Shown one piece after another: positions 1 to 64,000 of a DNA stretch of 64,000 nt (positions within the stretch are counted from its first letter, which is position 1; each line of letters starts with the position of its first letter). Under the pieces are notes generated by a model. That model saw only the letters and a program-made list of their open reading frames with translations. It was not told the origin of the DNA and did no database searches. The position numbers were made by a program, and so were the translations under genes. Source of the DNA: an uncultured Planctomycetaceae bacterium (GTDB taxonomy: Bacteria > Planctomycetota > Planctomycetia > Planctomycetales > Planctomycetaceae); NCBI GenBank assembly GCA_937916515.1, contig CALFSX010000010.1, positions 1 through 64,000 of the forward strand, written 5' to 3'.

Positions 1-75
1 ACGGAGCGGCTCGGCGTTTGGAACGTTGCCCGTCTTGCCGCCGACCACGCCACTGGGTCAAGGGCGAAGCCCTTG
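1..75 (-). repeat. Dispersed 86-bp repeat, copy A (cut by window edge)
   Basis: The reverse complement of these bases matches the copies at 13226-13311 and 62174-62259. It carries the same CAAGGGC-TTC-GCCCTTG hairpin at one end (59-75 here), then GACCCAGTGGCGTGG, a variable middle, and CGAGCCGCTCCGT at the other end. The other copies are 86 bp, so about 11 bp should lie before the window. The hairpin end faces the ELM1-family gene, whose ATG is 12 bases further on. Confidence 0.85.
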
Positions 76-86
76 TTAGGTTCACG

Positions 87-1040
87 ATGCCAACACCCAC
101 CACAGAAAAGCTGTCGATATGGTGCCTGCAGGACGGAAAAGCGGGCCACCAGAATCAGGTGCTGGGACTTGCAGAAGCCATCAATCGACTGCAGCCGGCA
201 GTAATCCACAAAATTGAACTTACTGGTTGGAAACGCGGCTTCAGATCAATTTTCAGCAAGTCACCGTCGGGGCTTCCCATTGTTCGACCGGACTTCATCA
301 TCGGAGCCGGTCATGCATCTCACGTGCCCCTTTGCGTTTATCAAAGACGCTTTGGTGGACGTTCTGTTGTGCTGATGAAGCCCACGTTGCCACTGCAGTG
401 TTTCGATATCTGCCTGATTCCCGACGTGCATCGACTAAGAACAGTACCGGCAAACGTAGTGTTGACAAAAGGCGTTCTTAATCGAGTTCGCCCGGGAAAC
501 AACAAGAATATGTTCCACGGGCTGATTCTGGTGGGCGGACCTTCTTCGCACTATCGCTGGTCTGGCCCCGAAATATTTGATCAGATTCAGCGAGTTGTCA
601 AACACTCCGCAGACATCAAATGGACCATCGTTACATCGCGACGAACGCCGGAAGAATTCTGCATTCAGGCAGGGTCCAGCAATATTGCCGCCACCATTGT
701 TAAGCCGGACGCAGTCGGTTCCGATTGGCTCCCGGAACAACTGGCAGCCGCAGGAACTGTATGGGTTAGTGAAGACAGCGTTTCGATGACATATGAAGCG
801 CTAACTTCCGGCAGTCAGGTCGGGATTCTGGAACTCAACCGCCATCGCAGCAATCGCGTGACTGATTGCATTGACACACTGGTCACAGCAAACTTTGTGA
901 CCCGTTGGTCCAATTGGAAACAAAGAGGCTCCCTTGTTCGACCGGCTGAACGATTTTGCGAAGCCGAACGATGTGCAAATGAGATCCTTCAGCGAACCGC
1001 CACAGTTAATCAAAACGATTCGCGTCAACGAGTCGCTTAG
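87..1040 (+). CDS. ELM1 (mitochondrial fission)-like family protein
   Basis: This 317-residue protein begins, after a few residues, with the family hallmark 'DGKAGHQNQ' and has the later 'IIGAGHASH' stretch. Both are typical of the bacterial proteins grouped with plant ELM1 (COG3660). Their biochemical role is not established; the fold resembles nucleotide-sugar dependent glycosyltransferases and they often sit in envelope-glycan loci, as here. The ORF track starts at 18, but its first 23 residues ('HWVKGEALV' etc.) are translated 86-bp repeat, so I chose the ATG at 87. The ribosome-binding site is weak. It is the first visible gene of a co-oriented glycan cluster. Family call is fairly sure, function is inference. 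Confidence 0.8.
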   Translation: MPTPTTEKLSIWCLQDGKAGHQNQVLGLAEAINRLQPAVIHKIELTGWKRGFRSIFSKSPSGLPIVRPDFIIGAGHASHVPLCVYQRRFGGRSVVLMKPTLPLQCFDICLIPDVHRLRTVPANVVLTKGVLNRVRPGNNKNMFHGLILVGGPSSHYRWSGPEIFDQIQRVVKHSADIKWTIVTSRRTPEEFCIQAGSSNIAATIVKPDAVGSDWLPEQLAAAGTVWVSEDSVSMTYEALTSGSQVGILELNRHRSNRVTDCIDTLVTANFVTRWSNWKQRGSLVRPAERFCEAERCANEILQRTATVNQNDSRQRVA

Positions 1041-1282
1041 TCCCGCCCACTCAGGAAAAAACAAACCGGCACCATTGTCTGTGCAAATAAGCCCCAGGTT
1101 TCCAGACGTGGTGAAACTATTCGGCCCGGAGAAAAGTCGAACTTCGAACGGAAAAAATTCGCATTCCGCTGAAAGTGTAGATTTGCTTAGAATCCCGCGA
1201 CGGGGTCGAGCAGCATGGATGTTCGTTCGTGGCCTCGTGAAGCAGAGCGACAAGTTATCGGCAATCAAAAGGAAACGGTCAG

Positions 1283-2254
1283 ATGGAACTGGCAGCGTGC
1301 GACCTGTGTGACGGGACAGACTTCGAAACCATTGGTAACAAAGATCGTCACGGCCAACCACTGGAAACTGCGATCTGCACCACCTGCGGACTTGTCAGAC
1401 ACGCACAGGTACCAACCGAACTGGAACTGCAACAGTTTTATTCGACGACCTACAGAGCCGACTATAACGGCGAAAGCACGCCTGGACCGCGACGAATTAT
1501 GCGTGCATGGAACAACGGGCTGCGAATTTGCAGCCAGGTTGCTCCGTTGCTGGAAAACAACAGTCGAGTTCTGGAAGTTGGCGCCGGTATCGGCTGCACA
1601 GTCAAAGTGTTTGAGCGAGCAGGATTCTCAGCCGAAGGCATCGATCCAGGCGGCGAGTTTCTTAAGTTTTCGCGTGATAAGCTAAACGCCAACGTACAAA
1701 CGAAAAACCTGTACGCTGTGCCAAAGCAACAGGAATACGATGCTGTTCTTCTGGTACATGTGATTGAACACCTGCGTTCACCTCGCGAATCGTTTGAACA
1801 CATTGCCGGATTGATCAAACCCGGCGGAATGTTCTATGTGGAGTGTCCAAATCTGCAGGCACCGTTCGCTCGCAGAAGCAAGCTGTTCCATTCAGCTCAC
1901 ATCCACAACTTTGTTCCTTCAACGTTGCAAATGCTGGGCGAATCCTGTGGATTCCGACTTCGTAAACGATTCGGTGATGACCAGGATCCCAACCTGCAAA
2001 TGCTGTTTCAACACCTCGGCGAAAAACAACTGAAGATTGATCCTGAAAACTACCAGCGAACTCTTCAGGACCTGAATCGCTCCAATCCGCTGCCTTACCA
2101 TGCACGCTGGCGATACGTCACAGACCGTGCAACCAAAGTTACAAGCTATCTGAACGAACATCTGATGGCCAAAAGCTTCGTGGCCAGTGTCGTTAACGAA
2201 TGCCAAAATGCCGCGAATACGCAAACGTCAAAAACATCTCGGCGAGCCGCATAG
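1283..2254 (+). CDS. Zinc-ribbon class I SAM-dependent methyltransferase
   Basis: The 323-residue protein has an N-terminal Cys4 zinc-binding pair (CDLC at 6-9, CTTC at 32-35). A Methyltransf_23-type Rossmann domain follows, with 'VLEVGAGIGCT' as SAM-binding motif I, 'EGIDPG' as motif II and a 'VIEHLRSP' post-motif. This architecture is common for sugar or glycolipid C-/O-methyltransferases in polysaccharide clusters. The start at 1283 is preceded by AAGGAAAC at good spacing. The 242-base gap to the previous gene holds no supported ORF. The next gene starts 15 bases after its stop, so the two are probably cotranscribed. Substrate unknown. Confidence 0.85.
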   Translation: MELAACDLCDGTDFETIGNKDRHGQPLETAICTTCGLVRHAQVPTELELQQFYSTTYRADYNGESTPGPRRIMRAWNNGLRICSQVAPLLENNSRVLEVGAGIGCTVKVFERAGFSAEGIDPGGEFLKFSRDKLNANVQTKNLYAVPKQQEYDAVLLVHVIEHLRSPRESFEHIAGLIKPGGMFYVECPNLQAPFARRSKLFHSAHIHNFVPSTLQMLGESCGFRLRKRFGDDQDPNLQMLFQHLGEKQLKIDPENYQRTLQDLNRSNPLPYHARWRYVTDRATKVTSYLNEHLMAKSFVASVVNECQNAANTQTSKTSRRAA

Positions 2255-2268
2255 AATCACTCAACTGC

Positions 2269-3399
2269 ATGCGCACGCGAACAGCTCACAACAAATCGGC
2301 AGCTTGCACAGAACGAACCGTCCTGTGGTGGAGTCGTTCTGGTCGAGACTATTCGCGTGATCGAATTATCCGCGATGCGTTTCGATCGCTGGGATGGAAA
2401 ATCCATGATTTCCGTCCCGCGCTTAGCATGCTGGGCGACGTGGAAGCGAGATTCAGAAACTTCGGCAAACCGGATCTTGTCTGGATTCCCTGTTTCCGAC
2501 AACGAGACGCGGCGGCCGCTCAACGCTGGGCCGCACGCAACGGCATTCCTGTCGTGTTTGACCCATTGATCAGTGCCTGGGATAAACAGGTATTCGAACG
2601 TCAAAAATTCGACAAGAACTCCGGCAAGGCGAAGCGTCTGTTGCGATGGGAATCGAAGATATTGCAGAACAGCACACGAGTCGTAGCGGACACTGAGTGC
2701 CATGCAGAGTTCTTCCATCAGTCGCTGAACGTCTCAGCAGGACAAACATTCGTCATTCCCGTCAGTGCCGAAGAAGCTTTGTTTCCATTGCAGCCGCACA
2801 GAACACCAGCAGCTGATTTTCACGTATTATTCTACGGAAGCTTCATTGGGCTTCAGGGGCCACAGTTCATAGCACAAGCTGCGGTTCTGGCGCCGGAAAT
2901 CAAATGGACGTTCATCGGCAACGGGCCGCTGCTGAACGAATGCACGTCCATTACCGAAGGGCTAAAAAATGTAAACTACATTTCAAGAGTCCCCTACAAA
3001 GATCTGGCAGGCTTAATTGGTCAGGCTGATCTGCTGTGTGGAGTGTTCGGCACTTCCGCAAAGGCTGGTCGAGTTATCCCAAATAAAGTCTATCAGGCAT
3101 TGGCGTGCGGACGTTGCGTGGTTACTCGATCGTCAAATGCTTATCCCGATGCGTTAACGTCCCTGCCACCACAAGAATCCGGAATCGTGTGGGTCAAAGA
3201 AGGCTCAGCCACAGAATTGGCTGCCGCAGTTCGAATAATGGCTGGCCAGCCGAAAGCGGCAATCGAATCCGGCAGTGCAGCTCGTGCCACATTCGAACGG
3301 CATTTCTGCAACAACGTGGTGCTGACGAAACTCAATGCTCTACTTCAATCACTTGGCTTAAGCATCGAAACTTCAACGGCAATTCCATCTGCGGCATGA
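2269..3399 (+). CDS. GT4-like glycosyltransferase
   Basis: This 376-residue protein has the two-domain look of a GT-B glycosyltransferase. The N-terminal half is variable. The C-terminal half has 'FYGSFIGLQGP', 'FIGNGPLL', 'RVPYKDLAGLIGQADLLCG' and 'VIPNKVYQALACGR', matching the donor-nucleotide-sugar site pattern of GT4 enzymes (K-E-x7-E-like region with NKVYQ). The track begins at 2200, inside the upstream methyltransferase gene; I prefer the ATG at 2269, just after that gene's stop. It probably transfers a sugar onto a surface glycan or lipid-linked acceptor. Donor and acceptor cannot be read from sequence. Confidence 0.8.
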   Translation: MRTRTAHNKSAACTERTVLWWSRSGRDYSRDRIIRDAFRSLGWKIHDFRPALSMLGDVEARFRNFGKPDLVWIPCFRQRDAAAAQRWAARNGIPVVFDPLISAWDKQVFERQKFDKNSGKAKRLLRWESKILQNSTRVVADTECHAEFFHQSLNVSAGQTFVIPVSAEEALFPLQPHRTPAADFHVLFYGSFIGLQGPQFIAQAAVLAPEIKWTFIGNGPLLNECTSITEGLKNVNYISRVPYKDLAGLIGQADLLCGVFGTSAKAGRVIPNKVYQALACGRCVVTRSSNAYPDALTSLPPQESGIVWVKEGSATELAAAVRIMAGQPKAAIESGSAARATFERHFCNNVVLTKLNALLQSLGLSIETSTAIPSAA

Positions 3400-3495
3400 A
3401 GTGTGTTGCGATTGAGGGGAAGCTGCTATTGACTAAGTTGCGCAGCATAAGTTCCAATCCTCATAAGACTTAGCAAGAAAAAGGAACCTGGGCTC

Positions 3496-4296
3496 GTGTT
3501 CTTCCTCTCAAAACAAAAACGTAAGGATCGGCGCACACTGCAATACAAGCAGAAGATCGCGCAGCTTTGCGAGGTCGCAACAGAACCAGCCAGATCGCAA
3601 CAAGGTGCGGTCGTCACAGTGATGATGACCAGAAAACCGGATCCACAACGCGGCACACCAATCGCTGGCGACTACCTGGAGTACATCAGTCCATGGTGGA
3701 CAACCATCAACAAGGTTGGGCTGCATGGAATCATTCTTCACGACGGACTTCCGGCAGATTTCATTGCGGATGCCACTACAGACTGCGTTTCATTCCAAAA
3801 GTGCGAACTCGGTAACTTCCCGATTCTGCACCAGCGTCACTTCGCAGTTCGTGACTACCTTCAACAGTCCGAACATGAATTCGTACTTGTGACTGACGTA
3901 TCTGATGTGGCCATCAAGCGAGATCCATTCGAACTGATCGCGGCCAACGCAGACAACTGCCGACTATTTATTGGCTCAGAAGAAAAAACGATTGCACGCA
4001 ACAAGTGCCTTCGCAACGAACTTGCGGGCCAGTACGGAGAAGTTCGATTTTCAGACCGGCCAGTCGTCAATCCAGGAATTCTTGGTGGACGCCGTCAACA
4101 GGTGATCGATTTTTTAAATCTGCTGACCGCCGAGATTGAAGAACTTGGCGACCGACTTCTGGCGTCGGACATGTCGATCATTAACCAGGTGTTTCACAGC
4201 CACTACGATCTTTCCGAGGTGTTCACGGGCTCCCCCTTGCATTCACGATTTCGCAAGTGGGACTACAACACACCAGCGGCAGTAATGCATAAGTAA
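3496..4296 (+). CDS. Putative GT-A-like transferase, unrecognised family
   Basis: I do not recognise this 266-residue protein with certainty. It has 'FVLVTDVSDVAIKRDP', where a DxxD/DxD-like acidic motif follows hydrophobic residues as in GT-A nucleotide-sugar transferases. Later 'VVNPGILGGRRQQV' resembles the acceptor-side motif of glycosyltransferases with a solved 'N.G...' loop. The start is a GTG at 3496 with AAGGA upstream; the first ATG is residue 43. It lies between a glycosyltransferase and an FkbM methyltransferase, which supports a role in glycan assembly. The first 50 residues are basic and lack a signal peptide, so it is probably cytoplasmic. Confidence 0.6.
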   Translation: MFFLSKQKRKDRRTLQYKQKIAQLCEVATEPARSQQGAVVTVMMTRKPDPQRGTPIAGDYLEYISPWWTTINKVGLHGIILHDGLPADFIADATTDCVSFQKCELGNFPILHQRHFAVRDYLQQSEHEFVLVTDVSDVAIKRDPFELIAANADNCRLFIGSEEKTIARNKCLRNELAGQYGEVRFSDRPVVNPGILGGRRQQVIDFLNLLTAEIEELGDRLLASDMSIINQVFHSHYDLSEVFTGSPLHSRFRKWDYNTPAAVMHK

Positions 4297-4352
4297 TCAA
4301 ACTGCGACAGCAGGCATCCTCTAAATACATCGGAACTCTCGGAACTTGCATC

Positions 4353-5090
4353 ATGAAGAACTGGCTGACCTATCAGCTTCAGAAACTTACCCGCCCCAAA
4401 GTCGCGCAATGCGGCGGCGTGAAGCTGTATATCGGCGATTTGGCGAAAACATCCTATGCCAGGTCACTCTACCGAGGATCTCACGAATGCGAAGAACGGG
4501 AAGTTATCCGAAAGCATCTTAATCCCAATGATCGTGTGCTGGAATTCGGCAGCGGAATCGGCCTGGTAACAGTACTGTGCTGCCAGACAGTCGGTTCAGA
4601 AAACGTCGTAACCTACGAAGCAAATCCTCTTATGGAACCGCTTTTGCGCAAGACATTCGAATTGAACCAGGTTACGCCTCAACTGCGAATGAAGATGGTT
4701 TCGGTTGAACGGGGCGACAAGAGCTTTTTCGTTACCGACAGATTTGTTGTTAGCAGCCAGGTCAATCATCAACAAAATGCGAACGAACTAAGCATTCCGG
4801 CAGACGCATTTCAGGATGTTGTGAAAGAAATCAACCCAACGTTTCTGATTATGGACATCGAAGGCTCAGAAGTTGACCTGGCCGACAATTCCATTGACCT
4901 GCGCGGCATCAACAAAATCTGTGTTGAAGTTCATCCCACGATTGTGGGCGACGCTGCGACGTCTCGCCTTGTGCAGTCACTTTTAGGCCGAGGCTTTGAA
5001 CTACACCTTTCGTCATCAAAAGGCGATGTGCTGTTCTTTCAACGGCCGGATTCAATGGCCAGCGAAAAACCGGGAAGACAAGCGGCCTGA
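4353..5090 (+). CDS. FkbM-family methyltransferase
   Basis: The 245-residue protein has the FkbM layout: 'VLEFGSGIGLVTVLC' (SAM motif I), 'VVTYEANP' (acidic residue binding the SAM ribose) and the hallmark 'FLIMDIEGSEVDL' near residue 165. FkbM-like enzymes O-methylate polyketides or surface sugars. It sits between a putative transferase and another methyltransferase, so a glycan-decorating role is most likely. The start ATG has a modest GGAACT upstream. The C-terminal tail is short and basic. Family call is firm, substrate unknown. Confidence 0.87.
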   Translation: MKNWLTYQLQKLTRPKVAQCGGVKLYIGDLAKTSYARSLYRGSHECEEREVIRKHLNPNDRVLEFGSGIGLVTVLCCQTVGSENVVTYEANPLMEPLLRKTFELNQVTPQLRMKMVSVERGDKSFFVTDRFVVSSQVNHQQNANELSIPADAFQDVVKEINPTFLIMDIEGSEVDLADNSIDLRGINKICVEVHPTIVGDAATSRLVQSLLGRGFELHLSSSKGDVLFFQRPDSMASEKPGRQAA

Positions 5091-5275
5091 CAAAGTCGGC
5101 AACTTAAGAAAACGTTGAACCGAACACTCGACAGAAATCCAAACTGAAATTGAACAATCGGGCCCGAAAAAATCGGCCAATCAATCGCCGTGCTTTTCGC
5201 TGCAGTCGCCCACTTCCGAACATTTATTGAATTTCGCTTGCATCCAAAACCAACTGAAAAGCAGGAAACAAGAAC

Positions 5276-6100
5276 ATGTCTCGATCCACTCATCCTATCG
5301 GTCGCATGATGCGATTCTTTCACAGCGATGAACAAGCCAATCGGGGAATGATGGACTCTCCCGACTACGCGCGAGGCCTTGCATTTGGCGAGAAGTGGGC
5401 AGGAACCCCAGCTGCTACTGAAGAAGGTAGTCCGGTTCCTGAAGAATCGAATCCATTGTGGAAGTATTTCTGTGAACACACAGAAGGTCCCGGCATCTGG
5501 AAATGGACACATTACTTCGACATCTACCACCGCCACCTGGCGCGCTTTCGCGGACAACAGGCAACTCTGGTGGAAGTCGGAATCTACAGCGGTGGCAGCC
5601 TTGGGATGTGGAAATCCTACTTCGGCTCAGGCGTTCATATCCACGGCGTGGACATCGAAGAAGCCTGCAAATGCTATGAAGACGAACAAATCACCGTACA
5701 TATCGGCGACCAGGAAGATCGAGCGTTCTGGGCAGACTTTCGAACCAAAGTTGAAGGTGCTCAGATTCTGATCGACGATGGCGGACACACTCCCGATCAG
5801 CAAATGGTGACTCTGGAAGAAATGCTGCCGAGCATGCCGCCTGGCAGTGTTTACGTCTGCGAAGATATCCACGGCGTTTCAAACCGCTTCACGGCGTTCG
5901 CATCGGGCCTGGTCACGTTGTTGAATGCTCAAAATACCGTTCGTGGACCAATTCCTGTGGCTACAGCAACGCCCATTCAGCAGTCGTTGTGTTCCATCCA
6001 CTTCTATCCGTATGTGGTCGTCATCGAAAAGAACGCAGTCGCTCCTTCGCGTCTGGAAGCACCCAAGAACGGTACGGAATGGCAACCGTTTCTTGGTTAA
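5276..6100 (+). CDS. MycE/TylF-like class I SAM-dependent methyltransferase
   Basis: The 274-residue protein has 'LVEVGIYSGGSLGMW', 'IHGVDIEE' and 'ILIDDGGHTPDQQ'. The D-D-G-(G/S)-H motif is the metal/acceptor site typical of macrocin/mycinamicin sugar O-methyltransferases and cephalosporin-hydroxylase-like proteins. The start ATG follows AGGAAAC with good spacing. It ends the co-oriented glycan cluster and is followed by a strong terminator. It is the third predicted methyltransferase in six genes, suggesting a heavily methylated surface glycan. The 185-base gap before it may contain its own promoter. Acceptor unknown. Confidence 0.82.
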   Translation: MSRSTHPIGRMMRFFHSDEQANRGMMDSPDYARGLAFGEKWAGTPAATEEGSPVPEESNPLWKYFCEHTEGPGIWKWTHYFDIYHRHLARFRGQQATLVEVGIYSGGSLGMWKSYFGSGVHIHGVDIEEACKCYEDEQITVHIGDQEDRAFWADFRTKVEGAQILIDDGGHTPDQQMVTLEEMLPSMPPGSVYVCEDIHGVSNRFTAFASGLVTLLNAQNTVRGPIPVATATPIQQSLCSIHFYPYVVVIEKNAVAPSRLEAPKNGTEWQPFLG

Positions 6101-6125
6101 ATGAACAATCGCTGAACCAATACAA

Positions 6126-6161
6126 AAACCCCGTCGCCAAAGGCTACGGGGTTTCTTTTTT
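6126..6161 (+). terminator. Intrinsic terminator of the glycan cluster
   Basis: A perfect 9-bp stem AAACCCCGT / ACGGGGTTT surrounds an 11-base loop and is followed by CTTTTTT. It lies 25 bases after the last methyltransferase stop codon and reads on the plus strand. Confidence 0.93.
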
Positions 6162-6356
6162 GCGCCACATTCAGTCCATGTGATGAATAGATTTCATTCA
6201 GTGCCGCTCGCCACACATCGGTGGATCGCCATCAGCAGCAATCTGCCGTGCCGTTTACAGCGCATTACCCTGACTTGTGGCAACAAAGCAAGTTTTTCGG
6301 CCTGCGGTGCATGCTTATCGCGAGCCAGAACCGTCGACATCTTTTCGCACGTTGCT

Positions 6357-7205
6357 CTAGTTGTAACGCGGAACTTCTCGAAACGCTTCCTTGAGGTTCT
6401 GTTGCAGCAAAGGCCGCTCTTCCGGCGAACACACGGCGATGCAGCTTTCAAGCTGAGTGACCGCTTCACCAGCACGGCCAGCTCGCAGAGTTAACAAAGC
6501 AAGATCACGTTTTTCTCGGTACGAACCCGGATTCAATAACGCTAACCGACTTTGAACCTTCCAGGCAGATGACCACTGGTCTTCACTGCCAAAGACGGAC
6601 TTCAGGTTGTACAGCATACGAATAATGATTTTTCGATCAGACGTCGGCTTCAATGTGGGGCGAATTTCCGCCACAGGAAGCTCCGTCAGTTCGTGCAACC
6701 ATTGCACGCATTCACGCTCATCCATAATGTGACCTCTGCGGAAAGCATCCACATACATCACACCTCGATCCGTCTGCAATTGAGTCAGAAAATGCGACGG
6801 CGCGGCAACTCCCACAAGAGGAATTCCCAGCTCGTTGGCGATGGCCATGTAAATCAACGAAAGTGAAATCGGAATTCCCCGACCGGTTTCCAGCACGCAG
6901 TTCAAATAGCTGCAGTCTGCCGAATCGAAGCTCTCATGATGCCCGTGAAGATTCAAATTTTCACTAAGATACTGCACCAGAAAATTCAATTCGCTGACTT
7001 CATCTCCCGCCAAAGCAATCGGCCGAGTCAACTCAGAAATCGCTTTCCGGAGCTTCTTTTGAGTTGGAGCGAAATCCAGATCGGGCTGAAAATCGCGAGC
7101 AATCTCTAGCGCAGCCACAACAAGGTCGACATCACTTTCGCGACGGACCAAACGCATGAACTGCTCGTCTTTTTCAAATTGCTGAAGTAACGACATGGAA
7201 AACAA
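6357..7205 (-). CDS. SirB1-like transglutaminase-fold/TPR protein
   Basis: The 282-residue protein matches the SirB1 group (transglutaminase-like core 2 followed by TPR-like helices). The central part has 'CVLETGRGIPISLSLIYMAIANELGIPLVGVAAPSHFL', where Cys, the GIPISL motif and H(F)L are the conserved landmarks. A pair of tetratricopeptide-like helices at the C-terminus ('LALLTLRAGRAGEAVTQLE') follows. Molecular function of the family is not established; no signal peptide is present, so it is probably cytoplasmic. A second in-frame ATG lies three codons in. It is transcribed alone, opposite to its neighbours. Confidence 0.8.
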   Translation of the reverse strand: MFSMSLLQQFEKDEQFMRLVRRESDVDLVVAALEIARDFQPDLDFAPTQKKLRKAISELTRPIALAGDEVSELNFLVQYLSENLNLHGHHESFDSADCSYLNCVLETGRGIPISLSLIYMAIANELGIPLVGVAAPSHFLTQLQTDRGVMYVDAFRRGHIMDERECVQWLHELTELPVAEIRPTLKPTSDRKIIIRMLYNLKSVFGSEDQWSSAWKVQSRLALLNPGSYREKRDLALLTLRAGRAGEAVTQLESCIAVCSPEERPLLQQNLKEAFREVPRYN

Positions 7206-7666
7206 TCAAAGAGCCACTGTCTGAAACTAAACACCTGTGGATTGAATTTTCAATTCCACCAAACAAGTTCGCAACAACTCACACTTTCGAATACCAGAGC
7301 CAACAATTCAGGCAAAATGCCTAAACAAACGGGCCCCAAACATGCTGCTCATTCAGAGCATTCGCTCAAAATCCACAGCACTGTTTAAAACAATCTCGGT
7401 CCTCCCCATGTCGGCGACACAGTGATTTCCAGGACAGCTTTCCAGCCGCTCACTATAGCGTGCGTGCCAATGGGTCACAACGCGTGTATTTTCATGACAA
7501 AAGTCCGTTTGGGGGCCTCGTTGACTTGGTGAAATCACGTTTGTATCGTGGGTTACGGAAAACACTTTCAGTAAACTAATTTTCTCACCATCATTGTTTT
7601 TCGGCAATCTGTGCCGTGACGAACGCGAGTGAACGAACGTATCTCAATTTTAGGCCGGAGACTTTA
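7206..7666. other. Intergenic region with the ABC operon promoter
   Basis: This 461-base gap separates divergent genes. Apart from the candidate promoter at 7521-7549 I see no gene; the 84-residue ORF on the minus strand has no recognisable motif. No clear operator palindrome for a LacI/DeoR-type sugar repressor was found by eye. Confidence 0.5.
7521..7549 (+). promoter_or_regulatory. Candidate sigma70-type promoter of sugar ABC operon
   Basis: TTGACT and TATCGT are separated by 17 bases, about 120 bases upstream of the lipoprotein ATG. The -10 is a poor match, so this is a guess from spacing and position. Confidence 0.35.
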
Positions 7667-8764
7667 ATGCCTCGACTGTCAAAACCTGCTCTTCCATTGT
7701 TTGCCACATTAGTAATTCTGAGCGTCGCCGTTCTCGGTTGCGGAGAAAATTCCTCAAACCAGACTGGCGGTGGCGGCGGAACGTCGTCTTCAGAAAAGCA
7801 GCCCTCTGTGGCGTACATCACTAACGGAATTGCTTCGTTTTGGGTGATTGCAGAAAAGGGAGCCATGGACGGTGGCGAAGAATTCAATGCCAGGGTGAAT
7901 GTGCAAATGCCGGCAAACGGCGTCGAAGACCAAAAACGCATGTGTCAGGACCTGTTGGCTCAGGGCATCGACGGAATCGCAATCAGTCCGATCGATCCCG
8001 ACAATCAGGGAGATCTGCTGTCCGAGATTTCTGAACACACGAATTTGATCACGCACGATTCAGACGCACCAACCAGTGACCGATTGTGCTACATCGGAGT
8101 CGACAACTACACTGCCGGACGCATGTGTGGAACTCTCGTCAAAGAAGCGATGCCTGAAGGTGGCTCCGTCATGATTTTTGTCGGACGCCTGGGGCAAGCC
8201 AACGCTCGACTTCGTCGTCAGGGCGTTATCGACGAATTGCTGGATCGTGACGCCGACCCCAATCGTTACGACGATCCGGGTGCTGGTGAAATCAAAGGCG
8301 ACAAGTACACAATTCTTGATACGCGAACAGACGGCTTCGACTTTGGCAAAGCAAAAGCAAACGCACAGGACGCCATTGCAAAGTATAGCGACCTGGGCTG
8401 TATGGTTGGTCTGTTTGCCTATAACCCACCGTTAATGTTGGACGCCGTTCGCGAAGCAGACAAGATTGGTAAGATCAAAATTGTTTCCTTTGATGAAGAC
8501 GAAATTTCCCTGAAGGGGATTCAGGACGGCGAGATCTACGGCACTGTCGTTCAAAATCCCTATAAGTATGGTTACGAGTCTGTTCGAGTGCTGGCTGGTC
8601 TCGCTCGTGGAGACAAGTCGGTGATACCAGACGGCAAGTTCATCGATATCCCTGCTCGCCAGATTCGCAAAGACAATGTTGACGAATTCTGGGCTGAACT
8701 GAAACGCCTGACAGCACCAGTTGAAGCTTCAGAAAAAGCCGCCGAACCAGCCGCTGCAGAATAG
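7667..8764 (+). CDS. Sugar ABC transporter substrate-binding lipoprotein (RbsB-like)
   Basis: The 365-residue protein has a lipoprotein signal peptide with lipobox 'VLGC', a Ser/Gly-rich tether, then a periplasmic-binding-protein type I domain. '[13 protein letters not shown]' and '[18 protein letters not shown]' are typical of the ribose/xylose-binding group. I chose the ATG at 7667, preceded by GGAG at seven bases, rather than the track start at 7616, because the signal peptide then begins correctly. It is the first gene of a three-gene transporter operon. The C-terminal tail ([10 protein letters not shown]) is Ala/Glu-rich. The exact sugar is not readable. Confidence 0.9.
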
Positions 8765-8784
8765 CAGCACACAGTTTCACTTCT

Positions 8785-8820
8785 AAAGTCTCGGTCCTCG
8801 GTTCGAAGGCCGAGACTTTT
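8785..8820 (+). terminator. Intercistronic hairpin (attenuator-like)
   Basis: A perfect 10-bp stem AAAGTCTCGG / CCGAGACTTT is followed by only one further T before CGCG. It sits between the binding-protein gene and the ATPase gene. Such hairpins commonly lower downstream expression or stabilise the upstream message so that binding protein is made in excess. Confidence 0.7.
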
Positions 8821-8853
8821 CGCGTTTGGTATTTGACGGAATGACGCGTCGCC

Positions 8854-10380
8854 ATGAGCGATCATAACTCAACTTCTCTACTGACGGTCAAAGACGTCAC
8901 AAAGCGTTTCCCTGGCGTCACGGCGTTAAGTCGCATCAACCTGACTTTGGCAGCAGGAGAAATTCTGGCCCTAATCGGTGAAAACGGTGCTGGCAAAAGT
9001 ACATTGATGAAGATTCTGGCTGGCGTTCAGCTTCCCGACGAAGGCCAGATTTTCGTATCCGGCAAGCCCGTCACTCTGGATTCCGTACAAGCGTCTCAAG
9101 CCTGCGGCATCGCTCTTATTCACCAGGAATTGAATCTGTCCGGCAATCTGGATGTGGGAGCGAACATCTTTCTGGGCCGCGAACCGAAATCGTTTGGACT
9201 GATCGACAAACGCAGAATTCGCGAACAGTCAGCCACACTTCTGGCTCGCGTTGGCCTGAATGTTTCGCCCGACACACTTGTCGACACTCTGCCCATCGGA
9301 CAGCAACAACTGGTTGAAATCGCTCGAGCCTTATCCGTTGACGCCAAAGTGCTGATTATGGATGAACCGACATCCAGCCTGTCTCAGCATGAAACTGCTC
9401 GATTGCTGGAAGTTGTCAAAGACCTGCGATCTCGTGGAGTCAGTGTGATTTACATTTCTCATCGCCTGGGCGAAGTAAAAGAACTGGCGGATCGTGTTGC
9501 CGTGTTTCGAGACGGAGAAAACGCTGGTGAACTTTCCCGCGACGAAATCACCCACGACCGCATGGTTCGCTTGATGGTTGGTCGAGACATTTCACAGTTC
9601 TATGCCCGCAAACCTCACACACCGGGAGCAACCGTGCTGGAAGTTCGCGATCTGCAAACTCCTGCGAACATCGGACACCGTCTTAATTTTTCAGTCAAGG
9701 CGGGAGAGATCGTGGGCGTCTCCGGACTGGTTGGTGCCGGACGCACAGAAATGCTGCAAGTGCTGTTTGGTGTTGATCAGGCAGTTTCCGGAACCGTTTC
9801 CGTCGATGGCAAGCCGATTCAACTTAATAGCCCACGAGACGCCATCAATGCCGGAATCGCTCTGGTACCGGAAGACCGAAAACAACAGGGCGTCATTTTG
9901 CAAATGGCGGTTCGCACGAACATTGGACTGGCTGGGCTGAAAAAATATCAGAAGCCCGGCGGATTTTTGAACAAGCTGCAGGAAGGCCGCGATTCTGCAA
10001 ACATGATCGATCGCCTGCGCATTCGTACTCCTCACGAACGCCAGGTAGTACAGTTCTTATCCGGCGGGAATCAACAGAAAGTCGTGTTGGGAAAATGGCT
10101 TTCCATGAAACCCAAAATCCTGCTGCTGGACGAACCCACTCGAGGCATCGACATCGGTGCCAAGCAGGAAATCTATCTGCTGATGGAAGAACTGGCCGCT
10201 CAAGGCGTTGCCATCTTATTCGTCAGCAGCGAAATGGAAGAAGTGCTGGGAATGTCAGACAGAACTCTGGTTATGCACGAAGGCCGAATTACGGGTGAAC
10301 TAACCCGCGAACAACTGAGCGAAGAAGCCATCATGCAACTGGCAACAGGCAATTCAGCCTACGCTGAATCAACAAAGTAA
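8854..10380 (+). CDS. Sugar ABC transporter ATP-binding protein (RbsA/MglA-like)
   Basis: This 508-residue protein contains two fused ABC ATPase domains, as in RbsA, MglA and XylG. The first has Walker A 'GENGAGKST' (42-50) and Walker B '[11 protein letters not shown]'. The second has a degenerate Walker A 'GLVGAGRTE', signature 'LSGGNQQKV' and '[11 protein letters not shown]'. The degenerate second nucleotide site is normal for this class. It energises uptake of the sugar delivered by the upstream lipoprotein through the downstream permease. Length and architecture are complete. Confidence 0.95.
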
Positions 10381-10474
10381 ACTCAGCAGACAACCTTACA
10401 AAACACAAACAACACTGGCTGCTACATTTTCGGCAGCGGAAGAAAACGACGCGATCAGCGATCAGGTTTGGCTC

Positions 10475-11482
10475 ATGAAAAAGAATCTCGGTATCCTCGG
10501 CATCCTGCTGTTTGTGTTCATCGCCACGGCCATGGGCAGCGACAGCTTCTTCACGGCTTACAACCTGTTCAACCTTGTCGAACGCAGTTCTTTATACGGC
10601 ATCATTGGAATCGGTGTCGCGTTCGTCATTATTACGGGAGGCATCGACCTGTCGATCGGTTCATTTATCGGACTGGTCGCCGTTACGTTTCCGTTCGTTG
10701 TGGTCAGCCACGAAATGTCATTAGGTGTTGGGCTATTGACAATTCTTGCGCTGTCTGTCATCGCCGGAATTACACATGGCCTGTTAATTACGAAACTCAA
10801 GCTGCAACCGTTTGTCGTCACACTCTGTGGACTGATGATTTATCGAGGCATCTCACGCTGGATGGTGGCCGACAAAACAATGGGCTACGCGGACGACAAA
10901 TTCGAAGGCCTCAAGATAATGGTCAGCAGCATGAACAAGTTGCCCGGTTTCCAAAATGTAGAATGGGCGAAACATGTTCCCGTCGCATTTCTTATTTTGG
11001 TGGCTCTCGGAATCGTCGCAGCCATTTTTCTTAACAAGACAATCTACGGACGTTATCTACTGGCACTCGGACGAAACGAACAGGCGGCTCGCTTCAGCGG
11101 AATTAATACGGCCGCCATGACAGTTCTGGCTTACGTTATCTGCTCACTCATCACAGGCTTCGGCGGCTTGCTGTTCGCATTGGACAATGGATCCATTCAA
11201 CCCGACAGCTTCGGCAACTTCTACGAATTGTATGCCATCGCCGCAGCCGTTTTAGGAGGCTGCAGTTTGCGAGGCGGCGAAGGTTCTGTCTTTGGAGTCA
11301 TCCTGGGTGCCACGTTGATGCGGTTGTTGATGAATTCCATCAGCATGCTGGGTATCAGCGATCAGCTGGAACAAACCGTTATCGGAACCGTCATTCTTGT
11401 GGGCGTCATTGTAGACGAACTTGTAAAACGCTACGCAGCACGCCGCAACGCAATTCAACAAGCTAAGCAGGCCAACACCTGA
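10475..11482 (+). CDS. Sugar ABC transporter permease (RbsC-like)
   Basis: The 335-residue membrane protein has about ten hydrophobic segments and the RbsC-family landmarks 'VIITGGIDLSIGSF' near the N-terminus and 'YGRYLLALGRNEQAARFSGI' in the cytoplasmic coupling loop. 'AAVLGGCSLRGGEGS' is also typical. It forms the channel of the ribose-type importer with the upstream ATPase. The ATG at 10475 lies 94 bases after the ATPase stop. A 188-residue ORF in another frame (10468-11034) is a shadow. Confidence 0.94.
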   Translation: MKKNLGILGILLFVFIATAMGSDSFFTAYNLFNLVERSSLYGIIGIGVAFVIITGGIDLSIGSFIGLVAVTFPFVVVSHEMSLGVGLLTILALSVIAGITHGLLITKLKLQPFVVTLCGLMIYRGISRWMVADKTMGYADDKFEGLKIMVSSMNKLPGFQNVEWAKHVPVAFLILVALGIVAAIFLNKTIYGRYLLALGRNEQAARFSGINTAAMTVLAYVICSLITGFGGLLFALDNGSIQPDSFGNFYELYAIAAAVLGGCSLRGGEGSVFGVILGATLMRLLMNSISMLGISDQLEQTVIGTVILVGVIVDELVKRYAARRNAIQQAKQANT

Positions 11483-11497
11483 CAAGAACTTCAGTAC

Positions 11498-11522
11498 GTG
11501 CTCCAAAACCGAATTGGAGCAC
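11498..11522 (+). terminator. Hairpin after the ABC operon
   Basis: A 9-bp stem GTGCTCCAA / TTGGAGCAC with a 7-base loop lies 16 bases after the permease stop. No T-run follows, so it may be a weak or Rho-assisted terminator or a message-stabilising structure. Confidence 0.5.
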
Positions 11523-11605
11523 GGAATTCACCACCAGACTGATTTTGTAACGGATTGCAACAAAGTTATTCAACCGCCACCGGCAACCGCCCGATTAGAC
11601 CTGGC

Positions 11606-13243
11606 ATGGAACAGCCCGACAAACCGCCCAGCAAGTTAAAAGGCCTGAAGGTCGTCAGCCTGCTGACGCTTCTAAGTCGTATCACAGGACTCGCTCGCGA
11701 TGCGCTGATGGCCTGGCTGTTTGGTGCCGGCTGGATTCTGGATGCGTTTACCGTTGCCTTCCGAATTCCCAATCTGTTTCGACGTCTCTTTGGCGAAGGA
11801 GCGATGGCGGCTGCCTTCCTTCCGGAATTTTTAAAAACAGACGAACAGGTTGGTCGTGACGCTGCGGCCAGACTATTCAGCGGAGTCGCATGGAAACTGC
11901 TGAAGATTCTGCTGGCGTTTACGGTCGGAATTGAGATCGCTATCGCAATCCCGTACCTGACGCTGAATATGAGCGACCGTTCAACTCTGTTGTGCGAACT
12001 GTGTCTCATTCTCATGCCCTACCTGCTGCTGATTTGCATGGCGGGCCTTTATGCCGCCGCATTGAACGGAGTACACCACTTTTTCTACCCTGCTCTGGCT
12101 CCCGTGCTGCTGAATCTAATCTGGCTGGCCGGCGGATTGCTGGCCGCCAACCAACTGGCCACTGGAGAAGCCGAAGCTCGCACCATTTCTGCGTTCATTC
12201 TGGTTGGCGGTATGTTGCAGCTGGGACTGTTGGTTCACAAGCTGAGAAAGTTCGGAATCCACATCCAGTCGCCATCAAACAATGCTGAAACCATTTCCGC
12301 TCAAACAATGAAGGTGTTTCGAGCAATGGGGCCCGTGTTGCTGGGACTATCCATCGCTCAAGTCAACGGCCTGTTCGACAGCCTGCTGGCGTGGGGCCTG
12401 AGTTCCGGCAATCTGGATGGCATCGACCTGCTTTCGCGTTTCCGACTTCCCGAAGGAACGGCGGGCGCTCTTTATCTTGGACAGCGACTGTTTCAATTTC
12501 CGTTGGGAGTCTTCGCGGTTGCATTGGGAACCGTGCTGTTCCCACGATTCGCCAGACACGCTCAGGCTGGCGATCACACGGAACTAAGTCGCGACGTTGT
12601 GCACGGGCTTCAATTGGTATTCACCGTGGGAATTCCTGCCAGCGTTGGATTGTGGTTTATGGCGGCCCCTATCACCGACCTGCTGTTTCGTCATGGCCAA
12701 TTCGACGCCACCGCCGCAGGCATGACTTCCTCAATGATCGCAGCTCACGGCCTGGGAGTCTGGGTCTTTAGTGGGCTGCTGATCGTAAATCGAGTTTTCT
12801 ATGCCGCCAACGATCAGGTGACGCCCATGCGTCAGGGGCTAATCTGCGTCGGTATGAACATTGTATTCGACATTGTGCTGCTGCCAGTTCTGGGATCCAC
12901 GGCACTTCCGATCGCCAGCATTCTGGCGGCTGTTTTTCAACTCGGCCTCGCTTTGGAAGTACTGCGAAAACGCTTCCTGATTATTGGCCGAAACGCGTTT
13001 GTTCCACTACTGTGGCGAATCGCTATTTGTACGTTGATCATGAATGCGGTTGGACTAGCAACGCTGTACGCCACATCCACCATCAGCGAACAACTGGGTG
13101 AACTTCCCTATCGAATGATCAAGGTCGTCTTGCCCGTGGCACTTTCTGCAGCGACATATGCTGGCGGACTTTTGATCTGCGGAATCTCGCCTCTGGCCCT
13201 GCTGCGCGAACCACATTTACAAAAGCAAGGGCTTCGCCCTTGA
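11606..13243 (+). CDS. murJ: Lipid II flippase MurJ/MviN
   Basis: About 545 residues with around 14 transmembrane segments and the MviN hallmarks 'LLTLLSRITGLARDALMAWLFG', 'AFRIPNLFRRLFGEGAMAAAFLPEF' and 'LYAAALNGVHHFFYPALAPVLLN'. MurJ moves peptidoglycan precursor lipid II across the inner membrane. The track start at 11555 is a TTG; the ATG at 11606 places a short polar leader before the first helix, but neither has a clear ribosome-binding site. The last residues ('KQGLRP') and the TGA stop lie inside an 86-bp dispersed repeat, so the native C-terminus may have been altered by repeat arrival. Confidence 0.92.
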   Translation: MEQPDKPPSKLKGLKVVSLLTLLSRITGLARDALMAWLFGAGWILDAFTVAFRIPNLFRRLFGEGAMAAAFLPEFLKTDEQVGRDAAARLFSGVAWKLLKILLAFTVGIEIAIAIPYLTLNMSDRSTLLCELCLILMPYLLLICMAGLYAAALNGVHHFFYPALAPVLLNLIWLAGGLLAANQLATGEAEARTISAFILVGGMLQLGLLVHKLRKFGIHIQSPSNNAETISAQTMKVFRAMGPVLLGLSIAQVNGLFDSLLAWGLSSGNLDGIDLLSRFRLPEGTAGALYLGQRLFQFPLGVFAVALGTVLFPRFARHAQAGDHTELSRDVVHGLQLVFTVGIPASVGLWFMAAPITDLLFRHGQFDATAAGMTSSMIAAHGLGVWVFSGLLIVNRVFYAANDQVTPMRQGLICVGMNIVFDIVLLPVLGSTALPIASILAAVFQLGLALEVLRKRFLIIGRNAFVPLLWRIAICTLIMNAVGLATLYATSTISEQLGELPYRMIKVVLPVALSAATYAGGLLICGISPLALLREPHLQKQGLRP

Positions 13244-13311
13244 CCCGGTGGCGTGGAGCGGGGACAAACGCGGGACGTTCGAATCGCCGAACCGCTCCGT
13301 TGTCGCTACGA
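13226..13311 (+). repeat. Dispersed 86-bp repeat, copy B
   Basis: It starts with the perfect 7-bp hairpin CAAGGGC-TTC-GCCCTTG, continues GACCCGGTGGCGTGG, and ends CCGCTCCGTTGTCGCTACGA. It is exactly as long as copy C at 62174-62259 and differs mainly in a middle stretch. The murJ stop codon lies inside it. A short 'ACCGTGCG' follows both B and C at slightly different spacing, so the element may extend further. Confidence 0.9.
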
Positions 13312-13356
13312 TCCACATACTCACACCGTGCGCATCATTTTAAACAAAAATCTAAC

Positions 13357-13409
13357 GAGGCTGTGCCTCAGACCATTTGAGCTAACGCTCAGAAACGCGA
13401 CTACGTCGC
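13357..13409. repeat. Three tandem mini-hairpins
   Basis: Three 5-bp palindromes with 3-4 base loops follow one another: GAGGC-TGT-GCCTC (13357-13369), TGAGC-TAAC-GCTCA (13378-13391) and GCGAC-TAC-GTCGC (13397-13409). Each is followed by AGA or AGAAA. Stems differ but layout is repeated. They lie between convergent murJ and the S2P protease and could act as a terminator or REP-like site. Confidence 0.7.
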
Positions 13410-13455
13410 TCAGAAAACCTGACTCAACGTGAACAAGTTTGCTGCTTTAAGAAAT

Positions 13456-14244
13456 CTAACGTCGCCCGTTAATTTCGTTGTAGTTGATAATCTGCTGAGC
13501 TCCCAGAAAGCCAAAGAAGATCACCAGAAACTTCGGATCGGGCTGAATGCCTGAAGTCAACCAGGTATAAATTCGATCCTCGACAACAAATGATGGGAAC
13601 AACGACTGCGGAATCGGAAACATACTGGCGTCCGGATTATTGATGCAGAAGATACCCCGCAGCACAACGGCACCAGCCGCGAAGATCCCCACGCGAATCG
13701 TTTTCAAAATCGTATCGCGTCCGCCATAGCGATTGATCAACGCCTCGGCAATTCGCCCGCCATCAAGAGGCAGGCACGGCACAAGATTCATCACATTCAC
13801 CATCAGATTTGCAAACAACATCATCTGAAGTGCAAACGCGACAAGACTGTTATCCACCAGCGTTGCGGGATAGTTCGCCATCATAAATCTCATCACGGCG
13901 TACGTCAGTCCAAACAAAGCAAACCCTGCGCCCGGCCCCGCTGCTGAGACCTTCACATTCCTCCATGTCGAAAAACGCGTCGCCGTGGCATACCCGCCCA
14001 GAATATAAAGCACAATTTCTGACGGAAATCCGTAGCGTCGCGACATGACGGCGTGCCCCAGTTCGTGAACCAGAACTGACACAAAGATGCACAGAACACC
14101 AATCAACACTTTTCGCATATCACCATTGGCCGAAGCCCATACAATCCAGGCAGACGAAAGCCAGAAAATGGGGTGTACGCGAACGGGAATGCCCATAAAG
14201 TAAAATCGAAGATCAAATTCCGTTTCACCAGCCATTCCAAACAT
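13456..14244 (-). CDS. Site-2 protease family (M50) membrane metalloprotease
   Basis: The 262-residue protein has the zinc motif 'HELGH' within a hydrophobic segment and the third ligand motif 'LPLDGGR', both required for S2P-type intramembrane proteolysis. 'FYFMGIPVRVHPIFWL' at the N-terminus is typical of planctomycete members. I chose the ATG at 14244 (GGGAT upstream) because homologues usually begin with this MFG...DLRF segment. The track start at 14319 is a GTG that adds 25 hydrophobic residues. About five membrane segments. Substrate unknown; convergent with murJ. Confidence 0.87.
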   Translation of the reverse strand: MFGMAGETEFDLRFYFMGIPVRVHPIFWLSSAWIVWASANGDMRKVLIGVLCIFVSVLVHELGHAVMSRRYGFPSEIVLYILGGYATATRFSTWRNVKVSAAGPGAGFALFGLTYAVMRFMMANYPATLVDNSLVAFALQMMLFANLMVNVMNLVPCLPLDGGRIAEALINRYGGRDTILKTIRVGIFAAGAVVLRGIFCINNPDASMFPIPQSLFPSFVVEDRIYTWLTSGIQPDPKFLVIFFGFLGAQQIINYNEINGRR

Positions 14245-14451
14245 CTGTTTGATCCCGTTTCCGATTATCACGTTAAAGAGCACACTGGCGGCAAAAAATC
14301 GCCGAATCCACAACAGCACTTCGACCTCTGGCCCCGGGGCCGATCAAACGATACAGTGCTGAAACAAATCGTAGCTGATCTATTGTCGGTAAAACAGCAG
14401 CGAAATTCATTCGTTAACAGCAATTCATTCGTTTTCGTAGAGGCATAAGTT

Positions 14452-15489
14452 GTGGGCGGCGTTTTTCGAGCACTGATGAATCTGCCGCTCTTTAAGTCCG
14501 TGCTGCGCCCGGTTACTCGGCTGATTGTCGGCCTGATCGCAATTCCGATCTTCCGTTTCATTATGAGACGTGTGTTTCGGCTGCAGGATCTGGACGACGA
14601 ACTGGAAAAAGATCTCGAACAGTGGTTTCGCGGTGCTCTGCTGCTGCTGGCCGCCACAGCCAACATGGAACATCTGCTTTTCGGCTGGACCGACAAGTTC
14701 GATTGGATGGACCGCATGGACTGGCTGACAATGGGGCTGCGACTTATGCTGGCCATCGGCGTTATCGAAGCGATGCCCGATCAGGAATTGTTCGCCGTTA
14801 TCCATCCGGGCCCGCCAAAAATCAAACCGGGACGCAGCGTGCTGCTGGAACTCTGGCGCAAGAAATGGCTGTTCGCGAAAGGCTTCGTTTGCCAACACTT
14901 GAACAGATCATCACCCGTATTCGCCATGATGGCAGCCATCGTTGGTGCTCAACTGATTCCCCTATCCGATCTTGAACTGGACAAGACGGCGGAAGTCAAC
15001 GCCATCAACTGGGCCTACTGCCAGCAAATCGGCAACACGTCTCCAGCACACGCTGTGCTGGCAGCGACCCAACACAATAGTCTCATCCTGAGAGCCGACC
15101 GAAACTTCAGCGAAGTCGCCAGAATCAACGTGGAATCACGCCGACGCTGGGAACGCTGGATCGTCGGCTGGAGCTGCTATCTTCTGGCCATCACGCAATA
15201 CCTGATCATCGGCCTGGTAACTTCGCGCGACAGAGCTTTGGATGTGCTGTCAGAATTCGACCGAGCTGTCGCGGAACGTCGTCGAGAACTGATCGAAGAA
15301 TTCCAGATCGAAAACCCGGAAGCCGCCAAAGCCAGAACTTCAGTGGATGACACCAACCCAGAGATCACAACCGTGAATAACGCTGCCCCCGCAGCTTCTA
15401 CAGGCAACAACAGCATTGACCCAACCAGCGAAGTCGCTCCAGCAGATACAACACTGAACAGCGACCCGCCGCAAGATCCGCAAAAGTAG
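14452..15489 (+). CDS. Membrane protein of unknown function
   Basis: I do not recognise this 345-residue protein. The N-terminus has one hydrophobic segment ('[16 protein letters not shown]'), a middle part with weakly hydrophobic helices, and another membrane segment near '[17 protein letters not shown]'. It ends in a Thr/Asn/Pro/Asp-rich, probably disordered, tail of about 70 residues. The start is a GTG at 14452 with AGAGG upstream; an ATG lies at residue 9. It is divergent from the S2P protease and shares its 207-base upstream region. Confidence 0.75.
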
Positions 15490-15777
15490 TCGCCACCAAA
15501 CACAGTGAGAGCATCTGAAAACCCGTAGTGCAGAAATGCCAGTCGACCGAGAATAAATTCAGTGGTGGATACTGCAGATCCAATGGGATGTGGCCGATTC
15601 ACCTAACAGAAGAACTTCGCTCCCTCCTGCGAACAACCTGCTGCCTTAAACGTTCGGGCTGCAAGAAACATGACGTCCTTCTGACGTCGTCGTGTCTCTT
15701 ACGTACACTTGTTGAATTCAAAACACCAGCCAAACCGCCGTTGGAGACGGACCAGCCAGTTGTTCGGATCTTCCGTG

Positions 15778-17464
15778 ATGCGAGCGAGAATCATGCACAT
15801 GTTGAATATCGTAAAATTCACAATGGGCTTGCTGCTGACATTGGGAATTCAGCCGAACCCAGTTCATTGCGCCGATCCCGTTTTGGTCGTGGTCGAATCT
15901 TCGCAGGAAGTTGTTTTGGCAACACTGCTCCGTGCGATTGCGAAATTCGACTGCATCGACCAACTGTCACCAATTCAATTACAAAGACTCGAGAACCGCC
16001 CCCCCTTACTATCGCATCTCAAATCCGGAAGGCTTCCCAAATCGCACTGGACTGGTCTATTCAATCGGAGCCAGCGGTGCACTAAGGACGTCTCGATTTT
16101 GGACTGTGGCCGGGCCTGATGTGTTTGAAGACTTTGTAGAATTCCTTGTCGATGCACGTGGCGAAGGAGCGGTTATTGAAGGCGACGAATTCAGGAGGAA
16201 AATTTGGGTAAAGCCATCCAAACCTGAGCCACGCAAGCCTCACATTTCATGGAGCAATCTTTATGTGATGTATGACGACGGTATCATTTACTTAGGCAGC
16301 ACATCCGACGTGCTTCGACTAACGACTGGGCAAAGACTTCACGCAACGATCAAACAGGCGAAGACAAAAGACTGGTACTTGTGGGCCAGCACGCAAGACA
16401 TTCCCACTGCCACCCGCAATGACTTCATGACAGCCGTGGGAATGCAATCAAAAGTACAGTTACAACGACGGGACGCAGAAGAAGATGCCGACTTTAAGGC
16501 TCGATACGCCCTGTATTCCAGCCACATTGAAGCCCTGCGTACAACGCTGTTTGACATAGACGAAGTTGTTGCCTGGACTAATTTCCCGGACGACGGCGAG
16601 CCATTTGAAGCTCACTTAAAGATTAACGCAAAAGCCAACAGTCCATTGCTGACTCCCCTGAAGAAACTGCCATCGCGATCCACGCTAACCCCCACCCCAT
16701 CGCCAGACTCAATCGGAAAAGCAGTTGCATATTTCCACATCCCGACTGAGTTTCGAGCATTGTGTGAATGGTACCTGATGCAACTCAGTGGTAATCAAGA
16801 ACCGCTGACGTCAGTGCTGCGTTCGGTAATCAACAAGGGAAAGATCGCCCTAACAGCATCAGTCGGAGTTGATGGCGAATCCACTGTTGCAAGCGGTTCA
16901 ATGGAAGTTCCAGACGATCTCAACCTGAAGATGCTGGCCGATCAACTGGAGCTTGATTTCAATTCAGAAAATGGATTCAACATCGTTCGCTCAAATGCTG
17001 ATCTTTTCAAATTTTTCAACTTTGCATATCTCAAGCAATTCGAAGACACACTTCGCTTTTGCTTTTCAAATCAGTTCTCCGCAACTGAAGCAAACGAACC
17101 TGCAAAACCCGCCGAGTCGACAATGCCGAGCCAGTCTCTGGTAAGTATTCATCTCGACTTCGAAAAGATCATCAACTGGCCAAACCCCGTGCTTGCGAGT
17201 CAATTCATCGAGGACCCGGAACGTTCATACCAACGGGCTCGAGAGTTATCGAGAAATCGTCCAGGCCGGGAAGATGCAAGCGAATCAAGCAGTGAATTCA
17301 AGTCATTTGCCGGAAAGATTTTTGAGGGTGGAGACTGGAGTGTGAATTTCGGCATAGAAGCAGAGAGTTCCAGTTTGGCAATTTCAACAACGGTTGGCCG
17401 CGAAGCGTACTACTGGTATGTTGTTCGGCAAGAACTAGCGACCGCGACTGAACTCAAACATTAA
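15778..17464 (+). pseudogene. Secreted hypothetical protein, broken by a frameshift at a C7 run
   Basis: Two ORFs belong together. Frame 1 (ATG 15778, or 15799) encodes a signal peptide 'MGLLLTLGIQPNPVHCAD' and a conserved-looking start. Frame 2 continues with 'PPYYRISNPEGFPN' and runs to 17464. The switch falls at a run of seven C at 15999-16005; with six C the reading becomes 'LENRPPYYRISNPEG' without interruption. The restored protein would be about 560 residues, secreted, with no catalytic motif I know. The track ORF 15911-17464 therefore has an artificial N-terminus. It may be a true frameshift or a base error in the assembly. Confidence 0.75.
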
Positions 17465-17633
17465 ACACTCCCCCACTTGCCTCTAAATCACCTGCCTGCC
17501 ATTAGACGCACAGCAGAAGGAATGGCTTTAAGTTAGTTGGATGGTGGCTGAATAGGCGTTAGAATCAGGGATTGCGGTTCCCATGCATGAATCGCTGGAA
17601 TCGCCGCGATCACGTTTTCTTTGCCACTTCATA

Positions 17634-19718
17634 ATGTCTCGCATCCAACAACTTGACCCTCATGTTATCAACCGCATTGCGGCGGGTGAGGTGATTGAAC
17701 GTCCGGCCAGTGTTGTTAAAGAGCTGATGGAAAACAGCATCGATGCTCTTTCGACGCGAATTGAAATTGACATTGTGGCTGGCGGAACGGAGCTGATTCG
17801 CATTTCCGACAACGGCGAAGGAATGCACCCCGACGATCTGACTTTATCAGTCACCAGTCACGCCACCAGCAAAATCCGCAGCGATCACGACCTTCAAAAA
17901 GTATCGACTTTGGGCTTTCGAGGCGAAGCGTTGGCTTCCGTGGCGTCAATCAGCCGCTTTCGTATTCGAACTCGACGCCAGGGACTGCCAATCGGGCGAG
18001 AACTTGAAGCGGAAGGTGGTGAGATCTCCATTCTGCGCGAATGCGGTTGCCCCACTGGCACGGTGATTGAAGTTCACAACCTATTCTTCAACACGCCCGC
18101 TCGACGAAAGTTTCTGAAAAAACCTTCGACAGAATTCGGTCGCATCAGCGAACAGTTCACAAAACTGGCGTTGCCCAACCCGAATCTTCACCTGGTGCTG
18201 CGGCACAACGACAAGCTGGTTTATGAACTGCCAGCCACGTCCAACCAAATGGAACGTATCCGGCGATTCTTTGGTGGTGAAATTGCCGACAAACTGATTC
18301 AGGTCGAATCGGAAATCACCACAGAAGACGGACAGCACATTCGGCTGTGGGGCTACGTGGGAGATCCCTCACTTAGCAAGGGAACTCGCAAAGACCAGTA
18401 TCTGTTCCTGAACGGACGATGCATTCAGGATCGCAGCCTGCAACACGCCCTTGGTGAAGCGTATCGTGGCTTGCTGATGGTCGGGCGACATCCGGTCAGC
18501 TTCCTGTTCCTGGAAGTGCCACCCAACCTTGTGGACGTCAACGTTCACCCCACAAAAACAGAAGTGCGATTTCAGGACGGGCAGTCGCTGTATCGACAGT
18601 TGCTGCACACAATCCGCGACAAGTTTCTATCGCTGGACTTTCAGTCAGAGATCCAGGTGCCATCCGTCACTCGATCCGGAACAGGGGCCATCAGCACTCA
18701 ATCGAGCCAACTGCAGAAAGAACTGGACATTTGGTCGTCGTCGCCAATTGGTACAAATCGTGTGCCGTTAATTGAACGACCAGACAAAGATCCCAATTAT
18801 TCCACCGGACAGTATTCAAAAGGCCAAACAGCGTCATCTTTTGGATCGAGCGATTCGACGGCAAATTCTGGTTTTACCGGTGGCGGCAAAGCGTCCGTGT
18901 TCAAACCTGCAGTGACTGAGGCATTAAGTGCGATTACTGAGGCAGCTCACGGCTCCGTTGGAATTGACGATGCCACAGGTACCAGAGACAACTCCACTGA
19001 ACAGCAACTGCCTTCGGAATTCAGTCTGGCAGCTGACACTGACGACGACAGTACGAATTCGGAAACATCTGAAGCTGGTGTTCAGCCCGAGGCCAGACCG
19101 TCAGACGCCGAGAATTTACGTCAGCAGCAAACAGTTTACGGCGACGATTTTCGAGCGTTTCAGATTCATGACTGCTACCTGGTGGTGGCCAGCCCGGACG
19201 GTTTGCAGGTGATCGATCAGCATGCTTTGCACGAACGAATCGTTTACGAACATCTAAGAAACAGAGTTCTTCAGGGCAACGTTGAACGCCAAAAGCTGCT
19301 GCTTCCGGAAGCGATTGACTGCACAGCAGGGGAAGCCGCTGTATTGCTGGAATATCAGGAATTACTGGCAGAGATTGGATTTGAACTTGAAGATTTTGGC
19401 GGCACGACTGTACTGCTGCAAAGCCACCCAGTGATGTTGCCTCGCGGAAACTTTGTTAAGATCCTGAAGGACCTTGCCGGTCAGCTGGAAGAATCGGATG
19501 GCAAGACGTCTCGCCGAGACCTGCTGGACCACATGATGCACACGATGGCGTGTCGAGCCGCGATAAAAGCAGGACAACGCCTCGCTCCGGAAGAAATGCA
19601 GGAATTGTTAAGGCAACGCCACCTTGTAGACGATGCTCACCACTGCCCGCACGGTCGCCCCACATCGCTGACGCTGTCGCGACTAACTCTGGATAAGCAA
19701 TTCGGACGACTGGGATAA
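17634..19718 (+). CDS. mutL: DNA mismatch repair protein MutL
   Basis: The 694-residue protein has the GHKL ATPase motifs 'VVKELMENSIDA' (catalytic Glu 30), 'DNGEGM' and 'GFRGEALASV', then the transducer domain with 'VDVNVHPTKTEVRF'. A disordered Ser/Thr linker of about 150 residues follows. The C-terminal endonuclease domain carries 'DQHALHERIVYE' (DQHAx2Ex4E) and 'CPHGRPT'. MutL couples mismatch recognition to strand nicking; the intact motif implies nicking activity, as expected in organisms without MutH. I chose ATG 17634 because the family begins 'MSRIQQLDPHVINRIAAGEV'; the track start at 17583 adds 17 unrelated residues. Confidence 0.96.
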   Translation: MSRIQQLDPHVINRIAAGEVIERPASVVKELMENSIDALSTRIEIDIVAGGTELIRISDNGEGMHPDDLTLSVTSHATSKIRSDHDLQKVSTLGFRGEALASVASISRFRIRTRRQGLPIGRELEAEGGEISILRECGCPTGTVIEVHNLFFNTPARRKFLKKPSTEFGRISEQFTKLALPNPNLHLVLRHNDKLVYELPATSNQMERIRRFFGGEIADKLIQVESEITTEDGQHIRLWGYVGDPSLSKGTRKDQYLFLNGRCIQDRSLQHALGEAYRGLLMVGRHPVSFLFLEVPPNLVDVNVHPTKTEVRFQDGQSLYRQLLHTIRDKFLSLDFQSEIQVPSVTRSGTGAISTQSSQLQKELDIWSSSPIGTNRVPLIERPDKDPNYSTGQYSKGQTASSFGSSDSTANSGFTGGGKASVFKPAVTEALSAITEAAHGSVGIDDATGTRDNSTEQQLPSEFSLAADTDDDSTNSETSEAGVQPEARPSDAENLRQQQTVYGDDFRAFQIHDCYLVVASPDGLQVIDQHALHERIVYEHLRNRVLQGNVERQKLLLPEAIDCTAGEAAVLLEYQELLAEIGFELEDFGGTTVLLQSHPVMLPRGNFVKILKDLAGQLEESDGKTSRRDLLDHMMHTMACRAAIKAGQRLAPEEMQELLRQRHLVDDAHHCPHGRPTSLTLSRLTLDKQFGRLG

Positions 19719-19950
19719 CAACGGCAGCGTAACAGCTGCAAATGCTGGCTGCCCTTTGGCGATTTTCGAAACGAGTGTTTCAAGAACATGCCTTGAAAAA
19801 ACACCAGCAAAGGCAGTCAACTGGAAATAATTCTCCGCAATTCGAATTCTGAAAGAAGTTGCTCATATCTGGTCGATTCGCCCCCTAGAATTCGCTCAAA
19901 TCAAAAGCGTCACGTCATCTGTTTCGTAACTTTCGCCCATTGCCGCTCGA

Positions 19951-21438
19951 ATGATCTGCGTTAGCCTTGGAAGAACACGCCACTCCGCATTTCTGGAGGG
20001 CCACCGTCAACTCGCTGAACAAAAGGCGGAACTTGTTGAACTTCGAGTCGACTGGATTCGCAGACGTCCAGACATCGGTCGCCTGCTGAAAGACCGCCCT
20101 ACCCCAGTGGTTGTAACCTGTCGCCGCAAAGAAGACCGCGGTCTTTGGATGGGCGACGAAGATCAACGGCGAGCCGTTCTGCGAGAAGCGATTATCGGCG
20201 GCGCTGAATACGTCGATATCGAAGAAGACATCGCCAAATCGATTCCTCGATACGGCAAAACTCAAAGGATCGTCAGCTACCACAACTTCGACGAAACTCC
20301 CGGCGAACTGTACAACATCTACGAACGCATGACGCAGTGTGATCCTGACGTCATTAAAATCGTAACGATGGCAAACTCGCCGACCGACAACGTGCGAATT
20401 CTAGAGATGGCCGAAGCGGCACAGATTCCCACAGTTGCATTTTGCATGGGAGAATTTGGAATTCCCAGCCGCATCCTGTGTGCCCGCACGGGTGCTCCCT
20501 TCACGTACGCAGGCTTCAGCCGCGAACGTGAAATGGCTCCCGGGCAACTGACGTTTGCGGAAGTACGCAACCTGTATCGATACAACAAAATCACCAAGAA
20601 CACAAAAGTGTTTGGCGTGATCGGTGACCCGATCGCTCACAGCAAAAGCCCGCTGTTGCACAACGCAGCGTTTCGCAAGATTGGTTTCGACGGCGTTTAC
20701 CTGCCGCTGCGAATTCCGGCCGACGTTTTGAAAGTTTCGCTTCAGGAATATGAAAAACTGGGATTTCAGGGCTTCAGCGTCACGATTCCCCACAAGGAAG
20801 ACGTACTGGATTTTGCAGATTCGCCCGACGTGCAATCCGATTTAATTGGCGCGGCAAATACATTGTTCAAAGTCGGCACGGAATGGCATGCCACCAACAC
20901 AGACTACGATGCAATCATTGAAACCATCAACGACGCCATGGTTGCCGCAAAACTGGACCAACCTTCCTTTAAAGACAAGCGAGTTCTGATTTTAGGTGCT
21001 GGTGGAGTAGCCAGAGCAGCCGCGTGTGCCATGCAGCAGCAGGATGCGAATGTTGTAATCACCAACCGAACCAGGAATCGAGCAAAAGTACTGGCAGAAG
21101 AATTGGGTTGCCGCACCACTTTGTGGGCCAATCGCGGCTCTGAACAATGCGACATTTTGATTAACTGCACCTCGGTCGGCATGCACCCAAATGTTGACGA
21201 AACACCGTATGAACAACATTGGCTGAACGAATCGATGCTGGTGTTCGACACCGTTTACACACCCGAAAACACTCTGCTATTGAAACATGCAAGACTGCGA
21301 GGATGCCCGACGGCCAGCGGTATTGAGATGTTTATCAGACAGGCGGCTCACCAATTCAAGCTGTTCACCGGCCAGGAACCGCCGATGGAGTACATGATCG
21401 AAACTCTGCGACGCTCGCTGTCTGCGGTAAGATCATAG
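19951..21438 (+). CDS. aroDE: Bifunctional 3-dehydroquinate dehydratase / shikimate dehydrogenase
   Basis: This 495-residue fusion joins two shikimate-pathway steps, as in plants. Residues 1-215 are a type I dehydroquinate dehydratase with catalytic His in 'SYHNF' (His111) and Schiff-base Lys in 'VIKIVTMAN' (Lys136). Residues 220-495 are shikimate dehydrogenase with 'GDPIAHSKSPLLHN' (shikimate-binding serines), 'VTIPHKE' (catalytic Lys282), 'NTDYD' and NADP motif 'GAGGVARA'. All key residues are present. Shikimate kinase follows 115 bases downstream. Expected product is shikimate from 3-dehydroquinate without release of the intermediate; channelling is inference. Confidence 0.95.
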   Translation: MICVSLGRTRHSAFLEGHRQLAEQKAELVELRVDWIRRRPDIGRLLKDRPTPVVVTCRRKEDRGLWMGDEDQRRAVLREAIIGGAEYVDIEEDIAKSIPRYGKTQRIVSYHNFDETPGELYNIYERMTQCDPDVIKIVTMANSPTDNVRILEMAEAAQIPTVAFCMGEFGIPSRILCARTGAPFTYAGFSREREMAPGQLTFAEVRNLYRYNKITKNTKVFGVIGDPIAHSKSPLLHNAAFRKIGFDGVYLPLRIPADVLKVSLQEYEKLGFQGFSVTIPHKEDVLDFADSPDVQSDLIGAANTLFKVGTEWHATNTDYDAIIETINDAMVAAKLDQPSFKDKRVLILGAGGVARAAACAMQQQDANVVITNRTRNRAKVLAEELGCRTTLWANRGSEQCDILINCTSVGMHPNVDETPYEQHWLNESMLVFDTVYTPENTLLLKHARLRGCPTASGIEMFIRQAAHQFKLFTGQEPPMEYMIETLRRSLSAVRS

Positions 21439-21553
21439 AATCGGTGTAAAACGGCCTTTTGCAATTCCGTACGGAAGACCTGGCGGAATACGCCGATTAA
21501 GCGTAGGTCAATGGTGGATTCCGTACGCCCTGCGCAGTCGGCAGAATTTTCAA

Positions 21554-22093
21554 ATGATCGTCAGTTTGATCGGATATCGAGGATGCGGTAAGTCCAGCGT
21601 CGGCCCCCTGTTAGCCGACATGCTGGGGTGCGATTGCGTCGATAGCGACGACCGAATCGAATCTGCAGCCGGTAAATCAATTGCCCGCATCTTCGAAGAA
21701 GACGGGGAGCCTGCGTTTCGTCAACTGGAAACGAGCGTCCTAGACCAGCTATTGAAACAAACAAGCGGAGTTATCGCGTCAGGTGGCGGTGCAATTCTGG
21801 CGGAAATAAATCGCACGAACATGAAGTCGGCTGGCCCCGTGGTTTGGCTGCACGCTTCAGCGGAAGCACTGGCAAGTCGTATTGGCGGCGACCAGACTTC
21901 CACAGCACGACGGCCCAGTCTCACGGGCAAGTCCATTCAGGAAGAAGTGGCTGATGTACTGAATGCTCGCAGCCCGCTTTACGAAGAATGTGCCACAATC
22001 CAGGTGGAAACAGAAGGACGTTTGCCGATTGACATCGCAGTTGAAATCTTTCAACAGATCAGGCAGGCGACTGAACCGGGAGACAGGCGATGA
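21554..22093 (+). CDS. aroK: Shikimate kinase
   Basis: The 179-residue protein has Walker A 'GYRGCGKSS', shikimate-binding 'DSDDRIE', the 'SGGGAI' loop and lid Arg in 'RRPSL'. It phosphorylates shikimate with ATP, the step after the upstream fusion enzyme. The last four bases overlap the start of the prepilin peptidase gene (ATGA). Length is normal. Confidence 0.94.
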   Translation: MIVSLIGYRGCGKSSVGPLLADMLGCDCVDSDDRIESAAGKSIARIFEEDGEPAFRQLETSVLDQLLKQTSGVIASGGGAILAEINRTNMKSAGPVVWLHASAEALASRIGGDQTSTARRPSLTGKSIQEEVADVLNARSPLYEECATIQVETEGRLPIDIAVEIFQQIRQATEPGDRR

Positions 22094-23391
22094 GTGATTA
22101 TCCGATCTCTCTGTGGCTGTTGCTGCCGGCTTTGGCCGTTGTGGGAGCATTCGTCGGTCGATTTCTGAACATCTGCGCCGTGCGATTTCCGGAACACCTG
22201 GAACTACGCAAACAGCTGACTTCACTTGGTAAACCATGGACGGTTTGCAAAAGATGCTCCGTCGCGCCAAGTTCAGTCGAATGCATTCCGATACTGGGGT
22301 GGCTGATCAACGGTAGACGCTGCCATTCGTGCAAAGCAAGAATCGCGGGCGTTTTCACAGTCATAGAACTACTAACAGCCGCACTATTTGTGGCCGTCTA
22401 TCTTTGTGAAATTCACGTAACGCCGGGATCGAATTTCGCTAATGGACTGTCATCGATTGAGGGACCTCGCGGACCTGAAATCATTAAGTCGTTTTGGTCG
22501 CCTGGAGTCTGGCTGCACCTGCGTTACGCTCTGCACATGCTGATGATTTGCGGATTGATTGTCGCCACGGAAATTGATCGAAGGCTTCGCATCATTCCAG
22601 ATGGCAGCACGGTTCCGATCACGGTGTTTGCCATTGCCGCCAGCCTGGCGTTTGGGCAACTTTATATCGTGCCAATTTGGTTTCAGGATGCCAGTACCGT
22701 GGCCATGCTGAAACCAATCGTTCCCGCATTTCTCAAGCCGTTAATGGTTCCATGGGATCCGACGGAATTCATTCAGACCTGGCCGCGTTTGCATGGGCTA
22801 TTGGTGAGCCTTGCAGGAGCCGTTGCAGGTGCAGGCTCAGTGTGGATCGTTCGGCAGATTGGTTTTCTGGTTCTGCAGCAGGAAGCCATGGGTTTTGGCG
22901 ACGTGGTACTGATGGCCATGATTGGCAGCGTCATCGGTTGGCAGCCGGTGCTGTTCGTGTTTGTGCTGGCACCATTGCTCGCAATTTTTGTCGCAGTGAT
23001 TAACTGGGTCGCGCATCGCGACAACGAAATCCCATATGGCCCATTTCTAAGCCTGGCGACAATTGTCATCCTGCTGGGGTGGCCCGTATTGTGGCCGCTG
23101 GTGAAACGAATGTTCGACATGGGGCCCATGCTGCCTTTGCTGGCAGTCCTGATGATCGTTCTTCTGGCCGCTTCACTGCAATTGGTGCAACTTATCAAGC
23201 GCCTGTTTGGAATTCAGACAGGACCTCCTGATGATATCGAAGCCGAATGGACTTCAGCGGACCACCTTTTTTACTACAACTACGAACGGCCCGATCAACA
23301 GACGGGACAATGGAAGCAGGAACTGTGGCCGGGAACTCGCGCCGGACAAGGCCTCAAACGTTCTCACGACTGGCGGCATCACGATCACTAA
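22090..23391 (+). CDS. Prepilin peptidase / A24 family leader peptidase
   Basis: The 433-residue membrane protein has the N-terminal methyltransferase-like domain with 'CKRC' and 'CHSC' zinc pairs and the two catalytic aspartates of type IV prepilin peptidases, in 'TEIDRRLRIIPD' and 'GFGDVVLMAMIG'. It cleaves and usually N-methylates type IV pilin or type II secretion pseudopilin leaders. It is longer than the usual 250-300 residues: there is extra sequence between the two Asp segments and a cytoplasmic tail of about 70 residues rich in charged and aromatic residues. The start overlaps aroK by four bases, so they are probably coupled. Confidence 0.9.
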   Translation: MSDYPISLWLLLPALAVVGAFVGRFLNICAVRFPEHLELRKQLTSLGKPWTVCKRCSVAPSSVECIPILGWLINGRRCHSCKARIAGVFTVIELLTAALFVAVYLCEIHVTPGSNFANGLSSIEGPRGPEIIKSFWSPGVWLHLRYALHMLMICGLIVATEIDRRLRIIPDGSTVPITVFAIAASLAFGQLYIVPIWFQDASTVAMLKPIVPAFLKPLMVPWDPTEFIQTWPRLHGLLVSLAGAVAGAGSVWIVRQIGFLVLQQEAMGFGDVVLMAMIGSVIGWQPVLFVFVLAPLLAIFVAVINWVAHRDNEIPYGPFLSLATIVILLGWPVLWPLVKRMFDMGPMLPLLAVLMIVLLAASLQLVQLIKRLFGIQTGPPDDIEAEWTSADHLFYYNYERPDQQTGQWKQELWPGTRAGQGLKRSHDWRHHDH

Positions 23392-23438
23392 TGCTCCCAC
23401 CAAATCGCCATGATGCCCCACAGCGGCCATCCGCAGAA

Positions 23439-23951
23439 TCACGCGCGAGAGCTCGTTACAGACACGCCGGCGGACAATGTCTGCAACACGACGCAATAAC
23501 GCTCTGTCAATTGAATCAGCTTATCAATTTTCTCCGTAGCCTCAGAACTCTCAACTTCGAACTTCAAACCAACCTCCGTTAGCCCGACGGGCGCCGTGCG
23601 ATCGACGCCCAGCGTGCCACGAAAATCCATGTTGCCGGTGGCGATGACTCGAGCCGATTCGATGCTCAACCCCATTGCGGTCGCGACTGCAGCAAACGTG
23701 ACTCCAGAACACGCAACCAGCGATTGCAGCAACATATCACCAGAACAAGCCTTTGAACCGTCTCCACCAGCCTTCAGATGCACCCCGGCGACAACTCGTT
23801 CATCCATCGCCAGAGGAGCCTCAATTTCACACGTCAGATTTTTCAAATCAACGACACCTGCAGCGTGCAGGCTGGCAACGGCCGCAGAAGGTGTTTCGTG
23901 GTATTGAGCTTTCAGCGGAGCCTGAAGGTTCTTAAGTTGTTCAGCGTCCAT
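23439..23951 (-). CDS. OsmC-family peroxiredoxin-like protein
   Basis: The 170-residue protein has the OsmC/Ohr layout with the two redox cysteines in 'LVACSGVTFAAVA' and 'ERYCVVLQTL'. Family members reduce organic hydroperoxides, though some are of unknown substrate. It is convergent with the prepilin peptidase (47-base gap) and divergent from the ROK kinase. Confidence 0.85.
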   Translation of the reverse strand: MDAEQLKNLQAPLKAQYHETPSAAVASLHAAGVVDLKNLTCEIEAPLAMDERVVAGVHLKAGGDGSKACSGDMLLQSLVACSGVTFAAVATAMGLSIESARVIATGNMDFRGTLGVDRTAPVGLTEVGLKFEVESSEATEKIDKLIQLTERYCVVLQTLSAGVSVTSSRA

Positions 23952-24168
23952 TGTTAATTTTTCCGGCGCGAAAGGCTTTTCGTGGTTTTATGTCGATATT
24001 GTCCGGATCATATAGGTTCTGAACAGTATTCGAATTGATTTCACCAAATGGAAATGCCGTCCGGCAAAGATTCTGGGGATTGCAGACTGACACACGCAAT
24101 CCGGAACGAGTATTCTTCATGCCATATCATTGCTAATCGAAAAACAGTGCCAAACGGGAAAGTTTTTG

Positions 24169-25185
24169 ATGTCGGAAGTAACGAACAATCCAGAACCAAT
24201 CGTCTCCAACGAGCGTGTCTGGGTTGGCTTTGATCTTGGCGGAACCAAAATGATGGCCGTCGTATTCAACGATAAGCTGGAAGTCCTTGGAAAAAAACGC
24301 CGGAAGACTCGCGATAAAGAAAAGGATGGCGTTCAGCCGGAACGACTAACTGAAACCATTCGCATGGCACTGGAAGACGCCAAGGTTGACGCGAGCGCCG
24401 TTCAGGGCATCGGCGCCGGCTGCCCTGGGCCGCTGGACCTGAAAAAGGGCGTTATCCTGGAAGCCCCCAATCTTGGGTGGAAAAACGTTCCGCTTCAGGA
24501 TTATCTAAGCAAAGAATTCAACTGCCCTGCAGAAATCTGCAACGATGTGGATGCTGGCGTGTACGGTGAATACATGGCAGGTGCCGGTCGAGGTGCTCGC
24601 TGTGTGCTGGGTGTCTTTCCCGGAACCGGCGTCGGCGGTGGCATGGTTTACGAAGGAAAAATCTTTCGTGGCCGCAAGTCGTCCTGCATGGAGATCGGCT
24701 TTCTGCAAATGGCAACTGAAGGCCCAACAGCTGGCGTTGGACCTGTCGGAACCCTGGAAGCACTCGCCAGCCGCCTGGCGATTGCCGCAGAAGCCGCCAA
24801 AGCGGTTTATCGAGGAAAGGCACCACATCTTGCACAGATCGCTGGCACAGACCTGGCAAACATCAAGAGTGGCGCTTTGGCCAAGTCGATCGAAGCGGGT
24901 GATACTGTCATTGAAGACATCGTGCGGCGAGCTGCAGAACAAATTGGACGAGCCATCGGTTCGCTTGTTAACGTGCTTAGCCCGGACATCGTCGTAATCG
25001 GCGGCGGATTGGCAGAAGCAATGCCGAAGCTGTATCTGCAGGAAGCTCAAAACGGTGCGAAACGCAACGTTATTCCATCACTTAAAGACAGCTTCACAAT
25101 TCGCATCGCCGAACTGGGTGATTATTCAACGTCAATAGGAGCTGCTGCTTTAGTGAGAGATCAAAAAGTAAGTAAGGATACATAA
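24169..25185 (+). CDS. ROK-family sugar kinase lacking the zinc motif
   Basis: The 338-residue protein has the ROK phosphate loop 'FDLGGTKM', 'GCPGPLD', catalytic Asp in 'CNDVDAG' (Asp126), 'GTGVGGGMV' and adenosine loop 'VVIGGGL'. It likely phosphorylates glucose or a related sugar. The usual segment ExGHx..CGCGxxGCLE is here 'MEIGF...AGVGPVGTLEALAS': spacing and Gly are kept, but His is Phe and all three Cys are gone. I chose the ATG at 24169 with GGGAAAG upstream over the TTG at 24130. It could be an altered-specificity kinase. Confidence 0.85.
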   Translation: MSEVTNNPEPIVSNERVWVGFDLGGTKMMAVVFNDKLEVLGKKRRKTRDKEKDGVQPERLTETIRMALEDAKVDASAVQGIGAGCPGPLDLKKGVILEAPNLGWKNVPLQDYLSKEFNCPAEICNDVDAGVYGEYMAGAGRGARCVLGVFPGTGVGGGMVYEGKIFRGRKSSCMEIGFLQMATEGPTAGVGPVGTLEALASRLAIAAEAAKAVYRGKAPHLAQIAGTDLANIKSGALAKSIEAGDTVIEDIVRRAAEQIGRAIGSLVNVLSPDIVVIGGGLAEAMPKLYLQEAQNGAKRNVIPSLKDSFTIRIAELGDYSTSIGAAALVRDQKVSKDT

Positions 25186-25326
25186 CAACGGCTCGGTCGG
25201 TCAGCACTCCCAAATAATGGCTCGCCATCCGCAGCAAGGCATGCCATCCATACGTTCAGGCTTTCAACAAACTTCCCTGCGTGATTGACGACATCAATCA
25301 ATTTCCAATCAGCATTTGAAAATATC

Positions 25327-26922
25327 ATGGAACGTCCGTCTCAACCCTCAGAAATTCCAGCAGAACGGCGCCCCAGTGGAATCGTCTTTCCGATGGCGGT
25401 AATTGAGCTGGGTACGTCCGCAATTCGTATGGCGATTGGCGAAACGGATGGCGTCTCCGGTGTTCGAATGCTTGAACAGCTTGTTCGAGGCGTCAGTCTG
25501 GGCAAGGACACATTCACACGGCGGGAAATCAAACGCGAAACGCTGCTGCAATGTGTTAACGTATTGAAAAGCTATCGGCGAAAGCTGGAAGAATATCAGT
25601 GCATCAACCCTCAGCACATTCGAGTTGTCGCGACCAGCGCCGTGCGTGAAGCCACAAATCGCATGGCCTTTCTGGACAGAATCTATACTTCGACGGGCTT
25701 CATTGTGGAACCCATCGACGATGCAGAAATCGCTCGAGTCACGTATCTTGGAATTCGCCCCTTGTTGGAACGCGAACCCGAACTCCGTGATGCGATGACA
25801 TTGCTGATGGAAGTTGGAGGCGGCAACACAGAAATCCTGCTGTTGCGAGGAAGAAACATCATTCACTCGCAATCTTATCGACTGGGTTCGCTGCGGCTGC
25901 AACAAATGATCAAGCAATACCACGCCGCTCGCGATCAGACTCTAAGCATTATGCATGGGCAAATTGATCGCGCTCTGGAACAGCTAAGAGACGTCATCCC
26001 GCAATATGGCAATATCGAATTACTGGCTCTGGGAGGCGATGTACGTTTTGCTGCGAAGACGCTGCAACTGGATGTTGCCGACGCCGATGTCATCAGGGTT
26101 CCGTTGCCCAAACTGCGTCGGCTGACAAATGAACTGTCACAACTAAGTGTTGAACAGATCATGAGCAAGCATCACCTGGAATTAACTCAGGCAGAAACTC
26201 TGGTGCCCGCTTTGCTGACGCATGTTCGCATGGCTCGCATGCTGAACGCAGACCATCTGCTGGTTACCGGCTTCAATCTGCGAGACGCGCTGTTGCAGGG
26301 AATGATGCAGCCGGCCGACTGGTCCGAAGATTTTCGAGAACAGATTATTCGTTCGGCAGAAGAACTGGCTCGCAAATTTCAACTGGACCTGGACCACAGT
26401 CAACATGTGGCGGAATTAAGTGGACAAATTTTCAGAGCTCTGAGACCTGTCCACCAGATGGACGTCCGCTGCGAAACCATTCTTTACGTTGCAGCTCTGC
26501 TGTACGAAGCCGGACTGTTTGTCAGCACTCCCAGCTATCACAAACACAGCTACTACCTGATCATCAACAGTGAGATTTTCGGACTGAATTCACTGGACCA
26601 CAAACTGGTTGCCCTGGTCGCTCGATACCATCGCAGAGCTGCCCCGAAACCCACACATGAAGCGTTTGCCGAACTGGATCGCGATAGCCGCGTGGTACTG
26701 TCGCGACTATCCAGCATTCTGCGAATCGCGATTGCTTTGGCACAATCCAGAAGTCAGCGAATTCGCGAGATGGATTGTGCGGTTGAAAAAACTCGCCTGA
26801 TCATTCGCGCTCGCGGACGAACGGGAGATTTGTCGATGGAACAACTGGAACTGCGCCAGAACGCTGGTTTCTTTGAAGATGTCTTTGGCCTGAGTGTCCT
26901 ATTGAGGGAGAGCCCCTCGTGA
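25327..26922 (+). CDS. ppx: Exopolyphosphatase/GppA-family protein with HD-like domain
   Basis: This 531-residue protein has the Ppx/GppA actin-fold motifs 'IELGTSAIRMAIGE', 'VVATSAVREATN' and 'EVGGGNTEI'. An HD-related C-terminal domain ('LDHSQHVAELSGQ', 'AALLYEAGLF', 'VARYHRR') follows. Enzymes of this family remove phosphate from polyphosphate or hydrolyse pppGpp. The start at 25327 is an ATG; the track's 25285 is a TTG. Its stop overlaps the ppk1 GTG by four bases, an arrangement that supports polyphosphate as substrate. Confidence 0.9.
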   Translation: MERPSQPSEIPAERRPSGIVFPMAVIELGTSAIRMAIGETDGVSGVRMLEQLVRGVSLGKDTFTRREIKRETLLQCVNVLKSYRRKLEEYQCINPQHIRVVATSAVREATNRMAFLDRIYTSTGFIVEPIDDAEIARVTYLGIRPLLEREPELRDAMTLLMEVGGGNTEILLLRGRNIIHSQSYRLGSLRLQQMIKQYHAARDQTLSIMHGQIDRALEQLRDVIPQYGNIELLALGGDVRFAAKTLQLDVADADVIRVPLPKLRRLTNELSQLSVEQIMSKHHLELTQAETLVPALLTHVRMARMLNADHLLVTGFNLRDALLQGMMQPADWSEDFREQIIRSAEELARKFQLDLDHSQHVAELSGQIFRALRPVHQMDVRCETILYVAALLYEAGLFVSTPSYHKHSYYLIINSEIFGLNSLDHKLVALVARYHRRAAPKPTHEAFAELDRDSRVVLSRLSSILRIAIALAQSRSQRIREMDCAVEKTRLIIRARGRTGDLSMEQLELRQNAGFFEDVFGLSVLLRESPS

Positions 26923-29015
26923 TCAATGCAGAACATTACGTTAATCGCGAATTAAGCTGGTTGGAATTTAATCAGCGAGTACTGGATGAAGCCGCGGACG
27001 CATCTGTGCCGCTGCTTGAACGACTTCGTTTTCTGGCCATCACGTCATCAAACCTTGATGAATTCTTCATGGTGCGCATGGGCAGCCTGAGAACAGCCAT
27101 TCGACGAAACGAAACCGGTGTCGATCCCAGCGGCATGACCGTATCAAATCAGTTGGATGCTGCGGCAAAACGCATTCAACAAATGATGGACGTGCAATAC
27201 CGAATTTATCTGGAACAGCTTGAACCGGCGTTAGCACAAATCGGAATCAGGCGACGTCACGTGACGGAGTTGTCTGAGGCGCAATCGGAATTCGTCGAAC
27301 AACTGTTCGATGAACAGATTACGGCCATACTGACTCCAATTGCCGTTCACGACCCAGACAATTTCCCACTGTTGCTGGGACGGACGACAAACGTTGCCGT
27401 TCAGCTGGCCCCACTGAGTGAAGGCGATGACTATCGGTACGCCGTCATTCCATTTGGGCGATCAGATCTGCGATTCATCAGCCTGCCGGCGGAATCCGGC
27501 AAAGAATTCATTCTGGGTGAAGACGTTATTGCTCTACTTGTGCAACGATTCTTCCCTGGCGAAGAAATCGTATCCACGGTTCCGTTTCGCATCACCAGAA
27601 ATGCAGACCTAAGCGTTCGAGAAGAAGACGGCACCGATCTGCTTGCTGAAATGGAAGACGTTCTTGATGAACGCAAGGACAGTTTCTGTGTGCGGCTGGA
27701 AATTTCAGACCTTGTCACAGCTCCGATGCTGGTGTTTTTAAAGCAATTGTTCAAGTTGCGAAATCGCGACATCTATGTCGTGCCGGGACCTTCCGGTCTG
27801 GGGGACCTGATGCGGCTTTCTGATTTGTCGGGTTTTGAAAGTCACACCTACCCGAAGTGGCATGCGTGCGCTGCTCCGGGCATCGATCCGGGACAGTCGA
27901 TCTTCGACGCTATCAGAAGTAATGATCAACTACTGTACCATCCGTACGAATCTTTCGAACCAGTTGTCAGACTGGTCAAGGAAGCAGCCGTTGATCCGGA
28001 TGTCGTCGCCATCAAACAAACGCTTTATCGAACCAGCCGCAACAGCCCGATTGTGGAAGCACTAAAAACGGCCGCTGAAAATGGCAAAAACGTAACTGTA
28101 ATTGTTGAACTGAAAGCTCGGTTCGACGAAGCCCGAAACATTGAATGGGCCAAACAACTGGAACTGGCCGGCGTTCAGGTTATCTATGGGGTCCGCGGAC
28201 TTAAAACGCATGCCAAAGCGTGTGTTGTCGTGCGCCGCGAACCTCAGGGATTTCAACGATACTGCCATTTCGGAACCGGCAATTACAATGAAGCAACCGC
28301 AGGCATCTACACCGACATCAGCTACATGACGTGTAGTGAAGAACTCGGAAACGACGTCATCTCTTGGTTCAATGCCACCACCGGTTATTCACAGTTGCAG
28401 CAGTTCGACCAGCTCAACTCCGCACCAATTGGCCTGCGCGAAAAGCTGATGGAACTGATCAATTTCGAAGCGGAACGTTGTCGAAATCATTCTGATGGAG
28501 CGATCACCGCAAAATTCAACTCACTGGTCGATCCGCAGATTATTGATGCGTTGTACAAAGCATCGCAGGCTGGCGTTAAAATCCGGCTGAACATTCGAGG
28601 GATCTGCTGTTTGAAACCAGGAATTCCGGGTTTAAGCGAGAACATTGAAGTCATCAGCATCATCGATCGCTTTCTGGAACATGCTCGCATCTTCCATTTT
28701 CGCCATGGAGGCGACGATCAGGTGCTGATTTCCAGCGCTGACATGATGCCACGAAACCTTGATCGCCGTATTGAATTGCTGATACCAATTCTGGATGACG
28801 AATGTCGCCGCAAAGCGATTAACATCCTGAAGACGTGCATGAAAGACAACAGCAAGGCCAGAGTCATCCGTGCTGACGGTGGATTCAATGCCCCTAAAAT
28901 GTCTGCTGATACAGGGTTTCGGAGCCAGCAGGAGTTCCAACGCCAGGCAAAGGAAACGGAAAAAAACGCCAGCGAAGCGATGCGACGAATGTTTGTTCCA
29001 CTGGAACCAAATTAA
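26919..29015 (+). CDS. ppk1: Polyphosphate kinase 1
   Basis: The 698-residue protein begins 'YVNRELSWLEFNQRVL', the N-terminal signature of PPK1. The autophosphorylated His is in 'GLKTHAKACVVV' (His431), followed by 'HFGTGNYNEATAGIYTD' and, near the end, 'FRHGGDDQVLISSADMMPRNLDRR'. It builds polyphosphate from ATP, reversibly. The start is a GTG overlapping the ppx TGA (GTGA). The ppx-ppk order is the reverse of E. coli. Complete and probably active. Confidence 0.95.
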   Translation: MINAEHYVNRELSWLEFNQRVLDEAADASVPLLERLRFLAITSSNLDEFFMVRMGSLRTAIRRNETGVDPSGMTVSNQLDAAAKRIQQMMDVQYRIYLEQLEPALAQIGIRRRHVTELSEAQSEFVEQLFDEQITAILTPIAVHDPDNFPLLLGRTTNVAVQLAPLSEGDDYRYAVIPFGRSDLRFISLPAESGKEFILGEDVIALLVQRFFPGEEIVSTVPFRITRNADLSVREEDGTDLLAEMEDVLDERKDSFCVRLEISDLVTAPMLVFLKQLFKLRNRDIYVVPGPSGLGDLMRLSDLSGFESHTYPKWHACAAPGIDPGQSIFDAIRSNDQLLYHPYESFEPVVRLVKEAAVDPDVVAIKQTLYRTSRNSPIVEALKTAAENGKNVTVIVELKARFDEARNIEWAKQLELAGVQVIYGVRGLKTHAKACVVVRREPQGFQRYCHFGTGNYNEATAGIYTDISYMTCSEELGNDVISWFNATTGYSQLQQFDQLNSAPIGLREKLMELINFEAERCRNHSDGAITAKFNSLVDPQIIDALYKASQAGVKIRLNIRGICCLKPGIPGLSENIEVISIIDRFLEHARIFHFRHGGDDQVLISSADMMPRNLDRRIELLIPILDDECRRKAINILKTCMKDNSKARVIRADGGFNAPKMSADTGFRSQQEFQRQAKETEKNASEAMRRMFVPLEPN

Positions 29016-29107
29016 GACGAATTAATTGCTTAATGAAGCCTGCACCACAAATGGAAATAGAGGCTGATTCCCACAAACCAGTGAACCCGTCAAGGGAGAT
29101 GCCCTTC

Positions 29108-30127
29108 TCAGGGAACTCTGATCGGCAGCACAACAATGCTGCCTTCTCGATTGACGGTAATTGTGACTCGCTGACCTGATCGAATTCCGCCAAGTTCTTT
29201 CTGTAGACTTTCTACAGACTGAATAACAGCGTCATTCACCATCAGCACCAGGTCACCTCGACGAAATCCGCTTGCCTTCGCCGGTGATCCAGGAATCACG
29301 CGATCAATATAAGCGGGCGTGTTGTCCAGCACTTCCGGCATCAACGTAATGCCAAATGTGGATGTCAAACGTCGATCGGAAACGGGTGGCGAGTCTTTAA
29401 CCGGCTCTTTTGATGCGGCCACTCGCTCACCCGCTAAAATCGCGGCAACCACTGGTCGCAGAGTCTTCCAGGGAACAGCGTAATTCACCCACATATTACT
29501 GCCGCGATGCCGAATTTCTCGCCCAAGTAAACCCAGCGGCTCTCCATTAACTGACGTCAGCAGTCCTCCGGCGGCTCCGGAATTGTTTGTAATGGCATCC
29601 AGAATGTAGACGGGAGACTTCACGGGAAACTGCCATCGCCCCAGGCCAGCATCCAAAGTTGATTCGCAAGCGACAATTCCATGCACGACGGACACTGGTT
29701 CATTTCCAGTAGCGACATGAAAGACATTGCTGAAAGCATAAACAGATTGCCCAGGAAACACGGACCCCGGGGCTTGAATATCAACAAACGAAAACACGTC
29801 GTCGTCTTCACTATCAATCTTCAGAATTGCAAGATCGTGCTCCAGACTGGTGCCAACCACCTGAACACTAAACCGACGCCCATCGGCAACAACAGCCGTC
29901 AGAAAACCCGTATTAACCAGGTGATTCCATACGGTCGCAACGTGACCTTTGTCTGAAATCAACACGCCTGTACCGTAAGAATCCAGATTTCCAACACCGG
30001 CACCAAACAATTTCACAATGGAAGACTGCCGATCTACGATGACGACATCGGTTTGAGTCGTGTCAGCGAAAACATGGCTGCAAGTCAGCAGAACAACTGC
30101 GGAAACAAAAAACTTCAGGCTGCTCAC
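29108..30127 (-). CDS. HtrA-like PDZ protein with catalytic Ser replaced by Ala
   Basis: The 339-residue protein has a Sec signal peptide, a trypsin-like domain and one PDZ domain ('FGITLMPEVLDN...GSPAKASGFRRGDLVLMVND'). Catalytic His69 ('VWNHLVN') and Asp98 ('LEHDLAILKI') are kept. The serine loop reads 'NNSGAAGGLLTSVNGEPLG'. Aligned with 'NPGNSGGPL...GE..G' without gaps, the nucleophile Ser falls on Ala186. It is therefore probably an inactive protease acting as adaptor or regulator. The GTG start overlaps the stop of the active HtrA gene upstream by four bases, suggesting paired production. Confidence 0.85.
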   Translation of the reverse strand: MSSLKFFVSAVVLLTCSHVFADTTQTDVVIVDRQSSIVKLFGAGVGNLDSYGTGVLISDKGHVATVWNHLVNTGFLTAVVADGRRFSVQVVGTSLEHDLAILKIDSEDDDVFSFVDIQAPGSVFPGQSVYAFSNVFHVATGNEPVSVVHGIVACESTLDAGLGRWQFPVKSPVYILDAITNNSGAAGGLLTSVNGEPLGLLGREIRHRGSNMWVNYAVPWKTLRPVVAAILAGERVAASKEPVKDSPPVSDRRLTSTFGITLMPEVLDNTPAYIDRVIPGSPAKASGFRRGDLVLMVNDAVIQSVESLQKELGGIRSGQRVTITVNREGSIVVLPIRVP

Positions 30128-31905
30128 GATTTCACCTCACTGCCTGCCGCACCACTCATCGCCGCCCGAGCAGTCTTTCGCAATTCAAAGTTCAACACTT
30201 CCAACCATGTCACTTCTTCGGTATCGCTGTTAACGACGCCAATTTCTTGGGGCCACGGTATTTCCCCGCTGGTGTCCCAATCGCGAAAACGAAGCCGTGA
30301 TTCATCGTTGCCAACACCAATTAAAGTGTCAACGCCGATCGGAAGAGGCGAACGATCATCGAAATACCAGCGAACAACGCGAGCATCGTCCTGTATAACG
30401 ATAACCCGCACAGTTTCCCCAGACGGCTGAAGCGTGTCCGTGCCGTGATAATGGACGCTTGAAAACAGTGACAGATCATTAAGAAAAAGTCTGTGCAGCT
30501 GCATTGTGCCAGTTAACAAGCCCCAGAATTCCAATGGTTCATTGGACGCATCCAGCTTGTCAATTTGCTGGTGAGAAATTGGCCAGTTGTCTCCCAGTAG
30601 CCCAGCAGCTGTTGCACCAACCAGCAGTTCTCCTGGCGTTTCAATTTTCGCTACAGGATGCTTTAGCTGTAAAACCCATGTTGAAGTGCCCCCCGTTGAA
30701 CCGGCACTGAGCATTTGTTGCAGCGGAACAAGAATCCGATCCTGCATTTGCTGATTGTAATAGAAATTGGCAAACCCTTTTTTCTCAACAAACAAATGAG
30801 CGTACTCCGGCGGAACCACCGCTTCCTCCTCGGCATGAGGATCTTCCGGGTTCGGCTGGCCATCAGGGTCTTCCGGGCGTTTGGGTTCAGCTTCCTGAGG
30901 TATGGGCGGAGCTGCTTCAAATCCGTGCAGCGGGCTTAGCCGCACATAGACCTTGCGGACACCTTCACGATTTCGATACGTCATTGGAACACGTGTACCA
31001 GCCGGATAGATCCCAAGAATATTTTTCAAGTCATTGGCACTTTTCAGCGAGCGATCTCCGAAAGAAATCAGTTCATCGCCTGGTCGCAGTCCTCGACGCC
31101 ACGCGTCAGAAATCTGAGACACCTCCTGAACTTCAATCAGTCCATCGGATGAAGTGGTGACAGTGAAATCCGTTCGTCCATGATCCACGATTCGACCGGA
31201 CTTTAGCTGGTCGATAAACAACTGAATCTGTCGGACGGAAATGGCATAGGCTGCTCCCGAATTAATGCGGCCGCGCTTTTCGAATGATGCTCGACCGTTA
31301 ATGCCAATCCATCGCCCATTGATATCGAACAACGGCCCACCGGAATTTCCGGGGTTGATGGACGCGTCGATCTGAATGCAATCTGTGTATTCCAGGAACG
31401 AATTCGCCGGATACTGATAGCGATTAACGCCGCTAACAATGCCGTAGGTAACCGTTGGCGTAAAATCCGACGCCAATAAGAAAGGATTCCCCAACGCCAG
31501 AACTTCGTCTCCGGCTTTCACAAGATCGCTGTTACCGGGTGTGCAAAACGGAAAGTCTTCTCGACCCAGCAGCTTAATCAACGCCACGTCACCTGTGGGA
31601 TCGATCCCTACAATCACGGCGTCATACACTCGACCATCGTTGAGGCCACACTTCATAAAGTTGCCGGAACCGGACGTTACGTGGTAGTTACTGATCGCGT
31701 ACCCGTCAGCAGAAATCAGCACGCCAGAACCACCGCCTCCACCACCGGGCGGCATAACGCAAACAACAGAAGGCGAAATACGCCTGATCGTTTCGATACG
31801 ACTCTTCTGTTTCTGTTCAACGGAAACCACTTCCTGCCCAATGCCAGTGGAAGAGATCAGCAGAACAGTTGCGATAGACAAAGATCGAACAACGCGGAAA
31901 TTCAT
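30124..31905 (-). CDS. HtrA/DegP-like serine protease with PDZ and extra C-terminal domain
   Basis: The 593-residue protein has a signal peptide, a Gly-run 'GGGGGGSGVLIS' and a complete trypsin-like triad: His75 ('SNYHVTSG'), Asp107 ('PTGDVALIKL') and Ser188 ('INPGNSGGPLFD'). One PDZ domain ('AWRRGLRPGDELISF') follows. A Pro/Glu-rich linker around residues 330-370 leads to about 220 residues I do not recognise. I chose the ATG at 31905 since it starts the signal peptide; the track adds 33 residues. It is likely periplasmic. It lies 10 bases after an NPCBM gene and overlaps the pseudoprotease gene. Confidence 0.9.
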   Translation of the reverse strand: MNFRVVRSLSIATVLLISSTGIGQEVVSVEQKQKSRIETIRRISPSVVCVMPPGGGGGGSGVLISADGYAISNYHVTSGSGNFMKCGLNDGRVYDAVIVGIDPTGDVALIKLLGREDFPFCTPGNSDLVKAGDEVLALGNPFLLASDFTPTVTYGIVSGVNRYQYPANSFLEYTDCIQIDASINPGNSGGPLFDINGRWIGINGRASFEKRGRINSGAAYAISVRQIQLFIDQLKSGRIVDHGRTDFTVTTSSDGLIEVQEVSQISDAWRRGLRPGDELISFGDRSLKSANDLKNILGIYPAGTRVPMTYRNREGVRKVYVRLSPLHGFEAAPPIPQEAEPKRPEDPDGQPNPEDPHAEEEAVVPPEYAHLFVEKKGFANFYYNQQMQDRILVPLQQMLSAGSTGGTSTWVLQLKHPVAKIETPGELLVGATAAGLLGDNWPISHQQIDKLDASNEPLEFWGLLTGTMQLHRLFLNDLSLFSSVHYHGTDTLQPSGETVRVIVIQDDARVVRWYFDDRSPLPIGVDTLIGVGNDESRLRFRDWDTSGEIPWPQEIGVVNSDTEEVTWLEVLNFELRKTARAAMSGAAGSEVKS

Positions 31906-31915
31906 AAGACGGAAC

Positions 31916-33199
31916 TTATTTTTGAGTTGTATCAACAACCAGTTTGGCGTCGGCAAGATCCAGATAGTCACACATGCTGGAGCCATCCCCAAAATCGACA
32001 ACAATCGTCAAAGTGTTGGCCCCCTTCAGGTTTAAATCCAGAGGAATGGGGGCTTCTCGAGCACCGATCAGTTTTTGAAAAACGGACTCTCCATCCACAA
32101 GTATTTTCAATTCCACGGCTGTATCCGGAGCCCCCTTTTGCTGATTGAAGGCCACGTCGTCGTCGACACCCAGGACTGCTTTCAGGCTGGAATATTTACC
32201 ATCCAACGCGTATTCAATGGTGGCACTTGGAAAAATGCACAGGCCCTTTTGATAGCGACGACCACGCAACGTTAGCGGTGGACGACCACTGTTGGGGAAT
32301 CGATCGCGAGACATACGCCACTGACTGGAAAGTCCCGTCCGACTGCCGCGATCTTCGTCGAACAACGGGCCCCATTCTTTACCATCAGGATCCAATCCCG
32401 CATATTGCTCCAGAATCGGCTGCAGGTCAGAAAGATAATTCAATCGCCCGCTGCTGAAGTCAACAGAAAGCACGGCGCTAACAGGAATCTGTAGTCGTTG
32501 GCCCCAGCCGGATTCCACCTGAAACATCGAATCACTCATTGTGACTGAACTTCCACTCAGTATGGAACCATCCATAAGCTGCAGTGAAAGCGGCGTGCTT
32601 GATCGCTGAGCACTGTTTTTCACGTCAGCAAACACAACACCCACAACTCGCGGGCGAGGCACGGGAATTTCATTGCCATCAAACAAGAAGGCGACGGATT
32701 CTGCGCTAACCGAACCGACAACCCCAGACAGAAAGTCGAGCCCCACTCCGTCCTTTTTCTGCACGATCAGCATGTCTTTCTCATTGCTGCGTTGCAGATA
32801 GGCGTCCCATTGCAAAACCCAATCGGGATTCATCGGTTGCAACAAGGCTGCTCTAACAGCTGATCGGGCGAAGTTCAATGTCCCCAGCAACTCCGACACC
32901 GATCGAACGTCCGTCGCGTCGCTGGAAATTTTGTCAACAGGAATCGACGACTTGTCTGCAAGGACGACTCTTAAAGTCTGTCCGGATCCAGCCACGGCAG
33001 CGTCTGCCGCCAGCGTCAGTTCCAGAGCGTCTGCCAACGGCACATTTACAGCCTTGCCACCCGTAGCTTCCAGAACGACCTGCTGCTGATCAATTGATTT
33101 CAGCGTGCCAACAAATCGACTTCCATCCAGTGTTGCAACTTCAGCATCAGGCATCAGCAACTGCAGCAAGACAGCTATTTTGACTAACGAAATTAACAT
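31916..33199 (-). CDS. Secreted NPCBM-domain protein
   Basis: The 427-residue protein has a short hydrophobic leader ('LVKIAVLLQLLMPDAEV'), a region of repeated beta-strand 'DGSxxxG' units in the first 270 residues, and a C-terminal NPCBM-type carbohydrate-binding domain ('GLCIFPSATIEYALDGKYSSLKAVLGVDD'). NPCBM domains bind glycans and usually accompany glycosidases; no catalytic domain is seen here. It is packed tightly with HtrA (10 bases) and so may be a client or sensor part of this envelope cluster. Confidence 0.8.
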   Translation of the reverse strand: MLISLVKIAVLLQLLMPDAEVATLDGSRFVGTLKSIDQQQVVLEATGGKAVNVPLADALELTLAADAAVAGSGQTLRVVLADKSSIPVDKISSDATDVRSVSELLGTLNFARSAVRAALLQPMNPDWVLQWDAYLQRSNEKDMLIVQKKDGVGLDFLSGVVGSVSAESVAFLFDGNEIPVPRPRVVGVVFADVKNSAQRSSTPLSLQLMDGSILSGSSVTMSDSMFQVESGWGQRLQIPVSAVLSVDFSSGRLNYLSDLQPILEQYAGLDPDGKEWGPLFDEDRGSRTGLSSQWRMSRDRFPNSGRPPLTLRGRRYQKGLCIFPSATIEYALDGKYSSLKAVLGVDDDVAFNQQKGAPDTAVELKILVDGESVFQKLIGAREAPIPLDLNLKGANTLTIVVDFGDGSSMCDYLDLADAKLVVDTTQK

Positions 33200-33257
33200 A
33201 CCGCTCCATCACTTAACAAATACAAATCAACAACCCAACCTCAATACCCGTCACAAA

Positions 33258-34346
33258 TCACTGCTTCTGTTCGGCCAGTTTCTTTGAAAACCTGCCAATC
33301 TGATCAAGGAAGTTTGCGGGAAGCTTGCGACGAATTAACTCGCGAGCTTTGGCTTCAGCCTGTTTGTCAAGCATTCCCCACTTCCCTTCCTCTTTCAGGT
33401 TCTTTCTATCGGCGATTCCTTCCGCAGGACCGCCTTTGATCTGACTCTGATCTGCTCCCTGAGTGCCCTGGGCCTGATTTTGCTGCGATCCGCTGGAATT
33501 GCCTCCACCCTGCTGCTGTTGGTTTTGTTTTTCCATGTCTTCCAGCAACTTGTCAATGGCGGCGATTACGGCATCTTCCTGCTTCTGAGTACCTTCGTCA
33601 GACTTTCCCAGATCCAGTCGACGCTCAACATCGTTCATCAGTCTCTCGACCTGGTTTAAACCGTCCTCCGATCGCCCAACCAGATCCTGTTGCATCATCT
33701 CCGCAACAACTCGAAAACGAGCTGGAACGTCCAAAGTGTTATTCAGCAACAGAGACAAGCTGTCCAGCGCATCTGATCGCTGCAGCAATTCCGCCTCACA
33801 AATTGCTCGATAAAACAACAGTGATGCTGGGTCGACAGCAGCATCCGGATCAAGCGACTTCAGAATCCGTAACGCGTCATCATAGTAGCGATGCTGCACC
33901 AGCCAGCGAGCTGAAAACAGTTGCACCTGTGTCTGAAAAAAATCCGCACCGCGAATGCCGTCATAGACAAGCGGAACCAGAGGCCCTGCCCCATACGTCG
34001 CCGTGACCAGTCGTTTGACAGATGCATCCACCTCAGCAAACGATTGCACAACCAGATCCAATAGTTCTTCGCCACTAAGCTGCGCAATCGCAGAATTGTC
34101 GGCCCAAACCTGTGTCACCTTACCAAGCAACTCACCATCCTGTCCGGTGGAAGCCAGCCAGCCAAGCAATTCACTTCTCACCTGGTCAGAACCCATTTTC
34201 GCAAACGTCACTGCGGCCTGTTCGCCGCCACCGCTGTTTACCGGATCCTGCGAACGCACCATGCCACCAGACATCACAAACACGCAGCACACCGACAGCA
34301 TCAGTCGCTGGCCGACACCACAAGTCGCTTGCCTAAAACCAGTCAT
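33258..34346 (-). CDS. Secreted protein of the MoxR/vWA cluster, unknown function
   Basis: The 362-residue protein has an N-terminal hydrophobic segment consistent with a signal peptide. A helical, TPR-like middle ('RWLVQHRYYDDALRILKSLDPDA') follows. A Gln/Gly/Ser-rich stretch ('QNQQQQGGGNSSGSQQNQ') precedes a conserved-looking charged C-terminus ending near 'LPANFLDQIGRFSKKLAEQ'. I do not recognise a family by name. The ATG overlaps the stop of the upstream gene by four bases. Confidence 0.75.
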   Translation of the reverse strand: MTGFRQATCGVGQRLMLSVCCVFVMSGGMVRSQDPVNSGGGEQAAVTFAKMGSDQVRSELLGWLASTGQDGELLGKVTQVWADNSAIAQLSGEELLDLVVQSFAEVDASVKRLVTATYGAGPLVPLVYDGIRGADFFQTQVQLFSARWLVQHRYYDDALRILKSLDPDAAVDPASLLFYRAICEAELLQRSDALDSLSLLLNNTLDVPARFRVVAEMMQQDLVGRSEDGLNQVERLMNDVERRLDLGKSDEGTQKQEDAVIAAIDKLLEDMEKQNQQQQGGGNSSGSQQNQAQGTQGADQSQIKGGPAEGIADRKNLKEEGKWGMLDKQAEAKARELIRRKLPANFLDQIGRFSKKLAEQKQ

Positions 34347-36154
34347 TGCGAATCCTTCATCTTCAAAGCCAGCTCCCCTGCGGAATCGGCAAGTCGCTGT
34401 TGACGACTTGCCAATTCAACCAACTGCTCCTGCAGGTCAGCCATATCGTTTGAAGAAGCTTCCGGAATTAAATCATTGACCTGCCTTGTTCGCCGATTCA
34501 CTCGCAACTGCAAAGATCGCAGCACCTTAATTTCCTGCATCAGATCAACCAGATCCTGCTTCTGCTGCTGACCAGATGGAGGCGGCTGTTGCTGCTGTTG
34601 TTTCATTTCCGCCATTTCACGCTGCGTCGTTTCAACCAGCTCCTTAAGAGCTTCAATGACATCGGTTTCCATCGACAATGTCAACGTGTCGGCCTTTGTC
34701 TGCTGTAAGCGTTCGGCGATTTTCCCCATATCCGCTTCGATGTCTTCCACCGCCAACAGTATCGAAACCGACGTCCCGTCTTCTCGAAGCAGCGAAGTTG
34801 TATAGCTGCATTCGCGAGTTAATTCGTTTTGTTGCTGAGACAGTGCTCGACACGCGTTAATCGCGTTGTCTAACCATTCTGATCGAGGCGTCGCGGACAG
34901 GTCTGAGGTGGCCCCCATAATCTGAGTCTGCATCGCCAGCAGTCGCTGAAAACGAGCCTCCAATGCGGCAAGCGTCATTTCCTTTTCTTCTTCGCGAAGC
35001 TGGTTCAGTAATTTTTCGAGTTCATTCGCTGCTTTTTGCAATTCGCTGATGGCGTCATCCTGCTTCGCAATCGCCTGTTCTTTTTTTTGCTCTTTCAACA
35101 GATCCAAAGCTTCCTGCATCATTTTTTTGGCAGTGCTAAGATTTTCTTTCCCCTGAGTCTGTTCCGTTTCGTCTTCTTCTTTTTGTTCCTGTTTTCCACT
35201 GTTTGAACTCTGCTGCTGGCTTTCAGAATCCCCCTTGGGCGAAGACGACTGATTTTCAGATGACGGGCTTTCGCTGCCATCCTTCGGGCTGTTCTGTTCA
35301 TCAGACGGCTTACTGTCCGATGGCTGACCTTCCGATGACTTTTTACCAGGTTTTGAGTTGTCGTCCTTCGATTCGCCTTCGCTCTGCTTGTCAGATTCTT
35401 CTGTATCAGCGTTCTTTGCCTCTGCTTGTTCAGTATCTGAATCTTCCGCATTGGCAGCTTTGTCGGATGGCTTGCCGTCGGCCTTGTCTGACTTTGACTT
35501 CGCCGAGTTTGCACCGGAATTCTCAGCTTCTGATTCCGATTCACTCGATGCGTCAGACTTGCCGGGATTGTCGTGCTTCTCAATGTCGTCCAGAATCTTG
35601 TCTGTCTTGCGAATTGCCTCCTGTTGTGCAGGAGCGGCGCTGGAAGGGGCCTCTGAATTTTGAGCTCTGGCCCTGGCAGCTCGTTCTTCCAGCATGACGT
35701 TGTTAACGTCTTTCAAAAGGTTGTTAAGCCGCTCTCGTTCACGTTCCACGGAACTCATGCGATCTTCGCTTTGAAGCAACTTTAACAGTCCCTTCAGGCT
35801 GGCTGTGACAGCCTTCTGCTTTTCAACTGCGCTGCCAAATTCCGATCGTTCAAGATCTAACGAGATGGTCTCAAGAGCTGGACTAATCCCCTGCTCACGC
35901 CCGAGGCTGATGGCCCGACGAAGCAGCTCAGCACGTTCCGGGTCGTCATAGCCAAGCATGTCGGCCATCTGAGAAAGAACGCGTTCAAACCGAGCAAACC
36001 GACCACTGATCGCTTCCTGCTCATTCTTCAGTTTCTGACTGGCTGATATTCCGTTCTCGTCGGCAAGCCCCACATTGAAACCACCTGCAGCAGCCGCAAC
36101 GGTAACAACAGACAAAATCAGAAGGCGGCGAATATCCAGGTTGGCGTGTTCCAT
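34343..36154 (-). CDS. Exported coiled-coil protein with acidic Ser/Lys-rich region
   Basis: About 603 residues. A signal-like segment ('RRLLILSVVTVAAAAGG') is followed by helical heptads. A long very polar stretch rich in Ser, Asp, Glu, Lys and Asn covers roughly residues 170-340. Coiled-coil segments rich in Gln and Glu extend to the C-terminus ('EMKQQQQQPPPSGQQQ'). No catalytic motif is visible. The ATG at 36154 is preferred over the track's 36301, which would bury the signal segment 50 residues in. It overlaps the next gene by four bases. Confidence 0.75.
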   Translation of the reverse strand: MEHANLDIRRLLILSVVTVAAAAGGFNVGLADENGISASQKLKNEQEAISGRFARFERVLSQMADMLGYDDPERAELLRRAISLGREQGISPALETISLDLERSEFGSAVEKQKAVTASLKGLLKLLQSEDRMSSVERERERLNNLLKDVNNVMLEERAARARAQNSEAPSSAAPAQQEAIRKTDKILDDIEKHDNPGKSDASSESESEAENSGANSAKSKSDKADGKPSDKAANAEDSDTEQAEAKNADTEESDKQSEGESKDDNSKPGKKSSEGQPSDSKPSDEQNSPKDGSESPSSENQSSSPKGDSESQQQSSNSGKQEQKEEDETEQTQGKENLSTAKKMMQEALDLLKEQKKEQAIAKQDDAISELQKAANELEKLLNQLREEEKEMTLAALEARFQRLLAMQTQIMGATSDLSATPRSEWLDNAINACRALSQQQNELTRECSYTTSLLREDGTSVSILLAVEDIEADMGKIAERLQQTKADTLTLSMETDVIEALKELVETTQREMAEMKQQQQQPPPSGQQQKQDLVDLMQEIKVLRSLQLRVNRRTRQVNDLIPEASSNDMADLQEQLVELASRQQRLADSAGELALKMKDSQ

Positions 36155-36316
36155 TTGATAAGCTCGATCAGCAACCAGCCTGGTCTGCATGCTCAATGAC
36201 GTTACACGTTTTGTAAACATAACTGCGACCTTCACTAAACGCACACACGCGTCAATGCTCTCAAACGCCAAACTGCGATCTTCAAAATTCTTCACATGCA
36301 CATCACATCAATTCGG

Positions 36317-38737
36317 CTAAGGTCCAAGGCCCAGATTCTTGATCTGCTGAATGTTGGTTTCCTTTTGAATCCGCTGTTGTTCTTCAAGGATGTCATTCAA
36401 ATCGCTCAACACCTCATGAAACTCCGCCATATCGCGCACGTTTTCGAGAATTCTTCGCAACTCAAAAACTACGGATGTTACATCTGAAATCGATGCTGAT
36501 AGCAGTTCTGCTGCGGGCTGCCCCCCACTCGCCGCGACTCGAAAGCGACTGATCGAACGATCTGCGGTCACCATCAGCGTTTCCGACACGGCTTTCATTG
36601 GTGCAACAATGCTGGTCCGCATGTTTTCCGCCAGTTGCTGCGGCGGAATCGCGTTGTTAATTAACTGTTCCACAATCTCTTCAAAGCTGGCGACAATGGC
36701 CTGCAACTCATTGTCCTGACGCCGCAACGTATCGCCGCTGCGGCGAGCACACTCAGTCAAACCAACTCGATCTTCCGGCGACACGCTGCCAGCCGCCGCC
36801 GCTTCGATGCGATCGGCCAAAGCCTGATTGAATTGCAGATCGTCACGAACCTGTTCCAGCTTCTGAATCAACTCTTCAAACTGCCGTCGTAAGTTCACTT
36901 CGCGAGAATACAAGACTGAAAGCAACTCTTCGTTGCTGACAATCCGAAACACGACGGGTTCTGCTCGAGAAACATTTGTCCCAGGTTCAGTGCAGCCATC
37001 GGTGGCGACGACGGTCAGCGACAATGTCTGCCCTTCCGTCAAATCCAAAGGCTGCACATCAAATCGTTCCTGTTTACTTTGGTCACCGAAACCAAGTTCG
37101 AATTCCGTCACACCGGAAGGCATCGGAATTCGAAACGGTCGAGGACGCCACTGAGATTCATCGTCGACCATAAACTGAAATTCGCCGCTTTGCAGCCCGT
37201 AATCATCCTGAATGGTGCCAACCACCGGAATGATAGCTCGCCGAGTAATCGAGTTGGTAACTCCGCTTGTTCGCGTTGCAATTACGGGAGCCTTGTCTGC
37301 AATGGCACGAATCCGGATAGATTCCTGCGTCGTAGACATAATGTCGTCTTCATCATGCAGGAAGAACCGCAACGACGTATTCGATGCAATCTGCAGTGAC
37401 GAATCGGCCGTAGCCGCAACTAAGTCAGAAGCAGCCTGCGATAAGTCTTCGCCCTGCAAAAGAAACGCCGCCTGAACTCTTAAACCGTCAGGCGACAATA
37501 GCGGGCCAGCCGCCTGAAAATCTCCAGAAAAGCCCTCACGTGCGATCAGCTCGCACGAATCACGATCACCGTAAATTTCAAACAAATCAGTGACAATCCG
37601 GGCCGACTGCAGCGGCTTGTTGCATTCGGCTTCCAGCTGAAACCTGGTCCCGGTCGGCAAGGAAAGTTCGCTGCCTAAAACGGACACCACCCTATCGCGT
37701 TGCTCGTTCCATCCTGTGTAGTCGGGAAATTCGCACTCCGCCACCATTCTGTAAATTGATGGTGGAGTAACGGCCTGAACAGAAAGCGGCAACGGTGGAC
37801 GAAAATCGCCAGCCAATACTTCAATGGTGACGGGTTCCTGCAATCGCGTCAAAATGAAGCGAAAGGTCCGCCCAGATCCAGATGCGGCTGACACATAGGT
37901 TCGACTGCGACTTCCATCCTCACGAATGACGTCCACTCGCACTCGCTGTGGCACAACCCACGGCTGTCCTGCGTCAGAATCGCCTTCCGGTACAGTCATC
38001 TCCAATTCGAAATCGGCACCTCTTGCGTGCAGGTACGTCAACGCATTTTCCGCCCGGCGGAATTCCAGCTTCCGGTCTCCTGGTTGAGCAACCACGCGAA
38101 AATCCAGCGTCGTCGTGCGAAGGTGATAAGTGTCTTCACACGAAACAAAAGCACTCCACCATCGCCGCAGTGACCCAGGTGCCGCAATTCCCTGCCCAAC
38201 AACAGAGACCACAAGCAGACCAGCCAACCAGCCTCGTTTCTTTAACGGAGCCAGGTTGAATACAGCATCCGGCGATAGTTTTAAAGCCACGTTACTGGCT
38301 GCTTCAACTGTCCGCTGCAGCATACTTTCAACCACGGGTCCTGATCCTGGATACCCGTCCGCTCCTTCAACCGTCGTGACAAGACCGTCCTGAAATTCCG
38401 GAAATCGCCGTTCCAAAAGCAGAGCCAACTCACGATCTTTATGACGACGCACCAGCGGCAGAAGAACTTGAGACAGCAACAGCCAAACACTGACCACTGC
38501 CATTACCGCAAACAAGATCAAGCGAAACCCGACAGGAAGTTCCAGCCGCTGTAAAGCAAACCAACCAGCATCAATGCCGGATGTCAGCCAAAACACCAAT
38601 CCCGCCGCAGAAACGCAAAACAGGAAACCGGAAAATACAGAATAGCGACGAATGCGCGAACGTAACCCCTGCAGCAACTGGCTGATTACAGTTGGCAGTT
38701 TCACCTTCATCTTATTGTCTGAATTTGCGCCCGACAT
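36317..38737 (-). CDS. Large membrane-anchored protein of the MoxR/vWA cluster
   Basis: The 806-residue protein has two N-terminal membrane helices ('YSVFSGFLFCVSAAGLVFWL' and 'LILFAVMAVVSVWLLLSQV'), then 'DRELALLLERRFPEFQDGLVT' and a third hydrophobic segment near residue 170. A long beta-rich periplasmic part and a C-terminal helical region follow. This layout resembles the DUF4175-type proteins I associate with Bat-like loci, but the match is from memory. It opens the second half of the cluster, 358 bases after the vWA gene. Confidence 0.75.
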   Translation of the reverse strand: MSGANSDNKMKVKLPTVISQLLQGLRSRIRRYSVFSGFLFCVSAAGLVFWLTSGIDAGWFALQRLELPVGFRLILFAVMAVVSVWLLLSQVLLPLVRRHKDRELALLLERRFPEFQDGLVTTVEGADGYPGSGPVVESMLQRTVEAASNVALKLSPDAVFNLAPLKKRGWLAGLLVVSVVGQGIAAPGSLRRWWSAFVSCEDTYHLRTTTLDFRVVAQPGDRKLEFRRAENALTYLHARGADFELEMTVPEGDSDAGQPWVVPQRVRVDVIREDGSRSRTYVSAASGSGRTFRFILTRLQEPVTIEVLAGDFRPPLPLSVQAVTPPSIYRMVAECEFPDYTGWNEQRDRVVSVLGSELSLPTGTRFQLEAECNKPLQSARIVTDLFEIYGDRDSCELIAREGFSGDFQAAGPLLSPDGLRVQAAFLLQGEDLSQAASDLVAATADSSLQIASNTSLRFFLHDEDDIMSTTQESIRIRAIADKAPVIATRTSGVTNSITRRAIIPVVGTIQDDYGLQSGEFQFMVDDESQWRPRPFRIPMPSGVTEFELGFGDQSKQERFDVQPLDLTEGQTLSLTVVATDGCTEPGTNVSRAEPVVFRIVSNEELLSVLYSREVNLRRQFEELIQKLEQVRDDLQFNQALADRIEAAAAGSVSPEDRVGLTECARRSGDTLRRQDNELQAIVASFEEIVEQLINNAIPPQQLAENMRTSIVAPMKAVSETLMVTADRSISRFRVAASGGQPAAELLSASISDVTSVVFELRRILENVRDMAEFHEVLSDLNDILEEQQRIQKETNIQQIKNLGLGP

Positions 38738-39095
38738 GTTTCGCTTGCAAAGTATCCGTTGGTTAACGTTCTGTAAAAGATACGACGTTATTCCGCGACG
38801 ATCAGCACCTGTTGAATCGTCGCAACCTGTGTAAGTTCAAAATGTTGTGCCCAGCAAATTATCTCTGGTTACCTGATTTTATGCGAGCCGCAATGACAAG
38901 TCTCGCACCGTGTTTCAACGCATACCACGGAACGCTCAAAAATACAGTTTTGCAGAAATCTGATCAACAAAACGTTCTACAACCGAAGCTTCCAACTCGC
39001 TGCCAATGACCAAAAACCACTCAGCCGCTGAAGGGGCAGCTATAAACAGGGCCAAAATCATTCCAAAACAAACCCTCAGTGCTGCGTAAGGGCCG
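38738..39095. other. Intergenic gap within the cluster
   Basis: 358 bases separate the vWA gene from the large membrane protein on the same strand. I see no ORF with support, no strong hairpin and no T-run. It probably holds a promoter for the downstream half, but no convincing -35/-10 pair was found. Confidence 0.4.
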
Positions 39096-41657
39096 TCAAG
39101 ACAGACGGACAACGCGTCTAAGAGCCCATTCCAGTCCTAACAAAACCACCATCAAATACATCAGCCACTGTTTGTCCCACAATGTCTTTAGTTGTTCATC
39201 GATAACAATTGGTTCACTGCGATCTGGAAGAAGCTCCAAAACCTGACCTTGGGCTTCTTCCAAACTCAAATACTTTCCGCCTGTGCCTTCAGTAAGGCTT
39301 GTCAGCAACTTGACATCCTGAGACGGATTTTCCGATTCCAGGTTTGGTAAAACAACCTCAATATTGCCCTGCAACACATCACTGGATTCGGGCACCGGCA
39401 CGGTCACTCGGTAGACCCCCGGACGCCCTGGGCGAAACGAATTAAAGAACTGGCCGGGCTTGCGAGAATCGGCTCGCAACGAATCAGGCACGGATACCGG
39501 ACGCCCCTGCTCGTCAGAGATCGACACAGAAACGGATTCACGCACGAGAGGCTGCATGCGGGCATCATAAAGTTGTGCTCGAATGGTGACGGTCTGGCCA
39601 GGAGAAACTTCCGTTCTATCCAGCAGCAGTAAACCGCGAGATCGCCCACGACTTCTGCGTCCCTGCCCAACTTCTCGAATAAGACTGGTCCAGAATCGCT
39701 GATGCCCTTCCGGACTAATCGCCCGCAGCCGCCAGGTTTCAGCAGAACCAATAAACATCGTGCGACCTTTGCCGTAAAACTGACTTGCTAAATACGGGGG
39801 AAGCCCATCCTGAGTGCTGGCGCGAGGATTCCCGTATCGAGCCAGAACAATAGCACCGTCTTTAACAGACTTGACAGGATACGATCGAAAAATTCCCTTA
39901 AACCGGTTCCACAGCTCGACGTCTGCTTTGCCGGTTGCATCCGAAATTTTCATGAAGCCACTGGTCTTGCCCTCCGGCGTCAACAGCACCGGCCACGGCT
40001 TATCAGCTCGCTGAGACACCTTAAGATCAACCAGCATTCTGTTCAGAACCACCGGATACAGAACGGCAATATCCTTAAACTTATCTGGTGTTCGAGCAAT
40101 TTCTGAAGTGTAAATTTCACCGGCCACAAAAATGATTCCGCCGGAATGTTCATCCACCCATCGGTTCAGAAACTGCTGCTGCTTCGGAGACAAGCGAGAC
40201 CAGTCTGCGTCAAAGGCAACAATCACATCATACTGAAACAGCTCCGCTTCTGTTTCAGGAAATCGTGTCAGCAGCTTTTCAGCTTCCTGAGAAACGAATC
40301 CGATGTTTTCTTCAGTAATAGACTGCAACCAAACATCGGATTCAATGCCACTGTGGCGAAACAAAGTGTTGCGAACAAACTGATAGTCACGCATCGGCCC
40401 ACTGGATATCACCAGCACCTTCTGCTTGCGGTCACTCACTTCCACTTCTCTGCGGCGCTGGTTGTCTTCCAGTGTGAGTTCTCTCAAAGTGCCATCTGCC
40501 AGTTTCGCCACCGCAACATAGTCGTAATTGCCCGGAACGTTCAGTTGCTGTTGAAAGCCAACTTCGGCGGGCAATCCATTTTCGGAAAGTTCAAACGACT
40601 TCTCTGCGACCTGTTTTCGGTCGGAACCATCGCCTCCAGCTGTCTGCTGAAACAATTGAATGTTACCAGCTTGAGATTCCAACCCGCTGCCCTGTACAAC
40701 CACGGCGATATCAAATGGATCTCCGCGATGAACTTCAGACGGCGACTGCATCCCGGCCAGCCACAAATTCACCTGCGGACGCTGACTTCCAACACCGATT
40801 GTCACCAGTCGAGTATCGCTCTGTTCAGCTTGAATCCGCGCTGTTTCCACATCAAGCCCGGCGTTGGACCGTCCATCTGTAAGGACAACAATCCCGGAAA
40901 GTGTTCTTCCCGACATATCGCCGATCATCTGATTCAGCGATTCTCCCAGTCGAGTTTCCGCGCCCATTGGCTGCAGAATTCTGCTCCATTCGGCCTGCAG
41001 CTCTTCCTTCGATTTTGCTGCTACTCCACCAAGTTCCACTCGAGTCGCCCCAGCATCAGAATCGGGCTGATCCTGAGGTGATGCACCAGTAGCCGGATTT
41101 GATTCTCGCATCACAAACGTAGCTTCGCCCTGCGACACAACAGCCTTGGGGCCATCCAAAGACGAATCAAACGTATACACAGATACAGCGTGCGTTTCGC
41201 TAAGCTGATTCAGTAATCCAGAATCCACAAACGCTGCCTGCACCGCCTCCGCTCGCGATTTAACAGCCCCCTTCAGTTCTAATCCAGAATCGCCTGCAAC
41301 TGAATCGCCGGAAACATCGTCCTGCTCAGCAACCGGATAAGCCATAGAAAGCGACGTATCAACCAGAATTCCAACTCGCGATTTCTGAATCTGCGTTGTC
41401 TGAGTTCTCTGCCGAGGATTCAGCAATACAAACAACAACAGAATCAGCACAGTGGCACGCAAGGCCAGCAAGCCCGCTCGCCAGGGCGTTTTCAAAAACC
41501 GGGTGTCGCGAAGTGACGTCCAGGAAGCCAGCCCGAACAACAGCAACATCCCACCCAGCAAAAGCAGGATTCCGACAGTCGATTCGGGCAGATCGTATTC
41601 GGTCGTTTCAAACGACTCAGACGCCTGAGCCAATAAATGGATACCGCGAAACATCAT
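39096..41657 (-). CDS. vWA-domain membrane protein with GATase-like domain
   Basis: The 853-residue protein has two N-terminal membrane helices, then a von Willebrand A domain with MIDAS motif 'VGILVDTSLSM' and 'GIVVLTDGRSNAG'. An immunoglobulin-like region follows, then a class I glutamine-amidotransferase-like fold around 'YDVIVAFDADWSRLSPKQQQFLNRWV'. A final helix 'WLMYLMVVLLGLEWALRR' sits at the C-terminus. The large middle is therefore periplasmic. Similar proteins accompany MoxR and BatA in planctomycetes. The ATG overlaps the BatA-like stop by four bases. Likely role is assembly or sensing in the envelope; inference. Confidence 0.82.
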   Translation of the reverse strand: MMFRGIHLLAQASESFETTEYDLPESTVGILLLLGGMLLLFGLASWTSLRDTRFLKTPWRAGLLALRATVLILLLFVLLNPRQRTQTTQIQKSRVGILVDTSLSMAYPVAEQDDVSGDSVAGDSGLELKGAVKSRAEAVQAAFVDSGLLNQLSETHAVSVYTFDSSLDGPKAVVSQGEATFVMRESNPATGASPQDQPDSDAGATRVELGGVAAKSKEELQAEWSRILQPMGAETRLGESLNQMIGDMSGRTLSGIVVLTDGRSNAGLDVETARIQAEQSDTRLVTIGVGSQRPQVNLWLAGMQSPSEVHRGDPFDIAVVVQGSGLESQAGNIQLFQQTAGGDGSDRKQVAEKSFELSENGLPAEVGFQQQLNVPGNYDYVAVAKLADGTLRELTLEDNQRRREVEVSDRKQKVLVISSGPMRDYQFVRNTLFRHSGIESDVWLQSITEENIGFVSQEAEKLLTRFPETEAELFQYDVIVAFDADWSRLSPKQQQFLNRWVDEHSGGIIFVAGEIYTSEIARTPDKFKDIAVLYPVVLNRMLVDLKVSQRADKPWPVLLTPEGKTSGFMKISDATGKADVELWNRFKGIFRSYPVKSVKDGAIVLARYGNPRASTQDGLPPYLASQFYGKGRTMFIGSAETWRLRAISPEGHQRFWTSLIREVGQGRRSRGRSRGLLLLDRTEVSPGQTVTIRAQLYDARMQPLVRESVSVSISDEQGRPVSVPDSLRADSRKPGQFFNSFRPGRPGVYRVTVPVPESSDVLQGNIEVVLPNLESENPSQDVKLLTSLTEGTGGKYLSLEEAQGQVLELLPDRSEPIVIDEQLKTLWDKQWLMYLMVVLLGLEWALRRVVRLS

Positions 41658-43924
41658 GCTTTCACCTCAGGATGAAAGCTCAGACGCAGCGAAAGCAACT
41701 GTTCAGCCACCAGCACAACAACCAGCAGCCCCAATAAAAACCAGCGAACATCTCGCCCCGCATCACTTGCCGTCAGTTCGCCGGTGGTCTCAGCCGAAAT
41801 CACTCGCAAGCTGCCGGATTCAACCAATTGTTCCACTTCCGCCGCAGTCGCCGACTGAAGATTGCTTTCCGCTGCTGACACATTCATCGCCAGCCATTGT
41901 TCATTTGTTTCGCCATCCAGATCAAAGCGTTTGATTCGAAATGTGCCCGGGCGATTTGCCTGAGGCACGGTCACCGAAAGCTGCCCGTCGTCATTTCCCG
42001 CACCGCTTTCTTCGCCTTCGCCGGCGTTAGAAGTGACGGGCGTTGCCTGCAACCTGACAAAGGTATCGTCCCTGGATTGATCGTCGTCTGAGGCAGGCAA
42101 AAACACTTCCAGCACGTCGGAATACTCGCTGATTGGCCACGCAAATCGCAGCTCATCCCCAACTTCACGAACACTGACCACTCGACTGGGAGTCTGTAAG
42201 TACTGAGCCATCAACAGGTGCATCACGACATATCCGGGCGAGTCTGCGATTGGCCAGTTGCTCCAGCGGCGGCCAGCTGAAATCAGAAAGGTGAGGATAC
42301 GCCCTTTCCCAAAAGAGTGCTCAAACACAACCGGACTTCCATCCTTCATGCGAGCCAATGTTTGAACGCCTTGAGCCGATAGTTCTGAAGCACCTTGATC
42401 GGGAGCAGTCAGGAACCAGTTGGTGAACTGCAATGCATCCGCCAAACCTGATTCCGGATCGTTATAGGCCAGAAAGATAAAGTGATCTTCAAAAACCGGC
42501 ACGTCAAACCCTGCAGTGTCGTCTTCCGAATTTGCATCAGCACTGTGTACGGTCGTCAACTGCACGGGAAATAACTTCGCAGAATCCTGCTGCAAAGCAG
42601 AATTGTACCAACGCGTATTTGCCTGTCCGTCCGGAAACCAGGCGATACCACCGCCAGCCTTCACGTAGGCTGCCAGATATTGCACGGCATCCGCCGGAAG
42701 CTCTCGCACGTTGAGCAGATAGATGCTGTCATACTGGTCCAGATCAACTGACGTCAGCACATCTGAAGTTCGCTGCTCAGTCACAATTCCCGTTAAACCA
42801 GGATCAGAAATCGCCAACGAAACATACTTGGCATCCTGCTGTTCTGCTTCGTCGTCAATCACCAGAACTCGACGGCTATCAGTCACCTCAACGGCAACAA
42901 ATCGACTGTTGTCTTCCCGCAGAATATCTTCTTCAAGACGCACTTCAATTTCCTGAAGGCCCGCCGCATCAAACACGATATCGTGCGAAAGTTCTGCGGA
43001 AGAATTTGGTTCGATGTCTGGAATCAGCACTTTTCCAGGTAAGGCAGTTCCATTCACAAACACGTCGGCTCGCAATCCAGCTGATTTCTGAATGCCGTGA
43101 TTCGCAATCGTCAGGTTCAGCCGCCATGGAATGCCCACCGCAACAGCCAGAGTTTCAGACTGCATGCGACTGATAACCAGGTTTGATGGCGATTCCTCAG
43201 TCACAGAAATGACGCTGATTTCGGCATCCAACGCATCCAGCCCCTTCAACGCGGTCGCCATTTCTGTACGACTTACCCAATCAGACTTGCGAAGATCGGT
43301 CACAATGTGAACCTGAGGCGCAACGCCTCCATCGCCCGCCAAAATCTGCTCGGCAGCAACAATTGCGGCCACAGGAGAAGCCGCTTTGTAAGAACATTGC
43401 AGGTTGTCCAAACGCGGCGTCAATTCCTGAATTAAAGCTCCATCCAGAGTCCGATCCGTGACCAATGGTCGATCAGGTTGAGTCATCGTTAACACAGTCA
43501 CGCGTTGAGTTCGCGGCTGTCCGCTACCCTGCGACACCATTCGCTTAACCGTATCAATCGCCCGTCGAAAAATCGTGGCATCATGATCCGTGGCTCTCAT
43601 TGACAACGAATCGTCAATAATGATCACATGATGCGTTGTCGCTCCGCGCAACATCATCATGCCTGACGAATCAAGCACCAGTCGGGCGATCAGAAACATA
43701 ATCAGCAGTACAGCCAGCACTCTCAACAGCAGCAGCAGCAATTGTTCGATAATCAACCGACGACGGTTCAGCTCGTCGCTTTGCAGTAGAAATTCCATCG
43801 CCGCAAATTGAACACGTTTATATCGCAGTCGACTTAGCAGATGAATAATAATCGGAACAGCGGCCAGCGCAGCACCTGGCAGCACAAAGCTGGGATTCAG
43901 GAAGTACTGCGATAACCACGACAT
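41654..43924 (-). CDS. BatA-like N-terminal domain and vWA protein
   Basis: The 756-residue protein begins with the aerotolerance-regulator (BatA) N-terminal segment: 'FLNPSFVLPGAALAAVPIIIHLLSR' then 'QLLLLLLRVLAVLLIMFLIARLV'. The vWA domain has MIDAS 'VIIIDDSLSM'. A GATase-like part ('LAAYVKAGGGIAWFPDG') and a C-terminal membrane helix ('WFLLGLLVVVLVAEQLLSL') follow. Start taken at ATG 43924, since the family begins there; the track adds 19 residues. Bat proteins with MoxR and DUF58 form a conserved but poorly understood envelope system. Confidence 0.87.
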   Translation of the reverse strand: MSWLSQYFLNPSFVLPGAALAAVPIIIHLLSRLRYKRVQFAAMEFLLQSDELNRRRLIIEQLLLLLLRVLAVLLIMFLIARLVLDSSGMMMLRGATTHHVIIIDDSLSMRATDHDATIFRRAIDTVKRMVSQGSGQPRTQRVTVLTMTQPDRPLVTDRTLDGALIQELTPRLDNLQCSYKAASPVAAIVAAEQILAGDGGVAPQVHIVTDLRKSDWVSRTEMATALKGLDALDAEISVISVTEESPSNLVISRMQSETLAVAVGIPWRLNLTIANHGIQKSAGLRADVFVNGTALPGKVLIPDIEPNSSAELSHDIVFDAAGLQEIEVRLEEDILREDNSRFVAVEVTDSRRVLVIDDEAEQQDAKYVSLAISDPGLTGIVTEQRTSDVLTSVDLDQYDSIYLLNVRELPADAVQYLAAYVKAGGGIAWFPDGQANTRWYNSALQQDSAKLFPVQLTTVHSADANSEDDTAGFDVPVFEDHFIFLAYNDPESGLADALQFTNWFLTAPDQGASELSAQGVQTLARMKDGSPVVFEHSFGKGRILTFLISAGRRWSNWPIADSPGYVVMHLLMAQYLQTPSRVVSVREVGDELRFAWPISEYSDVLEVFLPASDDDQSRDDTFVRLQATPVTSNAGEGEESGAGNDDGQLSVTVPQANRPGTFRIKRFDLDGETNEQWLAMNVSAAESNLQSATAAEVEQLVESGSLRVISAETTGELTASDAGRDVRWFLLGLLVVVLVAEQLLSLRLSFHPEVKA

Positions 43925-44005
43925 ATTTATATCCGAACCACTAGTGCTTAGTTGCCTGTTTCCTGACAAACAAATTGCCATCTGGCAGACACATAAAACC
44001 GAACA

Positions 44006-44908
44006 CTATTTCTTTCTCATTCCGATTCTGGAATTCAGCAAATGTGACAACACAGCATCCAGATTTTCGCTGGTGCGCGACAACCGATAGTCAACAAGAC
44101 TGCCCGCACAGCGTCGTCGCACGGTTTCCAGAAATTTCTCCAAAGCACTCAGGTATCCGGACCGCAGAGCGTTAGGATCGCAAGTCAGCTTTCCACTGTC
44201 TTCCAGACCTTCAAACCGCAGCGTACCTGAATAGTCAAAATCCAGTTCCTGATCGTCCATCGTATGCACGATTAATACTTCATGCTTACGCTGGCGAAGT
44301 AATTGCAGACCTTTAAACAGTGCGTCTCGATCGCAGAATAAATCAGAAATCAGAATAACAATGCTGCGATGAGACATCATTTCAGCAGACTTACGCAACA
44401 CCGCGTTGATGTCGGTTTTTCCAACTGCAGTGGCCACGGAAAGCCCCTGCAGAATTGTGGTCATGTGATTGTTGCGACTGCTGGAAGGGATAATGCTGCG
44501 AACCTGTGTATCAAACAGGGCCGCGCCCACCGAATCGTGCTGCTTCAAAACCAGCATTGCCAACGCGGCCGCAACAGTTTGAGCGTATTCAAATTTTGTA
44601 ATAGCACCGCTGCCAAACTGCATCGATTCGCTGCCGTCAACCAACAGCATGACTCGAACGTTTGTGTCCTCTTCAAACTGCTTCAGATAGTAGCGATCCG
44701 TTCTTGACCAGACTTTCCAGTCAATTCGGCGCGTATCGTCACCCGGCACATATTCGCGGTGCTGGACGAATTCAGTGGACTGACCAAAGTACGGACTTCT
44801 ATGCAATCCGGATACGAACCCGTCGACAACTTTTCGAGCTCGCAGTTCCAGACGGGAAATCTTCGCGATTTCGTCAGGCTGCAAAAATCTTTCCAAGTCG
44901 TGGGTCAC
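44006..44908 (-). CDS. DUF58 family protein
   Basis: The 300-residue protein has the DUF58 core '[21 protein letters not shown]' around residues 50-75 and a vWA-like strand '[13 protein letters not shown]'. DUF58 proteins occur next to MoxR ATPases and are thought to be partners or substrates of MoxR. The GTG start lies 35 bases inside the end of the MoxR gene. No signal peptide or helix is seen, so this member is probably cytoplasmic. Confidence 0.92.
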
Positions 44909-45926
44909 TTGTCAGTTCACTTTCCTTGTCTGGTGTTTCCTGAATCAGCCGTTCGATCACTTTGTCGGACGTAATGCCTTCACTTTCAGCCGTGAAGTTG
45001 GGAGTAATACGATGACGCAGCACTGGCCCGGCCAACGCCTTGATATCTTCCGTTGAAACATGAGTTCGCCCATGCAATAACGCTCGCGCCTTTCCGCCCA
45101 GCAGCAGGTTCTGCATAGCTCGCGGGCCAGCCCCCCAGGCCAGCCATTCGTTGATCCAATCCGGCGCTCCCGGTTGCCCGACTCGCGTCTGGCGAACCAA
45201 CGCTAAAGCATAATTCACAACATGATCTGAAACCGGCACCTGCCTGACAACATGCTGCAATTCCATAACCTGTTCAGCCGACAACACCGGCTCAACGGTA
45301 TGACGAAAATCGGAAGTTGTCTGGCGAGCAATCTGGCGTTCTTCCTCGAAGGTCGGATAGGTAACGAAGACCTTGAACATAAACCGGTCCTGCTGTGCTT
45401 CCGGCAAAGAATAAGTGCCTTCCTGTTCGATCGGGTTCTGAGTGGCCAGCACAAAAAACGGATCGCTGAGCTTATGAATCGTCTGCCCGACAGTCACCTG
45501 ACGTTCCTGCATCGCCTCCAGCAACGCCGCCTGAGTTTTCGGAGGCGTTCGGTTGATTTCATCGGCCAGCACCATGTTGTGAAACAATGGCCCCTGAATG
45601 AACCGAAATTCTCGCTGCCCGGTTTCTCGATTCTCCTGCAGTACGTCAGTGCCCGTAATGTCTGCCGGCATCAAGTCGGGAGTAAACTGGATTCGTGAAA
45701 AGTTCATCGATAGACACTTAGCTAAAGTGCTGATCATGAGCGTTTTCGCAAGTCCCGGAACGCCTTCCAGTAAACAATGCCCCTGGCTGAACAGGGAAAT
45801 CAGCAACTGGTCAATGACGTCGCCCTGCCCGACAATCACTTTGGCGATCTGTTCACGAAGCTTCGCGTGAGCCTTGTGCAGGAGATCAATTGATTCGTTG
45901 GAAACTTCTGTTGTTGCTTCTGCCAT
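44874..45926 (-). CDS. MoxR-family AAA+ ATPase
   Basis: The 350-residue protein has Walker A 'EGVPGLAKT', Walker B 'MVLADEINR', sensor 1 '[24 protein letters not shown]' and MoxR-type C-terminal helices. MoxR ATPases act as chaperones inserting metal cofactors or assembling vWA proteins. I chose the ATG at 45926 with GGAGA upstream; the track's 45941 is a GTG overlapping that site. It is the first gene of the cluster running to 29.1 kb. Confidence 0.95.
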
Positions 45927-46141
45927 GAAAATCTCCGGCACATTCGCGCCGTATTGTTAACAGTGCTTTGGGGGCAGCTCGGACGGCCAAATGCCGCCAT
46001 CACCAAGCCGACCAGCGATTAAGTTATCGGGGATCATAGGAAAACGACGGAATGAAGAGAATCTTCCCACGTGAGAGCCCGTGTTTTTCTTCCAATACTG
46101 CGTTTCGCACGTTTCAGAGGATTCTCACCTGACGAACCCAC
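45927..46141. other. Upstream region of the MoxR cluster
   Basis: About 215 bases between the MoxR start and the terminator of the cadherin gene. No gene is supported. The promoter of the MoxR cluster must lie here, but I cannot pick a convincing -35/-10 pair. Confidence 0.4.
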
Positions 46142-46179
46142 GAAAAAGGCCCGTTGCAGTAGCTACAGCAACGGGCCTT
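46142..46179 (-). terminator. Intrinsic terminator of the cadherin-repeat gene
   Basis: On the minus strand a perfect 12-bp stem AAGGCCCGTTGC / GCAACGGGCCTT with a 10-base loop is followed by TTTCG, giving five T in a row with the stem end. It lies about 70 bases after the cadherin-gene stop. Confidence 0.9.
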
Positions 46180-46246
46180 ACAGAGATTCCACAGAAATGA
46201 GGCCTGATTCAACGTGGTTAGAAGCAGGTCACTCGAAATCGGTCAC

Positions 46247-48959
46247 TTATTCAGCAACGTTCACCAACTCAACCCACACCAAACGATCCTGGTAAGAAAC
46301 CCCGTCAGAAACGCGAATCACGACGCCATAGCTGTTATCGCCATCGCTGTCGCCAGGATTTTCAAAGTCTGGAGCATTAATGAACGAGACAACGCCAGTT
46401 TGCGAATTGATCGTAAACAACGCTCCATCTGGTCCGCCAGCGATTGAGAACGTCACTGAGTCCCCGTCTGGATCGTTGGCATTGGCATCACCGACAAACG
46501 TTGTGTTCTCGTTCACATAAACAAAGTCACCAACCTGAACGTTTGTAAACCGAGGTGCCTGATTGGTCCCTTCAGCCACATCGTCCACCGAAACGAGAAC
46601 GTCTCGATCCTGGAAGGCCTGCCCATCAGAAACTCGAAGCCGAATCTGATAGAAGTTGTCGCCATTGCTGTCGGTTGGATTTTCAAAGTCCGGAGCGTTA
46701 ACAAACGAAACGGCCCCCGTTGCTGCGTTGATGGTGAAGGCGGCTGCATCGGCTCCTCCAACGATCGAGTACGTCAGAGTGTCGCCGTCGGGCATCCGTT
46801 GCGTCAGCGTCACCAACAAACGTTGTTCCTTCATTAACCACAACGTTTTCGTTCTGATAAACGTTGGTGAATTGAGGAGCACTATTCGTTCCTTCGTTAA
46901 CATTGTTAACTCGAACAACAACGTTCTTCTCATCAAAGCCGCCGTTCCCATCTGAAACCTTCAATGTCAGCTGATACTGGTTGTTACCGTCAGCGTCGGT
47001 CGGAGCTTCAAAGTCTGGAGCTGACACAAACGAAACCACGCCCGTTGACGAATTGATTGTGAACTTGCTGGCATCGGCACCACCGCTGATCGAATACGTC
47101 AGAGTGTCGCCGTCAGCATCAGTTGCGTTCGCGTCGCCAACCAATGTCGTATTTTCGGCAACGTCAACAACCTCGCCTTCCTGCACGTTCGTGAACACGG
47201 GAGCAGTATTGCTGCTCTCATTTACGTCCGTTACACGAATCACAACGTTCTTTTCATCGAAGCCCCCGTTGCCGTCGGAAACTTTCAATGTCAGTTCGTA
47301 GCGATTGTTGCCATCGGCATCAGTCGGAGCTTCAAAGTTCGGAGCTGTCGCAAACGAAACCACACCCGTTGATGAATTGATTGTGAACTTGCTGGCATCG
47401 GCACCACCGCTGATGGAATACGTCAGAGTGTCGCCGTCGGCATCAGTTGCGTTCGCATCGCCAACCAAAGTCGTGTTTTCGGCAACGTCTACAATCTCGC
47501 CTTCCTGCACGTTCGTAAATACAGGAGCAGTATTGCTGCTCTCATTCACGTCCGTCACACGAATCACAACGTTCTTTTCATCGAAGCCGCCGTTCCCATC
47601 TGAAACCTTCAATGTCAGCTGGTACTGATTGTTACCGTCAGCGTCGGTCGGAGCTTCAAAGTCTGGAGCCGTTGCAAACGAAACCACACCCGTTGATGAA
47701 TTGATTGTGAACTTGCTGGCATCGGCACCACCGCTGATGGAATACGTCAGAGTGTCGCCGTCGGCATCAGTCGCGTTCGCGTCGCCAACCAATGTTGTGT
47801 TTTCGGCAACGTCAACAATCTCGCCTTCCTGCACGTTCGTGAATACAGGAGCAGTATTGCTGCTCTCATTCACGTCGAGAACCTTAACGACAACTTTTCG
47901 TTCCTGAGCAGCATTTCCGTCTGAAACAACAAGCGTCACATGGTAGGTATTGTCACCATCGGCATCTGATGGGTTTTCGAAGTCCGGTGCAGCCAGAAAC
48001 GAAAGAACGCCGGTTTGCGGGTCAATTACAAATCGACCTGCATCTTCGTTGTTGCCGCTTCCAGGAGTTCCAAGACCATCTGAGATTGAGAACGTCAGCG
48101 TATCGCCGTCAGCATCAGTGGCGTCTGCGTCACCTACGAATGTTGTGTTTTCATTAACATAAACGACTTCACCTTCTTCAACGTTGGTAAATTCAGGAGC
48201 ACTATTTGTGCTCTCATTCACGTCCTGCACTGTGACCCACAAGGTTGTTGAAACACTGTTTGTGCCGTCACTTACAACTACGGTCACGTCATAAGTGTTG
48301 TCGCCATCGGTGTCTTTCGGGCACTCAAAGTCTGGAGCAGACTTGAACGACAATTCACCCGTTTGAGGATCAATCTGAAACAGAGCACCGTCACCGTCGT
48401 TGACGATAGAATATGTCAGAGTGTCGCCATCAAGATCAGTCGCGTTAACGTCGACGACAAATGATGTGTTTTCCGAAATGAAGATGTGCGGATTTTCTGG
48501 ATCCACGATCACGGGAGCGTTGCCGCTGCCACCACTGATCAAAGAATCAACAGAATAAAGCGTGGATCCGAACTGAACGAATTCAACATTGGTAATAAAG
48601 TTTTTAACGTTGCTGCTGCTGACTTCAACAATGCCGTTCCCTCGATCTATGACTTCGAAATCATCTCGACTGCCATTTGCAATCAACAACACATCGTTGC
48701 CGTCACCACCATCGATAACATTGTCGCCATAGACGGTAATAAACCGATCGTCGCCGTCGCCACCGTTCAGGACGTTGTCGCCGCCCAGACCAATCAGGGT
48801 GTCATCGCCGCCGAGTCCATTAACCGTGTCGCCTGAACCGAAGCCAATCAGAATTTCTCCGTCTTCTGTGCCATTGATGTCTGCACCAGAAGCGGACATC
48901 AAGATCATAGGCTCGATTGATTCGATCTTTTGATTCTTAGTGTTACGTTCTTTATTCAT
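46247..48959 (-). pseudogene. Giant extracellular cadherin-repeat protein with a frameshift
   Basis: Two ORFs (46698-49049 and 46247-46951) form one gene of about 900 residues. It starts with 'IESIEPMILMSASGADI', like the LEPRxLL-type N-terminal motif of planctomycete surface proteins. RTX-like calcium repeats ('GLGGDDTLIGLGGD', 'DGGDGNDVLL') and seven cadherin-like repeats of about 108 residues ('APVFTNVQEGEIVDVAENTTLVG', 'DADGDTLTYSI') follow. The frame breaks at 46790-46792, where GGG replaces the GG seen in sister repeats, so DADGDTLTYSI becomes DARRRHSDVL. Removing one G restores it. The start is taken at ATG 48959. Likely a calcium-binding adhesin. Confidence 0.82.
46981..47952 (-). repeat. 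Three near-identical 324-bp tandem repeats
   Basis: Units beginning at 46981, 47305 and 47629 are exactly 324 bp apart and nearly identical in DNA as well as protein, each encoding one cadherin-like domain. Flanking domains are clearly more diverged. This points to recent duplication or gene conversion within the gene. Confidence 0.9.
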
Positions 48960-49235
48960 TTTTCTGTCCGCTGACAAAAGGGAAGGAGTGACGATTGATT
49001 CACCACAGAATGAGTCCATGGGATGATGAGTGATTTGAGAATCACTCACCCAAACGACAGCGAATTTCCGAAGCGATCAACAAATCGCCAGCACACCCCC
49101 GCAAACAGATTAGAAGTACTGATGTGTTGCCTTTTCACAACAAGGCTGAGAAGTCACCAACGCGCGTGAAGCCGCGAAATTCACGAAAACGCAAGAAACA
49201 CGGCAAAATGCGAGGCCAAAGGAGCGAACGAACGT

Positions 49236-50234
49236 TCAATTCAGACGAAGTCCGAATTCCTGAACCAGTTCCATATATTGCGAGGAAACATCGTTCAGGT
49301 TCCAGACATCGCGAGGTTTTGCATACAAGGCCACGTTGCCGTCCGTACCACCATCTGCACTGGCTGCGCGAACAAACAGGAATTCATCTGTGCGAATTGC
49401 TGTTGCGCCAGGCGTGCGAATTATCAAAGCACGAGACGCAATGGTGACGGGCAAAGAACAAAGCTTTCGCAGGTCCAAAGGCGAGTCATCTGATGGCGGA
49501 ATTGCTTCACCAACAACGCCTCCCGCCGGGATGGCCCTTATGCTCAGACATTGTGAAATCGTAAAAGCCAGATCATAGCTTCCGCTGATCACCTGAATCC
49601 TCCGTGGCGGCAGCTGAAATCCTTTGGCCCACAAGGGAACTCGCACCAACCCTTCAAACAAAAGCGACTCAAACTCCGGTACATCGGTTTCCGACGTCCC
49701 GTTCAGCGAAGTAATAAACAGCAGGTTTTCGACTTCGCCGTCAAGCTGCTGACCGAATGCAATCTGTTCATTGAAGACAGTTGCGAACTCAAGATCCGAT
49801 TCAAAATCTGCTGCAGATACATCACAGTGCAACCAGACAAAATCACTCTTCTGCAACGCGACCAGTTTTTCCGGCGAGATACCGTTACGAACACAAGCGT
49901 GCTCAGTTGACACAAACTGCAAGTCAAAGCATGAAGGAAAGTGAGAACGAAACTCATTAAACGCAGACAACTCACCGTGGAACACCACAGAAACCGTTCG
50001 TCCCGATTCGACTACCAGTTGCTCCAACAAGCTGAGCCACTCAAATTCAGGCGGCCCCCCAAACACTGCATTCAGGCCAACAGACTGCAAGTAGTGGTTT
50101 TCAAAAAACACACAATCCGCTGACAGATGTGCAACAGCATCACTGAGACCAGGGAGTTCCACTGAATTGACACACTCAGGAATCTCTCGGAACGTCAAGA
50201 GACGTACTTTCTGCGAACCAGTTAACATTAACAT
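49236..50234 (-). CDS. Sulfatase-like remnant or diverged phosphohydrolase-fold protein
   Basis: I do not recognise this 332-residue protein firmly. Its second half follows the order of the sulfatase C-terminus: 'ENLLFITSLNGTS', then 'FEGLVRVPLWAKG', 'ISGSYDLAFTISQCL' and finally 'VALYAKPRDVWNLNDVSSQYMELV', matching E..vRVPL, s..DLapTi and eLYDL.kDP.E. There is no CxPSR active site and no N-terminal metal-binding DD. No signal peptide is evident. It could be a catalytically dead sulfatase relative with a new role. Confidence 0.6.
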   Translation of the reverse strand: MLMLTGSQKVRLLTFREIPECVNSVELPGLSDAVAHLSADCVFFENHYLQSVGLNAVFGGPPEFEWLSLLEQLVVESGRTVSVVFHGELSAFNEFRSHFPSCFDLQFVSTEHACVRNGISPEKLVALQKSDFVWLHCDVSAADFESDLEFATVFNEQIAFGQQLDGEVENLLFITSLNGTSETDVPEFESLLFEGLVRVPLWAKGFQLPPRRIQVISGSYDLAFTISQCLSIRAIPAGGVVGEAIPPSDDSPLDLRKLCSLPVTIASRALIIRTPGATAIRTDEFLFVRAASADGGTDGNVALYAKPRDVWNLNDVSSQYMELVQEFGLRLN

Positions 50235-50432
50235 TTCACGTCTCGCCGCCTCAATTCATGAGATCCGGTAAGAACGGCTTACGAACAAGGATAAAGAGGA
50301 ATTAAACACATCGTTTTATAAACGCAAAACGCGAGCTAAAACAGGCAGGCGTTCCCACACCGTCAACTCGAACAGTTTTTGTGACTGACTTGAAACTTGA
50401 ATCGACGAATTCACATTCAAGCCCGCAAAAGC

Positions 50433-52046
50433 CTACTCACCCACCATCGTACTTAACCGCACCAGTTCCGGAGTAAGATTTGCGATAATGTGTTCCAGTT
50501 CGCCGCGTTCATCGGTATCGCAGTTTTTTAACGATGGGCGAAGCTGCTGCCAAATCTGAATCGCCTGATCACATTGCTGTCGATGATTCGCGTGCCGGTT
50601 GCGAGAACCCAATGACTGCTCAAGGCTGTGAAACGCGGCAATCAGGGATTCAGCCTGCGAGGTCAGGTTCCTGTCGTGATTCCCCGGATGCTGTTGCCAT
50701 CGTTTAATTACTGCCAGCAGACGAACCGCATGATTCTCCAGCGATGACGCGTTGCTGACCAAAGAGTCAAGATCGTATTCAATGTTCACGCCCAAAGTCT
50801 GCTTCAACGATGTCATCGCGGATGAAATCCCGCGAATCCCGACAACAACGCCAGGATCTTTAATCGGATCAACGTAGTATAAGAACTGCCGCCACGCGTC
50901 GTCGGCAAACGCCCAGGCCTCACCGATGGACTGTATACTTTCATCGCGGTGAACAAGATCATCAAGGTTCTGCAAGGTCCCCAATACGGCGTCGGCGGTA
51001 CTTGGAACTGCTACACCGTCGGAAATCTGCACAAGGTGCTCCAGAGTAATTCGCTTGCACAATTCCTGCATTTCGTGATCAATGGAATGCACAAGATTCA
51101 GAACCTGATTCTTGTCGATTCCCAGCTCAATTCGCAGCAGTTGATGAATCGTTCGGTGAGTTTCCTGCATCCGTCGAACAGTGCGACTTAAGCCAGCCCC
51201 CGAATACGCAGTCAAGGCTGATTCAATTCTGGACCATTCCGCAAAGATGCTCCGATATTCTGCCACAACGGTACTGTAAGCTGATCCTCGCGAAACCAAA
51301 GTGGCGAAGTATTCAATACGTTGACTTAGCTGCCCCAGATCCCGCTCCAACTGTCGATGGGTGGCACCTGGCACTGGCCGATCGTGTACGTCGTCAGCAA
51401 CATCGTGGATATAGGTGGTCAACGTGTAAACCGCTCGAGTCAAATCCGGACTGTTAAGCTGATCTCGGATACCAAGTATCGAACAATACTCAACATCAAG
51501 AGCAGAGATCCGCTGCATACAGGACTTTGCCTGAGAACTAAGCGAGCCACAATGCTCCAGCTGGTGCGACAACACAGACCATTCGCTGTTCAGGTTGCGA
51601 AAATCATCAAGCACCAGCATATGAGAATGCTCAGACGCAGTTCGCTGACTTAGCGCCGTCGCCGCCGCCTGAAGCCTGATCACGTCCGGCAGAAGCCGAC
51701 GAATTTCAACGTTGCGTCGCGAATCCGTTTGCAGCAATGCAGATAGAGTTGCCATTTCCTGAGAAAAACCGGCCACGATCGGACGCAGGCTTTGCATCTG
51801 AGGAGTCACATTCGGATGGCCCGGTACACCGCGACCATTGCTCGGACGCAATGATTCCGGTGGCCCAGCAGATCGACGCTGCGACTTCTGCAGCTGAGAT
51901 TCAATCAGCGCCTTCAACAGCCCCTTGGCAATGTCTTCACCATTTTGAGCATGGCAGACCGATGTCAGCCCCTGCGGTAAGCCGCCAATTACAAAAGCGA
52001 ACGCCAGAATCGCTGGAACGAATCTGAAAAAACGGCATCCAATCAT
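50433..52046 (-). CDS. Secreted helical protein of unknown function
   Basis: The 537-residue protein starts with a clear Sec signal peptide ('FVPAILAFAFVIGGLPQGL', cleavage likely near 'CHAQ'). The rest is mostly alpha-helical with repeated Leu/Gln/His-rich segments ('ALTAYSGAGLSRTVRRMQETHR') suggesting a helical bundle. I know no family name for it. A 198-base gap separates it from the gene upstream on the same strand (49236-50234 lies downstream). Confidence 0.75.
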   Translation of the reverse strand: MIGCRFFRFVPAILAFAFVIGGLPQGLTSVCHAQNGEDIAKGLLKALIESQLQKSQRRSAGPPESLRPSNGRGVPGHPNVTPQMQSLRPIVAGFSQEMATLSALLQTDSRRNVEIRRLLPDVIRLQAAATALSQRTASEHSHMLVLDDFRNLNSEWSVLSHQLEHCGSLSSQAKSCMQRISALDVEYCSILGIRDQLNSPDLTRAVYTLTTYIHDVADDVHDRPVPGATHRQLERDLGQLSQRIEYFATLVSRGSAYSTVVAEYRSIFAEWSRIESALTAYSGAGLSRTVRRMQETHRTIHQLLRIELGIDKNQVLNLVHSIDHEMQELCKRITLEHLVQISDGVAVPSTADAVLGTLQNLDDLVHRDESIQSIGEAWAFADDAWRQFLYYVDPIKDPGVVVGIRGISSAMTSLKQTLGVNIEYDLDSLVSNASSLENHAVRLLAVIKRWQQHPGNHDRNLTSQAESLIAAFHSLEQSLGSRNRHANHRQQCDQAIQIWQQLRPSLKNCDTDERGELEHIIANLTPELVRLSTMVGE

Positions 52047-52176
52047 GGTGGCACTCCTTTACGCAGAAAACAGACGAACGAAGCTTAGCTGATTCACCAA
52101 ATTTTGTCACTTCCAGCCAGCTTACTGAACAAGTCAAAGCCCTGCGTGCACAACTAACCGTCGAAGCAGCAAAACA

Positions 52177-53877
52177 TCAATACCCGGCCGCTATTCCATC
52201 TTTCCGCGACTCAGAAGCTCCAAAATAAATGTCGCGTTCCGCGTCGTAGCGAATCCCCTGATAACCTCCAAAACTTCCCGGAGCGGGTTTCAGCTGATGG
52301 CCACGTGCTTTCAGCCCTTTTCGCGTTTTCATAGAAAAGCCTGACTCCAGAGCAACAGTACCACCGTCCGTCATTTGTTCCCCGGTTGGTTCTGACGAGC
52401 CCTCATGAAGAATTCTCGGCGCATCGCCCGCTTCCTGAGTATTCATTCCGAAGTCGATTATGTTTGTCACGATCTGAACGTGGCCCTGCGGCTGAGTCGC
52501 CCCGCCCATCACTCCAAAGCTCAAAAACGGCTTGCCGTCTTTCGTCACAAATGCGGGAATGATTGTATGGAACGGTCGCTTCATCGGAGCATACGTATTG
52601 AATCGCCCGGGCGTCAGGTCGAACAACTGACCTCGGTCCTGCAGGCAGAAACCAAGTCCCGGCGGACACATGCCGCTTCCGAATCCTCGATAATTACTCT
52701 GAATCAACGACACCATATTGCGATCCTTATCCGCAACCGTCAGATAAATCGTGTCACCCTCCTGCAACGCATATGGCAACACAACTGGGTATTCACTAGC
52801 CGCCGATTTATCATCAATCAACGCTCGTCGTTCAGTCGCGTATTCCTTGGAAATTAGCCGTTGTACCGGAACGTTGGCAAAATTCATGTCCGCATACAGG
52901 CGAGCTCGATCTTCAAAGGCAAGTTTCTTCGCTTCCGTAAACCAGTGAAGATGATCGATGCTGCCGAACCCTGCTTTCTTCAGATCGTAGGCCTCCAGCA
53001 CGTTCAGCATCTGCAAAGCTGCAATGCCCTGCCCGTTTGGTGGAAGCTCCCAAACGTCGTAACCACGGTAGTTTGTCGAAACTGGTTGAACCCATTCAGA
53101 CTTATGACTCGCAAGGTCGTCGTAGCTCAGAAAGCCGCCGTTCGCCTGCATAAATCCGCTGATCGTGCGAGCGATCTCGCCCTTGTAATAGACGTCGCGT
53201 CCGCCGTCGGCGATCTTCTGCAGCGTGCCACCCAGCATTGGATTGCGAAAGATATCACCCGTATTCGGCCCGGTGCCGTCTGGGAAAAACGTGTCCAGAA
53301 AGCCCGGATACTGCTCAAATGTCTTCCGACTACCGCGCCATCCTGAAGCGATCACCTCAGACACAGGAAAACCTTCGTTGCAGTATTGAATCGCCGGTGC
53401 CAGCACGTCTTTCATCGGAAGCCGACCAAACTTTTCGTGCAACTCGAACCAGCCGTCGACACATCCGGGAACCGTAACAGGCAGCGGGCCGAATGGTGGA
53501 ATCGCAGTCAGCCCGCGTTTTTGGAACTCGTCCAGCGTCAGGCTGGCTGGCGATCGCCCGCTGGCGTTTAGCCCGTACAAGGTCTGCGTTTTTGCGTCCC
53601 AGACGATCGCAAACAAATCACCACCGATTCCGTTTCCGGTGGGTTCCATCAGGCCGATAGTCGCATTAGCAGCAATCGCCGCATCTACGGCAGATCCGCC
53701 CTTCTTCAAAACATCAATCGCCACCTGAGTCGCCAGCGGCTGACTTGTCGCTGCGATCCCGTGCCTTGCAATGACTTCAGATCGCGTGGCAAACTTCTGT
53801 CCGGTTGGCCGGTCTGTCGCAAGGCAGGACTGCAGCAACGCAGCAAAGACAACAGAAGCAAAGAAACAGAAACGCAT
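52177..53877 (-). CDS. ggt: Gamma-glutamyltransferase family protein
   Basis: The 566-residue exported protein has the GGT N-terminal landmarks 'GIAATSQPLATQVAIDVLKKGGSAVDAAIAA' and 'GNGIGGDLFAIVWD'. The autocatalytic Thr lies near residue 380 in 'GDTIYLTVADKDRNMVSLIQS', and 'GFGSGMCPPGLGFCLQDRG' and 'GVMGGATQPQGHVQI' follow. It should self-cleave into two subunits and transfer or hydrolyse gamma-glutamyl groups. The subgroup resembles YwrD-like rather than classical GGT. It lies 30 bases after the Gfo/Idh gene at the end of an operon. Confidence 0.9.
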   Translation of the reverse strand: MRFCFFASVVFAALLQSCLATDRPTGQKFATRSEVIARHGIAATSQPLATQVAIDVLKKGGSAVDAAIAANATIGLMEPTGNGIGGDLFAIVWDAKTQTLYGLNASGRSPASLTLDEFQKRGLTAIPPFGPLPVTVPGCVDGWFELHEKFGRLPMKDVLAPAIQYCNEGFPVSEVIASGWRGSRKTFEQYPGFLDTFFPDGTGPNTGDIFRNPMLGGTLQKIADGGRDVYYKGEIARTISGFMQANGGFLSYDDLASHKSEWVQPVSTNYRGYDVWELPPNGQGIAALQMLNVLEAYDLKKAGFGSIDHLHWFTEAKKLAFEDRARLYADMNFANVPVQRLISKEYATERRALIDDKSAASEYPVVLPYALQEGDTIYLTVADKDRNMVSLIQSNYRGFGSGMCPPGLGFCLQDRGQLFDLTPGRFNTYAPMKRPFHTIIPAFVTKDGKPFLSFGVMGGATQPQGHVQIVTNIIDFGMNTQEAGDAPRILHEGSSEPTGEQMTDGGTVALESGFSMKTRKGLKARGHQLKPAPGSFGGYQGIRYDAERDIYFGASESRKDGIAAGY

Positions 53878-53907
53878 TCCAAAGACCTTCTCAATGAGTG
53901 CGAAGAA

Positions 53908-54951
53908 TTATGGATTAATAATGGCCGATACCTTTGCAGCCGCCTCCAACTGCGCTCGCTCAATAACATCAGCCACATTCACCTTCAGGAACCCCTGCCG
54001 CTTGCTTTCGTCTGCTGCTTCCATGAAAGCATAGATGTCTATCGTCTCCGCGGAACTGACGGGCGCTACTCCAGAATTGAAGAACTTCACGATTTCCACA
54101 ACCAACGGAGCGTAACCATCGTATGCCCCAACCGCCGTGGCACCCTTTGCCCCAAACGCGGTCCCACCATACCCAGCCTTACCAGCTCGAAGGCCGCGAA
54201 ACGTTCCAATCCGCCCTTCACTCCAGACTCCGGTAACCTGTTCGAAGTCTTTCGTCTGAGTCCGCACAACGGTCTCCACGCCCGGCCCCATCACGGTAAA
54301 CAGGCTTTCAACGCCGTGAATACCGTACCAAAACAGATCCGGATGAGTCGCCTCAAGCGAACACGGTGAATACGTGTCGCAGCCGGTCACATCACCAATT
54401 GAGCCGTTTCTCACGGCCAGAGTGCTCGTACCGAACCGCAGCGACGAAGAGGAAAATACGGGCGTCCTGTAGTGTTCTGCCAGCTTAAAAATCGCGATGC
54501 AATCCGCCAATGAACCAGCGATCGGCTTGTCGATAAAACATGGTTTGCCAGCCTTCAGCACAGGAAGAATCTGCTGCAAGTGAGGCCTGCCATCGTTGGT
54601 CTCCAGCAATACTGCGTCAACCTGTTGAATCATGGCATCCAGGTCGTCCACCACTTCGACGCCCATTTTTCTGATGTCTTCCGTATACTTCGGAACCCGA
54701 GAAACGCTGCTTTCAATGTCCGGCGACCCTTTGGGATACACCATCACAACTTTACAACCGGGAATATACTTGGGATCGTCAGCGTTGTTCAGAATCTTTG
54801 TGAAGGCCAGGCAATGAGATGTGTCGAGCCCAATCATGCCAATTCGCAATGCGGGCTTTTCATCGGCATCAACCGAAGCAGCAATTCCCACCAAGGCAAT
54901 CAGCAGTGCCATGCAGCAAAGTAGTGTGCGACCTGTCAGTGTGCGTTTCAT
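53908..54951 (-). CDS. Exported Gfo/Idh/MocA-family oxidoreductase
   Basis: The 347-residue protein has a Sec-type signal ('LLCCMALLIALVGIAASVDA') followed by a Rossmann domain ('RIGMIGLDTSH'), 'VDAVLLETNDGRPH' and the family motif 'GKPCFIDKPIAGS'. Gfo/Idh enzymes oxidise or reduce sugars with NAD(P); export of such an enzyme is a planctomycete oddity. The nucleotide motif is 'GLDTSH' rather than GxGxxG, so cofactor binding is uncertain. The ATG overlaps the preceding small-protein stop by four bases. Confidence 0.83.
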   Translation of the reverse strand: MKRTLTGRTLLCCMALLIALVGIAASVDADEKPALRIGMIGLDTSHCLAFTKILNNADDPKYIPGCKVVMVYPKGSPDIESSVSRVPKYTEDIRKMGVEVVDDLDAMIQQVDAVLLETNDGRPHLQQILPVLKAGKPCFIDKPIAGSLADCIAIFKLAEHYRTPVFSSSSLRFGTSTLAVRNGSIGDVTGCDTYSPCSLEATHPDLFWYGIHGVESLFTVMGPGVETVVRTQTKDFEQVTGVWSEGRIGTFRGLRAGKAGYGGTAFGAKGATAVGAYDGYAPLVVEIVKFFNSGVAPVSSAETIDIYAFMEAADESKRQGFLKVNVADVIERAQLEAAAKVSAIINP

Positions 54952-55301
54952 GAATTCGTTTCCGAATGAGGATTAAGTTCTTCAATGCGTTGCCACATTC
55001 TATTCTCTTCAAGTCGCTTACGTCGACACACTGCATAATCTCGCGTGACGACCACAGAAACAAGCCACACGCCTAAAAGCAGCACAATCGCCATCAAAAT
55101 CCTATGCCCAAATCTATCCAGTAACAGGGCAATGAGACCGAACGATGGACCAATAACGAATCCCAACAGTACCCCCGTCTGCAACAGTTCTACCCAATCT
55201 GCCCACGTCAACGCAGCGGACGTAGCAAACTCCGAGTCAGCCCCAGCACCGGCCGGGGGCAGATAGGAATTCGCGTCATCATCATCATTGTTCTTCGTCA
55301 T
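54948..55301 (-). CDS. Small two-helix membrane protein with NSYLPP motif
   Basis: 117 residues beginning 'MTKNNDDDDANSYLPPAG', followed by two membrane helices ('LLGFVIGPSFGLIALLL', 'ILMAIVLLLGVWLVSVVV') and a charged C-terminal tail. The N-terminal (N/D)xYxxP element recurs in neighbours. The start is ATG 55301, overlapping the Lgt-like gene by 17 bases; the track's 55361 is not supported. Function unknown. Confidence 0.75.
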   Translation of the reverse strand: MTKNNDDDDANSYLPPAGAGADSEFATSAALTWADWVELLQTGVLLGFVIGPSFGLIALLLDRFGHRILMAIVLLLGVWLVSVVVTRDYAVCRRKRLEENRMWQRIEELNPHSETNS

Positions 55302-56010
55302 TAACTTCACCACGAAGCCTTGCTGCGTCCATACGCCAAAGCCAGACAAACACTGCGACAAGCAATAGTGCAGACCACTGATAAGCTGTCAGCCCACCCA
55401 CAACCTGAGCTTCCGGACGAATGAACTCGGTGAGAAATCGGTATCCGAAGTACGAGACAAAATACAACTTGATCAGCTGGCCTCGAAACAACCTGCGGCG
55501 AATCATCCACGCCGCGATAAACGCCGCGGACAGGTGGAAAGCTGATTCATAAAGCTGAGTCGGGTGCCGCCCAAGATCATCGATCGCGGGAAATATAACC
55601 GCCCAGGGAAGTTTCGTATGAGTTCCATAGCAACAGCCTCCGCAAAAACACGCCAATCGCCCGATCGCAATCGACACCGCAACCGGTACAACAAACGTGT
55701 CACCCGTTTTTGCAGTCACGCCAATGCTGTGCTTGGCCCACTCAACACCCGCGTATCCGCCGACCATTCCAAACAGAATCGTTTTGCCGCTGGTCAGAAT
55801 GCCTTCGGAACCACCAAATCCCGGCAAGCCCGGAATTAAAAACGGAATTTTTGCGGCAAGAAAGGCGCCAGTGAAGGCAGCCATGCCGATCCAGATTTTG
55901 CCGAACCGATCAATTGGTAACGTCGACTTATAGTGTCGACTTAAAGCAAATCCGGTACCCACGGCCAGCATCATTACGAACGGATACAACTGTGGAAATT
56001 GTCCACCCAT
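55285..56010 (-). CDS. Lgt-like (prolipoprotein diacylglyceryl transferase family) membrane protein
   Basis: The 241-residue protein has seven or so membrane helices and the Lgt-fold landmarks 'GRLACFCGGCCYG' and 'HPTQLYE'. In canonical Lgt the first is GRxGNFxNxE; here Asn and Glu are replaced by Cys-rich sequence, so it is a paralogue and may use another acceptor or lipid. The ATG at 56010 shares one base with the radical-SAM stop (TGATG), indicating translational coupling. The track's GTG start at 56016 is less likely. Confidence 0.82.
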   Translation of the reverse strand: MGGQFPQLYPFVMMLAVGTGFALSRHYKSTLPIDRFGKIWIGMAAFTGAFLAAKIPFLIPGLPGFGGSEGILTSGKTILFGMVGGYAGVEWAKHSIGVTAKTGDTFVVPVAVSIAIGRLACFCGGCCYGTHTKLPWAVIFPAIDDLGRHPTQLYESAFHLSAAFIAAWMIRRRLFRGQLIKLYFVSYFGYRFLTEFIRPEAQVVGGLTAYQWSALLLVAVFVWLWRMDAARLRGEVNDEEQ

Positions 56011-57476
56011 CAGCACTTCACCAAATTGGCGTTCGCCAGAGGCGGAAGTGGAACGTGTCCGTCGCGATACAAAACGTTATAAGCCGAAAACGGAATCAGA
56101 TGTCCTGTTGGCAGCACAAAATGCACACACGACTGCATCAATTGACGAATGTCGAAGTTCCACGCATCCATGAATGAAGTCGTTGTAATGCGAAACATGT
56201 CAGACGGATTCAGCTGTTGAGTCATCGTCTTCAGAAAAAACTGCTGAGCCAAAGCCAGTTCGTCTGGCAAGAGGTTCTCGCCCAAACTGACGGGAGTGAC
56301 TGCGTTCACTCCTGAGCCCGCTTCTGTTTCGCAACCTCCCAAACCGCAGGGCTGGCGAGCCAGGTAGGCGGCAATCAGTTCCTGAGCTCGCTGACGATTG
56401 AAGGTGATTCGCCCGGACAGCAGGTCCAGATGATTCTGCAGATCCAGAAATCTGGCGAGCGGTAGAGCTCGATCGCCCGCGCGGACTCCATACGCCAGAG
56501 TGTGAGCATTCGGATGAGCACACGGCAATGGCGAGAAATCCGTTTCCTTCCAAACGCCGCTTGTTTGCGCAGCCACGCGTTGGATGATATCGGGAAACGT
56601 AATCCGTTGTTCAAGCTGTTCCGGCATCACAAACCGACCGGAATAGGTCGCAGGCTGAAAACTGACTCCCGTCACCCACGGACGCTGCATCCCAAAAGTC
56701 ACGATTTCTCCCAGCTGATATTCGTTCACACCCGGCTGAACCGTGCACACCAGAATCGTATTCAGCCCGACTTCACCAAGCTGCTCGACGGCTTTCAGCT
56801 TTGTTTCCAGCAGCGACTCGCCTCGCAGCACTTCATAGCCATCGTCGCTGAAGCCGTCGAACTGCAGGTAGATTTCGGTGCGGTGTTTTTGTTCGGCGAC
56901 CTGTTCCAGAAATCGCCGATCTTTTGCCAGGCGAACACCATTGGTGTTGATCATCACGATGTCGATCGGCTGGTCACACGCGTACTTATGAATCCGCAGA
57001 AACTCTGGATGAATAGTGGGTTCACCGCCAGAAAGCTGCAGAATTTCAGGCTGGCCTTCCACTTCCACCAGACGATCAATGGCCGCCCTGCACTGCTCAA
57101 AAGTTAAGTGTTTGCCGCCGGGACCGCTGACAGCAAAACACATCGGGCATTCCAGATTGCAGCCAGCCGTAATTTCCAGCAAGCCGATGCATGTGTGCTG
57201 TTCATGTTCGGAACACAACCCGCAATCATAGGGACAGCCCTGCTTCACTTCCGCCCCATAACTAAACGGAACTTTACCGGGCAAGCTGTAACTGTTGCGA
57301 TCAAACCAGCGTACGTCGCTGCAAACGAAGTCTTCGCGTGCCCCGTGAACTTCACACGTTTTGCGGAAGTAGACGCGTCCATCCCGCGAAACAATCTTCG
57401 CCGGCACCACCTTCAGACAGTCAGGGCACAAGCTCTGAGTCGTCCCCAGAAACGTGTAGTCACGAAAAACAGTCAT
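56010..57476 (-). CDS. Radical SAM enzyme of the MJ0619/Tes-like (COG1964) group
   Basis: The 488-residue protein has an N-terminal Cys-rich part (C17, C20, C41, C52, then 'GCPYDCGLCSEHEQHTC'), followed by the radical SAM motif 'CNLECPMC' (C106, C110, C113) and 'LQLSGGEPTIHPEF'. This order (extra Fe-S ligands, then 'HTC...EITAGCNLECPMCF') matches enzymes such as methanopterin C-methylase MJ0619 and tetraether synthase Tes, which form C-C bonds. A second Cys group 'CGLGGCE' lies near residue 375. It overlaps small membrane protein and Lgt-like genes. A lipid substrate is inference. Confidence 0.85.
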   Translation of the reverse strand: MTVFRDYTFLGTTQSLCPDCLKVVPAKIVSRDGRVYFRKTCEVHGAREDFVCSDVRWFDRNSYSLPGKVPFSYGAEVKQGCPYDCGLCSEHEQHTCIGLLEITAGCNLECPMCFAVSGPGGKHLTFEQCRAAIDRLVEVEGQPEILQLSGGEPTIHPEFLRIHKYACDQPIDIVMINTNGVRLAKDRRFLEQVAEQKHRTEIYLQFDGFSDDGYEVLRGESLLETKLKAVEQLGEVGLNTILVCTVQPGVNEYQLGEIVTFGMQRPWVTGVSFQPATYSGRFVMPEQLEQRITFPDIIQRVAAQTSGVWKETDFSPLPCAHPNAHTLAYGVRAGDRALPLARFLDLQNHLDLLSGRITFNRQRAQELIAAYLARQPCGLGGCETEAGSGVNAVTPVSLGENLLPDELALAQQFFLKTMTQQLNPSDMFRITTTSFMDAWNFDIRQLMQSCVHFVLPTGHLIPFSAYNVLYRDGHVPLPPLANANLVKC

Positions 57477-57841
57477 GTGCGTGAGCCTTGTTCGTCCCGT
57501 TCAGAATCATCCAAGGAGCTTGCCGTATCAGAGGCTGAAACTTTCGGAATGTACGTTCGGAAGATTAAGCGGACCACCACGACAGCCGCAATGATTCCTA
57601 CGGCAAATGCCAAAATAAACACGTAGCCCGGATCACTAATCTGCACAACGGACGCACCGGCCAATCCCACCCCGAAGCAAGTAAACACAAAAGCAATCAA
57701 ACCGCCGATGCACGCCATCACAGCGACAACAAACAGTGTAATCGGCCCGGGCGGCTTCGAAGACGTAACGTTCACAACAGTACGTTCTTCCTGTTGACTG
57801 CCCGTTACCCGATAGGGATTGTTCGACGAAGAATCTGTCAT
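57473..57841 (-). CDS. Small membrane protein with NPY motif
   Basis: 122 residues: 'MTDSSSNNPYRVTGS' at the N-terminus, two membrane helices ('LFVVAVMACIGGLIAFVFTCFG' and 'VFILAFAVGIIAAVVVVRLIF') and an acidic tail. Stop overlaps the radical-SAM ATG by four bases (ATGA). Function unknown; probably part of the same membrane-associated complex. Confidence 0.75.
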   Translation of the reverse strand: MTDSSSNNPYRVTGSQQEERTVVNVTSSKPPGPITLFVVAVMACIGGLIAFVFTCFGVGLAGASVVQISDPGYVFILAFAVGIIAAVVVVRLIFRTYIPKVSASDTASSLDDSERDEQGSRT

Positions 57842-58140
57842 TCAACACCGTCCGTTTCTTCTTTTCGCCAACGCCCAGTGCCGATTCTCCGCTTCACTGA
57901 TCTTGCCACAAACACGCCAATCGGGATTGGCAGAACAAGACACGCCAACTGCACAACGACAGCCATTCCTCTGGGGCTTTGCTTTGCCGTAGAGCTCAGT
58001 CCAGCGCAAGTCGCAGAAAATGCGACGAAGCCTGACACGACCGAAACGACGCCATGAAGTGCCACCATTAAACCACTCGGCATTTTGCTCTGGTCAGAAC
58101 CAACTGGGGGTGAATACGGATCTCCTTGATGTTCATCCAT
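57838..58140 (-). CDS. Small membrane protein with DPYSPP motif
   Basis: 100 residues from the ATG at 58140: 'MDEHQGDPYSPPVGS', two membrane helices and a basic C-terminus. The track starts it at 58230 inside the upstream gene; the start at 58140 overlaps that gene by 8 bases. Its last four bases overlap the next start (ATGA). Confidence 0.7.
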   Translation of the reverse strand: MDEHQGDPYSPPVGSDQSKMPSGLMVALHGVVSVVSGFVAFSATCAGLSSTAKQSPRGMAVVVQLACLVLPIPIGVFVARSVKRRIGTGRWRKEETDGVE

Positions 58141-58552
58141 AAACGTCAAGCCCATTTTCTTCACCAGCTGAAACGCTACGAACCTGACATGGCAACGTGT
58201 CACGAGCCGACAGCAAACCAACCACCACACCGACGATTACACTCACGCCAATCGCAACGCTCGAAACCACAGTATAGAACAACTGCGAATTCCAATCCGC
58301 AAACCAAAACTGCAACAGCGATCCAAAAACAACAAGAGCCACTTCCAGGCAAATGAACAACAGCACGCCACCGACCAACATCACGACAGACGCAGCAATC
58401 GGTGCCACCATCGCAAACACAATGCTGGCCTTCAACAAACCAGCAAACGTGTAGACAAGCTGCACTTCATCCAAAGGATCAATCGCGCGAGGGGCAGTGT
58501 AGGGATCGCGTCCTGAATTCGGGTGGTCAAAATCGCGTGATTCATGGTTCAT
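58133..58552 (-). CDS. Small membrane protein with DPYTAP motif
   Basis: 139 residues with N-terminal 'SGRDPYTAPRAID' and three hydrophobic segments ('SIVFAMVAPIAASVVMLVGGVLLFI', 'LEVALVVFGSLLQFWF', 'VVSSVAIGVSVIVGVVVGLL'). First of the fully coupled block of small proteins; 76 bases downstream of the MFS gene. Family unknown. Confidence 0.7.
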   Translation of the reverse strand: MNHESRDFDHPNSGRDPYTAPRAIDPLDEVQLVYTFAGLLKASIVFAMVAPIAASVVMLVGGVLLFICLEVALVVFGSLLQFWFADWNSQLFYTVVSSVAIGVSVIVGVVVGLLSARDTLPCQVRSVSAGEENGLDVYG

Positions 58553-58628
58553 AGGAATTCACCAAACTCACGTGCTGAAGCAGGCATGCGACCACAGACC
58601 AACCCGGCAGTGATCCTTAAAACACAAC

Positions 58629-60077
58629 TTACTCCGGCAATTCTTCCCCCTGAGTTTCCTTCGCCAGCAACGTCACAACCACACCGACTCCAAACAGCGG
58701 AATCATGTACGACGAAGACATACTCGGGGTCCACTTCAACAGCCCCGATGCCAAAATCGCCGCCGCTGAACCAATCCGACCTGCGTTAAAACAAAAGCCA
58801 GTTCCGGTGCCACGCAAGCGAGTCGGAAACAATTCAGGAAAGTACACAGCATAACCCGCATGCATGCCTAACGTTAGAAACCCAAACACGGGCAGAAACA
58901 GGCACAGAGTCAGTCGCGAGTAATCTCCGGGAGCAAGCACATGAAACAACAGGATGGCCGAAACAAGGCCGCCAAGGTGATAAAACACAAACGCCCCCTT
59001 GCGACCGATCACATTGGAAATCGATCCAAACAGCACCAGCCCGAATCCTCCACCCAGCACCATCGTGAGGAACATGCCAATCATTTCCTCCTTCTTAATG
59101 TCGTCCTTCCCAGCCTTCAACGCCGAAACTCGTTGAGCCTTCTGTTCATCAGTGGGCGACTTCCAATCAACATCTGCCAAACCAGCCGTCTGCAGCACCT
59201 GCTGTTCGGCTCGACGCTTCAGAGTGTCCTTGCCGAAAATATGGCACCCCCAGAACGTTGTCAGGCCAATCGTTGCCAGAGAAACGCCAACGATCGTGTT
59301 TCTCATGAAGGCTGGCGCAAACAAACTGCTTAGCGAACCGGTCTTCTGAGTCGCATCAGTTTTTTCACGCTCACGCGCCTGAACCCATTGTTCAGGTTCT
59401 CGCAGTTTCCAGCGGATAAACACCGTCAACAAGGCTGGCACAACGCCGATCATGAAGCCAAGTCGCCAGGTATTGTCTCCCATCACCTGTTTGCTGATCA
59501 CAAAGTAACCAACGGCGACGGCCATCAATGTCCCAAACACACTGGACGCATGAAAGATAGATCCCATCACCGGACGAGACCGCTTGGGCATCACTTCGGC
59601 CACCATCGCACTGGCCACCGCCCATTCTCCACCAACTCCCATCGCCACAAAAAACCGCAGCACCACCATCTGCCAAGGAGCATTCGCGAAAGCCGTAATG
59701 CATGTGAAGACAGAATAAAACAGGATCGTATAGATCATGGTCTTGGACCGGCCAATGCGGTCGCTCAACATGCCGAACAGGATTCCGCCGAAGGCTCCTC
59801 CCAGCAGGAACGAGGCCAACGCGTAACTGTTCCACGACGAAATCACTTTCTGAGTCGCCTCGTCGATATTCGATGAACTCGTGCCCAACAACTGAGGCAT
59901 CGCGTCGTTCATACTGGCAACAAAGATTTGGCCTTCGAACACATCGAATACCCAACCCAGCGATGCAATCAACAGCACCAGCCACTGGTAGTTGGAAATC
60001 CCTTGATACCAGGTAAGTGTGGATTCAGCGGTCTTCTGCAAGTCGGCTGGCGACTTGTATGGCGATTCATCACTCAT
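58629..60077 (-). CDS. MFS transporter
   Basis: The 482-residue protein begins 'MSDESPYKSPADL', the same short motif as the small neighbours, then has 12 predicted helices. 'GMLSDRIGRSKTM' is the MFS signature after helix 2, and 'VMPKRSRPVMGSIFHASS' is similar to sugar/organic-acid transporters (SLC2/SLC22 and SV2-like). A charged insertion of about 60 residues lies between helices 6 and 7. The ATG at 60077 is chosen over the track's 60095. Substrate unknown; it heads the operon. Confidence 0.85.
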   Translation of the reverse strand: MSDESPYKSPADLQKTAESTLTWYQGISNYQWLVLLIASLGWVFDVFEGQIFVASMNDAMPQLLGTSSSNIDEATQKVISSWNSYALASFLLGGAFGGILFGMLSDRIGRSKTMIYTILFYSVFTCITAFANAPWQMVVLRFFVAMGVGGEWAVASAMVAEVMPKRSRPVMGSIFHASSVFGTLMAVAVGYFVISKQVMGDNTWRLGFMIGVVPALLTVFIRWKLREPEQWVQAREREKTDATQKTGSLSSLFAPAFMRNTIVGVSLATIGLTTFWGCHIFGKDTLKRRAEQQVLQTAGLADVDWKSPTDEQKAQRVSALKAGKDDIKKEEMIGMFLTMVLGGGFGLVLFGSISNVIGRKGAFVFYHLGGLVSAILLFHVLAPGDYSRLTLCLFLPVFGFLTLGMHAGYAVYFPELFPTRLRGTGTGFCFNAGRIGSAAAILASGLLKWTPSMSSSYMIPLFGVGVVVTLLAKETQGEELPE

Positions 60078-60854
60078 AAACGGCAAACTTCTCAATTAAA
60101 CTTAGTACTGCGGATAACCTGTTCACGTTGAGACAATTTCTTCCCGGCGGCACATTGTCGTTTGCACCGTAGCTAAACCACGGCCTGGGCGTGGGACAAA
60201 AGTTGAATGCAACGCAAAGCATAAATCGATCGTTGACAAGTTTCTTTCAAAACAAACGATGCCACAATCGGCTGCACGCCTCGTCGTTTTATCTTCCACC
60301 AACGAACCTGAAATACTAACTCGAACGGCTGCCGTCTCCTACCGTGCCACAACCGCCGAACCTTCATTGACGGGCAATTCCAGGTCCTGACACCATCCCA
60401 AAGCCCCACATTCAGGTATTCACGCTGAGCCCAAACATGCTGGTCCGATTCTGCGACTGACGGCACCACAAAGCCTATTCGCCACAAAAACACTGAAGAT
60501 CTCTGCGAATTCCACCTCCATTCCGAGCACCAAAGTACTCGACGACTCACCTCGTCAACCGCGATTCAAAGTGACAGGCAATCAGGCAAACGCAACGCCA
60601 CACGCTGCATTTCGATGCCCCTGCCATAAACCACTGTTTACAACCATCGGAGACCTAAACACCGAATTGATGTATTCATTCCGGTGGCGGAGTGTAGGAT
60701 GAGCGGATGCAATACCTGACCACTCACGGCACTGCCGGACGCTGTCGCCTTCATTCGGATCTGTCTTTCGCGACAAAACCGAACCTGATATTGACGCAAA
60801 CCCTGCCCGCTGAAACTCGCAACACGCAGCGGACTTGTTCCGAAGTCAGGTTGC
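60078..60854. other. Long intergenic region without a supported gene
   Basis: 777 bases between the divergent MFS and zinc-ribbon genes. The ORF at 60173-60550 (minus) is Trp/Arg-rich without motif and I do not accept it. No strong hairpins, repeats or tRNA-like folds were noticed. It presumably contains promoters for both sides. Confidence 0.5.
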
Positions 60855-61196
60855 GTGCCATCCGTGTCAAATAGAAAACCACTCCCCCTGTTTGGCAGCG
60901 AAGCTCGCGCTAACTGCCCCGTTTGCGGCGAAACAAGCTATTCACCGGCAGGCATTCACCCGCAATGTGCGGTCCGCCAGGCAGACAGTGCTCGGATGGG
61001 GCGCATCCGTGCCAGCGCAACGATACGACAACAGGCAGAGACGATCAGCGACAAAAGCCCATGGAGTCGCGTGTGCCCCGAATGTAGCCAGTCACAACAT
61101 ATCCAGAAAAGATCATGTTTGTGCGGACACGTTTTCGGCTTGCAATCCAGTGCAGCCAACGGACATGCAACGAACAGGGACACCCCAACCTCATGA
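60855..61196 (+). CDS. Small zinc-ribbon protein upstream of floA
   Basis: 113 residues with '[25 protein letters not shown]' and a second '[19 protein letters not shown]', so two Cys pairs that could bind zinc. The start is a GTG. Its TGA overlaps the floA ATG by four bases (ATGA), strong evidence that both are real and coupled. I recall similar short zinc-ribbon proteins in planctomycetes, function unknown. It may regulate or assist FloA. Confidence 0.78.
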
Positions 61197-62173
61197 ATTC
61201 GCCGATTCTATGGATCACGCTGGCGATATTCGCCGCCGGCTTTGCGTTGGTTCTACGACACTATTTTGTTCTCTGGCTGCAGGCTTATTTTGCAGGAGCA
61301 CACGTAAGTCTGCTCTCACTGGTTTCGATGTCACTTCGCAAAATCGATCCACAGGTGATTGTGCGCTGCAGGATCATGTGCGTACAGGCCGGGCTTGCAG
61401 ACATTTCCAGAGACGCACTTGAATCTCAATACCTGGCCGGAGGCGACGTCAAACGCATCACTGTGGCACTGATTGTTGCACACAGAGCGTCAATCGAACT
61501 CAGCTTCGACACAGCCGCCGCAGTCGACCTGGCAGGCAGAGACATACTTGACGCCGTCAGGCTTAGCGTGAACCCCAAAGTCATCATGTGCCCTGACCCC
61601 GAAACAGGACACGGCGACACGCTTGATGGCGTCGCCAAAGACGGTATTCAGTTGAAGGTGCGAGTCCGAGTCACAGTGCGAACAAACCTTCCGCAACTGG
61701 TGGGCGGTGCTACAGAAGCAACGGTTATCGCTAGAGTTGGCCAGGGAATTGTTTCTGCAATTGGATCCTGTGAAAGCTATCGAGACGCACTGGCTGATCC
61801 TCAGATTATCACGCGTCAGGTGCTTGCCAAGGGCCTGGATTCTCAAACCGCATTTGCGATCGTATCGATTGATATTGCCGACATCGACGTTGGCACAAAT
61901 GTCGGTGCCAAACTACAGCATGCACAGGCAGAAGCCGACATTCGCATTGCTCGCGCTCACGCTGAAGAACGCAGAGCGATGGCGGTCGCCAAAGAACAAC
62001 AGATGATTGCACTTACTCGAGAATACGAAGCCGAAATTGTCCTTGCCGAAATCGGAATTCCAGCTGCAATTGCAGAAGCTTACAGAAATGGACAGTTACG
62101 AGCGGAAAAGAAACCCGCGCTCCATCGAAAGACACCCGCCCGTTCTTCGCGAGCTGGTGCACAGCTTTTCTAA
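61193..62173 (+). CDS. floA: Flotillin-like FloA (SPFH-type membrane scaffold protein)
   Basis: The 326-residue protein has an N-terminal membrane segment ('[17 protein letters not shown]') then '[23 protein letters not shown]', '[23 protein letters not shown]', '[12 protein letters not shown]' and '[12 protein letters not shown]'-like '[12 protein letters not shown]', all typical of FloA/YqfA. It organises membrane microdomains. The track start at 61115 is inside the upstream gene; ATG 61193 is used. The end deviates: after 'AEAYRNGQL' it runs '[18 protein letters not shown]' and stops, without the conserved GVMDY...ADT tail I expect, and the 86-bp repeat starts on the next base. Confidence 0.92.
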
Positions 62174-62259
62174 CAATGGCTTCGCCCTTGACCCAGTGGC
62201 ATGGCACGCAGAAAGACGTGGAACGCTCGAATCGTCGAACCGCTCCGTTGTCGCTACGA
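62174..62259 (+). repeat. Dispersed 86-bp repeat, copy C
   Basis: Begins directly after the floA stop. CAATGGC-TTC-GCCCTTG is the imperfect hairpin (one mismatch), then GACCCAGTGGCATGG and ending CCGCTCCGTTGTCGCTACGA. It aligns over its full 86 bases with copy B at 13226-13311. Confidence 0.9.
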
Positions 62260-62447
62260 ATAAAATGTGCCGACCGTGCGTTTACATCAGACATAGCGCT
62301 TGCATACGCTCTGAGCCGCAAAATTCTGACAGCAACGGATCGAGGCTTTACCAACAAAAGATGGCACAATGAACAGCCTCATCTGCAATTCACATCAGCG
62401 AACACCATTCAGATCACGTCGATTGTTTTAACTAAGGAGATTTCGTA

Positions 62448-62561
62448 ATGGGTGACAAAGGCAGCAAAGACAAGGGAAAACGAGAAACGCAAAAAAAAGC
62501 GTTGTTAAGCCCCAAAGAAAAACGTAAAGCCAAAAACGAAAAGAAAAACAAGGTGGAATAA
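62448..62561 (+). CDS. 37-residue lysine-rich protein
   Basis: Too short for the ORF track. It has a textbook ribosome-binding site AAGGAG eight bases before the ATG. The product starts 'MGDKGSKDKGKRETQKKAL' and is about one third Lys, with a few acidic residues, so it is basic and probably unstructured. Such very basic mini-proteins could bind nucleic acid or ribosomes. I recall similar short Lys-rich proteins in planctomycetes; function unknown. Gap to floA is occupied by repeat C. Confidence 0.75.
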   Translation: MGDKGSKDKGKRETQKKALLSPKEKRKAKNEKKNKVE

Positions 62562-62599
62562 ACGAGCTGGCACATCAGTTCACCTGACAAAATGCCAAC

Positions 62600-62627
62600 T
62601 GCATGGCCGTCGAAAAGCGGCCATGCA
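62600..62627. terminator. Convergent hairpin between mini-gene and sulfatase
   Basis: A perfect 10-bp stem TGCATGGCCG / CGGCCATGCA with loop TCGAAAAG touches the sulfatase stop codon. T-tracts on either side are weak, so it may be a bidirectional terminator helped by other factors. Confidence 0.7.
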
Positions 62628-64000
62628 CTATTTGCGGCGTTCCACTGAAAACACATTCCCCTGCGGCCGTTCCGGAAGTGTGCTTTTCCAATCAGCAATC
62701 TGAGTCAACAACTGCGATACCACCAGCGGATGGAGCTTACTGAGATCTGACTTCTCAAACGGATCTGCCGTGAGATCATACAGCTCGGCGTATGTCGAAT
62801 CCTCATTTGTCAACGCCTTCCAGTGATCCTGAACGATCGCATAAGAGACCCAGTGGTGAGGCTGCCGAGCTTTGATCGGCCACGAACCCGCCATCTTCCA
62901 GAACAGTGGACTTGGCCGCTTTGGACTTGCCGTTCCAGTAAGAACGGCCACCTGACTGACTCCATCCGGACGATAGGACTCCGGTAAGGTGACTCCCGCC
63001 AGGTCACAAAACGTGGGCAGCAGATCGACAGCGGAAATCAGTGATTGATCATCCACTTTTCCGGCAGCAATTCGCCCCGGCCACCTGGCGATAAACGGAA
63101 CACCAATCCCACCTTCGTACAATGCTGCTTTGTAGCCCTTGCGACCAGCCGTAATGCCCATTGATGCAGCAACCCCATAACCGGCACCAGTTGCCGTGTC
63201 GTACATCAGAGCTAGCTCAGCACCTTCGGCAGCTCTGGCTGGACCGTTGTCGCTGCTGAAGATCACCAACGTATTGTCGGTCAGATTCAGTCGATCCAGA
63301 ACATCAAGCACCTGTCCAATGCGATCATCCGCATGAGACAACACGGACGCATAAATATTGTCACGCTCTTCAAGATCGCGAAAACGCCAGCGATATTTCG
63401 GCACCACATGAAACGGCGTATGAGGCTCATGAAGCCACAAATTCACAAAGAACGGCTGCCTGGATGCCTCACACTTTTCAATAAAGCGAATCGCATTTTC
63501 AGCATCTTCGTGCACCGGCATCTGCTCGCCCGCGCAATTGAAAGCACCGTATTCGTCATAGCCATATTCGCTGGGTAGCGGCGAATCGGGAATCATGTCA
63601 TTGGATAAATGCCACTTACCAAAATGAGCGGTCGCGTATCCGGCACTCTTCAGAAACCTCGGCAGAGTTGGCGTTTCAGGGGCCAGCCAATCGGGCATAT
63701 TTCGTTTTGCGTTGCTGGGCACCCACGCAAAATGTCCGTCGATATTATATCGAGCCGGAAAGTGGCCGGTCATTACCGCCGTTCGACTGGGGGAACAAAC
63801 ACCGCTGGCGACAGTAAACCGATGAAAGTCGGTTCCTTCTTTTGCAAGCCGATCAATATTTGGCGTTTTCACATACGGATGACCGTGGCAACTTAAGTCT
63901 CCCCAGCCCCAGTCATCCGCGAAAATGAACACAATGTTCGGACGTTCATCAGCAACCAGGTCGCGACCAACAACAAAAACGACAAGCACAATCAGAAGGA
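62628..64000 (-). CDS. Sulfatase (formylglycine-type), cut by window end
   Basis: At least 457 codons are visible and the frame is open to the edge, so the signal peptide start lies beyond the window; the track's 63989 is only an internal GTG. 'PNIVFIFADDWGWGDLSCHG' gives the metal-binding DD, and 'GVCSPSRTAVMTG' is the CxPSR site converted to formylglycine by a sulfatase-activating enzyme. 'HFGKWHL', 'SSDNGPARAAEG' and 'ELYDLTADPFEKSDL' complete the family pattern. It should hydrolyse sulfate esters, probably of an algal polysaccharide, in the periplasm or outside the cell. Confidence 0.95.
   Translation of the reverse strand, partial: LLIVLVVFVVGRDLVADERPNIVFIFADDWGWGDLSCHGHPYVKTPNIDRLAKEGTDFHRFTVASGVCSPSRTAVMTGHFPARYNIDGHFAWVPSNAKRNMPDWLAPETPTLPRFLKSAGYATAHFGKWHLSNDMIPDSPLPSEYGYDEYGAFNCAGEQMPVHEDAENAIRFIEKCEASRQPFFVNLWLHEPHTPFHVVPKYRWRFRDLEERDNIYASVLSHADDRIGQVLDVLDRLNLTDNTLVIFSSDNGPARAAEGAELALMYDTATGAGYGVAASMGITAGRKGYKAALYEGGIGVPFIARWPGRIAAGKVDDQSLISAVDLLPTFCDLAGVTLPESYRPDGVSQVAVLTGTASPKRPSPLFWKMAGSWPIKARQPHHWVSYAIVQDHWKALTNEDSTYAELYDLTADPFEKSDLSKLHPLVVSQLLTQIADWKSTLPERPQGNVFSVERRK

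Follow-up and report, generated by a model that had tools for sequence, protein, structure and literature searches.

A recurrent NPYxxP peptide ahead of the first transmembrane helix of unrelated bacterial membrane proteins, a probable docking tag

Among described bacterial sequence tags, PEP-CTERM, GlyGly-CTERM and YSIRK come close to the peptide considered here in that each is a short homology region common to unrelated proteins. They sit on exported proteins and are usually processed, whereas NPYxxP lies on the cytoplasmic N-terminal tail of polytopic proteins and bears no sign of processing; unlike the C-terminal signals of exported proteins (CTERM and LPXTG types), it is on N-tails in all examples. 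The eukaryotic NPxY and YxxPhi signals are alike in principle, being tyrosine peptides on the tails of unrelated membrane proteins, but NPYxxP differs from NPxY in its N-P-Y order, its required last proline and the organisms that use it (the set analyzed here is N-P-Y-x-x-P by construction and thus does not show the N-P-x-Y order). GYF domains bind proline motifs, and the ligands of GYF and GYF_2 domains (PPG-hydrophobic, CD2BP2/SMY2-type) resemble NPYxxP as short proline linear motifs in flexible tails; GYF_2 proteins also co-occur with NPYxxP and carry it in cis in several genomes. NPYxxP nevertheless has no PPG core, has an invariant tyrosine and is present in genomes without detectable GYF_2. 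Finally, Myxococcus AgmX/GltJ (the name on PDB 7z3c), whose cytosolic modules precede its membrane part, resembles the architectures reported below in which a GYF_2 domain or zinc ribbon is followed by NPYxxP and a transmembrane (TM) segment, whereas tagged proteins are mostly small orphans and transporters. In the literature searched, we did not find NPYxxP, NPYxSP, NPYAAP, NPYAPP or NPYQPP in print, and broader searches gave nothing relevant. A bacterial cytoplasmic tag shared by unrelated polytopic folds and several phyla, of the short linear motif or sorting tag kind, seems to be undescribed. We are not aware of any cytoplasmic tag in wide use among polytopic proteins.

The peptide came to light in an operon on the minus strand of the window, by which we mean the whole 64,000-nucleotide stretch of Planctomycetaceae DNA that was analyzed. 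The genes run in the order MFS transporter, DPYTAP protein, DPYSPP protein, NNPYRVT protein, radical SAM enzyme, Lgt-like protein, NSYLPP protein and Gfo/Idh-type oxidoreductase, and from the DPYTAP gene onward neighboring genes touch stop to start or share a few bases there. The features are as follows.

58629..60077, minus strand: MFS metabolite:H+ symporter gene, 482 aa (Pfam Sugar_tr 7e-33, MFS_1 3e-29)
60048..60068, minus strand: ESPYKSP at residues 4-10 of the MFS protein, whose first TM segment is at residue 33; fits the strict motif as SPYKSP
58133..58552, minus strand: DPYTAP protein, 139 aa, an orphan with 3 TM segments
58490..58507, minus strand: DPYTAP, residues 16-21; strict motif
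57838..58140, minus strand: DPYSPP protein, 100 aa, 2 TM segments; paralog of the adjoining NNPYRVT gene
58105..58122, minus strand: DPYSPP, residues 7-12 counted from the ATG at 58140; strict motif
57473..57841, minus strand: NNPYRVT protein, 122 aa, 2 TM segments
57803..57823, minus strand: NNPYRVT, residues 7-13; partial motif that aligns with the NPYxPP of orthologs
56010..57476, minus strand: radical SAM enzyme with HMPTM zinc ribbon, tetraether-synthase-like; same operon, without the motif
55285..56010, minus strand: Lgt-like membrane protein (PF01790, 9e-28); same operon, without the motif
54948..55301, minus strand: NSYLPP protein, 117 aa, 2 TM segments; gene start at 55301
55254..55271, minus strand: NSYLPP, residues 11-16; degenerate motif (Ser for Pro)

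The start of the DPYSPP gene was corrected to 58140 (MDEHQGDPYSPP), where it overlaps the stop of the gene before it (ATGGATGA). A first-pass annotation of the window had placed all five peptides in N-terminal tails ahead of the first helix, and all five do read on the minus strand before the first predicted helix. Its further statement that they share one motif holds strictly for ESPYKSP, DPYTAP and DPYSPP; NNPYRVT lacks the last proline and NSYLPP the first, and the membership of NSYLPP is doubtful, as it may have arisen by chance. The carriers, described there as otherwise unlike, amount to about four independent bodies, with the DPYSPP and NNPYRVT proteins being diverged paralogs (E 8e-5) with orthologs in two other genomes (G219 and G184). 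No homologs of the 139-aa DPYTAP protein were found in 60 other genomes of the Planctomycetaceae family, and no relatives of the NNPYRVT protein in the viral contigs searched.

Whether such peptides exceed chance depends on where in a gene they are counted. The window's own genome (8.33 Mb in 343 contigs) contains 53 DNA sites for [ND]PYxxP, equal to the reversed-pattern control, and thus has no overall excess. With an ATG no more than about 35 nt upstream, however, there were 24 matches versus 9 for the reversed control. Inspected singly, about 12 sites fell in the first 30 residues of genes with a TM segment behind, versus 13 interior to genes (binomial p ~1e-7), nearly all of the latter in soluble proteins; the remainder were off-frame or non-coding. 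The roughly 12 seen compare with an expectation of about 0.46 for the window's own genome, obtained from shuffled tails of polytopic proteins (Poisson p ~1e-13). In a second genome of the same genus, an unbiased 800-kb sample covering 73 polytopic proteins contained one strict match, carried by an MFS protein, where 0.018 would be expected; protein interiors had none. This sample puts the share of polytopic proteins with the motif at about 1-1.5%, the first own-genome sample having been drawn around motif sites and so overstating frequency; extrapolated, a genome would have ten to twenty tagged proteins. TM calls were made by hydropathy only and gene calls by a home-made script. In 105 polytopic proteins scanned, the last 46 residues never contained the motif. 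The genome-wide search near protein starts that the first-pass annotation called for thus yields N-terminal enrichment in membrane proteins above chance, and a chance origin of the motif is rejected on the reversed-pattern controls and shuffles.

A scan of 84,980 genomes with the pattern M-E-N-P-Y-x-[AP]-P returned at least 80 loci, and among the 80 matches listed 29 had a TM segment soon after the motif. The matches listed come from Planctomycetota, Verrucomicrobiota, Pseudomonas, Pseudoxanthomonas, Hahella, Neisseriaceae, Thiomargarita and others, and a single 2.1-Mb Neisseriaceae genome (G097) encodes nine tagged proteins. We assembled 75 tagged proteins, whose consensus is [DE]-N-P-Y-[AQESR]-[PAS]-P-[KEA]-[SA], mostly inside the first 10 residues, with the acidic residue ahead of N partly fixed by the M-E-N search pattern. 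The anchored pattern was clearly above control in the window's family (61 genomes), with many of these genomes having none. In the wider Planctomycetota it was only modestly above control, and the survey there was burdened by a recurrent coding false positive, MYQ.ITADNPYQTP, inside a soluble protein; the motif is therefore patchy within this phylum. The first-pass annotation mentions similar starts (NPYxSP) in many planctomycete membrane proteins, and such starts do occur in Planctomycetota, but they are not specific to it: Verrucomicrobiota and gamma- and betaproteobacteria use the motif as much or more.

The simplest account of a shared start would be common descent, with all tagged proteins forming one family and the motif its conserved beginning. 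This does hold for two to three operon genes, such as the DPYSPP and NNPYRVT paralogs. When the motif and upstream tail were masked, however, the 75 examples fell into 62 sequence clusters. Among 67 proteins scanned, Pfam matches included MFS, Nramp, RDD, nucleoside symporter, DUF805, DUF2189, DUF4234 and Rce1-like families, with most proteins having no family, and neither Pfam nor NCBIfam showed a model common to the tagged proteins. Even close homologs of a tagged nucleoside permease, one of them at 69% identity, lack the motif. Clusters, unrelated folds and these untagged homologs together refute common descent for the whole set, and we give it next to no weight. The untagged permease homologs also show that the motif comes and goes on an existing transporter. 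Likewise, the second genome of the genus (G219, L332) has the operon in synteny, and its MFS ortholog there has a tail without PY. For a given fold, then, the motif is dispensable, and the combination of many clusters with untagged close homologs is the pattern of convergent gain by unrelated proteins that typifies short linear motifs.

Where the motif is present, several comparisons point to selection on the peptide itself. In one ortholog pair (L021 and L327, both starting MSNPYASP), the seven motif codons have 5 synonymous and 0 nonsynonymous changes, versus 1 synonymous and 10 amino-acid changes over the 12 codons that follow. One family spans Planctomycetota and Verrucomicrobiota; its orthologs share about 22% identity and the remaining tail can hardly be aligned, yet N, P, Y and P never vary. 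Within the small-protein family of the operon, invariance is confined to M1, P9, Y10, F51, C55 and G57; the syntenic operon of the second genome encodes three small proteins with ENPYLPP, QNPYRPP and QNPYESP, and a family member from another genus has ENPYQPP. On the strength of the codon test, the two-phylum invariance and these family invariants, sequence comparison indicates that the peptide is kept by selection while the remaining tail changes, so that the motif is more conserved than its surroundings. The same data bear on the idea that the motif is an early, proline-dependent translational pause that aids membrane targeting. Proline pairs are indeed frequent (NPYxPP) and come early in the gene. 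Selection nevertheless acts on the amino acids while codons drift, N-P-Y is no less conserved than the prolines, NPYxAP without a Pro-Pro pair is common, and the motif is also found after an N-terminal domain, making a pause very improbable.

The first-pass annotation had presumed that the polar tail is cytoplasmic, and this is consistent with the families involved: MFS, NRAMP and RDD proteins have cytoplasmic N-termini. A crude positive-inside count placed 55 of the 75 tails inside; it evidently errs, since its exceptions include MFS and NRAMP proteins known to have their N-termini in the cytoplasm. In the AF2 model of the NNPYRVT protein the tail has a pLDDT of about 50 and no secondary structure before residue 33, and in the model of a natural GYF_2-NPYAAP chain the linker has a pLDDT of 52-62, in keeping with a short motif in a disordered segment. 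A cytoplasmic and disordered tail is thus supported, if by crude means. The motif need not stand at the extreme N-terminus: seven proteins have a GYF_2 domain, the motif and TM1 in that order, and in one the motif follows a zinc ribbon.

As the same peptide occurs on unrelated proteins in several phyla and is selected while the tail around it varies, NPYxxP is probably a portable short linear motif, a tag that one shared partner would recognize in trans. The peptide would lie on a disordered cytoplasmic tail directly ahead of the first TM helix, and inner-membrane proteins with no relation to one another would have gained it separately; a single kind of partner, cytosolic or membrane-associated, would then bind it in trans, recruiting tagged proteins to one place, complex or fate. 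The first-pass annotation had raised a common docking or sorting tag as a possibility. N-terminal enrichment, unrelated bodies, the cytoplasmic side, purifying selection and gain or loss on single members are all in keeping with it, and the docking step itself is one that we infer. On the opposite side of the ledger stand the small share of polytopic proteins that carry the motif and the MFS ortholog of the same genus without PY.

How bacterial inner-membrane proteins come by their location is poorly understood, and such a tag would give a handle on the choice. The peptide is seven residues long and simple to mutate, and its carriers include MFS and NRAMP transporters as well as dozens of small membrane proteins that lack annotation. 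A common tag would help to sort many orphans into groups with the same fate, and would serve as simple bait for finding the reader, with bacterial GYF_2 domains the first candidate. A bolder version, which we regard as speculative, is a cross-phylum tail-sorting code in which a dedicated cytosolic reader gathers dozens of unrelated NPYxxP membrane proteins in one membrane domain, which would be the bacterial equivalent of the sorting by cytoplasmic tails seen in eukaryotes.

Alternatively, the motif could be a recognition element for membrane-protein turnover or biogenesis, such as an FtsH- or Clp-type degron or a site for an insertion helper. Its cytoplasmic position near the N-terminus and the many small orphan membrane proteins that carry it would suit this role, but the motif is also internal, after GYF_2 or zinc-ribbon domains, and most membrane proteins do without it. 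To our knowledge, proline-rich stretches have not been described as an FtsH signal. We consider this explanation unlikely.

Returning to the docking tag, the leading candidate for its partner would be a proline-motif reader of the GYF_2 type (DUF4339), for example the SPFH protein that ends in a GYF_2 domain in planctomycetes of the window's family. In this more specific form of the tag explanation, which we hold only tentatively, NPYxxP tails would be bound by GYF_2 proteins, both those of the membrane and those of the SPFH type, and the tagged proteins would be brought together in a membrane scaffold. GYF_2 does not accompany the motif wherever it is used: it was not found (E<=0.001) in the Neisseriaceae genome with nine tagged proteins, in two further genomes (G083 and G079) or in the planctomycete G085, and in the family genomes GYF_2 number has no visible relation to motif number. 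Tagged genomes without GYF_2 and this lack of a dose relation weaken GYF_2 as the sole reader. In the AF2 model of a natural chain joining GYF_2 to NPYAAP (L200), the motif block reached a pLDDT of 62 versus 52-59 elsewhere in the linker, with no confident docking in cis, and the cis cases may just reflect the motif's home in TM1-proximal tails, whatever domain precedes. On the other hand, GYF_2 is present in 61 of 61 genomes of the window's family, and it occurs in 13 of 20 genomes with the motif against 2 of 12 control genomes (Fisher p 0.012, ignoring phylogeny). As befits a bacterial relative of the GYF domains, the GYF_2 profile matches PDB 7z3c, a gliding-motility protein, as well as the GYF domains of human GIGYF1/2. 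In the seven membrane GYF_2 proteins noted above, the peptide between domain and TM1 is [NS]PYxxP; others have PPPLP-type linkers, and the SPFH-GYF_2 proteins have polyproline on both sides of the GYF_2 domain.

The radical SAM enzyme of the operon and the membrane protein that adjoins it occupy a single stretch:

55285-57476 of the window, minus strand: radical SAM enzyme with an HMPTM zinc ribbon, and adjoining Lgt-like membrane protein

The sole strong PDB match of the enzyme is the archaeal tetraether synthase 7tol (E 1.9e-76), and homologs of this synthase, Tes, have been reported in Planctomycetota (PMC11868695). In most of the related genera that were inspected, the radical SAM and Lgt-like genes likewise lie adjacent or near to each other. 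The Lgt-like protein may offer a clue to the membrane-spanning lipids of bacteria.

Among the operon's more distant relatives, small membrane proteins adjoin the radical SAM gene at loci L315, L318 and L319. Their N-terminal tails carry a zinc ribbon (CxxC...CxxC), and NPYxxP is absent. A further zinc-ribbon membrane protein is found in the window's own genome:

L070:75-611, minus strand: zinc-ribbon membrane protein with MLNSPYNPP

The divergent neighbour of its gene encodes a double-GYF_2 protein.

The proteins tagged with NPYxxP include a match to the AmpG muropeptide transporter (TIGR00901, E 9e-141), apparently the following protein, whose N-terminal tail bears MNSDKENPYDPPKS:

L344:993-2315, minus strand: Neisseriaceae MFS protein with the motif on its N-terminal tail

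Each of the 61 genomes that were sampled within the family of the window contains GYF_2. The domain also occurs C-terminally between polyproline stretches (PPPPPP), in Planctomycetota and other phyla:

L061, L191, L194, L198, L199, L225, L226 and L231: SPFH-type or similar soluble GYF_2 proteins

When searched against PDB, the bacterial GYF_2 profile built from alignment A2 matched TIC56 of the chloroplast protein import complex (E 3e-8; PDB 8z9y, 7vcf).
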